Source of the DNA: Treponema sp.
GTDB lineage: Bacteria > Spirochaetota > Spirochaetia > Treponematales > Breznakiellaceae
NCBI GenBank assembly: GCA_031256635.1
Contig: JAIRQF010000059.1
Span: 1 to 39,215 of the forward strand
Length of the DNA stretch: 39,215 bases
Direction: 5' to 3'
Shown piece by piece: positions 1-39,215 of this stretch. How positions within the stretch are numbered: the first letter of the stretch is position 1; each line of letters begins with the position of its first letter. Position numbers and translations under genes: made by a program. Under the pieces are notes generated by a model. That model ran no database searches. It was not told the DNA's origin and saw nothing but the letters and a program-made list of their open reading frames with translations.

Positions 1-1116
1 CTTGATGAATGGCTGGCAAATATCGGATTGTCAAAAATGCGCCCGTCCAGCACGGACGAGGTAAAAGTCGCGAAAGGCAACACCAATTCCAAAATACAGG
101 CGCTTTATGAAAAGGCGCAGGGTAAACTTGAAGGCGCGAAATCCTTGCTTAAGGCAAAAGACAAGGAGCGCGTTGATGTCGAGAATATGCTGCGTGACAG
201 AGTAAATTCCCTATATGAAAAACATCCTCTTCGCGAGTTTGGCGAGGTAAGCGATACATATACCGACGGGCAAAAAGCGTCAATCAATGAAATTCAAAAT
301 CTGCTTAAGGTTTTACTTAAAAATGATCACGATCTGGAAGTAAGCATCAGGGATTTTGCCAATGCCGACACGGATGTACAGAGCCTTGCCGAAAAACTTG
401 CAAGTGAAGGCGGAAGCTCTGTTACGATTGATACAGGCGCGATTGATACCGAATGTGAAACCATCCGTCAAATGGCGAAAATGACAATCGGGCGGCAGGG
501 TAATCACTTTCCCATTTTAACCAACGAATATTATCACAGCGTTCCAAACGATGTGGCTACACGGGAAAACATCATTACCATGCTCGCCAGAATAGAGAGC
601 ATAGACGCTGAAGCTTTCTGCCGCATATATAAAAATAAATTAAACCGCATTACCCCGTATGTTTTGCTTTTAGCTACATACGGCGATATGGGTTTCTGCT
701 GGGAGCCGTTTGACCGTTTTAACAGAGCCACCAGCCGCGGCCGTATTATTGTCCCAATGTACCCCAGAAATTTATACATCGCTGTTTTGACGGCGGTTGC
801 CGATCTTCGCTGGCAGGTAGCCAAGGAAAAAGCGTCATTTTACTGGATGGAAGAAGGGCTTACAGGAAATTATTATCAGTGGTTCCAGGCGCAAAAATTA
901 AAAGGCGATATTAAGGAATATTTTATCCGTGATTATATTCTGTGGATGACAAAAGAATCGGAAGGAATTCAGAAACTTGATAAGGATGTCCGGGGCGCTT
1001 TCTGGCGGCACATGCCGTTTACAAGGGAAGTGAAAGAAAAACTCAAAAACCGCAATCTGATTTATCAGGAATTATATCAGCGTGATGTAAACCGCACAAT
1101 GTCTGACGGTTATTAA
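1..1116 (+). CDS. Conserved hypothetical protein, N-terminally coiled coil (5' end outside the window)
   Basis: The reading frame is open to the left edge, so the gene is 5'-truncated here; the TTG at 28 and ATG at 37 are not convincing starts because in-frame codons continue upstream without a stop or a Shine-Dalgarno. The first ~130 visible residues are rich in Lys, Glu and Ala and look like a coiled coil. The remainder is a mixed, aromatic-rich globular region with no signal peptide or membrane segment. I do not recognise a family; it resembles conserved hypotheticals found only in treponemes. It is followed by a DUF3597 gene with its own promoter-like sequence, so it probably ends a transcription unit. 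No terminator is obvious, only an AT-rich 14-base palindrome about 10 bases after the stop. Reading frame certain, function unknown. Confidence 0.8.
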   Translation, partial: LDEWLANIGLSKMRPSSTDEVKVAKGNTNSKIQALYEKAQGKLEGAKSLLKAKDKERVDVENMLRDRVNSLYEKHPLREFGEVSDTYTDGQKASINEIQNLLKVLLKNDHDLEVSIRDFANADTDVQSLAEKLASEGGSSVTIDTGAIDTECETIRQMAKMTIGRQGNHFPILTNEYYHSVPNDVATRENIITMLARIESIDAEAFCRIYKNKLNRITPYVLLLATYGDMGFCWEPFDRFNRATSRGRIIVPMYPRNLYIAVLTAVADLRWQVAKEKASFYWMEEGLTGNYYQWFQAQKLKGDIKEYFIRDYILWMTKESEGIQKLDKDVRGAFWRHMPFTREVKEKLKNRNLIYQELYQRDVNRTMSDGY

Positions 1117-1158
1117 GATCGGACATTAAATATAATTATATTGATATTAAAATAATCC

Positions 1159-1187
1159 TTGTGTTCACTGAATACTCGAAGTAAAAT
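1159..1187 (+). promoter_or_regulatory. Candidate sigma70 promoter of the DUF3597 gene
   Basis: TTGTGT (1159-1164), 17-base spacer, TAAAAT (1182-1187). It lies about 50 bases before the ATG at 1238, leaving room for the AAGGAG site. The -35 match is modest. Confidence 0.45.
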
Positions 1188-1237
1188 ATTATTTACGGAT
1201 AGTGTTATATCCGAACAATGAAACAAGGAGCATATTT

Positions 1238-1690
1238 ATGGGTGTTTTTGATTCGATTAAAGAAAAACTTTTTGGCAAAAAGACAGCGGAACCAGCCAAG
1301 ACTGAAGTTATTCAGCCTAATTATTCAGCACCGTCAGGGACAGCGGCAGCGGCGATAGCGGCAGGAAAAGCCGCCGCGGCAAGAGCAGAAATAGCCGCCA
1401 AGATTGCTGAGGTTTCAAAACCGGCGCAACCTGTCGACATTGAAGCTATTATGGAAGCCGCTGTGAAAGCGAAAGGCATTAAGCTTAACTGGCGCGAATC
1501 CATTGTCGACTTATTGAAAGCGCTTGATCTTGACAGCAGTCTTGCTGCTCGAAAGGAACTTGCCGCCGATTTAAAATATTCAGGCCCTCACGCGGACGGT
1601 TCCGCAGAGAAGAACATCTGGTTGCACAAAGAAGTTATGAAGGCGCTTGCCGCAAACGGCGGAAAAGTACCGAAAGAATTATTAAAATAG
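1238..1690 (+). CDS. DUF3597 domain protein
   Basis: This 150-residue soluble protein of unknown function belongs to the DUF3597 family. It has a short start (MGVFDSIKEKLFGKK), an Ala-rich low-complexity linker (about residues 30-60), and the typical C-terminal domain with LNWRESIVDLLKALDLDSS, LAARKELA, NIWLHKEVMKALAANGGKVP. The ATG at 1238 is chosen because AAGGAG sits at 1225-1230, seven bases upstream; the longer frame from 1202 has no ribosome site. The gene is followed by two hairpins (1698-1721 and 1746-1769) before hflK, so it is probably transcribed alone. The family is usually found as a single-domain cytoplasmic protein, and its role is not established. Family assignment is confident; function is not. 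Confidence 0.85.
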   Translation: MGVFDSIKEKLFGKKTAEPAKTEVIQPNYSAPSGTAAAAIAAGKAAAARAEIAAKIAEVSKPAQPVDIEAIMEAAVKAKGIKLNWRESIVDLLKALDLDSSLAARKELAADLKYSGPHADGSAEKNIWLHKEVMKALAANGGKVPKELLK

Positions 1691-1730
1691 ATAGCCGCTT
1701 GCAAAACTGAAGTTTTGCAAGAGCTTCTAA
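1691..1730. repeat. Short form of dispersed palindromic repeat B
   Basis: An 11-bp perfect stem, CTTGCAAAACT (1698-1708) with AGTTTTGCAAG (1711-1721), surrounds a 2-base loop. Read on the minus strand, the block matches the two ends of the longer element at 7601-7731 joined together (CTCTTGCAAAACTTC... and ...CAAGCGGCTA), as if its middle had been deleted. Confidence 0.7.
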
Positions 1731-1745
1731 ATTCTCGTAATATTA

Positions 1746-1769
1746 CAAGGCGCATATGTTTGCGCCTTG
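1746..1769 (+). terminator. Hairpin after DUF3597 gene, possible terminator
   Basis: CAAGGCGCA (1746-1754) pairs perfectly with TGCGCCTTG (1761-1769) around the loop TATGTT. Only a short mixed CTTCTATT tract follows, so termination is plausible but not certain. Its 3' end overlaps the -35 box of hflK. Confidence 0.5.
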
Positions 1770-1795
1770 CTTCTATTAAAATAGAATAGTATACT
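1767..1795 (+). promoter_or_regulatory. hflK promoter predicting a leaderless mRNA
   Basis: TTGCTT (1767-1772), 17-base spacer, TATACT (1790-1795), then six bases to the ATG at 1802. There is no Shine-Dalgarno. Transcription would be expected to start at or next to the A of the start codon. Confidence 0.6.
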
Positions 1796-1801
1796 TCACT
1801 C

Positions 1802-2752
1802 ATGAAATTCACCTCACAAAACATGGGCAAGTTAAGCCCGCGACTTGTTTCCTTTATCATAGCGGGAATATTGGTGCTGATTTTTTTGGCTACCAGTGTT
1901 TTTATAGTCGATCAGACTGAACAGGCTGTTATTACCCGATTTGGAAAATTTATCGGTATAAGGGATCCCGGCCTTCACTTTAAGCTGCCCTTTGGTATTG
2001 ACCGCAATTATACGGTCAATGTCAGGACTGTACAAACCGAAGAGTTCGGTTATCGCACAACAAGGGGAGGAAATTTCCCCGCATACTCCAGTCAGTCAAT
2101 TGAATCTGTCATGCTTACAGGCGATTTGAATATTGTCGATGTTGAATGGATTATCCAGTACCGTGTTGTTGATCCAAAGGCATGGGTTTTTAACGTACAG
2201 GAGCGCACCGAAACAATCCGCGATGTGTCCCGTTCCGTTATCAATATGCTTGTCGGCGACCGCGCCATTATGGATATCATGGGCGTTGAACGCAGCGCAA
2301 TCGAAACCGAGTCTTCCATTATCATGAACGATACTTTCAATGACTACGCGCTTGGCATCAATGTTATCGCTGTCAGGCTGCAGAATGTCACCCCTCCGTC
2401 GGGACAGGTGCAGGAAGCTTTTGAGGATGTTAACAGGGCGATTCAGGATCGCGAGCGTCTTATCAATGAGGGGCAGCAGTCATACAACGAGGCGATTCCA
2501 AGGGCGAGAGGCGAAGCCGACAGGATGGTTCAGGAAGCGCAAGGTTACGCGCTTGAACGCGTGAACAGGGCAAACGGCGATGTCGCCCGTTTTATTTCCG
2601 TATTCGCGGAATACAGCCGCGCGCCTGACGTTACAAGGCAGCGTTTGTATTATGAAATGATTGAAGAAGTGTTCATGAACGAGACGGATATGACAATTAT
2701 TGACCGAAACCTTAATAATTTCCTGCCTCTTATGAACGTGGGAGGAAGATAA
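1802..2752 (+). CDS. hflK: HflK, SPFH/band-7 membrane protein
   Basis: HflK is half of the HflKC complex, which in other bacteria cages and modulates the membrane protease FtsH. The protein has a short cytoplasmic start, one membrane anchor at about residues 16-37, then the SPFH domain beginning with DQTEQAVITRFGKF and GLHFKLPF, and a long Glu/Arg/Ala-rich helical region (about 200-275). It lacks the Gly-rich N-terminus of enterobacterial HflK, as is common outside Proteobacteria. The start at 1802 has no Shine-Dalgarno and sits six bases after a -10 box; ATG 1823 is the alternative and also lacks one. The stop codon overlaps the hflC start by one base (TAATG), so the two are translationally coupled. 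No ftsH lies in the window. Confidence 0.92.
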   Translation: MKFTSQNMGKLSPRLVSFIIAGILVLIFLATSVFIVDQTEQAVITRFGKFIGIRDPGLHFKLPFGIDRNYTVNVRTVQTEEFGYRTTRGGNFPAYSSQSIESVMLTGDLNIVDVEWIIQYRVVDPKAWVFNVQERTETIRDVSRSVINMLVGDRAIMDIMGVERSAIETESSIIMNDTFNDYALGINVIAVRLQNVTPPSGQVQEAFEDVNRAIQDRERLINEGQQSYNEAIPRARGEADRMVQEAQGYALERVNRANGDVARFISVFAEYSRAPDVTRQRLYYEMIEEVFMNETDMTIIDRNLNNFLPLMNVGGR

Positions 2753-3741
2753 TGAAAAAATTTTTTACAACGTTAGTTGTTATATTCATCATAATAATTG
2801 CCATTGTTATTGCGGGCCCCTTGTTTGTCGTGAACGAAGGTGAGCAGGTTGTTATCGTTCAATTGGGAAGGATAACCAATGTTATTACCGACGCCGGACT
2901 TCATTTTAAAGTACCGTTTATTGACGAAGTCGTCCGTTACCCCAAAAAGATTATGGCGTGGAACGGAGAGGCAAATATCATACCGACAGCGGAAAGACAG
3001 TTCATATATGTTGACGTAGTGGCGCGCTGGCGTATTTCCGATCCAAAGGTGTATTACGAATCCATTAACACTGTTAACGCCGCTTACTCAAAACTTTCTG
3101 AAATTATCGACTCGGCTGTCCGTACTGTTGTCGCTGAAAACCCTTTAATTGAATCGGTGCGCAATTCAAATTCCATTATTGAACGCGGTACAAGCACAGA
3201 TGATCTTGGCCTTGGGGAAGGTATCGAAGTTGAAATTATCACTACAACAACACAGGCAAATTCCAGTCATGATCCCATTGTCCGCGGCCGCCGGCAGCTT
3301 GCCGAATTGATTCTTGCCCGTTCCAGGCAGAACATGGAACGCGAGTTCGGTATAACGCTGATTGATGTAGTAACGCGTCAAATCAGTTATTCTCCGGAGC
3401 TTACACCCAGCGTTCACGCGCGCATGATCAGGGAACGTAATCAGCTTGCAATGCTTTACCGTTCAGACGGAGAAGGCCGCAAAGCGGAATGGATGGGAAG
3501 AATGGACAGGGACAGGCGCGAAGTAATATCTGCCGCTTATTCCCAGTCGCAGACAATCATGGGAACGGCTGACGCCGAAGCCGCAAGGATTTACGCTGAT
3601 GCTTATAACAGGGACGCGTCAACCAGAAATTTTTATGATTACTGGAGATCGATAGAATCGTACCGTCAGACAATGCCCAAGTTTAATAAAACCCTTACTA
3701 CAGACATGGATTATTTCCGTTTTCTGTATAATCCCAGATAG
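2752..3741 (+). CDS. hflC: HflC, SPFH/band-7 membrane protein
   Basis: HflC is the partner of HflK in the FtsH-modulating membrane complex. A single N-terminal anchor (residues 2-25, Ile/Val-rich) is followed by NEGEQVVIVQLGRI and AGLHFKVPFIDEV, the standard opening of the SPFH domain. The rest of the domain includes YVDVVARWRISDPKVYY and TLIDVVTRQISY. At 329 residues the length is normal for HflC. A strong GGAGGAAG site (2741-2748) lies in the end of hflK. The C-terminal stretch with DAEAARIYADAYNRD is the usual helical assembly region. The next gene begins 17 bases later, so a three-gene operon with the kinase-like protein is likely. Confidence 0.92.
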   Translation: MKKFFTTLVVIFIIIIAIVIAGPLFVVNEGEQVVIVQLGRITNVITDAGLHFKVPFIDEVVRYPKKIMAWNGEANIIPTAERQFIYVDVVARWRISDPKVYYESINTVNAAYSKLSEIIDSAVRTVVAENPLIESVRNSNSIIERGTSTDDLGLGEGIEVEIITTTTQANSSHDPIVRGRRQLAELILARSRQNMEREFGITLIDVVTRQISYSPELTPSVHARMIRERNQLAMLYRSDGEGRKAEWMGRMDRDRREVISAAYSQSQTIMGTADAEAARIYADAYNRDASTRNFYDYWRSIESYRQTMPKFNKTLTTDMDYFRFLYNPR

Positions 3742-3758
3742 GCGATGTAAAAGTAAGC

Positions 3759-5204
3759 ATGCTTAATGTTTATATTTCTGATGTAGATAACAAACCCGCT
3801 GTCTTTTTTAACTCAAGGCTTGATCCGCGTTCCTTCGCGAGAACCAAAATGTCCCAAAGCATGACCGAACAGGGTTTTATTGTAAACCCTGACGGCTCGC
3901 ATGAAATATGGAGAGCATCGGGAATTGATGAAAAAGACGGCTTCATGCAGTTCTGGGGCCCTCTGTTCAGCGGAAAAAGACTTGATTCCCTCATTGATGA
4001 AGCTGTTTCAAAGACAGACAGCGCGGCAGATCAAAGCGCACTGGACGCGGTTGTTCTGTGGATTAGGGCAAAAATGCTGTTAGGTGAAACTCTTTCCGCC
4101 GCCAATCCCGGCGCCGCGTTTGTCCGCTGCGAAGACGGGAAACCGGATCATTTAAAGAGCGGCATTTTTTTCTCACCTGAATATTTATCAACCCGGTGTC
4201 TTTTAATGGAAAGCTCGGATAAATATCCGTCGGATAAAAATCCGTCGGAAAAAGATCCGGTTGACCGTTATAACAGTCCTGATCTGAAAGGTTTGGATAC
4301 ATCGGCTTTTTGCGCCGGAGTTATGCTGTATACGCTCTTCGCAAAAGCACACCCATTTCTTTCCGGCAGCGTTTATCAGGATATGAGGGAAGGAGTATTT
4401 CTGCCCATTCATCTTGCCGCGCCGAATTTAAATGAAAAACTTTCCGGCCTTATTCAATCCGCGCTCATGCTGCCTGCCGCGAATAACAAACCTCCTGTCA
4501 AGGCTGCGGATATTCTTACGAATATACTTAAAACATTAATAAGTAATAATAATGAAATCGTTTCCGTTTCTTCGCTGTTTAATGTATTGTCAGAGGAAAA
4601 ATCACTGCAAATTGAAAATGAAAAGAACCGCTATCTTTCCAGACAAAAAAAAATCGTTAAAACAAAACGTTTTATACTTCGCAACAGAACCGTTTTATTG
4701 ATTGCCGCCGCGGTTCTTGTTTCTGTCATTTTAGTTATTTTCGGCATGATGGATAGTATCTCCAAGCGTCCGACAACCGCGGGAATGTATCCTGATAATG
4801 TTATATACGCCTATTTTAACGCGTTCAGTTCTCTGGATCATGTGTTAATGGAAGCATGCCTGGACGGTGCGAGTAAAGCCGATCTAAGCGCGGCTATCAG
4901 CATAACCGCAATTACAAGAACAAGAATGGCATATGAATCATCGATGCAGGGTATAATTACGGCTGAAGAATGGAGGGAAAACGGAGGAGAACTGCCCGCT
5001 CCCGATGTTTTTGGCGTAACGAATTTATCGATCTCTCAGGCAGGCGGCAGTATGGATGAAGGTATTGTAACTTACCGTGTTACTTACCAGCTTTGGCCTC
5101 TTGGCGAAGATCTGCCGTATAACCGCACCGATATTATGATATTAAAAATTGACAGAAAGAAAAATTGGCGGATAACGGAGATTCAGCGTACAGAAAGACA
5201 GTGA
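3759..5204 (+). CDS. Membrane-anchored kinase-like protein lacking catalytic motifs (possible pseudokinase)
   Basis: This 481-residue protein is not a clear member of any named family to me. Residues ~172-258 look like the C-lobe of a bacterial Ser/Thr protein kinase: NSPD where APE/SPE is expected, LDTSAFCAGVMLYTLF like the DVYSLGVLLYELL helix, AHPF, then a DMREG...PNLNEKLSGLIQSALML stretch. No glycine-rich loop, VAxK, HRD or DFG motif is visible upstream, so catalysis is unlikely. Residues ~311-331 form one membrane segment. The ~150-residue C-terminus outside it (YFNAFSSLDHVLMEACL) could be NTF2-like. A small tandem repeat (SDKYP/SDKNP/SEKDP, residues 153-167) sits inside the lobe. It follows hflC by 17 bases, suggesting a role at the same membrane. 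The kinase link is pattern-based inference. Confidence 0.6.
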   Translation: MLNVYISDVDNKPAVFFNSRLDPRSFARTKMSQSMTEQGFIVNPDGSHEIWRASGIDEKDGFMQFWGPLFSGKRLDSLIDEAVSKTDSAADQSALDAVVLWIRAKMLLGETLSAANPGAAFVRCEDGKPDHLKSGIFFSPEYLSTRCLLMESSDKYPSDKNPSEKDPVDRYNSPDLKGLDTSAFCAGVMLYTLFAKAHPFLSGSVYQDMREGVFLPIHLAAPNLNEKLSGLIQSALMLPAANNKPPVKAADILTNILKTLISNNNEIVSVSSLFNVLSEEKSLQIENEKNRYLSRQKKIVKTKRFILRNRTVLLIAAAVLVSVILVIFGMMDSISKRPTTAGMYPDNVIYAYFNAFSSLDHVLMEACLDGASKADLSAAISITAITRTRMAYESSMQGIITAEEWRENGGELPAPDVFGVTNLSISQAGGSMDEGIVTYRVTYQLWPLGEDLPYNRTDIMILKIDRKKNWRITEIQRTERQ

Positions 5205-5224
5205 TATCATTTTTTGCTTACCAA

Positions 5225-6040
5225 TCACTGGAAACAATTTTTCTTTTCAGCTAACCATTCATTTATCAAACTGCGTGACAGAGAGCCTTCGGCCGGCAGC
5301 TCAGGCAGATTGTCTTTTGTAAACCATGCGGCGTCTTCTATTTCCTCTCCGTCCGGATTAATTGTTCCTGATAAGTACCGCGCTCTAAAGCCAATCATCA
5401 GCGAGTTCGGGAAAGGCCACGGCTGGGAGGCGGCATATTCGATATTTTCTACTTCGATGTTTATCTCTTCTCGGATTTCTCTCGCTGCTGTTTCCTCAAG
5501 CGATTCTCCGGCTTCATTAAAACCTGATATGTGGCTGTAAACACCCTGCTTGAATCTTTTGTTATGCGCAAGCAGGATTCGGTTGTCATTATCTGTGATG
5601 ATTACAATAACAGCCGGACAAATTCTCGGAAACTCCATCCGTCCGCATTTCGGACAAAGACGGTGTTCCCCTCCGGGAACATCGTTGTTTTCCGCGCCGC
5701 AGGATCCGCAAAAGCGCGATTCCTGCCTCCACCCGGAAATGTGGCATGCGCGCATAATTTTTGATAATTTTACGTCTTCTTTCCCGGCTGCGCTGAACAT
5801 GGAAAGAAGATGGCGAACGGGAATTCGTTTCCAGTTTACAGGCAAAACAGTTTCCGGGGGAATATATACTCCGGTTATTATGGAAGGGGGAGAGCCGTCA
5901 ACCGCGGGAACTTCAAAAATTTGCGTATCTTTAAATTCTTTGGATAATTCAAGCGGCAATTCTTCGGTTATCTGTGAATCAGAAGTATTTTGCGGAACAA
6001 GTAAACCATCACTCTGAAAGAAAAACGCCTTTTTTTCCAT
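5225..6040 (-). CDS. nudC: NudC-type NAD+ diphosphatase / RNA decapping Nudix hydrolase
   Basis: NudC-family enzymes hydrolyse NAD(H) to NMN and AMP and remove NAD caps from RNA. The 271-residue protein has the full layout: an N-terminal domain, a four-Cys zinc ribbon (C111, C114, C129, C132), and a Nudix domain with the box starting at G163 (GFNEAGESLEETAAREIREE). The NudC-specific SQPWPFPNS motif is at 195-203. Length and order are typical. The gene ends 20 bases from the convergent kinase-like gene and diverges from the gene at 6139. The ATG at 6040 has no Shine-Dalgarno but lies six bases after TATGAT, with TTGATA 17 bases further up, so a leaderless mRNA is predicted. Confidence 0.93.
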   Translation of the reverse strand: MEKKAFFFQSDGLLVPQNTSDSQITEELPLELSKEFKDTQIFEVPAVDGSPPSIITGVYIPPETVLPVNWKRIPVRHLLSMFSAAGKEDVKLSKIMRACHISGWRQESRFCGSCGAENNDVPGGEHRLCPKCGRMEFPRICPAVIVIITDNDNRILLAHNKRFKQGVYSHISGFNEAGESLEETAAREIREEINIEVENIEYAASQPWPFPNSLMIGFRARYLSGTINPDGEEIEDAAWFTKDNLPELPAEGSLSRSLINEWLAEKKNCFQ

Positions 6041-6046
6041 AATTTT

Positions 6047-6075
6047 ATCATAATTTGTTTTTATTTGTTTATCAA
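6047..6075 (-). promoter_or_regulatory. nudC promoter predicting a leaderless mRNA
   Basis: On the minus strand, TTGATA (6070-6075), 17-base spacer, TATGAT (6047-6052), then AAAATT and the ATG at 6040. It shares the divergent intergenic region with a TATAAT (6093-6098) that probably serves the plus-strand gene. Confidence 0.65.
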
Positions 6076-6138
6076 TTATTTTTATTTTATATTATAATTG
6101 TACGTGTCAATTTATTTTTTTCCGTAAAGGAGGCTATT

Positions 6139-6522
6139 TTGAACAGTATGAATTATCTTGAGATGCTGCCGCTGAGCAGTATCACTAAATACGCAAAGGG
6201 GCATCCTAAAGACGGAGTCTCTTTTTCGGGCTATCCAAGAGCGCACCCGTCGGATAAAAATAAACTTATTCTTGTAAATGACCCGCTGGGAAACGAGCCG
6301 ACAGTTCTGGAATTTAAACTTGATGATATTCTTTTTGTTGAGGAGGTTCCTTCCGCCGTTACCGAAACAGGCGAAGGCGTGCCTCTTGTAAAACTTTGGA
6401 TACAGCGCGGAGCGGTCGGAGTGATTCTTGAACCGTTTGAAGTAAACGATCAGATTCACTTTGCAGGGAAGGTCCGGGCAATTAAGGAACGTATTTTGCG
6501 CTGGCAGCAGGCGGCAGTTTAG
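6139..6522 (+). CDS. Small conserved hypothetical protein
   Basis: A 127-residue soluble protein, mostly beta by appearance, with no signal peptide, membrane segment or recognised motif. It contains YLEMLPLSSITKYAKGHPKDGVSFSGYP, and a C-terminal half with VPLVKLWIQRGAVGVILEPFEVND. I do not recognise the family. The TTG at 6139 is preferred because AAAGGAGG (6126-6133) lies five bases upstream; the ATG at 6148 is 14 bases from that site. A TATAAT at 6093-6098 in the shared divergent region probably drives it. The AmrS-like gene starts 11 bases after its stop, so the two may be co-transcribed. Confidence 0.72.
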   Translation: MNSMNYLEMLPLSSITKYAKGHPKDGVSFSGYPRAHPSDKNKLILVNDPLGNEPTVLEFKLDDILFVEEVPSAVTETGEGVPLVKLWIQRGAVGVILEPFEVNDQIHFAGKVRAIKERILRWQQAAV

Positions 6523-6533
6523 TTTATTAATAA

Positions 6534-7592
6534 ATGGATACACCGGCAGTCTCTCAATTTAATTCCGCTGCGGGTCTCCCAATGTTTATGATGCCGGATG
6601 GAGAAAATGTCCGCTGCGATCTTTGTCCCAAAAACTGCAAAATAAAAACCGGAAATTTCGGATCATGCGGGGTCAGGGGCAATAAAGGCGGGAAGGGAAT
6701 AATTCCGTATTACGGGCTTATTTCCGCGTTAGCTGTCGATCCTGTTGAAAAAAAGCCGCTTTATCATTTTAAACCCGGATCAAAAATACTTTCACTCGGG
6801 TTTGCAGGATGCAACCTCCGCTGCCCTTTTTGCCAAAACTGGCAAATATCGCAGATAAATCAACGCTCACAGATAAATCAGCGCTCACAAAAAACTGATA
6901 TCAGCGATTTGGGCAGGCGTATGCAGAGCGGAGAAATTATTTCCGCAGCGCTGCGGCAGGATTCACCGTCCATTGCCTACACATACTCAGAACCTCTTGT
7001 TCATATCGAGTATATTCTGGATTGCATGGCGCTTGCGCGCAGGCACGGGATTGCGAATGTTCTTGTAACGAACGGCTGTATTAAACCTGAAGCTGCTGCC
7101 GCTGTTCTTAAATTGACTGATGCCGCCAATGTCGATTTAAAATGTTTTTCCGCGGACACTTATAAAAATTGTTTGGGCGGCGATTTGGAAGCGGTGCTTG
7201 ATTTTATCAGGTTATGCAGAAAAATGAATGTTCACATTGAAATAACCACATTGGTTGTACCGGATTTGAATGATTCAAGGGAAGAACTGGATGCGGCTGC
7301 GGATTTTATCGCGTCTGTCGATAAAGATATTCCATGGTTTCTTTCCGCGTATCATCCCGATTACCGCTGGAACGCGCCGCCTACAGATCCTGTTTTTTTA
7401 TTAAGAACGGCAAAAGAAGCCGGAAAGAAACTAACCTATGTTTATACCGGAAATTTTTCATCGGATAATAATACACATTGCGCTTCCTGCGGCGCTGTTC
7501 TTGTGAAACGCAGAGGTTATAACGCGGATACTTCGGGATTAATTAATAACACATGCGCGGCTTGCGGAAAAATAACAGATATAGTTATATAA
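6534..7592 (+). CDS. AmrS-like radical SAM enzyme (AmmeMemoRadiSam family)
   Basis: This protein belongs to the radical SAM family found with AMMECR1 and Memo proteins; its reaction is not established. The SAM cluster motif is CNLRCPFC (C93, C97, C100), preceded by a Cys-rich opening (C28, C31, C35, C45) typical of this family and followed by YTYSEPLVHIEY and NVLVTNG. The C-terminus carries two CxxC pairs, likely a zinc ribbon. The usual partners are not in the window, so it is an orphan here. Just after the cluster motif an exact-frame 18-base tandem duplication (6852-6887) adds SQINQR twice. The ATG at 6534 lacks a Shine-Dalgarno; ATG 6582 is an alternative that keeps all cysteines. Confidence 0.85.
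   Translation: MDTPAVSQFNSAAGLPMFMMPDGENVRCDLCPKNCKIKTGNFGSCGVRGNKGGKGIIPYYGLISALAVDPVEKKPLYHFKPGSKILSLGFAGCNLRCPFCQNWQISQINQRSQINQRSQKTDISDLGRRMQSGEIISAALRQDSPSIAYTYSEPLVHIEYILDCMALARRHGIANVLVTNGCIKPEAAAAVLKLTDAANVDLKCFSADTYKNCLGGDLEAVLDFIRLCRKMNVHIEITTLVVPDLNDSREELDAAADFIASVDKDIPWFLSAYHPDYRWNAPPTDPVFLLRTAKEAGKKLTYVYTGNFSSDNNTHCASCGAVLVKRRGYNADTSGLINNTCAACGKITDIVI
6852..6887 (+). repeat. 18-bp in-frame tandem duplication in the radical SAM gene
   Basis: Two adjacent 18-base units (6852-6869 and 6870-6887) differ at one position. Each encodes six residues (Q-I-N-Q-R-S), placed a few residues after the CxxxCxxC loop. Confidence 0.9.
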
Positions 7593-7600
7593 AATCAAAG

Positions 7601-7731
7601 GCTCTTGCAAAACTTCAGTTTTGTAAGAGCTTCCTTAAATACCGCAGTTTTGCAGGGCGTTAGCCCGAAAAACTGCTTAGCCGCAGCATCGAACCAAAGG
7701 TTCGCACTAATCGTGTTTTGCAAGCGGCTAA
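7601..7731. repeat. Long form of dispersed palindromic repeat B (three consecutive hairpins)
   Basis: Hairpin 1 is a 14-bp stem with one G-T pair (7601-7614 with 7617-7630). Hairpin 2 has GCAGTTTT (7644-7651) pairing with AAAACTGC (7669-7676) and an inner GGGC/GCCC stem. Hairpin 3 has TTAGCCGC (7677-7684) pairing with GCGGCTAA (7724-7731) and an inner CGAACC-AAA-GGTTCG stem. It fills most of the gap between the radical SAM gene and the dehydrogenase and has no ORF. Hairpin 1 could also terminate the upstream transcript. Confidence 0.7.
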
Positions 7732-7781
7732 TCATTTTAATCTTATTGACTATCGGGTTGTTTTCTGTTTAAACAATTATT

Positions 7782-8609
7782 ATGAAAAAACTTGCGCAAT
7801 ATATGCAATTTGTAAATAAATACGGGCCGTGCGCTCTTGTTGCCGGCGGTTCTGACGGCCTTGGCGCCGCATTTGCCGAAGCGCTTGCGCGCAGGGGTTT
7901 AAACCTTGTTTTAATTGCGCGCAATAAAGCAAGGCTGGACGAAACGGCAAAACGAATCAGGGATAAATATTCTGTTGATGTTTCTGTTATTACATGCGAT
8001 CTTGCCTACTATGAAAATGCAAAAAACCTCATACAGGAACATATTTGTGCGGATAAGAATAATTCCTACGGTGCTTCAATCGGTATATTGGTTTATAACG
8101 CGGCATTCGCTCCAATCGGGTTATTCGAAAATACAGACGAAGAGAGTTTATCTCTTGCTGCGGCTGTTAATGTAAGAACGCCGCTGTTACTTACAAAATT
8201 TTTATCCGCGCAAATGATTCAAAACAGGCGCGGAGGCATTGTGCTGATGTCTTCTCTTGCAGGCGCGCAGGGAAGTCCCAATCTTGCGGCATATGCCGCA
8301 ACAAAATCATTTAACGCGGTGCTTGCCGAAGGCTTATGGAAAGAACTCAAACCGCACGGCGTTGATGTAATCGGATGCTGCGCCGGCGCGGTACTTACGC
8401 CGGGTTATCAGCAGGCAGAAAAAGTTAAAAAAGCGCCCGGAACATTACCAGCGAAAGAAGTAGCGGAACAGACATTGAAAGCTCTTGGAAAGGGGCCTGT
8501 TGTTATTCCGGGAACAATTAATAAAATAGCGCGTTTTGTTTTAACGCGGCTTTTGACCAGAAAGGCTGCGATTAATATAATGTCAAATAATACAGGAAAC
8601 TTATTATGA
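7782..8609 (+). CDS. Short-chain dehydrogenase/reductase (SDR)
   Basis: A 275-residue classical SDR that reduces or oxidises a carbonyl/hydroxyl using NAD(P). The nucleotide-binding motif GGSDGLG (22-28), NAA (106-108), catalytic Ser near 157 and YAATK (Tyr171, Lys175) are all present. The opening (residues 1-60) and GILVYNAAFAPIG resemble the branch holding 17-beta-hydroxysteroid and 3-ketoacyl-CoA reductases, but SDR substrates cannot be read from sequence. Its stop overlaps the start of the sterol-reductase-like gene by four bases (ATGA), a tight coupling that suggests related substrates. No clear Shine-Dalgarno precedes the ATG, and the repeat B element lies immediately upstream. Confidence 0.88.
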   Translation: MKKLAQYMQFVNKYGPCALVAGGSDGLGAAFAEALARRGLNLVLIARNKARLDETAKRIRDKYSVDVSVITCDLAYYENAKNLIQEHICADKNNSYGASIGILVYNAAFAPIGLFENTDEESLSLAAAVNVRTPLLLTKFLSAQMIQNRRGGIVLMSSLAGAQGSPNLAAYAATKSFNAVLAEGLWKELKPHGVDVIGCCAGAVLTPGYQQAEKVKKAPGTLPAKEVAEQTLKALGKGPVVIPGTINKIARFVLTRLLTRKAAINIMSNNTGNLL

Positions 8610-9697
8610 AAATGTGGATTTTAGGATTTTTTACAACTATTATCGCGTATGCCGGAATAACTTTTTTGCACATAATTCTGCCGGTTAAAAAAATCAATGG
8701 TTATGTGAAACATGAAAAAACAGGTGAGGTTCTGAAATACCGCATTAACGGAAAAATGGTTCTCCCTTTAAGCATTCTTATTTGGTTTGGTTTAGGATAT
8801 TTTAGTATAGTTCCTTTTGACTGGCTTTATCAGGTAAGGTGGCCGGGGCTTGTCTGCGCAGTTGTTATCGGGCTTATATTTTCTTTTATACTTGTTTTAA
8901 AGGTTCCTTCTTCAGGAAAACCTTTTATCGCTGATTTCTGGTTTGGAAGAATTTGGAATCCGCAAATCGGAAATGGTTTTATTGACGCAAAGATGTGGCT
9001 TTATTTAATCGGAGCCGTAATGCTTCAATTGAACGCGCTTTCATTCGCGGCGTATCACATACAGGAAATGCAAAGAACAGGTCAATTAATTAACTCAGGC
9101 TTTTTATTCGGAGCCGCGATGACATCATGGTTTTGTTGGGATTATTTGATTTTTGAAAAAGTTCATCTTTACACATACGATCTTTTCGCTGAAAGAGTAG
9201 GTTTTAAATTGGGCTTTGGCTGCCTTACCTTTTATCCGTATTTTTATATTATCCCGCTCTGGTGTACAGTTAATCTTCCCAATCCGGGCCATCCGCTTTG
9301 GCTTACAATTTTATTTGCCTGTATTTTTCTTTTTGGATGGATCTTCACGCGCGGCGCGAATCTGCAAAAATATTTATTTAAGACCGCGCCTGATAAGAAA
9401 TTCCTCTGGATGAAACCGGAAGTCCTTACCGATGGAAAACTCAGTCTTCTTGTCAGCGGATACTGGGGCGCAAGCCGCCATATAAACTACATGGGCGAGA
9501 TTATTCAGGCAATTGCCATCGCTCTTTCTGCGGGTTACCCTGGTGTTTGGCAGGTGTGGCTGTATCCAATTTACTATATCGGGCTTTTGTTCTCCCGTCA
9601 GGCGGATGATGATAAAATCTGCAAAGCAAAATACGAAGAACTGTGGGATGATTATAAGAAGAAAGTAAAGTACAGGATCATTCCCTTTATATATTAA
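8606..9697 (+). CDS. ERG4/ERG24 sterol C14/C7-reductase family membrane protein
   Basis: A 363-residue polytopic membrane protein matching the ERG4/ERG24 family (delta-14 and delta-7 sterol reductases, lamin B receptor C-terminus), which reduce ring double bonds with NADPH. Family landmarks are visible: FGRIWNPQIGNGFIDAKM (113-130), YDLFAERVGFKLGFGCLTF (181-199), RGANLQKYLF (249-258), SGYWGASRHINYMGE (284-298), and the end RQADDDKIC...KYEELWDDYKKKVKYRIIPFIY. Charged NADPH- and substrate-site residues in the C-terminal third are kept, so it may be active. It overlaps the SDR gene by four bases. Bacterial members are uncommon and their substrates are unclear; a non-sterol terpenoid or a dietary or host sterol are both possible. 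Family confident, substrate unknown. Confidence 0.85.
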   Translation: MKMWILGFFTTIIAYAGITFLHIILPVKKINGYVKHEKTGEVLKYRINGKMVLPLSILIWFGLGYFSIVPFDWLYQVRWPGLVCAVVIGLIFSFILVLKVPSSGKPFIADFWFGRIWNPQIGNGFIDAKMWLYLIGAVMLQLNALSFAAYHIQEMQRTGQLINSGFLFGAAMTSWFCWDYLIFEKVHLYTYDLFAERVGFKLGFGCLTFYPYFYIIPLWCTVNLPNPGHPLWLTILFACIFLFGWIFTRGANLQKYLFKTAPDKKFLWMKPEVLTDGKLSLLVSGYWGASRHINYMGEIIQAIAIALSAGYPGVWQVWLYPIYYIGLLFSRQADDDKICKAKYEELWDDYKKKVKYRIIPFIY

Positions 9698-9700
9698 AAT

Positions 9701-10198
9701 ATGAAAGAAATATTTGAAAATCAACTGCTTGCGGCATTAGCGACATTAATGCAATGTTTTGAAAATTGCCCTGATACTGAATGGGAAGAATCACATAACG
9801 ACGCTCCTTTTTCTCAAGTAATGTTTCATGCTTTATTTTTTACAGATTTTTATTTATCTGTGAACGAAATTGAATTCAAATTACAGAAATTCCACATTGA
9901 TAATAAGAACTTATTCAGGGATTATGAAGAATTGGAATACAGAAAAGCGGAGCATGTCTATTCCAGGGAAGAGATAAAAAAGTATTTTGATTTTTGTTTT
10001 TTCAAAGTAAAGGATTATTTTAAGGATATCAAGAGCGGAACTTTTACAGAAGACAGCGCGTTTAAAAAAATGACAGTATGCGAATTATTTATTTATCTTA
10101 TCAGGCATATACAGCATCACGCCGCGCAATTGGGTTTAAGAATACAGCAAATAACAGGTAAGGAATTAATCTGGGTTTCATCCGGATGGAACTTGTGA
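9701..10198 (+). CDS. DinB-like four-helix-bundle protein
   Basis: A 165-residue soluble helical protein with the DinB/YfiT pattern: a His in the second helix (H43 in FSQVMFHALFF) and a late HxxxH (H136, H140 in RHIQHHAAQL), which together bind a metal in this superfamily. Members include thiol-dependent transferases and proteins of unknown function, so no reaction is assigned. It begins three bases after the sterol-reductase-like gene and likely shares its transcript. The last codons and stop lie inside a small hairpin (10190-10206) that shares sequence with the dispersed repeat A. Confidence 0.7.
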   Translation: MKEIFENQLLAALATLMQCFENCPDTEWEESHNDAPFSQVMFHALFFTDFYLSVNEIEFKLQKFHIDNKNLFRDYEELEYRKAEHVYSREEIKKYFDFCFFKVKDYFKDIKSGTFTEDSAFKKMTVCELFIYLIRHIQHHAAQLGLRIQQITGKELIWVSSGWNL

Positions 10199-10206
10199 GA
10201 CAAGTT
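10190..10206. repeat. Partial copy of dispersed palindromic repeat A
   Basis: AACTTGT (10190-10196), loop GAG, ACAAGTT (10200-10206). The bases ACTTGTGAGACAA match the left arm of the full copies at 19782 and 35046. The stop codon of the DinB-like gene is inside it. Confidence 0.5.
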
Positions 10207-10245
10207 ATTTGGCTTTATCCAAACGACGGGTGTTGAAATCCGTAT

Positions 10246-10386
10246 TTATTTTGATTCTTTTTCTTTCCCTGTTTTTCCGCAATTTGTTCTTGAACCATCC
10301 TTGCGGTGATATTCCTGGCAGGCTTTACAATCACCGTGACGATTACAGGGATAAGTACATTTACATTCATTGTTTTGATTCGGCAT
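10246..10386 (-). CDS. Small cysteine-rich protein (46 residues)
   Basis: The minus-strand frame encodes MPNQNNECKCTYPC followed by NRHGDCKACQEYHRKDG and a Lys-rich tail. Six cysteines (8, 10, 14, 20, 23, 36) with HG and YH between them match a widespread family of tiny cytosolic proteins with a CxC...C..HG.C..C..YH pattern, probably a metal-binding knuckle. The ATG at 10386 has AGGAGAGG about five bases upstream, a strong ribosome site. TATACT about 20 bases upstream of the start could be its -10 box. It is divergent from uvrB. The function of this family is unknown to me. Confidence 0.75.
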   Translation of the reverse strand: MPNQNNECKCTYPCNRHGDCKACQEYHRKDGSRTNCGKTGKEKESK

Positions 10387-10460
10387 AGTCCTCTCCTGTA
10401 TTAAGTATAGCACTTTTTACTATTGACAATACCACTATACTATGATTAAGTAATTGGAAT

Positions 10461-12452
10461 ATGCGTCAATTTGAAGTAGTGTCTCCGTTCAAGCCCGCAG
10501 GCGATCAGGGTGAGGCGATTGCCGCTCTTGCCGGCGGAATTAAAGCGGGTGATAAATATCAGGTATTGCAGGGCGTAACAGGTTCGGGCAAGACATTTAC
10601 CATGGCGAAGATTGTTGAGGCTGTGCAGATGCCGACTCTTGTTGTAAGCCATAATAAAACGCTTGCCGCGCAGCTTTACCGCGAATTTAAAAGTTTTTTT
10701 CCCAATAACGCTGTTGAGTATTTTGTTTCATACTACGACTATTATCAGCCGGAAGCGTATGTCGCAAGCCGCGATTTATATATCGAAAAAGACTCGTCAA
10801 TTAACGCCGAGATAGAGCGTATGCGCCTGTCCGCGGCGAGAAGTATGATGGAACGTGAAGATGTAATCATCGTAGCGACAGTATCCTGTATTTACGGAAT
10901 GGTAACGCCCGATGTTTATAAAAAAATGAACGCGACTGTCGCGAAAGGCGAGACTTTTGATGTTGACCATCTGATGCGGCGCTTTGTTGAGCTGCAATAT
11001 GAACGCAATGACGCAGTTCTTGAAAGGGGCCGTTTTCGCCGCAGAGGCGAGACGCTGGAAATTTATCCCGCTTATATGGAAGAGGCGTATCGAATTGATT
11101 TTGACTGGGATCGCGTTGAGCGAATCCGTCATTTTAATCCCGTGTCAGGCGAAATGCTGGAAGATATTGACCGCGCCCTTATTTATCCGGCAAAGCAGTT
11201 TGTTTTGCCCGGAGAGATGATAACTAATTCGTTAGGCGCTATCAGACAGGAACTGAAAGAGAGACTTGAATATTTTCAGAAGAACGGAAAGATAATGGAA
11301 GCTGAACGCCTTAAAACGCGCGTTGAATATGATTTGGAAATGTTATCTGAAATGGGCTACTGCCCCGGAATCGAAAATTATTCCGCTGTTTTGGCAGGCC
11401 GCAAACCTGGAGAATCTCCCGATACGCTGGTCGATTATCTTCCGAAAAGGCATCTTACCTTTATTGACGAAAGCCATGTAACGCTCCCTCAGTTGGGCGC
11501 GATGTACGCAGGGGATCGCAGCCGAAAACAGAGCCTTGTAGATTACGGTTTCCGCCTTCCCTGCGCTCTTGATAACCGGCCTCTCCGCTATGATGAATTT
11601 GTAGAGCGCCTTGATAAAACCGTCTTTGTTTCCGCTACTCCCGGAAAAACCGAAGTCCAGCAGTCATCGCGCGTTGTGCAGCAGCTAATCCGGCCGACCG
11701 GCCTTCTGGATCCGGAAATTGAAGTGCGTCCAAGCGAAGGCCAGATGGAAGATATTTACGGAGAGGTTATTAAACGCATCAAGGCCGGAGAGCGATCCCT
11801 CATTCTTACGCTTACAAAAAAAATGGCGGAAGACTTAACAGATTACCTTTCTGGTCTTGGATTGAAAGTACGCTATATTCACAGCGAAGTGGAAACAATT
11901 GAGCGCGTGGAAATTCTGACTCAATTACGGCAGGGCAGCTTTGACATTCTTGTCGGAATCAATCTGTTACGCGAAGGAATAGACCTTCCTGAAGTTTCTT
12001 TCATCGCGATTCTTGACGCTGACAAGATCGGTTTTCTGCGTTCTCTTACAAGCCTTGTTCAGATAATCGGGCGCGCCGCGCGCAACGCCGCCGGAAAAGT
12101 AATCATGTACGCCGATCGAATGAGCGAAGCGATGGAAAAGGCCATCGCGGAAACCAACCGCCGCCGTGAAATACAGCTTGAATATAATAAAAAGCACGGC
12201 ATAACTCCCGAAACGGTCAAAAAAGCCATCGCGGAAATATTGACACGTCATGCCGAAGAAGCGGACAGCGCCGCAGGAAACACAATCGAAGTTCTTAAAA
12301 AATCCTACAATGTGTTAATCCCCGCGCAGCGCAAACAGCTTATTAAGGCTCTTGAAAGCGAAATGCTCGAACATGCCAAAAACCTTGAGTTTGAGCAGGC
12401 GGCGGCTATCAGGGATGAGATCGCTCGTATAAAAAATAACGATGGGTTTTAA
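10461..12452 (+). CDS. uvrB: UvrABC excinuclease subunit B
   Basis: UvrB verifies DNA damage delivered by UvrA and positions UvrC for incision. The 663-residue protein has the P-loop GVTGSGKT (38-45), the beta-hairpin region with YYDYYQPEAYVASRDLYIEKDSSIN, the DESH helicase box (336-339), the SATPG motif, GINLLREGIDLPEVS, QIIGRAARN and a C-terminal UVR domain (ALESEMLEHAKNLEFEQAAAIRDEI) that contacts UvrC. Length is normal. uvrA and uvrC are not nearby. The ATG has only a weak GGAA upstream. A TTGACA at 10423-10428 is present, but the bases 17 further on (TTAAGT) are a poor -10 box, so the promoter is uncertain. Confidence 0.97.
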   Translation: MRQFEVVSPFKPAGDQGEAIAALAGGIKAGDKYQVLQGVTGSGKTFTMAKIVEAVQMPTLVVSHNKTLAAQLYREFKSFFPNNAVEYFVSYYDYYQPEAYVASRDLYIEKDSSINAEIERMRLSAARSMMEREDVIIVATVSCIYGMVTPDVYKKMNATVAKGETFDVDHLMRRFVELQYERNDAVLERGRFRRRGETLEIYPAYMEEAYRIDFDWDRVERIRHFNPVSGEMLEDIDRALIYPAKQFVLPGEMITNSLGAIRQELKERLEYFQKNGKIMEAERLKTRVEYDLEMLSEMGYCPGIENYSAVLAGRKPGESPDTLVDYLPKRHLTFIDESHVTLPQLGAMYAGDRSRKQSLVDYGFRLPCALDNRPLRYDEFVERLDKTVFVSATPGKTEVQQSSRVVQQLIRPTGLLDPEIEVRPSEGQMEDIYGEVIKRIKAGERSLILTLTKKMAEDLTDYLSGLGLKVRYIHSEVETIERVEILTQLRQGSFDILVGINLLREGIDLPEVSFIAILDADKIGFLRSLTSLVQIIGRAARNAAGKVIMYADRMSEAMEKAIAETNRRREIQLEYNKKHGITPETVKKAIAEILTRHAEEADSAAGNTIEVLKKSYNVLIPAQRKQLIKALESEMLEHAKNLEFEQAAAIRDEIARIKNNDGF

Positions 12453-12455
12453 CCG

Positions 12456-13517
12456 CTACTTTGAAAGAATCGTGTGCAGCTTTTCTCCTAACACAACGGC
12501 TTCTTCGCTGGTTGGCGTTGATGTTTGAATGAAAACGCCTTTGCGCCCGAAAAAATCAATCAGTTTCTTTGTGTATTCCGCCAAATCTGTATTTTTGTCA
12601 TTAATGTGATCCCAATAAAAATGACGCAGGCATAAAACAGTTTTTCCCGATACAGCATCGCGCACTTTTGCCCAATCCTGTACCTGAGGAATCGTAAAGT
12701 CCAAACCTCGAAGAAGAGGTATTTCCATCATCGCTTGTGCGACATTTGAGACATCGCCGCAGGAATGAACCACGATGCCGCCGAATTCTTTTGCGATCAT
12801 CGCGTTATATTTTACGCCGAACTCGCGGTAAAGTTTCGGAGAGAGAAGGGCTGCGGTGTCATCGCTGATTCGGATGCCTGTTTCTTTGGGCACATACCAG
12901 AACTCATGACTGACTCCGTAAAGATTTGTTATGCGTTTAAACATCTCTTTTATGTAGCCGATAGTCGCTTCGGTTATTTTTTCCAATAGCGCGTGAACTT
13001 CATCAGGATAAACGAGCGTGGCTTCTATAAATGAAGTGTATTCCCAAATGAGTGAAGCTGTAACAAGCGGAGATGGGACATTTACAACCCGTAAAGGAAT
13101 TTTTGATTTTGCCTGAAGAGCTTCAACATGTTTCCATGCCTGTTCAAAATACGGGTTGTTAACAGGATCAGGAACTTTTAATTTATAAACATCGTCAGTA
13201 TTTTCCTCACTGATAAGGCAACTTGCCCACGGATCAGCTTCGTCATTAGGTTTACATTCGCAGCCAAATGCGCCTGCAATTATATTAATACCCTGATTAG
13301 GTTTGATATTGGGAAAACCGTAATCGTATACACCTTCGCGTTTTCGGCCGTGATCTTCTGCCCATTGAATTTCCGCTTCGGGATTATTGTAAAATTTTTT
13401 TGTCGCCATATGCATCGGGCCTACTTCTATAACAAATGGTACCTCGTTTAAATCTTCCATGCGCCAATTTGCTTCGATTAGTTTTTTCTTTGATTCAATG
13501 TTAAGAATTTCTGCCAT
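12456..13517 (-). CDS. Uroporphyrinogen decarboxylase-fold protein (MtaA/MtbA-like methyltransferase branch)
   Basis: This 353-residue protein has the UROD TIM-barrel pattern, but it looks like the cobamide-dependent methyltransferase side of the family rather than HemE. It lacks the HemE N-terminal RQAGR motif, and it has VVHSCGDVSN (H251, C253), where those methyltransferases ligate zinc with HxC. Similar proteins in gut bacteria act with corrinoid proteins on methylated plant compounds. No corrinoid protein or activase is adjacent, so the substrate is unknown. The ATG at 13517 is preferred over the longer TTG start at 13544 because AAGGA sits about ten bases upstream. It ends three bases from uvrB, convergently. 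Confidence 0.75.
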   Translation of the reverse strand: MAEILNIESKKKLIEANWRMEDLNEVPFVIEVGPMHMATKKFYNNPEAEIQWAEDHGRKREGVYDYGFPNIKPNQGINIIAGAFGCECKPNDEADPWASCLISEENTDDVYKLKVPDPVNNPYFEQAWKHVEALQAKSKIPLRVVNVPSPLVTASLIWEYTSFIEATLVYPDEVHALLEKITEATIGYIKEMFKRITNLYGVSHEFWYVPKETGIRISDDTAALLSPKLYREFGVKYNAMIAKEFGGIVVHSCGDVSNVAQAMMEIPLLRGLDFTIPQVQDWAKVRDAVSGKTVLCLRHFYWDHINDKNTDLAEYTKKLIDFFGRKGVFIQTSTPTSEEAVVLGEKLHTILSK

Positions 13518-13587
13518 TTCTTTTTTCCTTGTTACTGGCGGCAAGCGCTGTTTAAAAGTATATCATCTTTTTTTCTTTTTTGTAAAT

Positions 13588-14301
13588 TTACTTATTTTCT
13601 GTTTTCGCGGCTTTAATGATTATATTCCTGAAGTATTTACCTTCATTTATGGACATGCCCGCGCGCGAAATGACATCACGCAGAAAGCGTGTTTGCTCTT
13701 CCCTGTTGGGATATTTATAGAAACCAATGTCCGCCAAAGTATCTGTAATTGAGCTGACAAGAGCGGATATTTCTTCTTGATTCATGGCTGTCCATTCACC
13801 TTTTATTGGGAGCTGCTTTTCCATGGCTAGAAATAATTCATAAGCATAAATCTGTACCGCATGGGATAGATTCAGTGAAGGGTGATTCTCACAAACAGGG
13901 ATATGAGAGGCGATATTACACATTTCCAGCTCCGCCTCTTTTAGTCCTGTTCTTTCATTGCCAAAAATAATCGCAGCAGGACCAGGACGTTCCGCAAGCC
14001 ATGCTGCAAGCGCGCGCGGAGTCATTGAAGCGCTTTTCCTGTGATGTCCGCGCCTGCGGGTAGTGCCTGCTATAATTGCGCAGTCTGCAGTTGATGCCGC
14101 AAGATCATCATATATTCGTGCGTTTTCCCAGATATCCCATGAATTTACCGCTCTTGTATATATTTCTTCTGGAACGAGAGGCTGGGGAGCGGCAAGCCGA
14201 AGTTCGGAAAGGCGCATATTTTTCATTGCGCGGCAGACCGCTCCCACATTACCTGATTGCGAAACCCCGCATAAAACAATCCTTATATCCTTTAAAAACA
14301 T
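13588..14301 (-). CDS. trmJ: TrmJ-type tRNA 2'-O-methyltransferase (SPOUT)
   Basis: TrmJ methylates the ribose of tRNA position 32 in the anticodon loop using S-adenosylmethionine. The 237-residue sequence shows the SPOUT/SpoU signatures in order: SGNVGAVCRAMKNM (N-terminal motif 1), FGNERTGLKEAEL (motif 2) and HPSLNLSHAVQIYAYE (motif 3), plus the C-terminal helical extension of TrmJ. Assignment to TrmJ rather than another SpoU member rests on overall layout. The ATG at 14301 follows a perfect TATAAT by five bases with no Shine-Dalgarno, so a leaderless mRNA is predicted. It could be read through into the downstream UROD-like gene 70 bases away. Confidence 0.88.
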   Translation of the reverse strand: MFLKDIRIVLCGVSQSGNVGAVCRAMKNMRLSELRLAAPQPLVPEEIYTRAVNSWDIWENARIYDDLAASTADCAIIAGTTRRRGHHRKSASMTPRALAAWLAERPGPAAIIFGNERTGLKEAELEMCNIASHIPVCENHPSLNLSHAVQIYAYELFLAMEKQLPIKGEWTAMNQEEISALVSSITDTLADIGFYKYPNREEQTRFLRDVISRAGMSINEGKYFRNIIIKAAKTENK

Positions 14302-14306
14302 TAAAA

Positions 14307-14335
14307 ATTATAACATTCAGTTTCCTGAAATGTAA
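14307..14335 (-). promoter_or_regulatory. trmJ promoter predicting a leaderless mRNA
   Basis: Minus strand: TTACAT (14330-14335), 17-base spacer, TATAAT (14307-14312), then five bases to the ATG at 14301. Confidence 0.65.
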
Positions 14336-14382
14336 GAATTCTTACTTTGTGAATTTCAGTTTCATTTTAACAATCGTTTAAG

Positions 14383-14411
14383 TTGACAAAAAAACTAAAA
14401 ATTTGTATCAT
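14383..14411 (+). promoter_or_regulatory. Sigma70 promoter of the STAS-pspA operon
   Basis: TTGACA (14383-14388), 17-base spacer, TATCAT (14406-14411). This is near consensus. It leaves a leader of about 32 bases containing GGGAGG and, closer to the start, AAGGAAG. Confidence 0.8.
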
Positions 14412-14449
14412 AGAAGGGAGGTATTGTCTTTACATGTCAAGGAAGAGTT

Positions 14450-15001
14450 ATGGCTAACAATGATATCGTTCCCGGGTTTGATGATGAGAAGGATGACAGT
14501 CTCAAAATAAAACTCGACAAAATTACTGATGCTCCCAGATGCCTTATGTTAACTTTAACCGGGTACATTGATACCTACAATTCCAATTTTTTCCAGAAGC
14601 GGGTGCAGAAAGCCATAGAAGGCGGTTTTGTCAGGCTGATTTTTCAATGCGGCAGTTTAAATTATGTATCATCTACAGGTATTGGCTCTTTTACCACATT
14701 CTTAAAAGCAGTAAAACCCCAGGGCGGCGATCTTGTCCTGTTGGAAATCCAGCCGAAAGTTTATGAAGTTTTCCAGCTTCTTGGTTTTTCCCAGTTTTTT
14801 AATATTAAAGACAGTCTAGATGATTCAATTCATTATTTTAATACAGATCAAACCAGGGAGAAACCGTCGGTTTTTCCCAAAGTTGTTTCTTGTCCTATTT
14901 GTTACAAGAAATTAAAGGCTGTAAAACCGGGCCGATTCCGCTGTTCTGAATGTAAGAGTATTCTTGCGATAGACGATGCCGGACAGGTCTTATTAGGTTA
15001 A
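14450..15001 (+). CDS. STAS domain protein with C-terminal zinc ribbon (anti-sigma factor antagonist-like)
   Basis: Residues ~20-130 form a STAS domain like SpoIIAA/RsbV, with the phospho-acceptor region NYVSSTGIGSF (Ser74/Ser75), where a partner-switching kinase would act. Residues ~145-175 carry two Cys pairs (C148, C151, C165, C168), a zinc ribbon not found in simple antagonists. AAGGAAG lies six bases before the ATG. It is the first gene of a three-gene operon ending in pspA, between a near-consensus promoter and a terminator, so it may sense or relay envelope stress to the same output. No anti-sigma kinase or phosphatase is in the window. Domain calls are firm; the signalling role is inferred. 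Confidence 0.85.
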   Translation: MANNDIVPGFDDEKDDSLKIKLDKITDAPRCLMLTLTGYIDTYNSNFFQKRVQKAIEGGFVRLIFQCGSLNYVSSTGIGSFTTFLKAVKPQGGDLVLLEIQPKVYEVFQLLGFSQFFNIKDSLDDSIHYFNTDQTREKPSVFPKVVSCPICYKKLKAVKPGRFRCSECKSILAIDDAGQVLLG

Positions 15002-15010
15002 AGGTGGTAT

Positions 15011-15439
15011 ATGGCAGACAGTAAAATCGAACAATATTTAATCGATCTGATGATAACATATCAGCAGGTAGACGCGAATTTATGGCTGTTGGATGACGCG
15101 GAACACTCGCTTCAGGGTGTTGCAATCATGCAGGCCGAATCAATTGTCATTGTCAGGGCAGAAATTATGGATGTACCGCAAAACAATCTTTTGGAACTTT
15201 ACACAAAACTGCTTGAAATCAACGCTTCAGATCTTGTTCACGGCGCATACGCGCTTGAAAACAACAAGATTGTTCTAATTGATACTTTGCACTATGACAC
15301 AATGGATTATGATGATTTCCGGGCGGTTTTGGATTCATTCAGCCTGGCTTTAACTGAGCATTATCCGATACTTTCTAAATTTAGAGAAAAATCGTCTTCT
15401 TCGGAAGCCTCGTCTTCCGGAAAAGCCGTAGGAGCATAG
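15011..15439 (+). CDS. YbjN/CesT-like small protein
   Basis: A 142-residue acidic protein with alternating helix and strand character. Its middle (LLELYTKLLEINASDLVHGAYALENNKIVLIDTLHYDTMDYDDFRAVLDSFS) resembles the YbjN and type III secretion chaperone (CesT/Tir) fold: two-layer sandwich, conserved LL.LNA.L.HGAYALE...V.L......L stretch. The tail is Ser/Ala-rich and disordered. AAAGGTGG precedes the ATG by about five bases. It sits nine bases after the STAS gene and one base before pspA, so all three are co-translated. It may bind PspA or the STAS protein. The fold assignment is moderate and the partner is inferred from position. Confidence 0.7.
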   Translation: MADSKIEQYLIDLMITYQQVDANLWLLDDAEHSLQGVAIMQAESIVIVRAEIMDVPQNNLLELYTKLLEINASDLVHGAYALENNKIVLIDTLHYDTMDYDDFRAVLDSFSLALTEHYPILSKFREKSSSSEASSSGKAVGA

Positions 15440-15440
15440 G

Positions 15441-16130
15441 ATGGGTATCTTTTCAAGACTTAAAACATTAATTTCCGCGAATGTAAACTCGCTTATCGGA
15501 AAAGCTGAAAAACCTGAAAAAATGTTAAACCAGCTTATTATCGAGATGAATGAACAGTTAATCGAGTCAAAGAAAGCCGTAGCCATGGCTATTGCCGATG
15601 AGAAGAAACTGGAGCGCGAAAAAGAAAACCAGTATGCCATGTCAAAGGAATGGGAACGCAAGGCGATGCTGGCAGTCACAAGCGGCAAGGATGATCTGGC
15701 GAAAGAAGCTCTTCTTCGCAAGCAGGAATACGATAACGCCGCCGCCGAGTATCAAAAACAATGGGAATCGCAGAAAAGTTCTGTCGATCATTTAAAAGAA
15801 AGCTTAAAAGAACTGCAAAACAAGATCGAAGAAGCCCAGCGAAAGAAAAATCTTCTCATCGCAAGAGCAAAGCGGGCCGAAGCCCAGCAGAAGATTCAAG
15901 ACACAATTTCCACAGTTTCCGGCAACCGCAGCGCCTTTGAGGCATTTGATCGTATGGCTACGAAAGTTGATGAAATGGAAGCGATGGCCGACGCTTCAAA
16001 AGAACTTCAGGATCTCAGCAACGATTCCAATCTTGAGAGAAAATTCAAAGAACTGGAAAGATCAGATTCCAGCGCCGATATGATGCTTCTTGAATTAAAG
16101 GAGAAAATGAAGGCTCTTCCGGGAAGCTGA
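15441..16130 (+). CDS. pspA: PspA/IM30 (Vipp1) family membrane-remodelling protein
   Basis: PspA/IM30 proteins are ESCRT-III-like helical proteins that coat and repair stressed cytoplasmic membranes. The 229-residue sequence begins MGIFSRLKTLISANVNSLI, the amphipathic helix and first hairpin of the family, followed by ~170 residues of charged coiled coil (KAVAMAIADEKKLEREKE, AKRAEAQQKIQDT) and a C-terminal helix. Length is typical. The start follows the previous stop by one base, with GGAGCATAGG just upstream. The operon ends at a strong terminator 50 bases downstream. PspF and PspC are absent nearby; a small PspB-like gene is found at 19861. Confidence 0.92.
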   Translation: MGIFSRLKTLISANVNSLIGKAEKPEKMLNQLIIEMNEQLIESKKAVAMAIADEKKLEREKENQYAMSKEWERKAMLAVTSGKDDLAKEALLRKQEYDNAAAEYQKQWESQKSSVDHLKESLKELQNKIEEAQRKKNLLIARAKRAEAQQKIQDTISTVSGNRSAFEAFDRMATKVDEMEAMADASKELQDLSNDSNLERKFKELERSDSSADMMLLELKEKMKALPGS

Positions 16131-16178
16131 TAATCGATTTTGATTGGTTTACATCCTTCTTAATGGCTGAATTGATTG

Positions 16179-16218
16179 AGGCTGTTCTAAAAATTATTTT
16201 TGGAATAGCCTTTTTTTT
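16179..16218 (+). terminator. Rho-independent terminator of the pspA operon
   Basis: AGGCTGTTC (16179-16187) pairs with GAATAGCCT (16203-16211) with one G-U pair, followed directly by a run of eight T (16211-16218). Confidence 0.85.
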
Positions 16219-16636
16219 ATATAAAAATTTTTCAAAAAACTTTCAAAATAGGTTGATCTGTTTTTTATATTTTTATATATTATCACCAGATAGAATTTCA
16301 ATTTAATTTGATTGCTATACCATTTCATAGTGAGAATTGTGCATAATAAAGTTTTTTGATCCTGACTTAATTATGAACCGGTTAATATATTGTTTTTGTG
16401 GAAAATATATGTATATAACCTTAACAAATGGGTATTTGTGTCAATTTAATTAACGGTTATTAATGAATTTCTTTATTACAAATAACAGATAGCGTTAATT
16501 CCTTATCAGATAAAGAGTTACGTATTTTATTTTTGTGAGTTTTTTATAATAATAAAAATGTTAAAATAAGCAAATAGTTTTACTTGTGGAAATCCGGTGA
16601 ATACAGGTGGAATTGTTAAAATTTAGGAGTTTTACG
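16219..16636 (+). other. AT-rich untranslated region between pspA and EF-G
   Basis: About 420 very AT-rich bases with stops in all frames and no RNA gene I can recognise. A TATAAT at 16545-16550 has no matching -35 box, so the EF-G promoter is undecided. The ribosome site AGGAG (16625-16629) is the only clear element. Confidence 0.5.
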
Positions 16637-18724
16637 ATGAATGATGATATCGGCAGAATGCGTAACATTGGAATCAGCGCGCACATCGACTCGGGAAAAA
16701 CCACCCTGTCTGAGCGTATTCTGTTTTACAGCAAAAAAATTCACGCAATTCACGAAGTCCGGGGCAAGGACGGAGTCGGCGCTACAATGGACCATATGGA
16801 ACTTGAGCGCGAACGCGGTATCACAATTCAATCCGCCGCGACCCAGGTGACATGGAAAGACCATACCATCAATGTTATCGATACGCCCGGCCATGTGGAT
16901 TTTACCATCGAAGTTGAAAGATCCCTTCGCGTTCTTGACGGCGCGATTCTTGTGCTTTGCGCGGTAGGCGGGGTGCAGTCTCAATCCATCACTGTTGATC
17001 GCCAGCTTAAGCGCTACAACGTGCCGCGTATCGCTTTTGTAAACAAGTGCGATCGCACAGGCGCGAATCCGTTTAAAGTGCGTCTCCAACTGCGCGAAAA
17101 ACTCGGCCTTAACGCGGTTATGATTCAAATTCCAATCGGGCTTGAAGACAAACTTGAAGGAATTATAGACCTTATTTCCATGAAAGCTGTTTATTTTGAC
17201 GGGCCGCAGGGAGAAACAATCAGATGCGCGGAAATTCCCGCTCATTTAAAAGCTGACGCTAATAAATACCGCGAAGAATTGCTGGACGCGGTTTCAATGT
17301 TCTCCGACGAGCTTGCCGAAAAATTTCTTGGCGGGGAAGCAATTCCCGATGAGATGATACATGCCGCGATTCGCAAAGGAACATTGTCTGAGCAATTTGT
17401 GCCTGTAATGCTTGGCTCCGCTTATAAATTCAAGGGTATTCAGCCGCTTTTGGACGGCGTGACGCATTATCTTCCCAATCCGACCGAAGTCAAAAATTTC
17501 GCCCTCGACCTTGATAAAAACGAAGAAAAAGTTGAGCTTAACGCCAATGAAAATAACGCGACAGTAGCGCTTGGCTTTAAACTGGAAGACGGTCAATATG
17601 GACAAATAACATATGTGCGGATATATCAGGGAAAGCTGAAAAAAGGCGAGGAGCTTTTAAATACCCGCGCGCGCAGGAAATTTAAAATCGGACGTTTAGT
17701 GCGCATGCATGCGGACAGCATGGAAGATATTAACGAAGGATCCCCTGGTGATATTGTCGCTCTCTTTGGAATTGAGTGCGCAAGCGGCGATACATTCTGC
17801 GGCGGCAATCTCAATTACGCCATGACCTCCATGTTTGTGCCGTCTCCTGTTATTTCTCTCGCGGTTATGCCGAAAGACAAAAAAAGTTCCGATCAAATGG
17901 CAAAAGCGCTCAACCGTTTTACAAAAGAAGATCCAACTTTTCAGACATATGTCGATCCTGAATCGAACCAGACAATTATTAAAGGGATGGGAGAGCTTCA
18001 TCTTGAAGTTTACATTGAACGGATGCGGCGCGAGTACAAGTGCGAAGTAGAGACCGGCATGCCTCAGGTTGCCTACCGGGAGACAATCACGCAAAAAGCG
18101 GAGTTTAATTACACTCACAGAAAACAAACAGGCGGCGCCGGCCAGTTCGGGCGCGTTGCGGGGTATATGGAAGCGTATTCTGGCGGCGATTATGAATTTG
18201 TCGACATGATTAAAGGCGGCGCGATTCCCACTGAGTATGTGCCAAGCTGTGACAAGGGATTTAAAGAGGCGATTAAAAAAGGCAGCCTGATAGGTTTCCC
18301 GATTGTAAATATCCGCTGTGTTATTAATGACGGACAGAGCCACCCTGTCGATTCATCGGATATAGCCTTCCAGTCCGCTGCAATCGGCGCTTTCCGCGAA
18401 GCGTATAACAAGGCAAAACCGTGTATTCTTGAGCCAATCATGAAAGTGGCGGTGGAAGGCCCTACGGAGTTTCAGGGGAATATTTTCGGCTCGATTAATC
18501 AAAGGCGCGGTATAATTTCATCTTCTGTTGAAGACGGACATTTTTCCCGCGTAGAAGCCGAAGTGCCGTTAAGTGAAATGTTCGGCTATTCCACAGTTCT
18601 GCGTTCGCTCACGCAGGGAAAAGCCGAGTTTACGATGGAATTTGAAAAATACTCAAAAGTTCCCATGAGCGTTTCAGAAGAACTGATAAAAGCGGCGGAA
18701 GCCAGGCGCAAATCAGGAAAATAA
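16637..18724 (+). CDS. fusA: Elongation factor G, spirochaete/mitochondrial EFG1 type
   Basis: EF-G is the GTPase that moves tRNAs and mRNA through the ribosome. The 695-residue protein has P-loop AHIDSGKT (15-22), RERGITI, DTPGH, NKCD, the later beta-barrel and ribosomal S5-like domains, and the C-terminal EF-G IV/V domains ending [16 protein letters not shown]. The Ser in HIDSGKT (usual bacterial EF-G has Ala) and [28 protein letters not shown] closely follow mitochondrial EFG1 and the spirochaete/planctomycete/deltaproteobacterial branch, known to act in translocation while a second EF-G recycles ribosomes. The ATG at 16637 is set by AGGAG at 16625; the longer frame from TTG 16607 has no site. 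Confidence 0.95.
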
Positions 18725-18744
18725 AAACCGGAGGTTTTAAGAAA

Positions 18745-19467
18745 ATGATTTTAAGTGAATTAATCAGCAGAAGCCCTGTCAGAATTTTTGAGCAGTTTCT
18801 TGACGGCGGATTAAAAGCCGGAGAAATCGGTATTATCGCTTCACCTAACGGCGTGGGAAAAACTTCGGTGCTTGTTCAGCTTGCCATGGATAAGCTTCTT
18901 CAGGGAAAGAAAGTGATTCATGTTTCCTTTACCCAGCATAAACAATACGTCCCTTTATGGTACGAAGATATATTTGCCGAAATTACCAGTAAAAAAAATC
19001 TTGAAAACGCAGAAGACATTAAAAACGATCTTGTTAAAAACCGCGTGTTGATGAGCTTTAATCAGGACGGAGTTACGAAAGAGCAGATTTTAAAGAGCCT
19101 GCGCGCGATGATAATTGACGGCAGCTTTAAGGCGGATTCGATAATTATTGACGGATTTGATTTTTCCCGCGTGAACAAAGAGGGAATTCAAAACGTTAAA
19201 AATTTCGCGGTTGAACTTGGTTTAAGCATCTGGTACAGCTGTTCAGTAAAGGATTCGGAACAAAGCGCGGGCATTCCATTTGTACTTGGCGGCTTTGCCG
19301 GTATTGTAGACATTATTATTTCATTGCAGCCTAAATCCGATCATGTTGAACTTTCAATTATTAAAGACAGGGGAACTGCTGCCGCCAAACCAATGGCGAT
19401 GAAACTTGATCCGAAAACTTTACTTATACTGGAAAATCCGGTGAAGTTTTCCGCGGAAACCCAATAA
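18745..19467 (+). CDS. RecA/KaiC-fold ATPase
   Basis: A 240-residue single-domain RecA-like ATPase. Walker A is SPNGVGKT (33-40), the Walker B strand is SIIIDGFDF, and VLGGFAGIVDIIISLQPK fits the later core strand. No DNA-binding or helicase insert is seen, so it resembles the KaiC/RadA/DnaB core used as a regulatory or unknown ATPase. GGAGG sits about nine bases before the ATG at 18745, and it follows fusA by 20 bases, so it is likely co-transcribed. The last 44 bases are overlapped antisense by the YggU-family gene. Function unknown. Confidence 0.75.
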   Translation: MILSELISRSPVRIFEQFLDGGLKAGEIGIIASPNGVGKTSVLVQLAMDKLLQGKKVIHVSFTQHKQYVPLWYEDIFAEITSKKNLENAEDIKNDLVKNRVLMSFNQDGVTKEQILKSLRAMIIDGSFKADSIIIDGFDFSRVNKEGIQNVKNFAVELGLSIWYSCSVKDSEQSAGIPFVLGGFAGIVDIIISLQPKSDHVELSIIKDRGTAAAKPMAMKLDPKTLLILENPVKFSAETQ

Positions 19468-19744
19468 CCTCTTTTAATTTTTCTGTGTAAGACTCCGGAA
19501 TCGAAATCGTTTTAATTCTTGATTTTTCTCCTTTTTTTATAACGATGTCGCGTTTTGGACAGTGTAATGTTTTTGCAAGGAATTCGCACAGGTTGTTGTT
19601 TGCTTTGTTGTCCTGCGCCGCTGCGGCAACACGGATGCACAAGCGGTTATCCCTGATTCCCGCAAACTCATTCCTTGATGATCCCGGAAACGCTTTAATT
19701 TGTATGAGGATAACTCCGTTTTCTGTTTGCAGCCAATTCTCCAT
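19424..19744 (-). CDS. YggU/DUF167 family protein
   Basis: A 106-residue protein of the DUF167 (YggU) family, small alpha/beta proteins of unknown function found across life. Family signatures are FPGSSRNEFAGI, LCIRVAAAAQDNKANN (normally ...PAxxGKAN) and VIKKGEKSRIKTISI. The C-terminal end overlaps the convergent ATPase gene by 44 bases, so the two transcripts share a complementary 3' region. A weak CGGA lies near the ATG at 19744. A TATATT about 20 bases upstream could be its promoter. Confidence 0.85.
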   Translation of the reverse strand: MENWLQTENGVILIQIKAFPGSSRNEFAGIRDNRLCIRVAAAAQDNKANNNLCEFLAKTLHCPKRDIVIKKGEKSRIKTISIPESYTEKLKEVIGFPRKTSPDFPV

Positions 19745-19781
19745 ATAATATGTTCCGTTTTAAAATATAACATATTGGACT

Positions 19782-19810
19782 TGTGAGATAACCCGGTTGG
19801 TTGTCTCACA
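19782..19810. repeat. Dispersed palindromic repeat A, copy 1
   Basis: TGTGAGATAACC (19782-19793), loop CGGTT, GGTTGTCTCACA (19799-19810). The one arm difference from the 35046 copy (T for C) still pairs as G-U in RNA. It sits between the divergent YggU-family and PspB-like genes. Confidence 0.75.
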
Positions 19811-19813
19811 ATG

Positions 19814-19842
19814 TTGACGAAGTAATGGAAATAATGTAAATT
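19814..19842 (+). promoter_or_regulatory. Candidate promoter of the PspB-like gene
   Basis: TTGACG (19814-19819), 17-base spacer, TAAATT (19837-19842), followed by CAGGAG before the ATG at 19861. It begins three bases after repeat A. Confidence 0.45.
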
Positions 19843-19860
19843 TCCGTCAGGAGACATTAA

Positions 19861-20085
19861 ATGAACGCATGGATGCTCGTACCGTTAGTTGCTTTATCAA
19901 TACCGATTATTGCCATAATTCTTGGTCACAGAAGCAGCAGTCAAAAAATAAAAATACGGGAGCTTGAAATAAAAAAAGAGATTTTAGAACTTGAAATTGT
20001 TAAACAAAACAGCACCATTAAATTACTGGAAGAAGAAAATAAAAAATACGATAGAATTCTCGGTGAAAAACAGCAGGATAAATAA
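19861..20085 (+). CDS. Small PspB-like membrane protein
   Basis: A 74-residue protein with one N-terminal membrane helix (about residues 5-22) and a charged coiled-coil tail ending LLEEENKKYDRILGEK. This matches the size and layout of PspB, which relays membrane stress to PspA control, but no diagnostic residue proves it. AGGAG lies about eight bases upstream of the ATG. It stands alone between a divergent gene and a convergent one. The pspA operon is 3.7 kb away, which makes a phage-shock-type link reasonable. Could also be an unrelated small membrane protein. Confidence 0.6.
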   Translation: MNAWMLVPLVALSIPIIAIILGHRSSSQKIKIRELEIKKEILELEIVKQNSTIKLLEEENKKYDRILGEKQQDK

Positions 20086-20104
20086 AGGGAACTCCGATAT
20101 AACT

Positions 20105-20719
20105 TTAAATTTTCCGTCCAAGCATTGTTTGTGCCAGCGCAATGTCACCTTCATTAATCGCGGCGCGGATTCGGCTTGAACTGACAGGAAGAGCGCCTTC
20201 CATTACTTCCGGAATAATTTCGGCGGGAATACCGCGCGAAACAAAGAATTTTTCAATCGCACATGCGTCTGTATCAAGACGGTATCCGCAGCGAAAATTG
20301 CTTCCGGCTGTAAAAAAGCCGGGGTTTCCGTATTTTAATAAAACATCCAGAAACTCAATCCCCGGCATTTTTTTGAACTCTTCTGTAAAATCAGCGGCAA
20401 TTATTATTTGTATTCCCAGTTTTTCAAACATCTCCAGCCGTTGTTGAAAATTCTGTATTTCTTTCTGACATTTATTTTCTTCATGCTTTATTCCGCGCTT
20501 TGTACGCCCGTGTTTTTCAGTTTTGTGATTCTGCCGGAATGTTACAATCACAGGCAAATAATTTGCGTTATGCGAAACTATTCTCCTTATTAATTCCAGA
20601 TGTCCGCGGTGAATGCCGTCAAACATTCCGACAGTCATGGATGTTTTTTTTTCCTTATGATTGATTCCAATTATGTTAAATCCGTTATTTGTAAATTGTG
20701 TCCAGTTAATAACTTTCAT
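20105..20719 (-). CDS. RibF-like FAD synthetase (adenylyltransferase domain only)
   Basis: FMN adenylyltransferases make FAD from FMN and ATP. This 204-residue protein has the nucleotidyltransferase signature GMFDGIHRGHLELI and the C-terminal SSSRIRAAINEGDIALAQTMLGR, matching the N-terminal domain of bifunctional RibF. The riboflavin kinase domain normally following it is absent and the gene ends cleanly at the domain edge, so it is a stand-alone adenylyltransferase or a truncated form. The start at 20719 is 14 bases inside the end of the TPR gene and has no ribosome site, pointing to translational coupling. The in-frame ATG further up (20782) lies deep in that gene and is unlikely. Confidence 0.82.
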   Translation of the reverse strand: MKVINWTQFTNNGFNIIGINHKEKKTSMTVGMFDGIHRGHLELIRRIVSHNANYLPVIVTFRQNHKTEKHGRTKRGIKHEENKCQKEIQNFQQRLEMFEKLGIQIIIAADFTEEFKKMPGIEFLDVLLKYGNPGFFTAGSNFRCGYRLDTDACAIEKFFVSRGIPAEIIPEVMEGALPVSSSRIRAAINEGDIALAQTMLGRKI

Positions 20720-22409
20720 GGGTTTTGTCAGCGCTTTTAATTTCTTCAAGTTTGGTCCGGAACAATTCATAATCCGGAGCAAGTTTGACAGCCTTATTAA
20801 TCATGCGGATCGCGCTTTTTTTATTTCCGTTAAAGTAATAAACAAGTCCGCGTAAATAATAAAGCGCAGGATCAGCGTCTGGCTGCGGGTTTAATTTTTT
20901 TCTGATTTTTTCTGCAGCGTCAAGTTCCTTTGAACATTTGGCGTAATCTTCAATACTGAAGGACCATTTCCCGATTAAAGCGCGCGCTTCCCAGTTATCT
21001 TCGCCGGTCAAAGCGAGTCTTTGCGTTACCGCGGCAAGTTCAGGCAGATTATCCTGATTAAGAAATATTTTTCCAGCGAGGATATATTTTTCCAGCGCTT
21101 TTTCCTTTTTCTCCGCAAGCTCCCATGCGTTAGCTGCATTGGCCGCGTAAATGCCGTTTTCTCCCGATGACTTGGCCATTTTAAACGCCTTGTCCCATGT
21201 TTCGGCTGATTTTTTATATTTTTTTAATTCCCAGTAACTGCGCGCAAGCATTGTAAAATAATTAATATCTTTATTAATATCCGCAGGATATTTTAACGCG
21301 AAATCTTTCAGCTCCGCGTATTTTTTCAATTCAAACAGTATTTTTAATTTCTCCGTATACGCGAGTTTTCCTTCGGCGGAATCAGGCCACTCGATTAAAA
21401 TTAAATTAATATAATCTTCAGCTTCGCTGTAACGCTCAAGCCGGAATGACATCCGCGCGGCAAGAAGGAGTTCCCTGCGTGTCCTTACTTTTGAATAGCC
21501 AGTAGTTACGCTGATAATTGCCTCATCCCTTCGCTTCCATGCTTTTTCAAGCTGATCCAGCGCTTTTGAACAGTCATTCATGGCCGCGTAAGTCTCCGCC
21601 AGCCGCAAATGACATTCGGCGTTTATGTTTGACGCGTCTGTCCATTTTTTAAAATAAGTTTCAATAGCGTCCAATCGCGTATCTATTGATATATACTCAA
21701 GATGCGCTTTGCAGACATACCCGCGGTTTTCATTTTCCTGTGTATTGTTATCTGTAAATGTATCCTCCTCTTTTTTTTCTGTTATCTGTTCTGTATTAAC
21801 TTCTCCGCTTTCCTCGTAAGCTGCAGCCGCGAATCCCAACCTGCCGCTTGCGATTAAATCAACATTTACTTCGGCGACCCATTTATTATTAACATGGAAT
21901 ATCAAATATGTGCCGTAAGTGATAATGTTCAGGCTGACATTTGTTCCGTCAAAATCCGATACTTCTGTCCACGCGATACAGGTTTTCGGCGCGTTGTTTT
22001 TCACAACATCAAAGCGAAAATATCCCTTGCTGGAAACAAGCGCAAGATAGTAGGATTCATCGTCCATAATCCGGAAAATGATTCCTGCCGCGGCATATCC
22101 GCCATGGCTGTCAATTTTAAATTTCGCTTCAATTATGTGATCCGTATATTCCGGTTCGGGAATGTCCGTCCACGCGATGCAATTGGTTTTTTTTAAACCC
22201 AGTTCAAGAGCCTTATCTGACAGATAGGAATTATATGATGATTCTGATTTAATGTTAAAAAGGGATTCTTTATTTCTGGGCCGGAATATGGGTAATCCGG
22301 ATGACGGCTTTGCAAAATCTATGATTAGTTTTTCATTGTAAGCGTTATAATTTGACTTACGAACTTTATTGGAGAGTGTATAAATGAGCCTTCTTGAAAA
22401 AGCAACCAT
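20706..22409 (-). CDS. TPR-repeat protein with N-terminal lectin-like domain
   Basis: A protein of about 567 residues. The first ~190 residues (HIIEAKFKIDSHGGYAAAGIIFRIMDDESYYLALVSSKGYFRFDV, LIFHVNNKWVAEVNVDLIASGRLGFAA) look like a concanavalin-like sandwich of the LamG/DUF1080 type. The remainder is a run of TPR helices (e.g. NAECHLRLAETYAAMNDCSKALDQLEKAW, ALYYLRGLVYYFNGNKKSAIRMINKAVKLAP). No signal peptide is seen from the 22409 start. That start overlaps the divergent solute-binding-protein gene by 26 bases and has no ribosome site; upstream in-frame ATGs would overlap more, so the start is unsure. It leads into ribF. Role unknown; protein scaffolding is likely. Confidence 0.72.
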   Translation of the reverse strand: MVAFSRRLIYTLSNKVRKSNYNAYNEKLIIDFAKPSSGLPIFRPRNKESLFNIKSESSYNSYLSDKALELGLKKTNCIAWTDIPEPEYTDHIIEAKFKIDSHGGYAAAGIIFRIMDDESYYLALVSSKGYFRFDVVKNNAPKTCIAWTEVSDFDGTNVSLNIITYGTYLIFHVNNKWVAEVNVDLIASGRLGFAAAAYEESGEVNTEQITEKKEEDTFTDNNTQENENRGYVCKAHLEYISIDTRLDAIETYFKKWTDASNINAECHLRLAETYAAMNDCSKALDQLEKAWKRRDEAIISVTTGYSKVRTRRELLLAARMSFRLERYSEAEDYINLILIEWPDSAEGKLAYTEKLKILFELKKYAELKDFALKYPADINKDINYFTMLARSYWELKKYKKSAETWDKAFKMAKSSGENGIYAANAANAWELAEKKEKALEKYILAGKIFLNQDNLPELAAVTQRLALTGEDNWEARALIGKWSFSIEDYAKCSKELDAAEKIRKKLNPQPDADPALYYLRGLVYYFNGNKKSAIRMINKAVKLAPDYELFRTKLEEIKSADKTHESY

Positions 22410-23694
22410 GATTAATAAGATGTACAATAAAAAATTAAAAAAGTCGATACATTTACCTGAAAGAATTGATATCTTTCTTGTTATTGTCATTCTTATTTTG
22501 ATTATTACCCCGATAATTATCAGCATTTACACAGGAAAGAATGAAGTCAGGCAGGAAACTGTTACTTTGTATCTTTCTCCGCGGTTTGAAGGATTATTGG
22601 GCAGGGAGTTAACAGAAAAATTAATACAGGAATATAAAACTAAAAATCCTGATATTCAGTTCGTTTTTTCTGATATTTCAGGAGAACCGGAGCTTCATGG
22701 CGGAATAATTAATATAAACCTGGATGAAAACCCGGCGCCTGATATTTTTCTTTTTGATGAAGGCAGCTTAAGCGCCTATATTGATAACGATATGTTACTT
22801 GAATTAAATTCCTTTACAGGATATGATTCCGGTTTTCGCCAGCTTGTTATACCGCTTGCTTCCTTTATGGATTTGCTTTTTTATAATATTGAGATTTTAA
22901 CTGCCGCCGGTTTTGATTCACCTCCCAAAACAAGGGATGATTTTCTTGCCTATGCAAGAAGAATTGCAGGATCCGGTTTGAATGTATCCGCCGCCGCGTT
23001 AAGTTTATACCGCGGCGATAAAAGAGCGCTTTCAAGGGATGTCTTTTCCTGGATTTGGGCGGGTGGAGGAAATTTTTGGGTTAACGGAGATAATCCGTTT
23101 CTTAACACCAGGGCCATAATTAATGATATCGCTTTTTTCGGCACTCTAAACCGCGAAGGGCTGCTTGCGCCGTACTTGTTTGAAACGACAGGGGATCAGC
23201 GCCTTATTGAGTTTGCCAGAGGAAGAATAGCGATGATGACCGCTTCTTCGCAGGGTATTCCGTTTTTAAGGGAAAGGATGAAAGACGGCGCGTTCGGCAT
23301 TACCACAATCCCCGATGCAAGCACCGGAGAAAGGTACAGCGCCGGTATATCATCAATTTATACCGCAATTTCCGCTGATTGTAAAAATATAAACGAAGCG
23401 TGGAATTTCCTTTTGTTCCTGGCTGAAAAAAGTCCCTTTATTTGCGCAGAACTAAAAGCTGTTCCCGGAATGGTTTCCAGCTTAATTCCCGGTGATTATG
23501 TAAGCGATGATCCGTATTATTCCAAAGCATGGGAAATATTTGAATATGCCCAAATCGCGGAAAGTTTCTCCGGAAAACCCGGTTTTGAAAAATATGAAAC
23601 TATTTTTCTGGAAGAGCTTCAGGTATTTTTTGGGAGTACCCGCACAGCGCAGCAGACTGTTAACGCGATTCAACGCCGCTGGGATGAAGAATAA
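22384..23694 (+). CDS. ABC-type sugar solute-binding protein, membrane-anchored
   Basis: A 436-residue extracellular solute-binding protein of the maltose/multiple-sugar type (family 1). After a membrane segment at about residues 28-50, the mature part shows VTLYLSPRFEGLLGRELTEKLIQEYKTKNPDIQF, DIFLFDEGSLSAYIDNDMLLELN, a central hinge, and a C-terminal GERYSAGISSIYTAISADCKNINEAWNFLLFLAEK. There is no lipobox Cys, so it stays on the membrane by the N-terminal helix. No permease or ATPase gene is next to it. GGAG (22371-22374) lies upstream of the ATG at 22384; ATG 22411 is a weaker alternative. The overlap with the divergent TPR gene start is unusual. Confidence 0.85.
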   Translation: MSLLEKATMINKMYNKKLKKSIHLPERIDIFLVIVILILIITPIIISIYTGKNEVRQETVTLYLSPRFEGLLGRELTEKLIQEYKTKNPDIQFVFSDISGEPELHGGIININLDENPAPDIFLFDEGSLSAYIDNDMLLELNSFTGYDSGFRQLVIPLASFMDLLFYNIEILTAAGFDSPPKTRDDFLAYARRIAGSGLNVSAAALSLYRGDKRALSRDVFSWIWAGGGNFWVNGDNPFLNTRAIINDIAFFGTLNREGLLAPYLFETTGDQRLIEFARGRIAMMTASSQGIPFLRERMKDGAFGITTIPDASTGERYSAGISSIYTAISADCKNINEAWNFLLFLAEKSPFICAELKAVPGMVSSLIPGDYVSDDPYYSKAWEIFEYAQIAESFSGKPGFEKYETIFLEELQVFFGSTRTAQQTVNAIQRRWDEE

Positions 23695-23706
23695 TGGATG
23701 TTTTTC

Positions 23707-23735
23707 TTGACAGGTTATTTAATTAATTCTATTCT
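23707..23735 (+). promoter_or_regulatory. uma2 promoter predicting a leaderless mRNA
   Basis: TTGACA (23707-23712), 17-base spacer, TATTCT (23730-23735), six bases (TTAAAA), then ATG at 23742. No Shine-Dalgarno. The -35 box is consensus; this is the strongest example of the class. Confidence 0.75.
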
Positions 23736-23741
23736 TTAAAA

Positions 23742-24350
23742 ATGGCGGATACAATAGGCAATTTAGCTCTTGATAAATATTATACATATGCTGATTACAA
23801 GGGCTGGAAACTTGCGGAAGGCGAACGTTATGAGCTAATCTACGGTAAAGCGTACTGTATATCCAAACCTGACGCTTTTGGCATGTCCGCACCGAGCGCG
23901 TATCATCAGCTAATCCTCGGTGAATTACATAGGCAGATCGCTACTTACCTTATAGGCAGACCTTGTAAAGTTTTCCCCGCTCCGTATGATGTCCGGCTAT
24001 TTTATGAAGAAGATGAGAACGACGGTACAGTTGTTCAGCCGGACATTACCATAATCTGCGATCCTAAAAAACGCGGACCTGAAGGCGGAAGAGGCGCACC
24101 GGATTTTATCGCGGAAATTCTTTCACCTTCCAATACAGCTATCGAAATGGAAAGAAAATTCCAGCTTTACCGCGAAGCGGGAGTCCGCGAATATTGGGTG
24201 ATAAATCCTGAACATAAAGCGCTAAGTGTTTATAATTTTAAAGACGGCGCTATTTTCCCTTCAACTTACCGCTCAGCAGATACCGCTAAAATCAGTATTT
24301 TCCCAGATCTTGAGATAAAACTTGAATCTGTGTTTGCGGAAAGCGATTAA
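23742..24350 (+). CDS. Uma2 family (DUF820) PD-(D/E)XK-fold protein
   Basis: A 202-residue protein of the Uma2/DUF820 family, which has a restriction-endonuclease-like fold; functions are mostly unproven, and copies are often mobile or multicopy. The core signature is VVQPDITIICD (Asp101) and PDFIAEILSPSN (Asp111, Glu115), followed by KFQLYREAGVREYWVINPE. The N-terminal GERYELIYGKAYCIS is the usual first strand pair. All catalytic-type acids are present. It starts six bases after a -10 box with no Shine-Dalgarno. It is alone between the solute-binding protein and GH130. Confidence 0.88.
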   Translation: MADTIGNLALDKYYTYADYKGWKLAEGERYELIYGKAYCISKPDAFGMSAPSAYHQLILGELHRQIATYLIGRPCKVFPAPYDVRLFYEEDENDGTVVQPDITIICDPKKRGPEGGRGAPDFIAEILSPSNTAIEMERKFQLYREAGVREYWVINPEHKALSVYNFKDGAIFPSTYRSADTAKISIFPDLEIKLESVFAESD

Positions 24351-24360
24351 TACCGGCTGG

Positions 24361-24468
24361 TTAAGCGTTCATTTCCTGGCTTCACGCAGCCTGCGCGATA
24401 TTACTGAAACTGTCGTAATGTCAAGAGACACACGTTATCTGATCATTTTCTGTTATTTATCCCGTTAA
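24361..24468 (+). pseudogene. Possible gene remnant after uma2
   Basis: In the frame starting TTA at 24361 the sequence reads LSVHFLASRSLRDITETV and on through RDTRYLIIFCYL to a stop at 24466-24468. There is no start codon near the front and no ribosome site, so if real it is the end of a decayed gene. I cannot name a family and it may be chance. Confidence 0.2.
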
Positions 24469-24476
24469 TTTGTTAA

Positions 24477-24505
24477 TTGCCGGGATTATTTTTTAATGTT
24501 ATACT
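24477..24505 (+). promoter_or_regulatory. GH130 gene promoter predicting a leaderless mRNA
   Basis: TTGCCG (24477-24482), 17-base spacer, TATACT (24500-24505), then five bases to the ATG at 24511. Confidence 0.6.
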
Positions 24506-24510
24506 TAATC

Positions 24511-25518
24511 ATGAGCAAATATATTATTAACGGCAGCAGTCTGCCGGATATTCCGTGGGAAGACAGACCGTCTTCAAGCGATCTCGAAAAGGATTTAATG
24601 TGGCGCTATTCGAAGAATCCCATTATTCCAAGGGATTTGACTTTACGTTCAAACAGTATCTTTAACAGCGCGGTTGTTCCGTTTAAGGGACAGGAAGCCG
24701 GATTCAGGTACGCCGGTGTTTTCCGCTGCGATGACACAGCCCGCCATATGGACATTCACGCGGGAAAAAGCAAGGACGGCATTAACTGGGTTATTGAGGA
24801 TGAACCCATAAAGTTTATAAAGACCGACCCTGAACTTCCCGATTCAGATTATAAATATGATCCACGCGTTATTTTTATTGAAGACCGGTATTATATTATT
24901 TGGTGTAATGGTTACTGCGGGCCCTGTCTTGGCATGGCTTACACTTATGATTTTGAAAAATTTTATCAGATGGAAAATCCGATGATGCCGTATAACCGTA
25001 ACGGCGCCCTGTTCCCGCGCAAGATTGGCAAAAACTACGCGATGTACAGCCGCCCAAGCGATTCGGGGCATACTCCGTTCGGCGACATCTGGTATTCAGA
25101 AAGCCCGGACTTTATTTACTGGGGAAAGCACCGCCATGTAATGTCGCCTAACGGAGGCTGGCAAAGCACAAAAGTGGGAGCGGGTCCCTGCCCCATTGAA
25201 ACAACAGAAGGCTGGCTTGTTTTTTATCATGGGGTGCTGACAAGCTGCAACGGCTTTGTTTACGCTTTCAGCGCGGCGTTAATGGACATTGACAAACCAT
25301 GGAAAGTAATCGCGCGTCCGCGTCCTTACATTATTAACCCGCGTGAAATTTACGAGCTTGCAGGCGATGTTCCCAATGTTACTTTCCCTGTCGCTTCCCT
25401 TGTAGACAAAGACACAGGCAAAGTCGCGATTTATTACGGCTGCGCTGATACGGTCACAGGTCTTGTCTTCGGCAAGATCGATGAAATAATTGACTGGGTA
25501 AAGAAAAATAAGATGTGA
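24511..25518 (+). CDS. Glycoside hydrolase/phosphorylase family 130 (mannoside-active)
   Basis: GH130 enzymes phosphorolyse or hydrolyse beta-mannosides; which of the two cannot be decided from sequence alone. The 335-residue protein has the five-bladed propeller pattern: [18 protein letters not shown] (Asp117, candidate catalytic Asp), [59 protein letters not shown] and [12 protein letters not shown] near the end. No signal peptide, so it acts on imported oligosaccharides, fitting the nearby sugar-binding protein and GH3. The start at 24511 (not the frame's first ATG at 24496) is set by the -10 box five bases before it. No Shine-Dalgarno. Confidence 0.88.
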
Positions 25519-25980
25519 TTTATTATTTAAAAAGCAAGCAATACTAAGTCCGCATTTTATAATAGGCTCTCTTGATAACAAGATAAAAAAATATCATCAA
25601 CCGGAAAGGAAAATCGTCTTTTTTAAATGCTATATGTCGTTTTAGCTCCTAATTCTGTTGGTTAACCGATACTTTTGTTCGCTTTATACACGTCTGTGTC
25701 TGCTGTAATTTATACGACATTCGCTTTTTTACAGTTATTTACGGGTTATACGAATTTCGTCTAAAAGTAGTTATGCGAAATATCCATTGAATTGTTAGGA
25801 AATATGAATTTTACAAAGGAAATAACGAATTTTTACAATAACCTTTGCGTATGTATAGTATTTGGTAAAAATATTCTTAAAAAAAGAAGAAAAAAGGGCT
25901 AAAAACTATGAAATTCATCAAATGAGCTTCGTAAATATATATATGAAATTTAATAAATATTATTTTTTTGGAGGGTTAAG
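25519..25980. other. AT-rich intergenic region with degenerate direct repeats
   Basis: No gene over about 15 codons. It holds loosely repeated TTATACGA-like units starting at 25710, 25746 and 25771 (TTATGCGA), with a poorer TTATACAC at 25684. The right arm of the inverted repeat pair (25770-25788) is the last unit. Two tiny ORFs beginning ATGAAATT occur at 25908 and 25943. Confidence 0.5.
25770..25788 (+). repeat. Inverted repeat arm 1 flanking an AT-rich orphan gene
   Basis: GTTATGCGAAATATCCATT matches the reverse complement of 26548-26566 at 17 of 19 positions. The two arms bracket the gene at 25981-26544. Confidence 0.6.
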
Positions 25981-26544
25981 ATGAGTGACATCTACGAGAA
26001 TGAAAATCAAAGGGAAAAATTCCGTGATAGTAGATTTAATAAATGGTTTCCAGAAAGATATAAGGATTCAGATACGTTACCTATAAAAGTTAATCCTTAT
26101 TTACAGGATGTAAAGAATCCTAAGTACAAAAACATTTGTGAATGTTTTGATTCTCATGAACCTATACACGGTTTTTTTCTTGAAGATGAAATTATGCTTA
26201 AGTATTTGATTCAAGCTATTTTTTATATTTATATCAGAAAGAATAAAGGAAATATTTTTTATTACGGTAATTCAGATTTCTTTTATCGCGTGGATATTGA
26301 TAATATATCTGACCATTGGTATATTTTTGAAAGTGATAAATTTCATAAAATAGGATCTATATTAAGAAAACATTTTTGTAAAAATGATTTACTAATAATA
26401 GCGTATACAAATCAAGGAAGAAAAAGTAAAACAGTGATAGAAAACATTAATAAAATTATTCAAAACAGATCAGAAACTAATAAAAAAACATTTTTATGTT
26501 CAATGGAAAAAGAAAATTTTAAAATCGAATGGAAGGAAATCTAA
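25981..26544 (+). CDS. AT-rich orphan hypothetical protein
   Basis: A 187-residue protein, Lys-, Asn- and Phe/Tyr-rich, with base use far more AT-rich than its neighbours. No signal peptide, membrane helix or family I recognise; the middle (EDEIMLKYLIQAIFYIYIRKNKGNIFYYGN) and FYRVDIDNISDHWYIFESDKFHKIGSILRKHF suggest a small mixed alpha/beta domain. GGAGGG lies six bases before the ATG, a strong ribosome site, so it is probably expressed. Inverted repeats flank it at 25770 and 26548, and a transposase fragment follows. It looks like horizontally acquired cargo. Function unknown. Confidence 0.75.
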   Translation: MSDIYENENQREKFRDSRFNKWFPERYKDSDTLPIKVNPYLQDVKNPKYKNICECFDSHEPIHGFFLEDEIMLKYLIQAIFYIYIRKNKGNIFYYGNSDFFYRVDIDNISDHWYIFESDKFHKIGSILRKHFCKNDLLIIAYTNQGRKSKTVIENINKIIQNRSETNKKTFLCSMEKENFKIEWKEI

Positions 26545-26547
26545 AAA

Positions 26548-26566
26548 AATGGACACTTCGCATAAC
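26548..26566 (-). repeat. Inverted repeat arm 2 flanking an AT-rich orphan gene
   Basis: On the minus strand this reads GTTATGCGAAGTGTCCATT, 17 of 19 matching arm 1. It starts three bases after the stop codon of the orphan gene. Confidence 0.6.
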
Positions 26567-26648
26567 CAGACTGTCGAAAATATAAATATTGACACCTAAC
26601 AAATAAAATAATTTGCGATAAATAAATATAAATGATATAATTTTCATT

Positions 26649-26831
26649 ATGACATGATTTAAAGAAAGCAATATATTGCAAGGGCAATTCATAGTAGTTA
26701 ATTTGAGCGAACAATTAATTCCGGGAACTTATGAATGGACGCTTAAATATCTTATAGACAGGATGGATATATCATTATTTGGAAAAAGTATATTAATAAA
26801 ATATGCCATAGATGAGCTAAATAAAAAGTAA
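26649..26831 (+). pseudogene. N-terminal remnant of an insertion-sequence transposase
   Basis: The frame reads ATG ACA TGA, then FKESNILQGQFIVVNLSEQL, IPGTYEWTLKYLIDRMDIS and LFGKSILIKYAIDELNKK to a stop. The opening (F-K-E-S-N...Q-G-Q-F, then an EWTLKYLIDRMDIS helix) resembles the start of IS1182/IS4-like transposases seen in spirochaetes. The third codon TGA probably replaces TGG (Trp), and the rest of the catalytic domain is missing after ~60 codons. There is no terminal inverted repeat I can define. It is a dead relic. The family name is a recognition-based guess. Confidence 0.5.
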
Positions 26832-26883
26832 TTAATCTATTTTATTTTACACGTTATGCGCAACAATTATCACAAACAATATA

Positions 26884-26912
26884 TTGACAGTTCCATAAAT
26901 ATCCCGTATAAT
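26884..26912 (+). promoter_or_regulatory. Consensus sigma70 promoter of the outer membrane protein gene
   Basis: TTGACA (26884-26889), 17-base spacer, TATAAT (26907-26912): a perfect match. It is followed by a leader of about 25 bases with AAGGGG before the ATG at 26944. Confidence 0.9.
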
Positions 26913-26943
26913 GTTATTAAAATAGAAAATAAGGGGTGATAAA

Positions 26944-27654
26944 ATGAAAAAAGCGGTTTTGGTTTTAGTTCTCGCAGCACTTGTCACAGGAGGAATGTTC
27001 GCTCAGCTTGGCATGAGTATGGGTGGCGGTGCATATTTCGATATGAGCCGTGGAAACGGCTTGGATAATATTATTACGGATAGCTCAAAAGCAAAAACTG
27101 CTTCGAATAATACATCTTACGGCGGTTTTGTGTTTTTTGATGCCAAATTTGTTGAAGTCAGCGCTGGTTATGCCTATGGTATGATAAAGCCCACCCTTAC
27201 AAATAATGGAGAGGAATATAAGTTCGGCGGCAGCGGTTTATTTGATCCTTTGATGGATGCATTAATGTTTTTAGCTTTTGGAGTAGCAGAGATGAATGTT
27301 TGGCAGCTTAATATTTCTTTATTGGGAAAATATCCGATAAATCTTGGATTTTTAACGCTCTATCCTCTGGGTGGTATTGAATACAACCGGATAATGGCAG
27401 GGACATTAAAATTTGGCGGTGAAGAAGCGCCATTTGAAGAAGAAATCGCTGAATTTAGCCAGTTTGGAATTCTTGCGGGTTTAGGCATTGATATTTCGCT
27501 TGGCAGGCAATACTTTATAAGAGCTCAGGGGTTGTTTAATCTCCGCCTGCCCAATCAATTTCAATCTGCATTGGCTAAAGCACATGGAAACGGTGTAAAA
27601 GCCGGTTTAGGACTTGGACCCCGTTTAAAAGTTGGCGTGGGTTACAGGCTTTAG
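26944..27654 (+). CDS. Treponemal-type outer membrane beta-barrel protein
   Basis: A 236-residue exported protein. Residues 1-20 are a signal peptide (KK, Leu/Val/Ala core, cleavage after MFA before QLG). The mature part is Gly-rich with alternating strands (YGGFVFFDAKFVEVSAGYAYG, NISLLGKYPINLGFLTLYPLGG, FGILAGLGIDISLGRQYFIRAQG) and ends KVGVGYRL, with an aromatic next to last, as outer membrane barrels do. Probably an 8-10 strand barrel. Driven by a perfect promoter with AAGGGG, so likely abundant. It ends four bases from the convergent GH3 gene. Fold confident, role unknown. Confidence 0.82.
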   Translation: MKKAVLVLVLAALVTGGMFAQLGMSMGGGAYFDMSRGNGLDNIITDSSKAKTASNNTSYGGFVFFDAKFVEVSAGYAYGMIKPTLTNNGEEYKFGGSGLFDPLMDALMFLAFGVAEMNVWQLNISLLGKYPINLGFLTLYPLGGIEYNRIMAGTLKFGGEEAPFEEEIAEFSQFGILAGLGIDISLGRQYFIRAQGLFNLRLPNQFQSALAKAHGNGVKAGLGLGPRLKVGVGYRL

Positions 27655-27658
27655 TACA

Positions 27659-30600
27659 TCATCCAAACTCAAAGCGCCATAAACCGGTTTTACCGTAAAA
27701 AACCAGATAAAAGTCATGTAAGCCGCAGATTTTTTCCATCTGACATTCAACGTACCCCCATGAAGGAAGCCTTCTGTGGCTTGTTTCTGGGAGCGGATAA
27801 AATGATATATCTCCGGTGTTTGGGATTTCAATTGAACCTGCAAGAAAACCGTCAGGAGAGTCTAGGCGAATTTCAAGGCGGCAATTATATCTGCCCTGAA
27901 CAATAGCTGAAAAGCGGGAGACGCCTGAGGCGAAATCCAAAGATAAAAAACGAATCCATCCGCCGTCTGTTTTATTAAATACTGCGGGAATTCTGTTGCC
28001 GCGTTTTTCATGCAGATAACATGAGCAGTAGTCGTCAAAACTTTGCGCGTAAATCTGATGGTTTTCTATTGCGTTATTCTGTCCGCTGGATTCAGGCGGC
28101 AGCGAGATTTTTCTGGGAAGAGGATTTTCTCCGTTAACATTAAAACCGCCTGAAAGGCGAATGTCCAAAGAAGACGCGCCTATTAATACAGAGCAGTAAC
28201 CGGATTCAACAATAAAACAATTTTTGAAACTGTCCCATATGGAAAGTTCGTTTACCGGCAGTTCAAATGTAATGGTTTTTTCTTCGCCTGACGCAAGTGA
28301 CAGACGGGAAAATCCTTTCAAGGTTTTTAACGGACGGTAAAACGAAGAACCTGAAAAAGTAATATACATTTGCGGAACTTCTTCCGAAGATACAGAACCT
28401 GTATTTTTCAGATTAAATGTTACATTAACAATTTCATCTTTATTCGCCGCTGTTTTATCAATTCTTAACAGGGAATACTCAAAGACGGCGTACGAAAGAC
28501 CGTGTCCGAACGGCCACAGTACCTTTCCGGAAAAATATTGATATGTAGATGCGCCTTTTTGAATATCGTATTCCATGATTGACGGAAGCTGTTTTTCATC
28601 TTCATACCATGTAAGGGGAGTCCTTCCCGCAGGAGAAGAGCCGCCGCTAATTATGTCCGCGATGCCGTTTCCTGTTTCCTGAATACCGTGCGCCATCCAT
28701 AAAATTGCCGGAACTTTCTTTGCGATCTCTTTACAGGAATAAGGATAACCTGAAAGCAGTACCAATACTGTTTTTGGATTTATTTCCGCTGTTCTGCGGA
28801 TTAATTCCTCCTGGCGCGCGGGTAAATTCAAACCAGGGCGATCTACACATTCGCGTCCGTTAATCATGGGATCGTTACCTGCGAATATAATTACATGTCC
28901 AGCTTTCGAGGCGGCTTCGCACGCTGACGCAAGACCGTCTTTTTCAATTTTCATCCGGAATAATTCGCCGTTAGCTGCAATAGGATCATCATGTTGAATT
29001 ACCGGAACATTTGTCTCTCTGAAAGCGGCGCGCCTGTTGTCGTGCGTTTTTAAAAAAACAGCGCCGCCTTCCTGCGGAACTATATTAAAAAGCGTAAAGC
29101 CGAACCATTCCAGATTGTTTTTTCCATCCGCTGTAATTGTAAACTCTGTGCGCGTATTGGGAGGCATCGCTTCCGGTGGAATCGGCTCTTTGCGAGGAGG
29201 GACAACTTCCCGTCTTCCGTAACAGCCCTGAAGCATAAGGCCGCTTTCAACATCGGTAAATGTTTTTACGCCCCATCCCCAGTCTTCCATATAAAAACGC
29301 GCTGCGTTTTCACCTAACGAGCCGGCTGCCAGTGTTTTTCTTGTTTTTACCGTAGAGTTTATTGGATTATCGTTATTGCTGCTTTCTTTTACATCAATTA
29401 GTATTAAAGGTCTTCCGTCTTCTGTTGTAAATGAAACGATATCGCGGCAGTCGGTATATTCTATTTTATCGCCGTAAATTTCTTTAAGGCCGTTCAAAGG
29501 CGTACTAGAATACGCAGGGTGGCCTGAGTACCAGTCAAGATGCAGATCATCCGCAAGGGGACCCATTACTGCGATTGTTTCATTTATCGTTCCGGGCCGC
29601 AGCGGAAGAATCGAACTATCATTTTTAAGCAATACAACTGATTTTCTGACCGCTTCCCGCGCGAGCTCTTCCTTCATTGAATCGGTTTCATTAAATTCCT
29701 CGAATGGACAAAGTTCCGGCGGATCAAACTGACCGAAACGAAACCTGACTGCAAGGATTCTTTCAAGGTGTTCGTCAAGGTCTGCCTCACAAATTAAATT
29801 TCTTTCCAGCGCTTCCTTTGCCGCGAATATTATTCCTTCCGGCATATCCGTCATATTGTCAGCGCCGTTTTTAAGCGCGGCGGCAAAAGTTTCTCCGTGT
29901 GTTTCAAAATAATGATGAAGATCAACAGTGTGCAGAAAATCGCCGCCGTCTGTTACCATATGGCCTTCAAAACCCCAATCGTTTTTTACAGTTTCTTTCA
30001 GCAGAGGATGCAGCATCATGGGAATGCCGTTTACTTCGTTGTAAGCTGTCATCATGGACGCGGCTCCTGCGTGCTTGATGGCGTTTTTAAAAGGAACAAG
30101 ATAATATTCATGCATCAGGCGCGCGGGAATTGAACATGAACATGCGCAGCGATTCTCCTCGTTGTTATTCGCAAAAAAATGCTTTGGGCCGCAGCTTGCG
30201 CGCAGATAGAAAGGATCATCTCCCTGAACGCCTTTAATGTATTCGCATGAAAGTTCGCTTGTAAGGAAAGGATCTTCCCCGTAACCTTCTTCGGTACGGC
30301 CCCAGCGCGGATCGCGTTCAAGATCAATTGTCGGAGACCAGACTTCAAGGCCGCGCTTGCGGCTGTTGGCTTTATAATAAACGCGCGCTTCTGAGCCCAC
30401 AACTTTTCCGATTCTGCGCATAAGGTCTCTGTCCCATCCTGCAGCGAGCCCTATTGTCTGCGGAAAAGTGGTATTTTTTCCTTCCCTGTTAACAAAACCG
30501 TGCGCTCCTTCTCCGCCGAAACTCCACTCAGTGATTCCAAGCCGCTCAACGGCATGATTATGCGTTGGAATAAAACCGATTTTTTCGTCAATTGTAAGTC

Positions 30601-30664
30601 TTGAAATTAAATCTTTAATTCGTTCTTTTAGCGGTAATTTTGGATCATAAAACGGATACATCAT
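27659..30664 (-). CDS. Glycoside hydrolase family 3 enzyme with C-terminal CBM6
   Basis: A 1001-residue beta-glucosidase/xylosidase-type enzyme. Domain order: GH3 N-terminal barrel (1-~320) with WSPTIDLERDPRWGR, GPKHFF (Lys161, His162) and MVTDGGDF (Asp239, candidate nucleophile); GH3 C-terminal sandwich (~340-400 and ~590-700), interrupted by an insert of ~190 residues (about 405-595); a fibronectin III-like domain (VPQMYITFSGSS); and a CBM6 carbohydrate-binding module (~866-1001, GFLAGSIEIPNTG, GLHDFYLVFYGK). No signal peptide, so cytoplasmic, as unusual for a CBM-bearing enzyme. TATACT (30676-30681) lies 11 bases before the ATG. The specificity is not readable. Confidence 0.9.
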   Translation of the reverse strand: MMYPFYDPKLPLKERIKDLISRLTIDEKIGFIPTHNHAVERLGITEWSFGGEGAHGFVNREGKNTTFPQTIGLAAGWDRDLMRRIGKVVGSEARVYYKANSRKRGLEVWSPTIDLERDPRWGRTEEGYGEDPFLTSELSCEYIKGVQGDDPFYLRASCGPKHFFANNNEENRCACSCSIPARLMHEYYLVPFKNAIKHAGAASMMTAYNEVNGIPMMLHPLLKETVKNDWGFEGHMVTDGGDFLHTVDLHHYFETHGETFAAALKNGADNMTDMPEGIIFAAKEALERNLICEADLDEHLERILAVRFRFGQFDPPELCPFEEFNETDSMKEELAREAVRKSVVLLKNDSSILPLRPGTINETIAVMGPLADDLHLDWYSGHPAYSSTPLNGLKEIYGDKIEYTDCRDIVSFTTEDGRPLILIDVKESSNNDNPINSTVKTRKTLAAGSLGENAARFYMEDWGWGVKTFTDVESGLMLQGCYGRREVVPPRKEPIPPEAMPPNTRTEFTITADGKNNLEWFGFTLFNIVPQEGGAVFLKTHDNRRAAFRETNVPVIQHDDPIAANGELFRMKIEKDGLASACEAASKAGHVIIFAGNDPMINGRECVDRPGLNLPARQEELIRRTAEINPKTVLVLLSGYPYSCKEIAKKVPAILWMAHGIQETGNGIADIISGGSSPAGRTPLTWYEDEKQLPSIMEYDIQKGASTYQYFSGKVLWPFGHGLSYAVFEYSLLRIDKTAANKDEIVNVTFNLKNTGSVSSEEVPQMYITFSGSSFYRPLKTLKGFSRLSLASGEEKTITFELPVNELSIWDSFKNCFIVESGYCSVLIGASSLDIRLSGGFNVNGENPLPRKISLPPESSGQNNAIENHQIYAQSFDDYCSCYLHEKRGNRIPAVFNKTDGGWIRFLSLDFASGVSRFSAIVQGRYNCRLEIRLDSPDGFLAGSIEIPNTGDISFYPLPETSHRRLPSWGYVECQMEKICGLHDFYLVFYGKTGLWRFEFG

Positions 30665-30763
30665 ATTTTAATGATAGTATAACATTTTGTAAAACTCCAG
30701 TTTTTTTATTTAATAAATTATTTATACTAAAAGGTAATAAAAAATTGACAGCTTCAATTAATT

Positions 30764-31327
30764 TTAATTAAGCGGCACCTCGCCGGCTTTTTCAATATAC
30801 ATGCCCGCAGCGTTGAATCCGACGTTAAAAGTAATACCTGAATAATTTGCTTCAAAAACAATTTCTGATACAAGTCCCGATGTTATGTTTGTAATTGAAA
30901 TTATATGTTTGCCGTTTTTTACGGGAAAATTTAATTCCCTTCCGTTATCAAGAACAGCGGCAGGTTCTCCGTTAACTTTGACCAATAATGAAACCGTTGA
31001 ACCATTGTTATTATTGGGGCGTTTCATTGTAACAATTGATTCAATTGCAGTTTTATATTCGCTGTTCAACTGCTCTGATATAATCCCGGAAAGACCACCG
31101 TTGTTTATAAAATTTATAAGACTTACGGGCGTAATTTTTTCCGGAAAGCTGTTATTTAAAATGGTTTTTAATTCAACATTAAATGCATCTTCGGCCTTTT
31201 CAACGGAAAATGACACAATTTTATCAAAATTAACCCATACAATAATGAATGACACAAGCAATACAGTAACTATAAATATGCAAATAACGGCATATACACA
31301 TAACAGTATTTTTAATGCTTTTTTCAC
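30764..31327 (-). CDS. Membrane-anchored hypothetical protein
   Basis: A 187-residue protein with one long N-terminal membrane helix (about residues 8-33, Val/Ile/Leu-rich) and a ~150-residue extracytoplasmic domain rich in Asn, Ile and Val (TVSLLVKVNGEPAAVLDNGRELNF, ISITNITSGLVSEIVFEANYSG), probably beta. No lipobox or known family. It starts with GTG at 31327, fixed by AAGGAG seven bases upstream, and has its own promoter, TTGACA-17-TAATAT (31355-31383). It is between GH3 and the LRR gene. Function unknown. Confidence 0.72.
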   Translation of the reverse strand: MKKALKILLCVYAVICIFIVTVLLVSFIIVWVNFDKIVSFSVEKAEDAFNVELKTILNNSFPEKITPVSLINFINNGGLSGIISEQLNSEYKTAIESIVTMKRPNNNNGSTVSLLVKVNGEPAAVLDNGRELNFPVKNGKHIISITNITSGLVSEIVFEANYSGITFNVGFNAAGMYIEKAGEVPLN

Positions 31328-31354
31328 GTAACTTCTCCTTATAACAGCATGCGT

Positions 31355-31383
31355 ATATTAATGATTTATTTTATTAATGTCAA
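31355..31383 (-). promoter_or_regulatory. Promoter of the GTG-start membrane protein gene
   Basis: Minus strand: TTGACA (31378-31383), 17-base spacer, TAATAT (31355-31360), then a leader of about 20 bases with AAGGAG. Confidence 0.75.
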
Positions 31384-31464
31384 CTAACAAATAGAGGTAT
31401 TAATTCTAAAGTCCTGTTATGCGCAGTAAAAATTGCTATTATATTGACTCACTCATTACTGCGG

Positions 31465-32409
31465 TTACTTACCCCCAATATTACCAGATTCTGTACGCTC
31501 TCTAACAGTTTCGCCACTAGGTAACACCAATCCATTTGGCAGGATTTGCTCATGTTGACCGTATGCTTCTGTATGTTCGCGTTGAAAAGAATCAGAACGT
31601 GTAGTTCCTTCATTTGTATCAATCCGCCTTGTTTCATTTAAAGATGTATTATTATTGTCTAATATTTGATTAACAGATTGTCTGGTCCCAATTGTCCAAA
31701 GTCTGCCATTATATAAATATATACCTTCACGGCGACTTTGAGAAAGGTAAAAATTTATAAAATTTTGATCTTCAAATACTAAATTTAACCATTGATCAGA
31801 GAGATTTCCAATTAATTCAATACACATAATTCTTCCTTGATTGAATATTGGTGAACGATTAGAATTAGTTGGACGTTCTACTGTAAATGCACTTTCAATT
31901 TTTAAATAATCTATATCAATAGCTTCAAAGGCTCGTTGACCAACATATTCTAAAGTTCTAGGTAAAATAATACTTTTTATATGTACTTTCTCTAAAGGAT
32001 CTGGTTCTAAACTTAAAATACCCGGAATAGCCTGCATAAAAGCTGATTGCCCTATTCTTTTTAACCCATTTGGTAATGATATATTAATCAATCCACTGCG
32101 ATTCATGTAAGATAGATTATGTTGAAATGCTCCATCACCTATTTCAATAATTCCGTTTGTAATAGTAAGATTATCAATATTACTAAAACCTCCACGTATA
32201 GCCCAGTAACTATTAATCCCTTCAACTTTAGAAACATTATAACCAAACAATTTTGAAGGAATAATCAGATTTCCACTACCACCGTTAATTCCAGTTATAG
32301 CTAATGTTCCATCTCGTAATTGACTTACTTGAAATGAATCTTCTGATTGCGCTATTAACAAGGAAGAATAAAATAATAAGGCAAAAATTGAAATTATTAT
32401 CTTTTTCAT
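31465..32409 (-). CDS. Secreted BspA-like leucine-rich repeat protein
   Basis: A 314-residue secreted protein. Residues 1-20 are a signal peptide (MKKIIISIFALLFYSSLLIA). The middle holds LRR_5-type repeats as in Treponema BspA: NLTITNGIIEIGDGAFQH, INISLPNGLKRIGQSAFMQ, SIILPRTLEYVGQRAFEA. The last ~80 residues are Asn/Thr/Glu/Ser-rich and look disordered (RRIDTNEGTTRSDSFQREHTE). Such proteins are surface adhesins in oral treponemes. The ATG at 32409 is set by GGAGG nine bases upstream. Base use is clearly more AT-rich than the flanking ffh and GH3 genes, suggesting transfer. Candidate promoter TTGACA at 32462-32467. Confidence 0.85.
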   Translation of the reverse strand: MKKIIISIFALLFYSSLLIAQSEDSFQVSQLRDGTLAITGINGGSGNLIIPSKLFGYNVSKVEGINSYWAIRGGFSNIDNLTITNGIIEIGDGAFQHNLSYMNRSGLINISLPNGLKRIGQSAFMQAIPGILSLEPDPLEKVHIKSIILPRTLEYVGQRAFEAIDIDYLKIESAFTVERPTNSNRSPIFNQGRIMCIELIGNLSDQWLNLVFEDQNFINFYLSQSRREGIYLYNGRLWTIGTRQSVNQILDNNNTSLNETRRIDTNEGTTRSDSFQREHTEAYGQHEQILPNGLVLPSGETVRERTESGNIGGK

Positions 32410-32438
32410 AAATAACCTCCAATTCATATGGATCGTGA

Positions 32439-32467
32439 TTTTTAACATATTAATAATATTATGTCAA
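32439..32467 (-). promoter_or_regulatory. Candidate promoter of the LRR protein gene
   Basis: Minus strand: TTGACA (32462-32467), 17-base spacer, TAAAAA (32439-32444). The -35 box is perfect, the -10 box weak. Confidence 0.4.
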
Positions 32468-32577
32468 TAATATAATGTAAATTGTATTATTAACAAATTT
32501 TTCAATTTTTATTGCATATAACTTATAATAGCGGAACGTGCCATAGATATGTAAAATACTATTTTATTTTTTCATTG

Positions 32578-33924
32578 TTACTTAAACGACATTCCAGGCG
32601 GAAGTTGCATTCCGCCGCCTTTAGCGCCCTTCGCCATTTTTTTCATCATGGTTCTCATTTTTTCGAACTTTTTTATAAGGCGGGCTACTTCGGCGACCGA
32701 TGTGCCGGAGCCACGGGCGATTCTGCTTCTGCGCGGCGGCCCGATAATTAAATGATTAGCGCGCTCTTTTTTTGTCATGGAGCTGAGAATGGCTTCCTGG
32801 CTTTTTAATTCCGCTTTGTCGATATCGTCTTCGCTGATCTGTCCCTGCATTCCGGGAATCATTTCAAGCATCTTTTGAATGCTGCCCATTTTTTTCATTG
32901 AGCGAATTTGATTCAGCCAGTCATCAAGAGTGAAGCTTTCCTTCTCCATTTTTTTCTGGAGTTCAATGGCTTCTTTCTCGTCGATTACTTCCTGCGCTTT
33001 TTCCACAAGGCTTACAACATCGCCCATACCGAGGATGCGGCCCGCGATTCTGTCAGGATAAAACGGTTCAAAGTCTTCCGGCTTTTCTCCGGTGCCTGTA
33101 AATTTTAACGGTTTGCCCGTAACGGTTTTTAACGAAAGAGCGGCGCCGCCCCTTGTGTCGGAATCAAACTTGCTTAAGATAACTCCTGTAAGTCCTATTT
33201 TTTCATCGAATGTTTTTGCGATGTCCGCGGCGGCCTGTCCTGTCATTGAATCGGCGACAAGCAGCATTTCATCAGGAGCGGCCGCGTTTTTTAAGCGGGA
33301 AAGTTCCTGCATCATAGGTTCGTCAATCTGAAGGCGTCCTGTTGTGTCGATGATGACAGTATCGATCATATTCTTCTTTGCCCAGGTGATGGCGTTCTGA
33401 TAAACTTTTACGCTGTCCGACGCGCCGTCTTCCTTGTGGACTGGAATATCAATTTGTCCGCCGAGAACCGCGAGCTGTTCCATTGCGGCAGGGCGGACAA
33501 GATCGCATGCCACAAGCAGCGGCTTTCGTCCTTCTTTTTTCAGGCGCAGCGCGAGTTTCGCGCAGCTTGTAGTTTTGCCTGAACCCTGAAGGCCAAGCAT
33601 CAGAATCGTTGATATTACATCAGGCCCGCGGAGTTTTAAGGCGCGGCTCGCGGGATCTTCGTCGCCCAGAAACGAAACAAGTTTATCGTGAACGATTTTT
33701 ATAAATTGCTGTCCGGGATCTACGGAGCGTAAAACTTTTTCTCCCTTTGCTTCCTCAATTGTTGAGTTGACAAAACGGCGGACAACGCGCAGGTTTACAT
33801 CAGCTTCAAGAAGCGCCATTTTAATCGCTTCTACCGCGTCTTCTATATTTTTTTCCGAAATTGCGGATTTACCGGCAACAAAGCGAAACGCGTCTGTAAT
33901 TTTTCCGGTTAATTTTTCAAACAT
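32578..33924 (-). CDS. ffh: Signal recognition particle GTPase Ffh
   Basis: Ffh binds signal sequences on ribosomes and, with SRP RNA and FtsY, delivers them to the membrane. The 448-residue protein has the N domain (1-~90), the G domain with P-loop GLQGSGKTTS, DTTGRL and SKFDSDTRGGAALS, and the Met-rich M domain with IPGM and the RNA-binding SRIARGSGTSVAEVARLIKKF. DTTGR instead of the usual DTAGR and SKFDSD instead of TKLDGD are mild variants. It ends in a short Gly/Met-rich tail. AGGGGCGG lies close upstream of the ATG. It starts 13 bases after gpsA ends, so they form one operon. Confidence 0.97.
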   Translation of the reverse strand: MFEKLTGKITDAFRFVAGKSAISEKNIEDAVEAIKMALLEADVNLRVVRRFVNSTIEEAKGEKVLRSVDPGQQFIKIVHDKLVSFLGDEDPASRALKLRGPDVISTILMLGLQGSGKTTSCAKLALRLKKEGRKPLLVACDLVRPAAMEQLAVLGGQIDIPVHKEDGASDSVKVYQNAITWAKKNMIDTVIIDTTGRLQIDEPMMQELSRLKNAAAPDEMLLVADSMTGQAAADIAKTFDEKIGLTGVILSKFDSDTRGGAALSLKTVTGKPLKFTGTGEKPEDFEPFYPDRIAGRILGMGDVVSLVEKAQEVIDEKEAIELQKKMEKESFTLDDWLNQIRSMKKMGSIQKMLEMIPGMQGQISEDDIDKAELKSQEAILSSMTKKERANHLIIGPPRRSRIARGSGTSVAEVARLIKKFEKMRTMMKKMAKGAKGGGMQLPPGMSFK

Positions 33925-33937
33925 ATGCCGCCCCTGA

Positions 33938-35002
33938 TTATTCTATATTCCAGTCTACCAGCAAATTCCTGCAGAACTCCATTGGTTCTACTTCGCGGTT
34001 TAAAAGCCTGCAAAGGCCCAAAGATACAGGCATCCTGAGTTTATGTTTTTCGGAAAGAACCTTGATATATTTTGCCGCGGCGACGCCTTCGGGAAGATAC
34101 CCGATTTCTCCGATTCGGGACAGGATATCATCAATATCCTTAAAGGACTTTAAAATATTTTTCTCGATAATTTCCCTTCCGAAGCGGCGGTTTCTCCCGT
34201 GTATTGAACGGCATGTGACGTCCAGATCGCCGATTCCGGAAATTGATGTGAATGTTTCCGGATGGGTTGCGCCTAACGCCATGCCGAGAGTCTGTATTTC
34301 ATTCAATCCCGCCGCAAGCAATAGGGATTCTGTTCCGTCTCCGAACATTTCCGCTTTCCCGGATGTTTTCAGCGCGTCAAGCATTCCGAACGCGATTGCG
34401 ATAACGTTTTTTGCCGCCGCGGCTACCTGCACTCCACGGACATCCAGTGACGAATAAACCATAAGCCGTGGATTTTTTATCAGGTCCCTGAAGCGGATGG
34501 AATTTTTCGCGTTTTCGCTTGCGGCTATCAGTCCTGTTAATTTTCCGCGGGATACTTCTTCCGCGTGGCTGGGGCCTGAAATATAAACAAGAGACTGGCG
34601 GAAAAATCCTGGAAGGTAATCTTCCATCGTTTCCAAAATTAAACGCGGGCCGTGTTCTGTGGGCAGAAAACCTTTCGTTATTACCGCGATAATTGTTTTT
34701 CCTTCCCTGACAGAATTAACCATAATGGATTTTTTTAAGGTATCCAAAAGGAATAACGAAGGGACGGCGTAAATTAAAAATTGCTTTCCTTCTGCGGCTT
34801 CCTCAATATTTGTAGTCGCTTTTATTGACTGCGGAAGCATTACATCAGGCAGGTATCTTGTGTTTTGTTTGTTATTGTTAATGTCATCTTTTACTTTTTC
34901 TTCAAAGCTCCAGATAACAACATCCTTATCCCTTTCAGCGATTACCTTAGCTATCGCTGTTCCCCATGCGCCGGCGCCCAGTACCGCTATTTTATTATCC
35001 AT
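33938..35002 (-). CDS. gpsA: NAD(P)+ glycerol-3-phosphate dehydrogenase
   Basis: GpsA makes sn-glycerol-3-phosphate from dihydroxyacetone phosphate for phospholipid synthesis. The 354-residue protein opens with the Rossmann motif IAVLGAGAWGTAIAKVIAE and carries GPSHAEEVSRGKLT, the catalytic region VAAAAKNVIAIAFGML, and GDLDVTCRSIHGRNRRFG with its substrate-binding Arg and Asn. All family landmarks are present. The ATG at 35002 has no Shine-Dalgarno and follows a -10 box by five bases, predicting a leaderless message that also carries ffh. Confidence 0.95.
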   Translation of the reverse strand: MDNKIAVLGAGAWGTAIAKVIAERDKDVVIWSFEEKVKDDINNNKQNTRYLPDVMLPQSIKATTNIEEAAEGKQFLIYAVPSLFLLDTLKKSIMVNSVREGKTIIAVITKGFLPTEHGPRLILETMEDYLPGFFRQSLVYISGPSHAEEVSRGKLTGLIAASENAKNSIRFRDLIKNPRLMVYSSLDVRGVQVAAAAKNVIAIAFGMLDALKTSGKAEMFGDGTESLLLAAGLNEIQTLGMALGATHPETFTSISGIGDLDVTCRSIHGRNRRFGREIIEKNILKSFKDIDDILSRIGEIGYLPEGVAAAKYIKVLSEKHKLRMPVSLGLCRLLNREVEPMEFCRNLLVDWNIE

Positions 35003-35007
35003 GTGTT

Positions 35008-35036
35008 ATTATGGCTTTTTTTTTAATCAGTTTCAA
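35008..35036 (-). promoter_or_regulatory. gpsA promoter predicting a leaderless mRNA
   Basis: Minus strand: TTGAAA (35031-35036), 17-base spacer, CATAAT (35008-35013), then five bases to the ATG at 35002. Confidence 0.65.
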
Positions 35037-35045
35037 TAATGGACT

Positions 35046-35074
35046 TGTGAGACAACCCGGTTGGTTGTCTCACA
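35046..35074. repeat. Dispersed palindromic repeat A, copy 2
   Basis: TGTGAGACAACC (35046-35057), loop CGGTT, GGTTGTCTCACA (35063-35074). It starts right after the hemerythrin stop codon on the minus strand, and could end that transcript. The 4 bases GGAC before the left arm are also conserved at 19777. Confidence 0.8.
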
Positions 35075-35572
35075 TCATGTTGGTATATCAGCCAATGAGA
35101 GGTGCAGTTTTCCGTCCGCTTTTTTTGTTGCAATGCCCCTGAAATAATCGCAGTATTTCTTGTCCATTACGGCAATATGCGATAAAACCCAGTCTTTAAG
35201 AAAGTACCCAAATGATGTAAGGGTGAGCCTTTTGCCTGCTTGATAATCTTTTGCTGTTTGCAATACTTTCAGAATAAACTCTTCATGGCTTTTCTTGTGA
35301 ATATCATACTCCCTGTATTTTGTGGAGATCATTATTTTTTCTTCTGTTGCGAAATGGTACTTAACATAATCTACAGCCTGTTTAATTACCGTTTTAAAAT
35401 ATTCATGTTCTTCCCGATCATTGCCTGAAGCATGATTGAAAATATCATTGACAATATTTAAAAGTTCTTTATGCTGATCGTCGATCAATTTTATGCCCAG
35501 AGAATATGATTCAGACCATTTTACCTGATCTTTATCATTTTTACTGATCGGAACCGGCCCTTTACTAATCAT
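35075..35572 (-). CDS. Bacteriohemerythrin
   Basis: A 165-residue oxygen-carrying or oxygen-sensing four-helix protein with a di-iron centre. Every ligand is present in order: His34 (DDQHKEL), His73 and Glu77 (HFATEE), His92 and His96 (HKKSHEEF), His132 and Asp137 (SHIAVMD). It is a stand-alone domain with short ends. GGAGG lies eight bases upstream of the ATG. In anaerobic or microaerophilic spirochaetes such a protein may deliver or scavenge oxygen. It is followed immediately by repeat A. Confidence 0.93.
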   Translation of the reverse strand: MISKGPVPISKNDKDQVKWSESYSLGIKLIDDQHKELLNIVNDIFNHASGNDREEHEYFKTVIKQAVDYVKYHFATEEKIMISTKYREYDIHKKSHEEFILKVLQTAKDYQAGKRLTLTSFGYFLKDWVLSHIAVMDKKYCDYFRGIATKKADGKLHLSLADIPT

Positions 35573-35716
35573 TATCTGCCTCCACAGGATAAATTAATCT
35601 GTAATGATATAATTTTTATATATTGATTATTTCTGATAATAATTTATACCTGAATGATTTTTTCGTCAATAAAAATTGTGCTGGACACCGTGTTCATGGC
35701 ATGATAATCTGGAAAA

Positions 35717-36631
35717 GTGAGGAAATTAGCAAAATTAATTCTTTTTTTTAGTTTTACTTTTATTATTATTTTTGCGGCAGCGGCAGCTGTTAAATTTTTA
35801 TCTCTGAGCGTTGACTGGGCAAAGAATCTTCCCGCGAAGCCCGAAACCGCGCTCACATTGCTGCTGACAGCGGCGCATTGGGCTTTATCGCTGGCGCTTT
35901 TTTCCTCAATTATTCTGGCTGTTAATTACGCGGCAAGAAGAGAATATTTCGCGGTAATGGCCGTTGGCTGTGTGATGATTTTATCTTTTCTTTTTTGCTT
36001 TGGAATTTCTTTCGCTCTTGAGCAATGGAAATCCGTACCGCCGTCTCAGCGTTCCGGCGTGCCGCTCGGCAGCAATGGATTGATACTCACCAATTCACTT
36101 AACAGGAATGAAACCGCGGTAGTCCTTTTAAACGGAGCCTCTGATCCTCTTGGCCCGAGAGTAGTCGCGATTCCGGGACAGCGCCTTGTTTATCAGCCGT
36201 CAGCAGCCGCAAATTACATCCTTCCTCCTGTTCTTTTCGGCGATGATACTCCGTGGTTCATGGAAAGCCTCGCGATTGATATCAGGTTAAACGCGGAAAT
36301 GTTCCGGCAAAAATTTTTGGATGGAATTTTTCCGTATCTGTTTTACGCAGGCTCCATGATTTTTATGCTGTGTTCGCTTGCCTATGTTTTAAAGTTCAGC
36401 GTTTGGCCGCTTGCGAATCTTTTTCTTGCGGCGCTTGTTTTCCGCGGTGTTCTTGCGCTTAATACATTTTTGAATACTCCTGAAATGCAGGAAATTACAG
36501 ATTCATTCCTGAATAATATAATACCAGTATCGATCGCCCTTCCGCTTTTCTTTTTGGGACTCGGTATTCTCCTGAATTTATATTCTCTGCTTTCATATGC
36601 CGCAAAGAAGAGGTATGACGATGAGAATTAA
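35717..36631 (+). CDS. Multi-TM membrane protein, LptF/LptG-like topology
   Basis: A 304-residue membrane protein with three helices near the N-terminus (about 6-28, 45-68, 75-98), a soluble section (~100-200) containing NGLILTNSLNRNETAVVLLNG, and three more helices (about 207-290). Three helices, periplasmic domain, three helices is the LptF/LptG layout, and LILAVNYAARREYFAVMAVGC resembles the coupling-helix region, but sequence similarity is slight. The GTG at 35717 is the only reasonable start; it has no Shine-Dalgarno. It overlaps the next gene by about 11 bases. Treponemes lack classical LPS, so if related it may carry another lipid. Function unknown. Confidence 0.55.
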   Translation: MRKLAKLILFFSFTFIIIFAAAAAVKFLSLSVDWAKNLPAKPETALTLLLTAAHWALSLALFSSIILAVNYAARREYFAVMAVGCVMILSFLFCFGISFALEQWKSVPPSQRSGVPLGSNGLILTNSLNRNETAVVLLNGASDPLGPRVVAIPGQRLVYQPSAAANYILPPVLFGDDTPWFMESLAIDIRLNAEMFRQKFLDGIFPYLFYAGSMIFMLCSLAYVLKFSVWPLANLFLAALVFRGVLALNTFLNTPEMQEITDSFLNNIIPVSIALPLFFLGLGILLNLYSLLSYAAKKRYDDEN

Positions 36632-38372
36632 TTTTGATAGATTCCGCTCTCCTCAATTTATATTTTTAATTTATATTACGGCCGCTTCTTTATTGATTAT
36701 CGCTTTCCGTTTTATTTTTCCCGGCAGTGAAGTTCCGCTGCCGGTATATTCCAGAAACTGGCGGCTGATACAGGGAGAGCTTGAAGTTTTCAATTTGTTT
36801 CCCGCGCTTGCTTTTTCCGCGTTAGTGATACCGTTCGCTCTTGCGTCATTTGATGAAACTTACGCAAGTTTTTCTGAAATGTTTTTTAAGCGCCTTATAT
36901 CATTTGTCGCTACTGCAATTATAGCCGCTATTATTTACGGAATTATTTTCTTTGTCGCGCTTCCCGTTCAGAAAAACAATGAACAGAATATGCGCTTCAG
37001 CGGATCATTGTATCAGTTCGCGAAAAAAAACGCGTTTGACACCGCAGATAAGGGCGAATGGTTTGAATCATCGCAGTTTATCGCAATTTGCGATCGTATC
37101 TGGCATAACAGCCCGGAGCTTGAAGGTCTTAGAGACAGGGTTGTGATTGGCATGGGTGGGCAGACTGTTGAGGAAAACAGATTGGCAAGGACGGCGATTA
37201 CAAGAGGCATGCAGACTTTTGAAACATTGTCGTTATCTGACGAAACTGTTGACGCTACGCAGGCCATCAATATGAGCATTGCGGCCTTTAATGAAGAGCG
37301 GTATTTTGACGCGCACTGGCTTGCGAATCTGGGGGAACGCCTTTCTGTAAGCGGAAGCGCGCAGGCTGCAAGCGCGGCAAGGCTTTCCAGTGAAGCGTGG
37401 AATATGATAGCTTCTCTTGCGCCCAATCAAAATGAAACCCGTCTCTTTGATTTGTTTAATCTGAAGATTTCAGGTTATCATGCGATGGAAACAGGCGACT
37501 GGATCCGCGCATTCTACATTTTTCAGAGATTAAAGGATTTGAACCCCGGCGATCCTGATGTTGAAAACTTCCTTGCCGTAAGTGAGCAGGGCGCGAAGAG
37601 AACCGCGTTTTTTATTGATGAAATGGAATTGTCTATCGGTGAAATATTAAACGGCGCCGTATTTTCCCTGCCTGAAGGAGACGGGAGGTCTGTTCTGCGG
37701 TTTTCCAGCCTGACGTTATCTGAAGATGTCGCCTATGGTTTTGGGTTTGATTATATGAACTTTGACGGGCAGATGAACCTAAAAGCAAACGGAACAGCGC
37801 GTTATGTGAAACTTTTGCCGTTTGCGTCAAACAATAAGCCGCAGATTCTTGTATTAACGCACGCGCTTGACCGCGCCAATGATAATATTTTTTATCAGAG
37901 CGAATGGCTGACAGGAAGTGAAAGCGCAGGCGGAGTGCTTCTTGATATCAGTTTTGAGGATTTTCTTTTAATATCAAAAGCGCGCCACGGATTGTCCAAT
38001 CTTCAGATTAACGAACTTTTTGAAGCGGCTGGAAAACTTGAGAAAGCAGGATATGTTAAAGAGATTTTTCAGGCTGAGATTTTAAACCGATTCGGCACAG
38101 CTTTGTTCTTTTTGCCGATGGCAATTTTTGTAATTGTTATCGCGTGGCGTTACCGCGCGAAACAAAAACCGCGTTATATTTTCGCGCTTATGCTTCCTGT
38201 ACTGCCGGTTGTTTTTCACGGCTTTGTTTTCCTGTACCGGTCTGTTTTTAACACTCTGGGTATCTGGCTTGTTATAAGCATAGGCTTTGCTTCCGCGCTT
38301 GTTATTTATTTGGTAACACTTGCCGTAATTTTATTTATTTCATTGATCGTGTTATCCGCGCAGCACAGCTGA
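36621..38372 (+). CDS. Multi-TM membrane protein with large repeat-like extracytoplasmic domain, LptF/LptG-like topology
   Basis: A 583-residue membrane protein: three N-terminal helices (about 10-32, 52-75, 88-112), a large ~390-residue soluble domain, and three C-terminal helices (about 505-525, 530-555, 560-583). The soluble part has helical repeat-like stretches (NISIAAFNEERYFDAHWLANLGE, GDWIRAFYIFQRLKDLNPGDPDVENFL), then a beta-rich half. FQAEILNRFGTALFFLPMAIFVIVIAWRYR resembles the post-domain helix of LptF/LptG. GAAGAGG seven bases upstream supports the ATG at 36621. It overlaps the previous gene by 11 bases, so the two probably form one complex. I cannot confirm an export role. Confidence 0.55.
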   Translation: MRINFDRFRSPQFIFLIYITAASLLIIAFRFIFPGSEVPLPVYSRNWRLIQGELEVFNLFPALAFSALVIPFALASFDETYASFSEMFFKRLISFVATAIIAAIIYGIIFFVALPVQKNNEQNMRFSGSLYQFAKKNAFDTADKGEWFESSQFIAICDRIWHNSPELEGLRDRVVIGMGGQTVEENRLARTAITRGMQTFETLSLSDETVDATQAINMSIAAFNEERYFDAHWLANLGERLSVSGSAQAASAARLSSEAWNMIASLAPNQNETRLFDLFNLKISGYHAMETGDWIRAFYIFQRLKDLNPGDPDVENFLAVSEQGAKRTAFFIDEMELSIGEILNGAVFSLPEGDGRSVLRFSSLTLSEDVAYGFGFDYMNFDGQMNLKANGTARYVKLLPFASNNKPQILVLTHALDRANDNIFYQSEWLTGSESAGGVLLDISFEDFLLISKARHGLSNLQINELFEAAGKLEKAGYVKEIFQAEILNRFGTALFFLPMAIFVIVIAWRYRAKQKPRYIFALMLPVLPVVFHGFVFLYRSVFNTLGIWLVISIGFASALVIYLVTLAVILFISLIVLSAQHS

Positions 38373-38375
38373 ATG

Positions 38376-38843
38376 TTATTTATATTTCTTTTCCAGCTCA
38401 AGTAATTTTTGTTTCAGTTCCAAACCGCCCGCGTAACCTGTCAGTCTGCCGTCATGTCCGATTACGCGGTGGCACGGAATTATAATTGAGATTTGATTGA
38501 CATGATTTGCCATGCCGACAGCCCGGCTTGCCTTCGGATTATTGATCAGCGCGGCGATTTCACCGTAACTTAGCGTTTCTCCGTAAGGAATGGTTTGCAG
38601 CGTTTTCCAGACTTTAACCCTGAAAGCTGTACCATTTAAAGCAAGCGGTAAATCGAACGTCTTCCGTTTTCCGTTGAAATATTCTTCAAGCTGTTTTGCC
38701 GCTTTTTTTAAAAATGGCGTTTCGCGTTTTTCAAAACCTTTCGGCGGCTTATTCGCGTCAAAAAAAACATTGCTGACAGCGGCTTCTTTTTCGGCAAGCC
38801 CAAGCGTACAGAGCCTGAAGTTATAAATATTATAATAACCCAT
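38376..38843 (-). CDS. ogt: Methylated-DNA--protein-cysteine methyltransferase
   Basis: This suicide enzyme removes alkyl groups from O6-methylguanine in DNA by transferring them to an internal Cys. The 155-residue protein has the catalytic IIPCHRV (Cys124), the helix-turn-helix TIPYGETLSYGEIAALINNPKASRAVG that binds DNA, and GYAGGLELKQKLLELE at the end. The N-terminal ribonuclease-like domain is short, typical of Ogt. AAGG lies five bases before the ATG. It follows the kinase gene by six bases, so they are transcribed together. Confidence 0.93.
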   Translation of the reverse strand: MGYYNIYNFRLCTLGLAEKEAAVSNVFFDANKPPKGFEKRETPFLKKAAKQLEEYFNGKRKTFDLPLALNGTAFRVKVWKTLQTIPYGETLSYGEIAALINNPKASRAVGMANHVNQISIIIPCHRVIGHDGRLTGYAGGLELKQKLLELEKKYK

Positions 38844-38849
38844 GTTACC

Positions 38850-39215
38850 TTAACGCTGAATCCGCGCTGAGCCGCCTTTGGCGAATGCTGTTACCTGATC
38901 AAGGCTGAACATTGAGGTATCGCCGGGAGTTGTCGTAACAAGCGCGCCGTGCGCCCAGCCAAGGTTCAAAGCTGTCTGCGGATCCTTTCCGGACAGAAGG
39001 CCGTAAAAAAGTCCTGCGGCAAAACCGTCGCCGCCGCCGACTCTGTCATAAACATCAAGCTCGGCTGTTGGAGCCTGATAGGTTTTTCCGTCAAGAGCCA
39101 GAACCGCGCTCCATGAATGGCGGTTTGTAGAGTGAACTTCGCGTAATGTTGTCGCTACGGCTTTAATGTCAGGAAAATCTTTTTTTACATTTTCTATCAT
39201 GCCGAAAAACGCCGA
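38850..39215 (-). CDS. PfkB-family sugar kinase, probably KdgK (5' part outside the window)
   Basis: Only the last ~120 residues are here and the frame is open at the right edge. The PfkB signature is present: YDRVGGGDGFAAGLFYGLLSG, where the Asp of GGGDGF is the catalytic base, with GKDPQTALNLGWAHGALVTTTPGD behind it. The preceding EVHSTNRHSWSAVLALDGKTYQAP fits 2-keto-3-deoxygluconate kinases, which phosphorylate KDG from pectin or glucuronate breakdown. Which sugar is used cannot be proven from the fragment. Confidence 0.85.
   Translation of the reverse strand, partial: SAFFGMIENVKKDFPDIKAVATTLREVHSTNRHSWSAVLALDGKTYQAPTAELDVYDRVGGGDGFAAGLFYGLLSGKDPQTALNLGWAHGALVTTTPGDTSMFSLDQVTAFAKGGSARIQR

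Follow-up and report, generated by a model that had tools for sequence, protein, structure and literature searches.

A uma2 gene in a Treponema sp. MAG starts directly behind a promoter-like sequence. An initial annotation of the 39,215-nt stretch that carries it (the window, contig C62 of the MAG) counted it among six genes without a Shine-Dalgarno (SD) sequence, each with a -35/-10 pair at exactly 17-bp spacing ending 5 to 6 nt before the ATG, and read them as leaderless. Are such promoters a genuine class in this organism, and what kind of mRNA would they make?

Predicted start-adjacent promoters in the window and across the genome

The source MAG comprises 2.48 Mb in 189 contigs, is 88.8% complete and has a G+C content of 42%; the 16S sequence, from which the anti-SD would be taken, was absent from it. 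Relatives of the window's GH130 gene were mostly from Treponema MAGs, and isolate names suggest that these treponemes originated in termite guts. No RNA family or tRNA was found within the window, and no plasmid match was found for the uma2-GH130 region.

Recomputed coordinates placed the -10 boxes and ATGs of all six genes where the initial annotation had put them, 5 to 6 nt apart (Table 1), and Pfam domains identified the products as Band 7/SPFH, Zn-ribbon NUDIX, SpoU methylase, Uma2, GH130 and GpsA proteins. The exact 17-bp pairing held up less evenly: at this spacing nudC, uma2 and gpsA had a good -35 and GH130 a fair one, that of hflK was weak, and trmJ had essentially none. The claimed pairing lacks support at trmJ, where orthologues conserve the -10 but not the -35.

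Table 1. Predicted promoters and the hairpin near GH130, in window coordinates (matches to each consensus hexamer in brackets)
Feature	Position	Strand	-35	-10	Distance from -10 to ATG	Other
hflK (SPFH/Band 7) promoter	1767..1804	+	TTGCTT 1767-1772 (3/6)	TATACT 1790-1795 (5/6)	6 nt (ATG 1802)	
nudC-like (Zn-ribbon NUDIX) promoter	6038..6075	-	TTGATA 6070-6075 (5/6)	TATGAT 6047-6052 (5/6)	6 nt (ATG 6040)	
trmJ-like (SpoU methylase) promoter	14299..14335	-	TTACAT 14330-14335 (2/6), as claimed initially	TATAAT 14307-14312 (6/6)	5 nt (ATG 14301)	
uma2 promoter	23707..23744	+	TTGACA 23707-23712 (6/6)	TATTCT 23730-23735 (4/6)	6 nt (ATG 23742)	
Terminator-like hairpin and T-run	24459..24494	+				Hairpin 24459-24486; fold -10.5 kcal/mol, z -3.9
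GH130 candidate promoter	24477..24513	+	TTGCCG 24477-24482 (4/6)	TATACT 24500-24505 (5/6)	5 nt (ATG 24511)	
gpsA (glycerol-3-phosphate dehydrogenase) promoter	35000..35036	-	TTGAAA 35031-35036 (5/6)	CATAAT 35008-35013 (5/6)	5 nt (ATG 35002)	

Genome-wide counts came from 713 kb of the source MAG (~29%), with gene starts called by our own coding-potential caller, which is blind to SD and promoter signals. A strict promoter had at least 5/6 matches in the -10, at least 4/6 in the -35 and a spacer of 16 to 18 bp, and distance was measured from the end of the -10 to the called start. The comparison genomes were a member of the same genus (G020), a member of another family of the same order (G025, a single 2.78-Mb contig) and Escherichia coli K-12.

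Strict promoters stood 5 to 6 nt before the start of 19 of the 515 genes in the source MAG (10 at 5 nt and 9 at 6 nt, with 0 to 7 at other distances), compared with a mean of 2.6 and a maximum of 8 in 200 dinucleotide shuffles. Internal in-frame ATGs, used as a control, had one at this distance in 3 of 4,196 cases, and the identical method returned 0/227 for E. coli K-12. With the window excluded, 15/487 genes qualified, whereas the frequency at other distances predicted 3.2 (p ~2e-6). The initial annotation had staked its reading on a genome-wide excess at 5 to 6 nt; a sharp excess was found there in the source MAG and in the congener (10/278 versus 0.8 expected), and in G025 it lay at 6 to 9 nt (26/301 versus 2.3 expected). 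Less background, the strict counts amount to ~3% of genes in the source MAG and ~8% in G025. The G025 peak was about twice as large as that of the source MAG, and its shifted position may reflect leaders of 1 to 3 nt or a different start-site rule.

When no spacing was preset, a -35 at exactly 17 bp accompanied 15 of the 37 -10 boxes at 5 to 6 nt in the source MAG and 22 of the 42 at the corresponding distances in G025, compared with 6/141 and 1/69 of the -10 boxes at other short distances. Because this accumulation occurs only for start-adjacent -10 boxes, they seem to be genuine promoters positioned directly before the ATG. An SD was absent from all strict cases at 5 to 6 nt (19/19 in the source MAG, 10/10 in G020 and 9/9 in G025), which is partly forced by geometry since the -10 box fills the SD slot; for the same reason we rejected SD absence as independent evidence. 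These results demonstrate that the promoter-abutting pattern is not chance and that the class is real.

Start codons of the strict source-MAG cases were 17 ATG, 2 GTG and no TTG; across the genome, start-codon bias was too weak to serve as evidence. Further members in this MAG included LepA, GMP synthase, an RNA methyltransferase and a CdaA-like diadenylate cyclase, a diversity that points to general housekeeping functions and not to a single pathway. Divergent transcription was commoner among candidate genes (10/18 versus 124/455, p = 0.014). Among 137 other genes in the GH130 neighborhoods of 12 relatives (L001-L012), no case at 5 to 6 nt was found, these being largely the same syntenic genes; we set these loci aside as a replicate because they represent one syntenic region, and they count neither as support nor as refutation.

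Conserved and switching arrangements among orthologues

Orthologue sets were drawn from ~30 congeners, with species treated as non-independent observations. At gpsA, 25 of 30 congeners had TTGAG-17-CATAAT-5/6-ATG even though the spacers diverge; by mode, 23 were leaderless-type, 2 more showed an additional weak match to an SD, and a single one had an SD. Outside the genus, none of 27 gpsA orthologues was promoter-abutted and 20 had an SD, so the leaderless state most simply arose within the genus and is derived. The trmJ -10 lay 5 to 6 nt before the ATG in 22 of 29 species, with no SD-only cases, and under a looser criterion the orthologues outside the genus divided into 8 leaderless-type, 9 with an SD and 10 with neither.

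At hflK, nudC and uma2 there were two states, a promoter 5 to 8 nt from the start without an SD, or one typically 16 to 25 nt away with an SD. In 13 species hflK had TATACT (once TATATT) exactly 6 nt before the ATG with a 17-bp spacer, and 2 more species had the box at 8 nt; the other ~15 had a GGAGG-type SD and a promoter 16 to 36 nt away. The hflK distances are thus bimodal without overlap, and the gene tree requires 2 to 3 changes of state. For nudC, 5 species were leaderless-type and most others were SD-led, mainly with TTG starts; ATG was the start in 5/5 leaderless-type and 3/17 SD-led cases (Fisher p = 0.002), and leaderless-type orthologues as a whole all started with ATG. The uma2 homologues split into 12 leaderless-type and 11 SD-led.

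Two side observations concern these sets. Three SD-led nudC orthologues (L163, L169 and L178) apparently kept the TTGAAT-AACAA promoter core, with a short SD leader before the start, which is TTG in two of the three. Single genomes carried as many as 7 uma2 copies (L220-L249), and initiation mode differed between copies of one genome.

A change of mode within the genus would come about if the promoter were kept while a short leader (~11 to 18 nt, just enough for an SD) appeared or disappeared between it and the start codon. For the broader proposal we see the case as evenly balanced: that a gene toggles a fixed promoter between 5 to 8 nt without an SD and typically 16 to 25 nt with a minimal SD leader as that leader comes and goes, together with a change of start codon, the leaderless state being recent and selectable, not an ancient relic, and gpsA having acquired it in a single event at the root of the genus.

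Probable leaderless mRNA and its alternatives

Housekeeping promoters that give rise to leaderless mRNA are very probably the best explanation of this class, with the mRNA 5' end and the translation mode predicted from sequence comparison. The elements would be ordinary sigma-70 type promoters, positioned so that transcription starts at, or 1 to 2 nt from, the A of the ATG; the resulting mRNA would be leaderless, and its translation would have to begin at the 5'-terminal AUG with no SD contact. Known RNA polymerases start 6 to 9 nt after the -10, and leaderless mRNAs are known to be translated by 70S ribosomes or through 30S-IF2-fMet-tRNA. Leaderless initiation would then serve a few per cent of genes, mostly those with their own promoter, and operon-internal genes would use an SD. 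The initial interpretation of a leaderless class and two initiation modes is supported by the genome-wide excess, by the -35 pairing and by an orthologue spacing that is either kept or exchanged for an SD leader.

The alternative that survives best, though we consider it unlikely, is that the promoters are real and the mRNAs nevertheless have leaders, either because transcription begins a few nucleotides further in or because the true start is a downstream ATG and the first one is mis-annotated. In its favor, polymerase can start 6 to 9 nt after the -10, another in-frame ATG of hflK, at 1823, was picked by a cruder gene caller, and GH130 has an in-frame ATG upstream, at 24496. Conservation of the residues that follow the claimed ATG (MKFT at hflK, MFL at trmJ) argues against such a shift, as do the SD-led hflK orthologues L136 and L145, in which the SD precedes the same codon (GGAGG, then GTG AAA TTC); the later hflK ATG at 1823 has no SD in front of it.

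Still less credible is that another initiation element is at work, in which case longer transcripts made from promoters farther upstream would be translated by A/T-rich, non-SD initiation and the near -10 would be secondary. Non-SD genes with leaders are common in bacteria, and at gpsA a same-strand neighbor lies 72 nt upstream, making read-through possible; against this, the -10/ATG spacing is exact over ~30 species, and the hflK promoter lies farther away whenever an SD appears. Least probable of all is that AT-rich upstream DNA simply yields TATAAT-like hexamers at any distance, since for all that shuffling this 42% G+C genome gives 17.9 -10-only matches at 5 to 6 nt against the 37 seen, the excess with a -35 at 17 bp is distance-specific and conserved among species with diverged spacers, which refutes chance for the class.

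Single genes could still be chance, GH130 among them, and it is the weakest of the six. Its orthologues were mostly SD-led, and its -35 sits in the 3' arm of the hairpin listed in Table 1, which the consensus scan did not flag. Orthologues L036 and L044 carry the same TTGCCGGGA-T-run text as the window, followed by a purine-rich, SD-like leader.

Relation to described leaderless systems

Leaderless mRNA is an already known kind of transcript, to which the present analysis adds a case from treponemes together with comparative evidence of switching. In a statistical whole-genome survey that does not name treponemes in its main text, leaderless ("TA-led") genes were reported in 6 of 18 Spirochaetes genomes, at a mean of 3.9% (1.8 to 6.9%) of genes (Zheng et al. 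2011, PMC3160421). As in our genes, these lack an SD, carry a TANNNT box ~12 bp ahead of the start and make up a few per cent of genes, and the ~3% of the source MAG agrees with the Spirochaetes mean. Specifically, the treponeme genes showed an excess of -10-like boxes ~10 to 12 bp ahead of the start, lacked an SD and had AUG (or GUG) starts; as for promoter sequence, these predicted promoters had a -35 at 17 bp, conserved at gpsA and hflK but not at trmJ. The survey argues that leaderless genes are ancestral, a view that gpsA, judged by its orthologues, does not fit, since it appears to be a gain confined to one genus.

In Leptospira interrogans, of the same phylum but another spirochete order, dRNA-seq revealed ~440 mRNAs with a 5' UTR of <10 nt, half of them <2 nt (PMC5243855), so that leaderless mRNAs were measured there and are inferred here; motifs besides sigma-54 were not identified in that study. 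In Deinococcus, a -10 box a few base pairs before the ORF drives leaderless mRNA (PMC12340547); there the mode covers about one-third of genes and the -35 is an enhancing extra, whereas here it covers a few per cent and usually includes a -35 at 17 bp. The initial annotation knew of no general description for treponemes. This stands insofar as we found no treponeme-specific one; for the Spirochaetes, leaderless genes have been described generally (PMC3160421, PMC5243855). Likewise, no start-site map for a treponeme turned up in our literature searches, although one may exist.

Beyond Leptospira, where leaderless expression has been measured, these comparisons would extend it to termite-gut treponemes and, with a stronger signal, to a genome from another family of the order. 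Clean natural pairs for studying how, why and in which direction initiation mode changes are available in the orthologues of hflK, nudC and gpsA, and gene finders that choose starts by SD would misplace the start of a few per cent of these genes.

A separate observation concerns the composition of the source MAG. Its second contig with such genes (G000:C157) carries GH130 (86%) and gpsA (82%) as neighbors, representing either a duplication or a stray sister-species contig in the bin.
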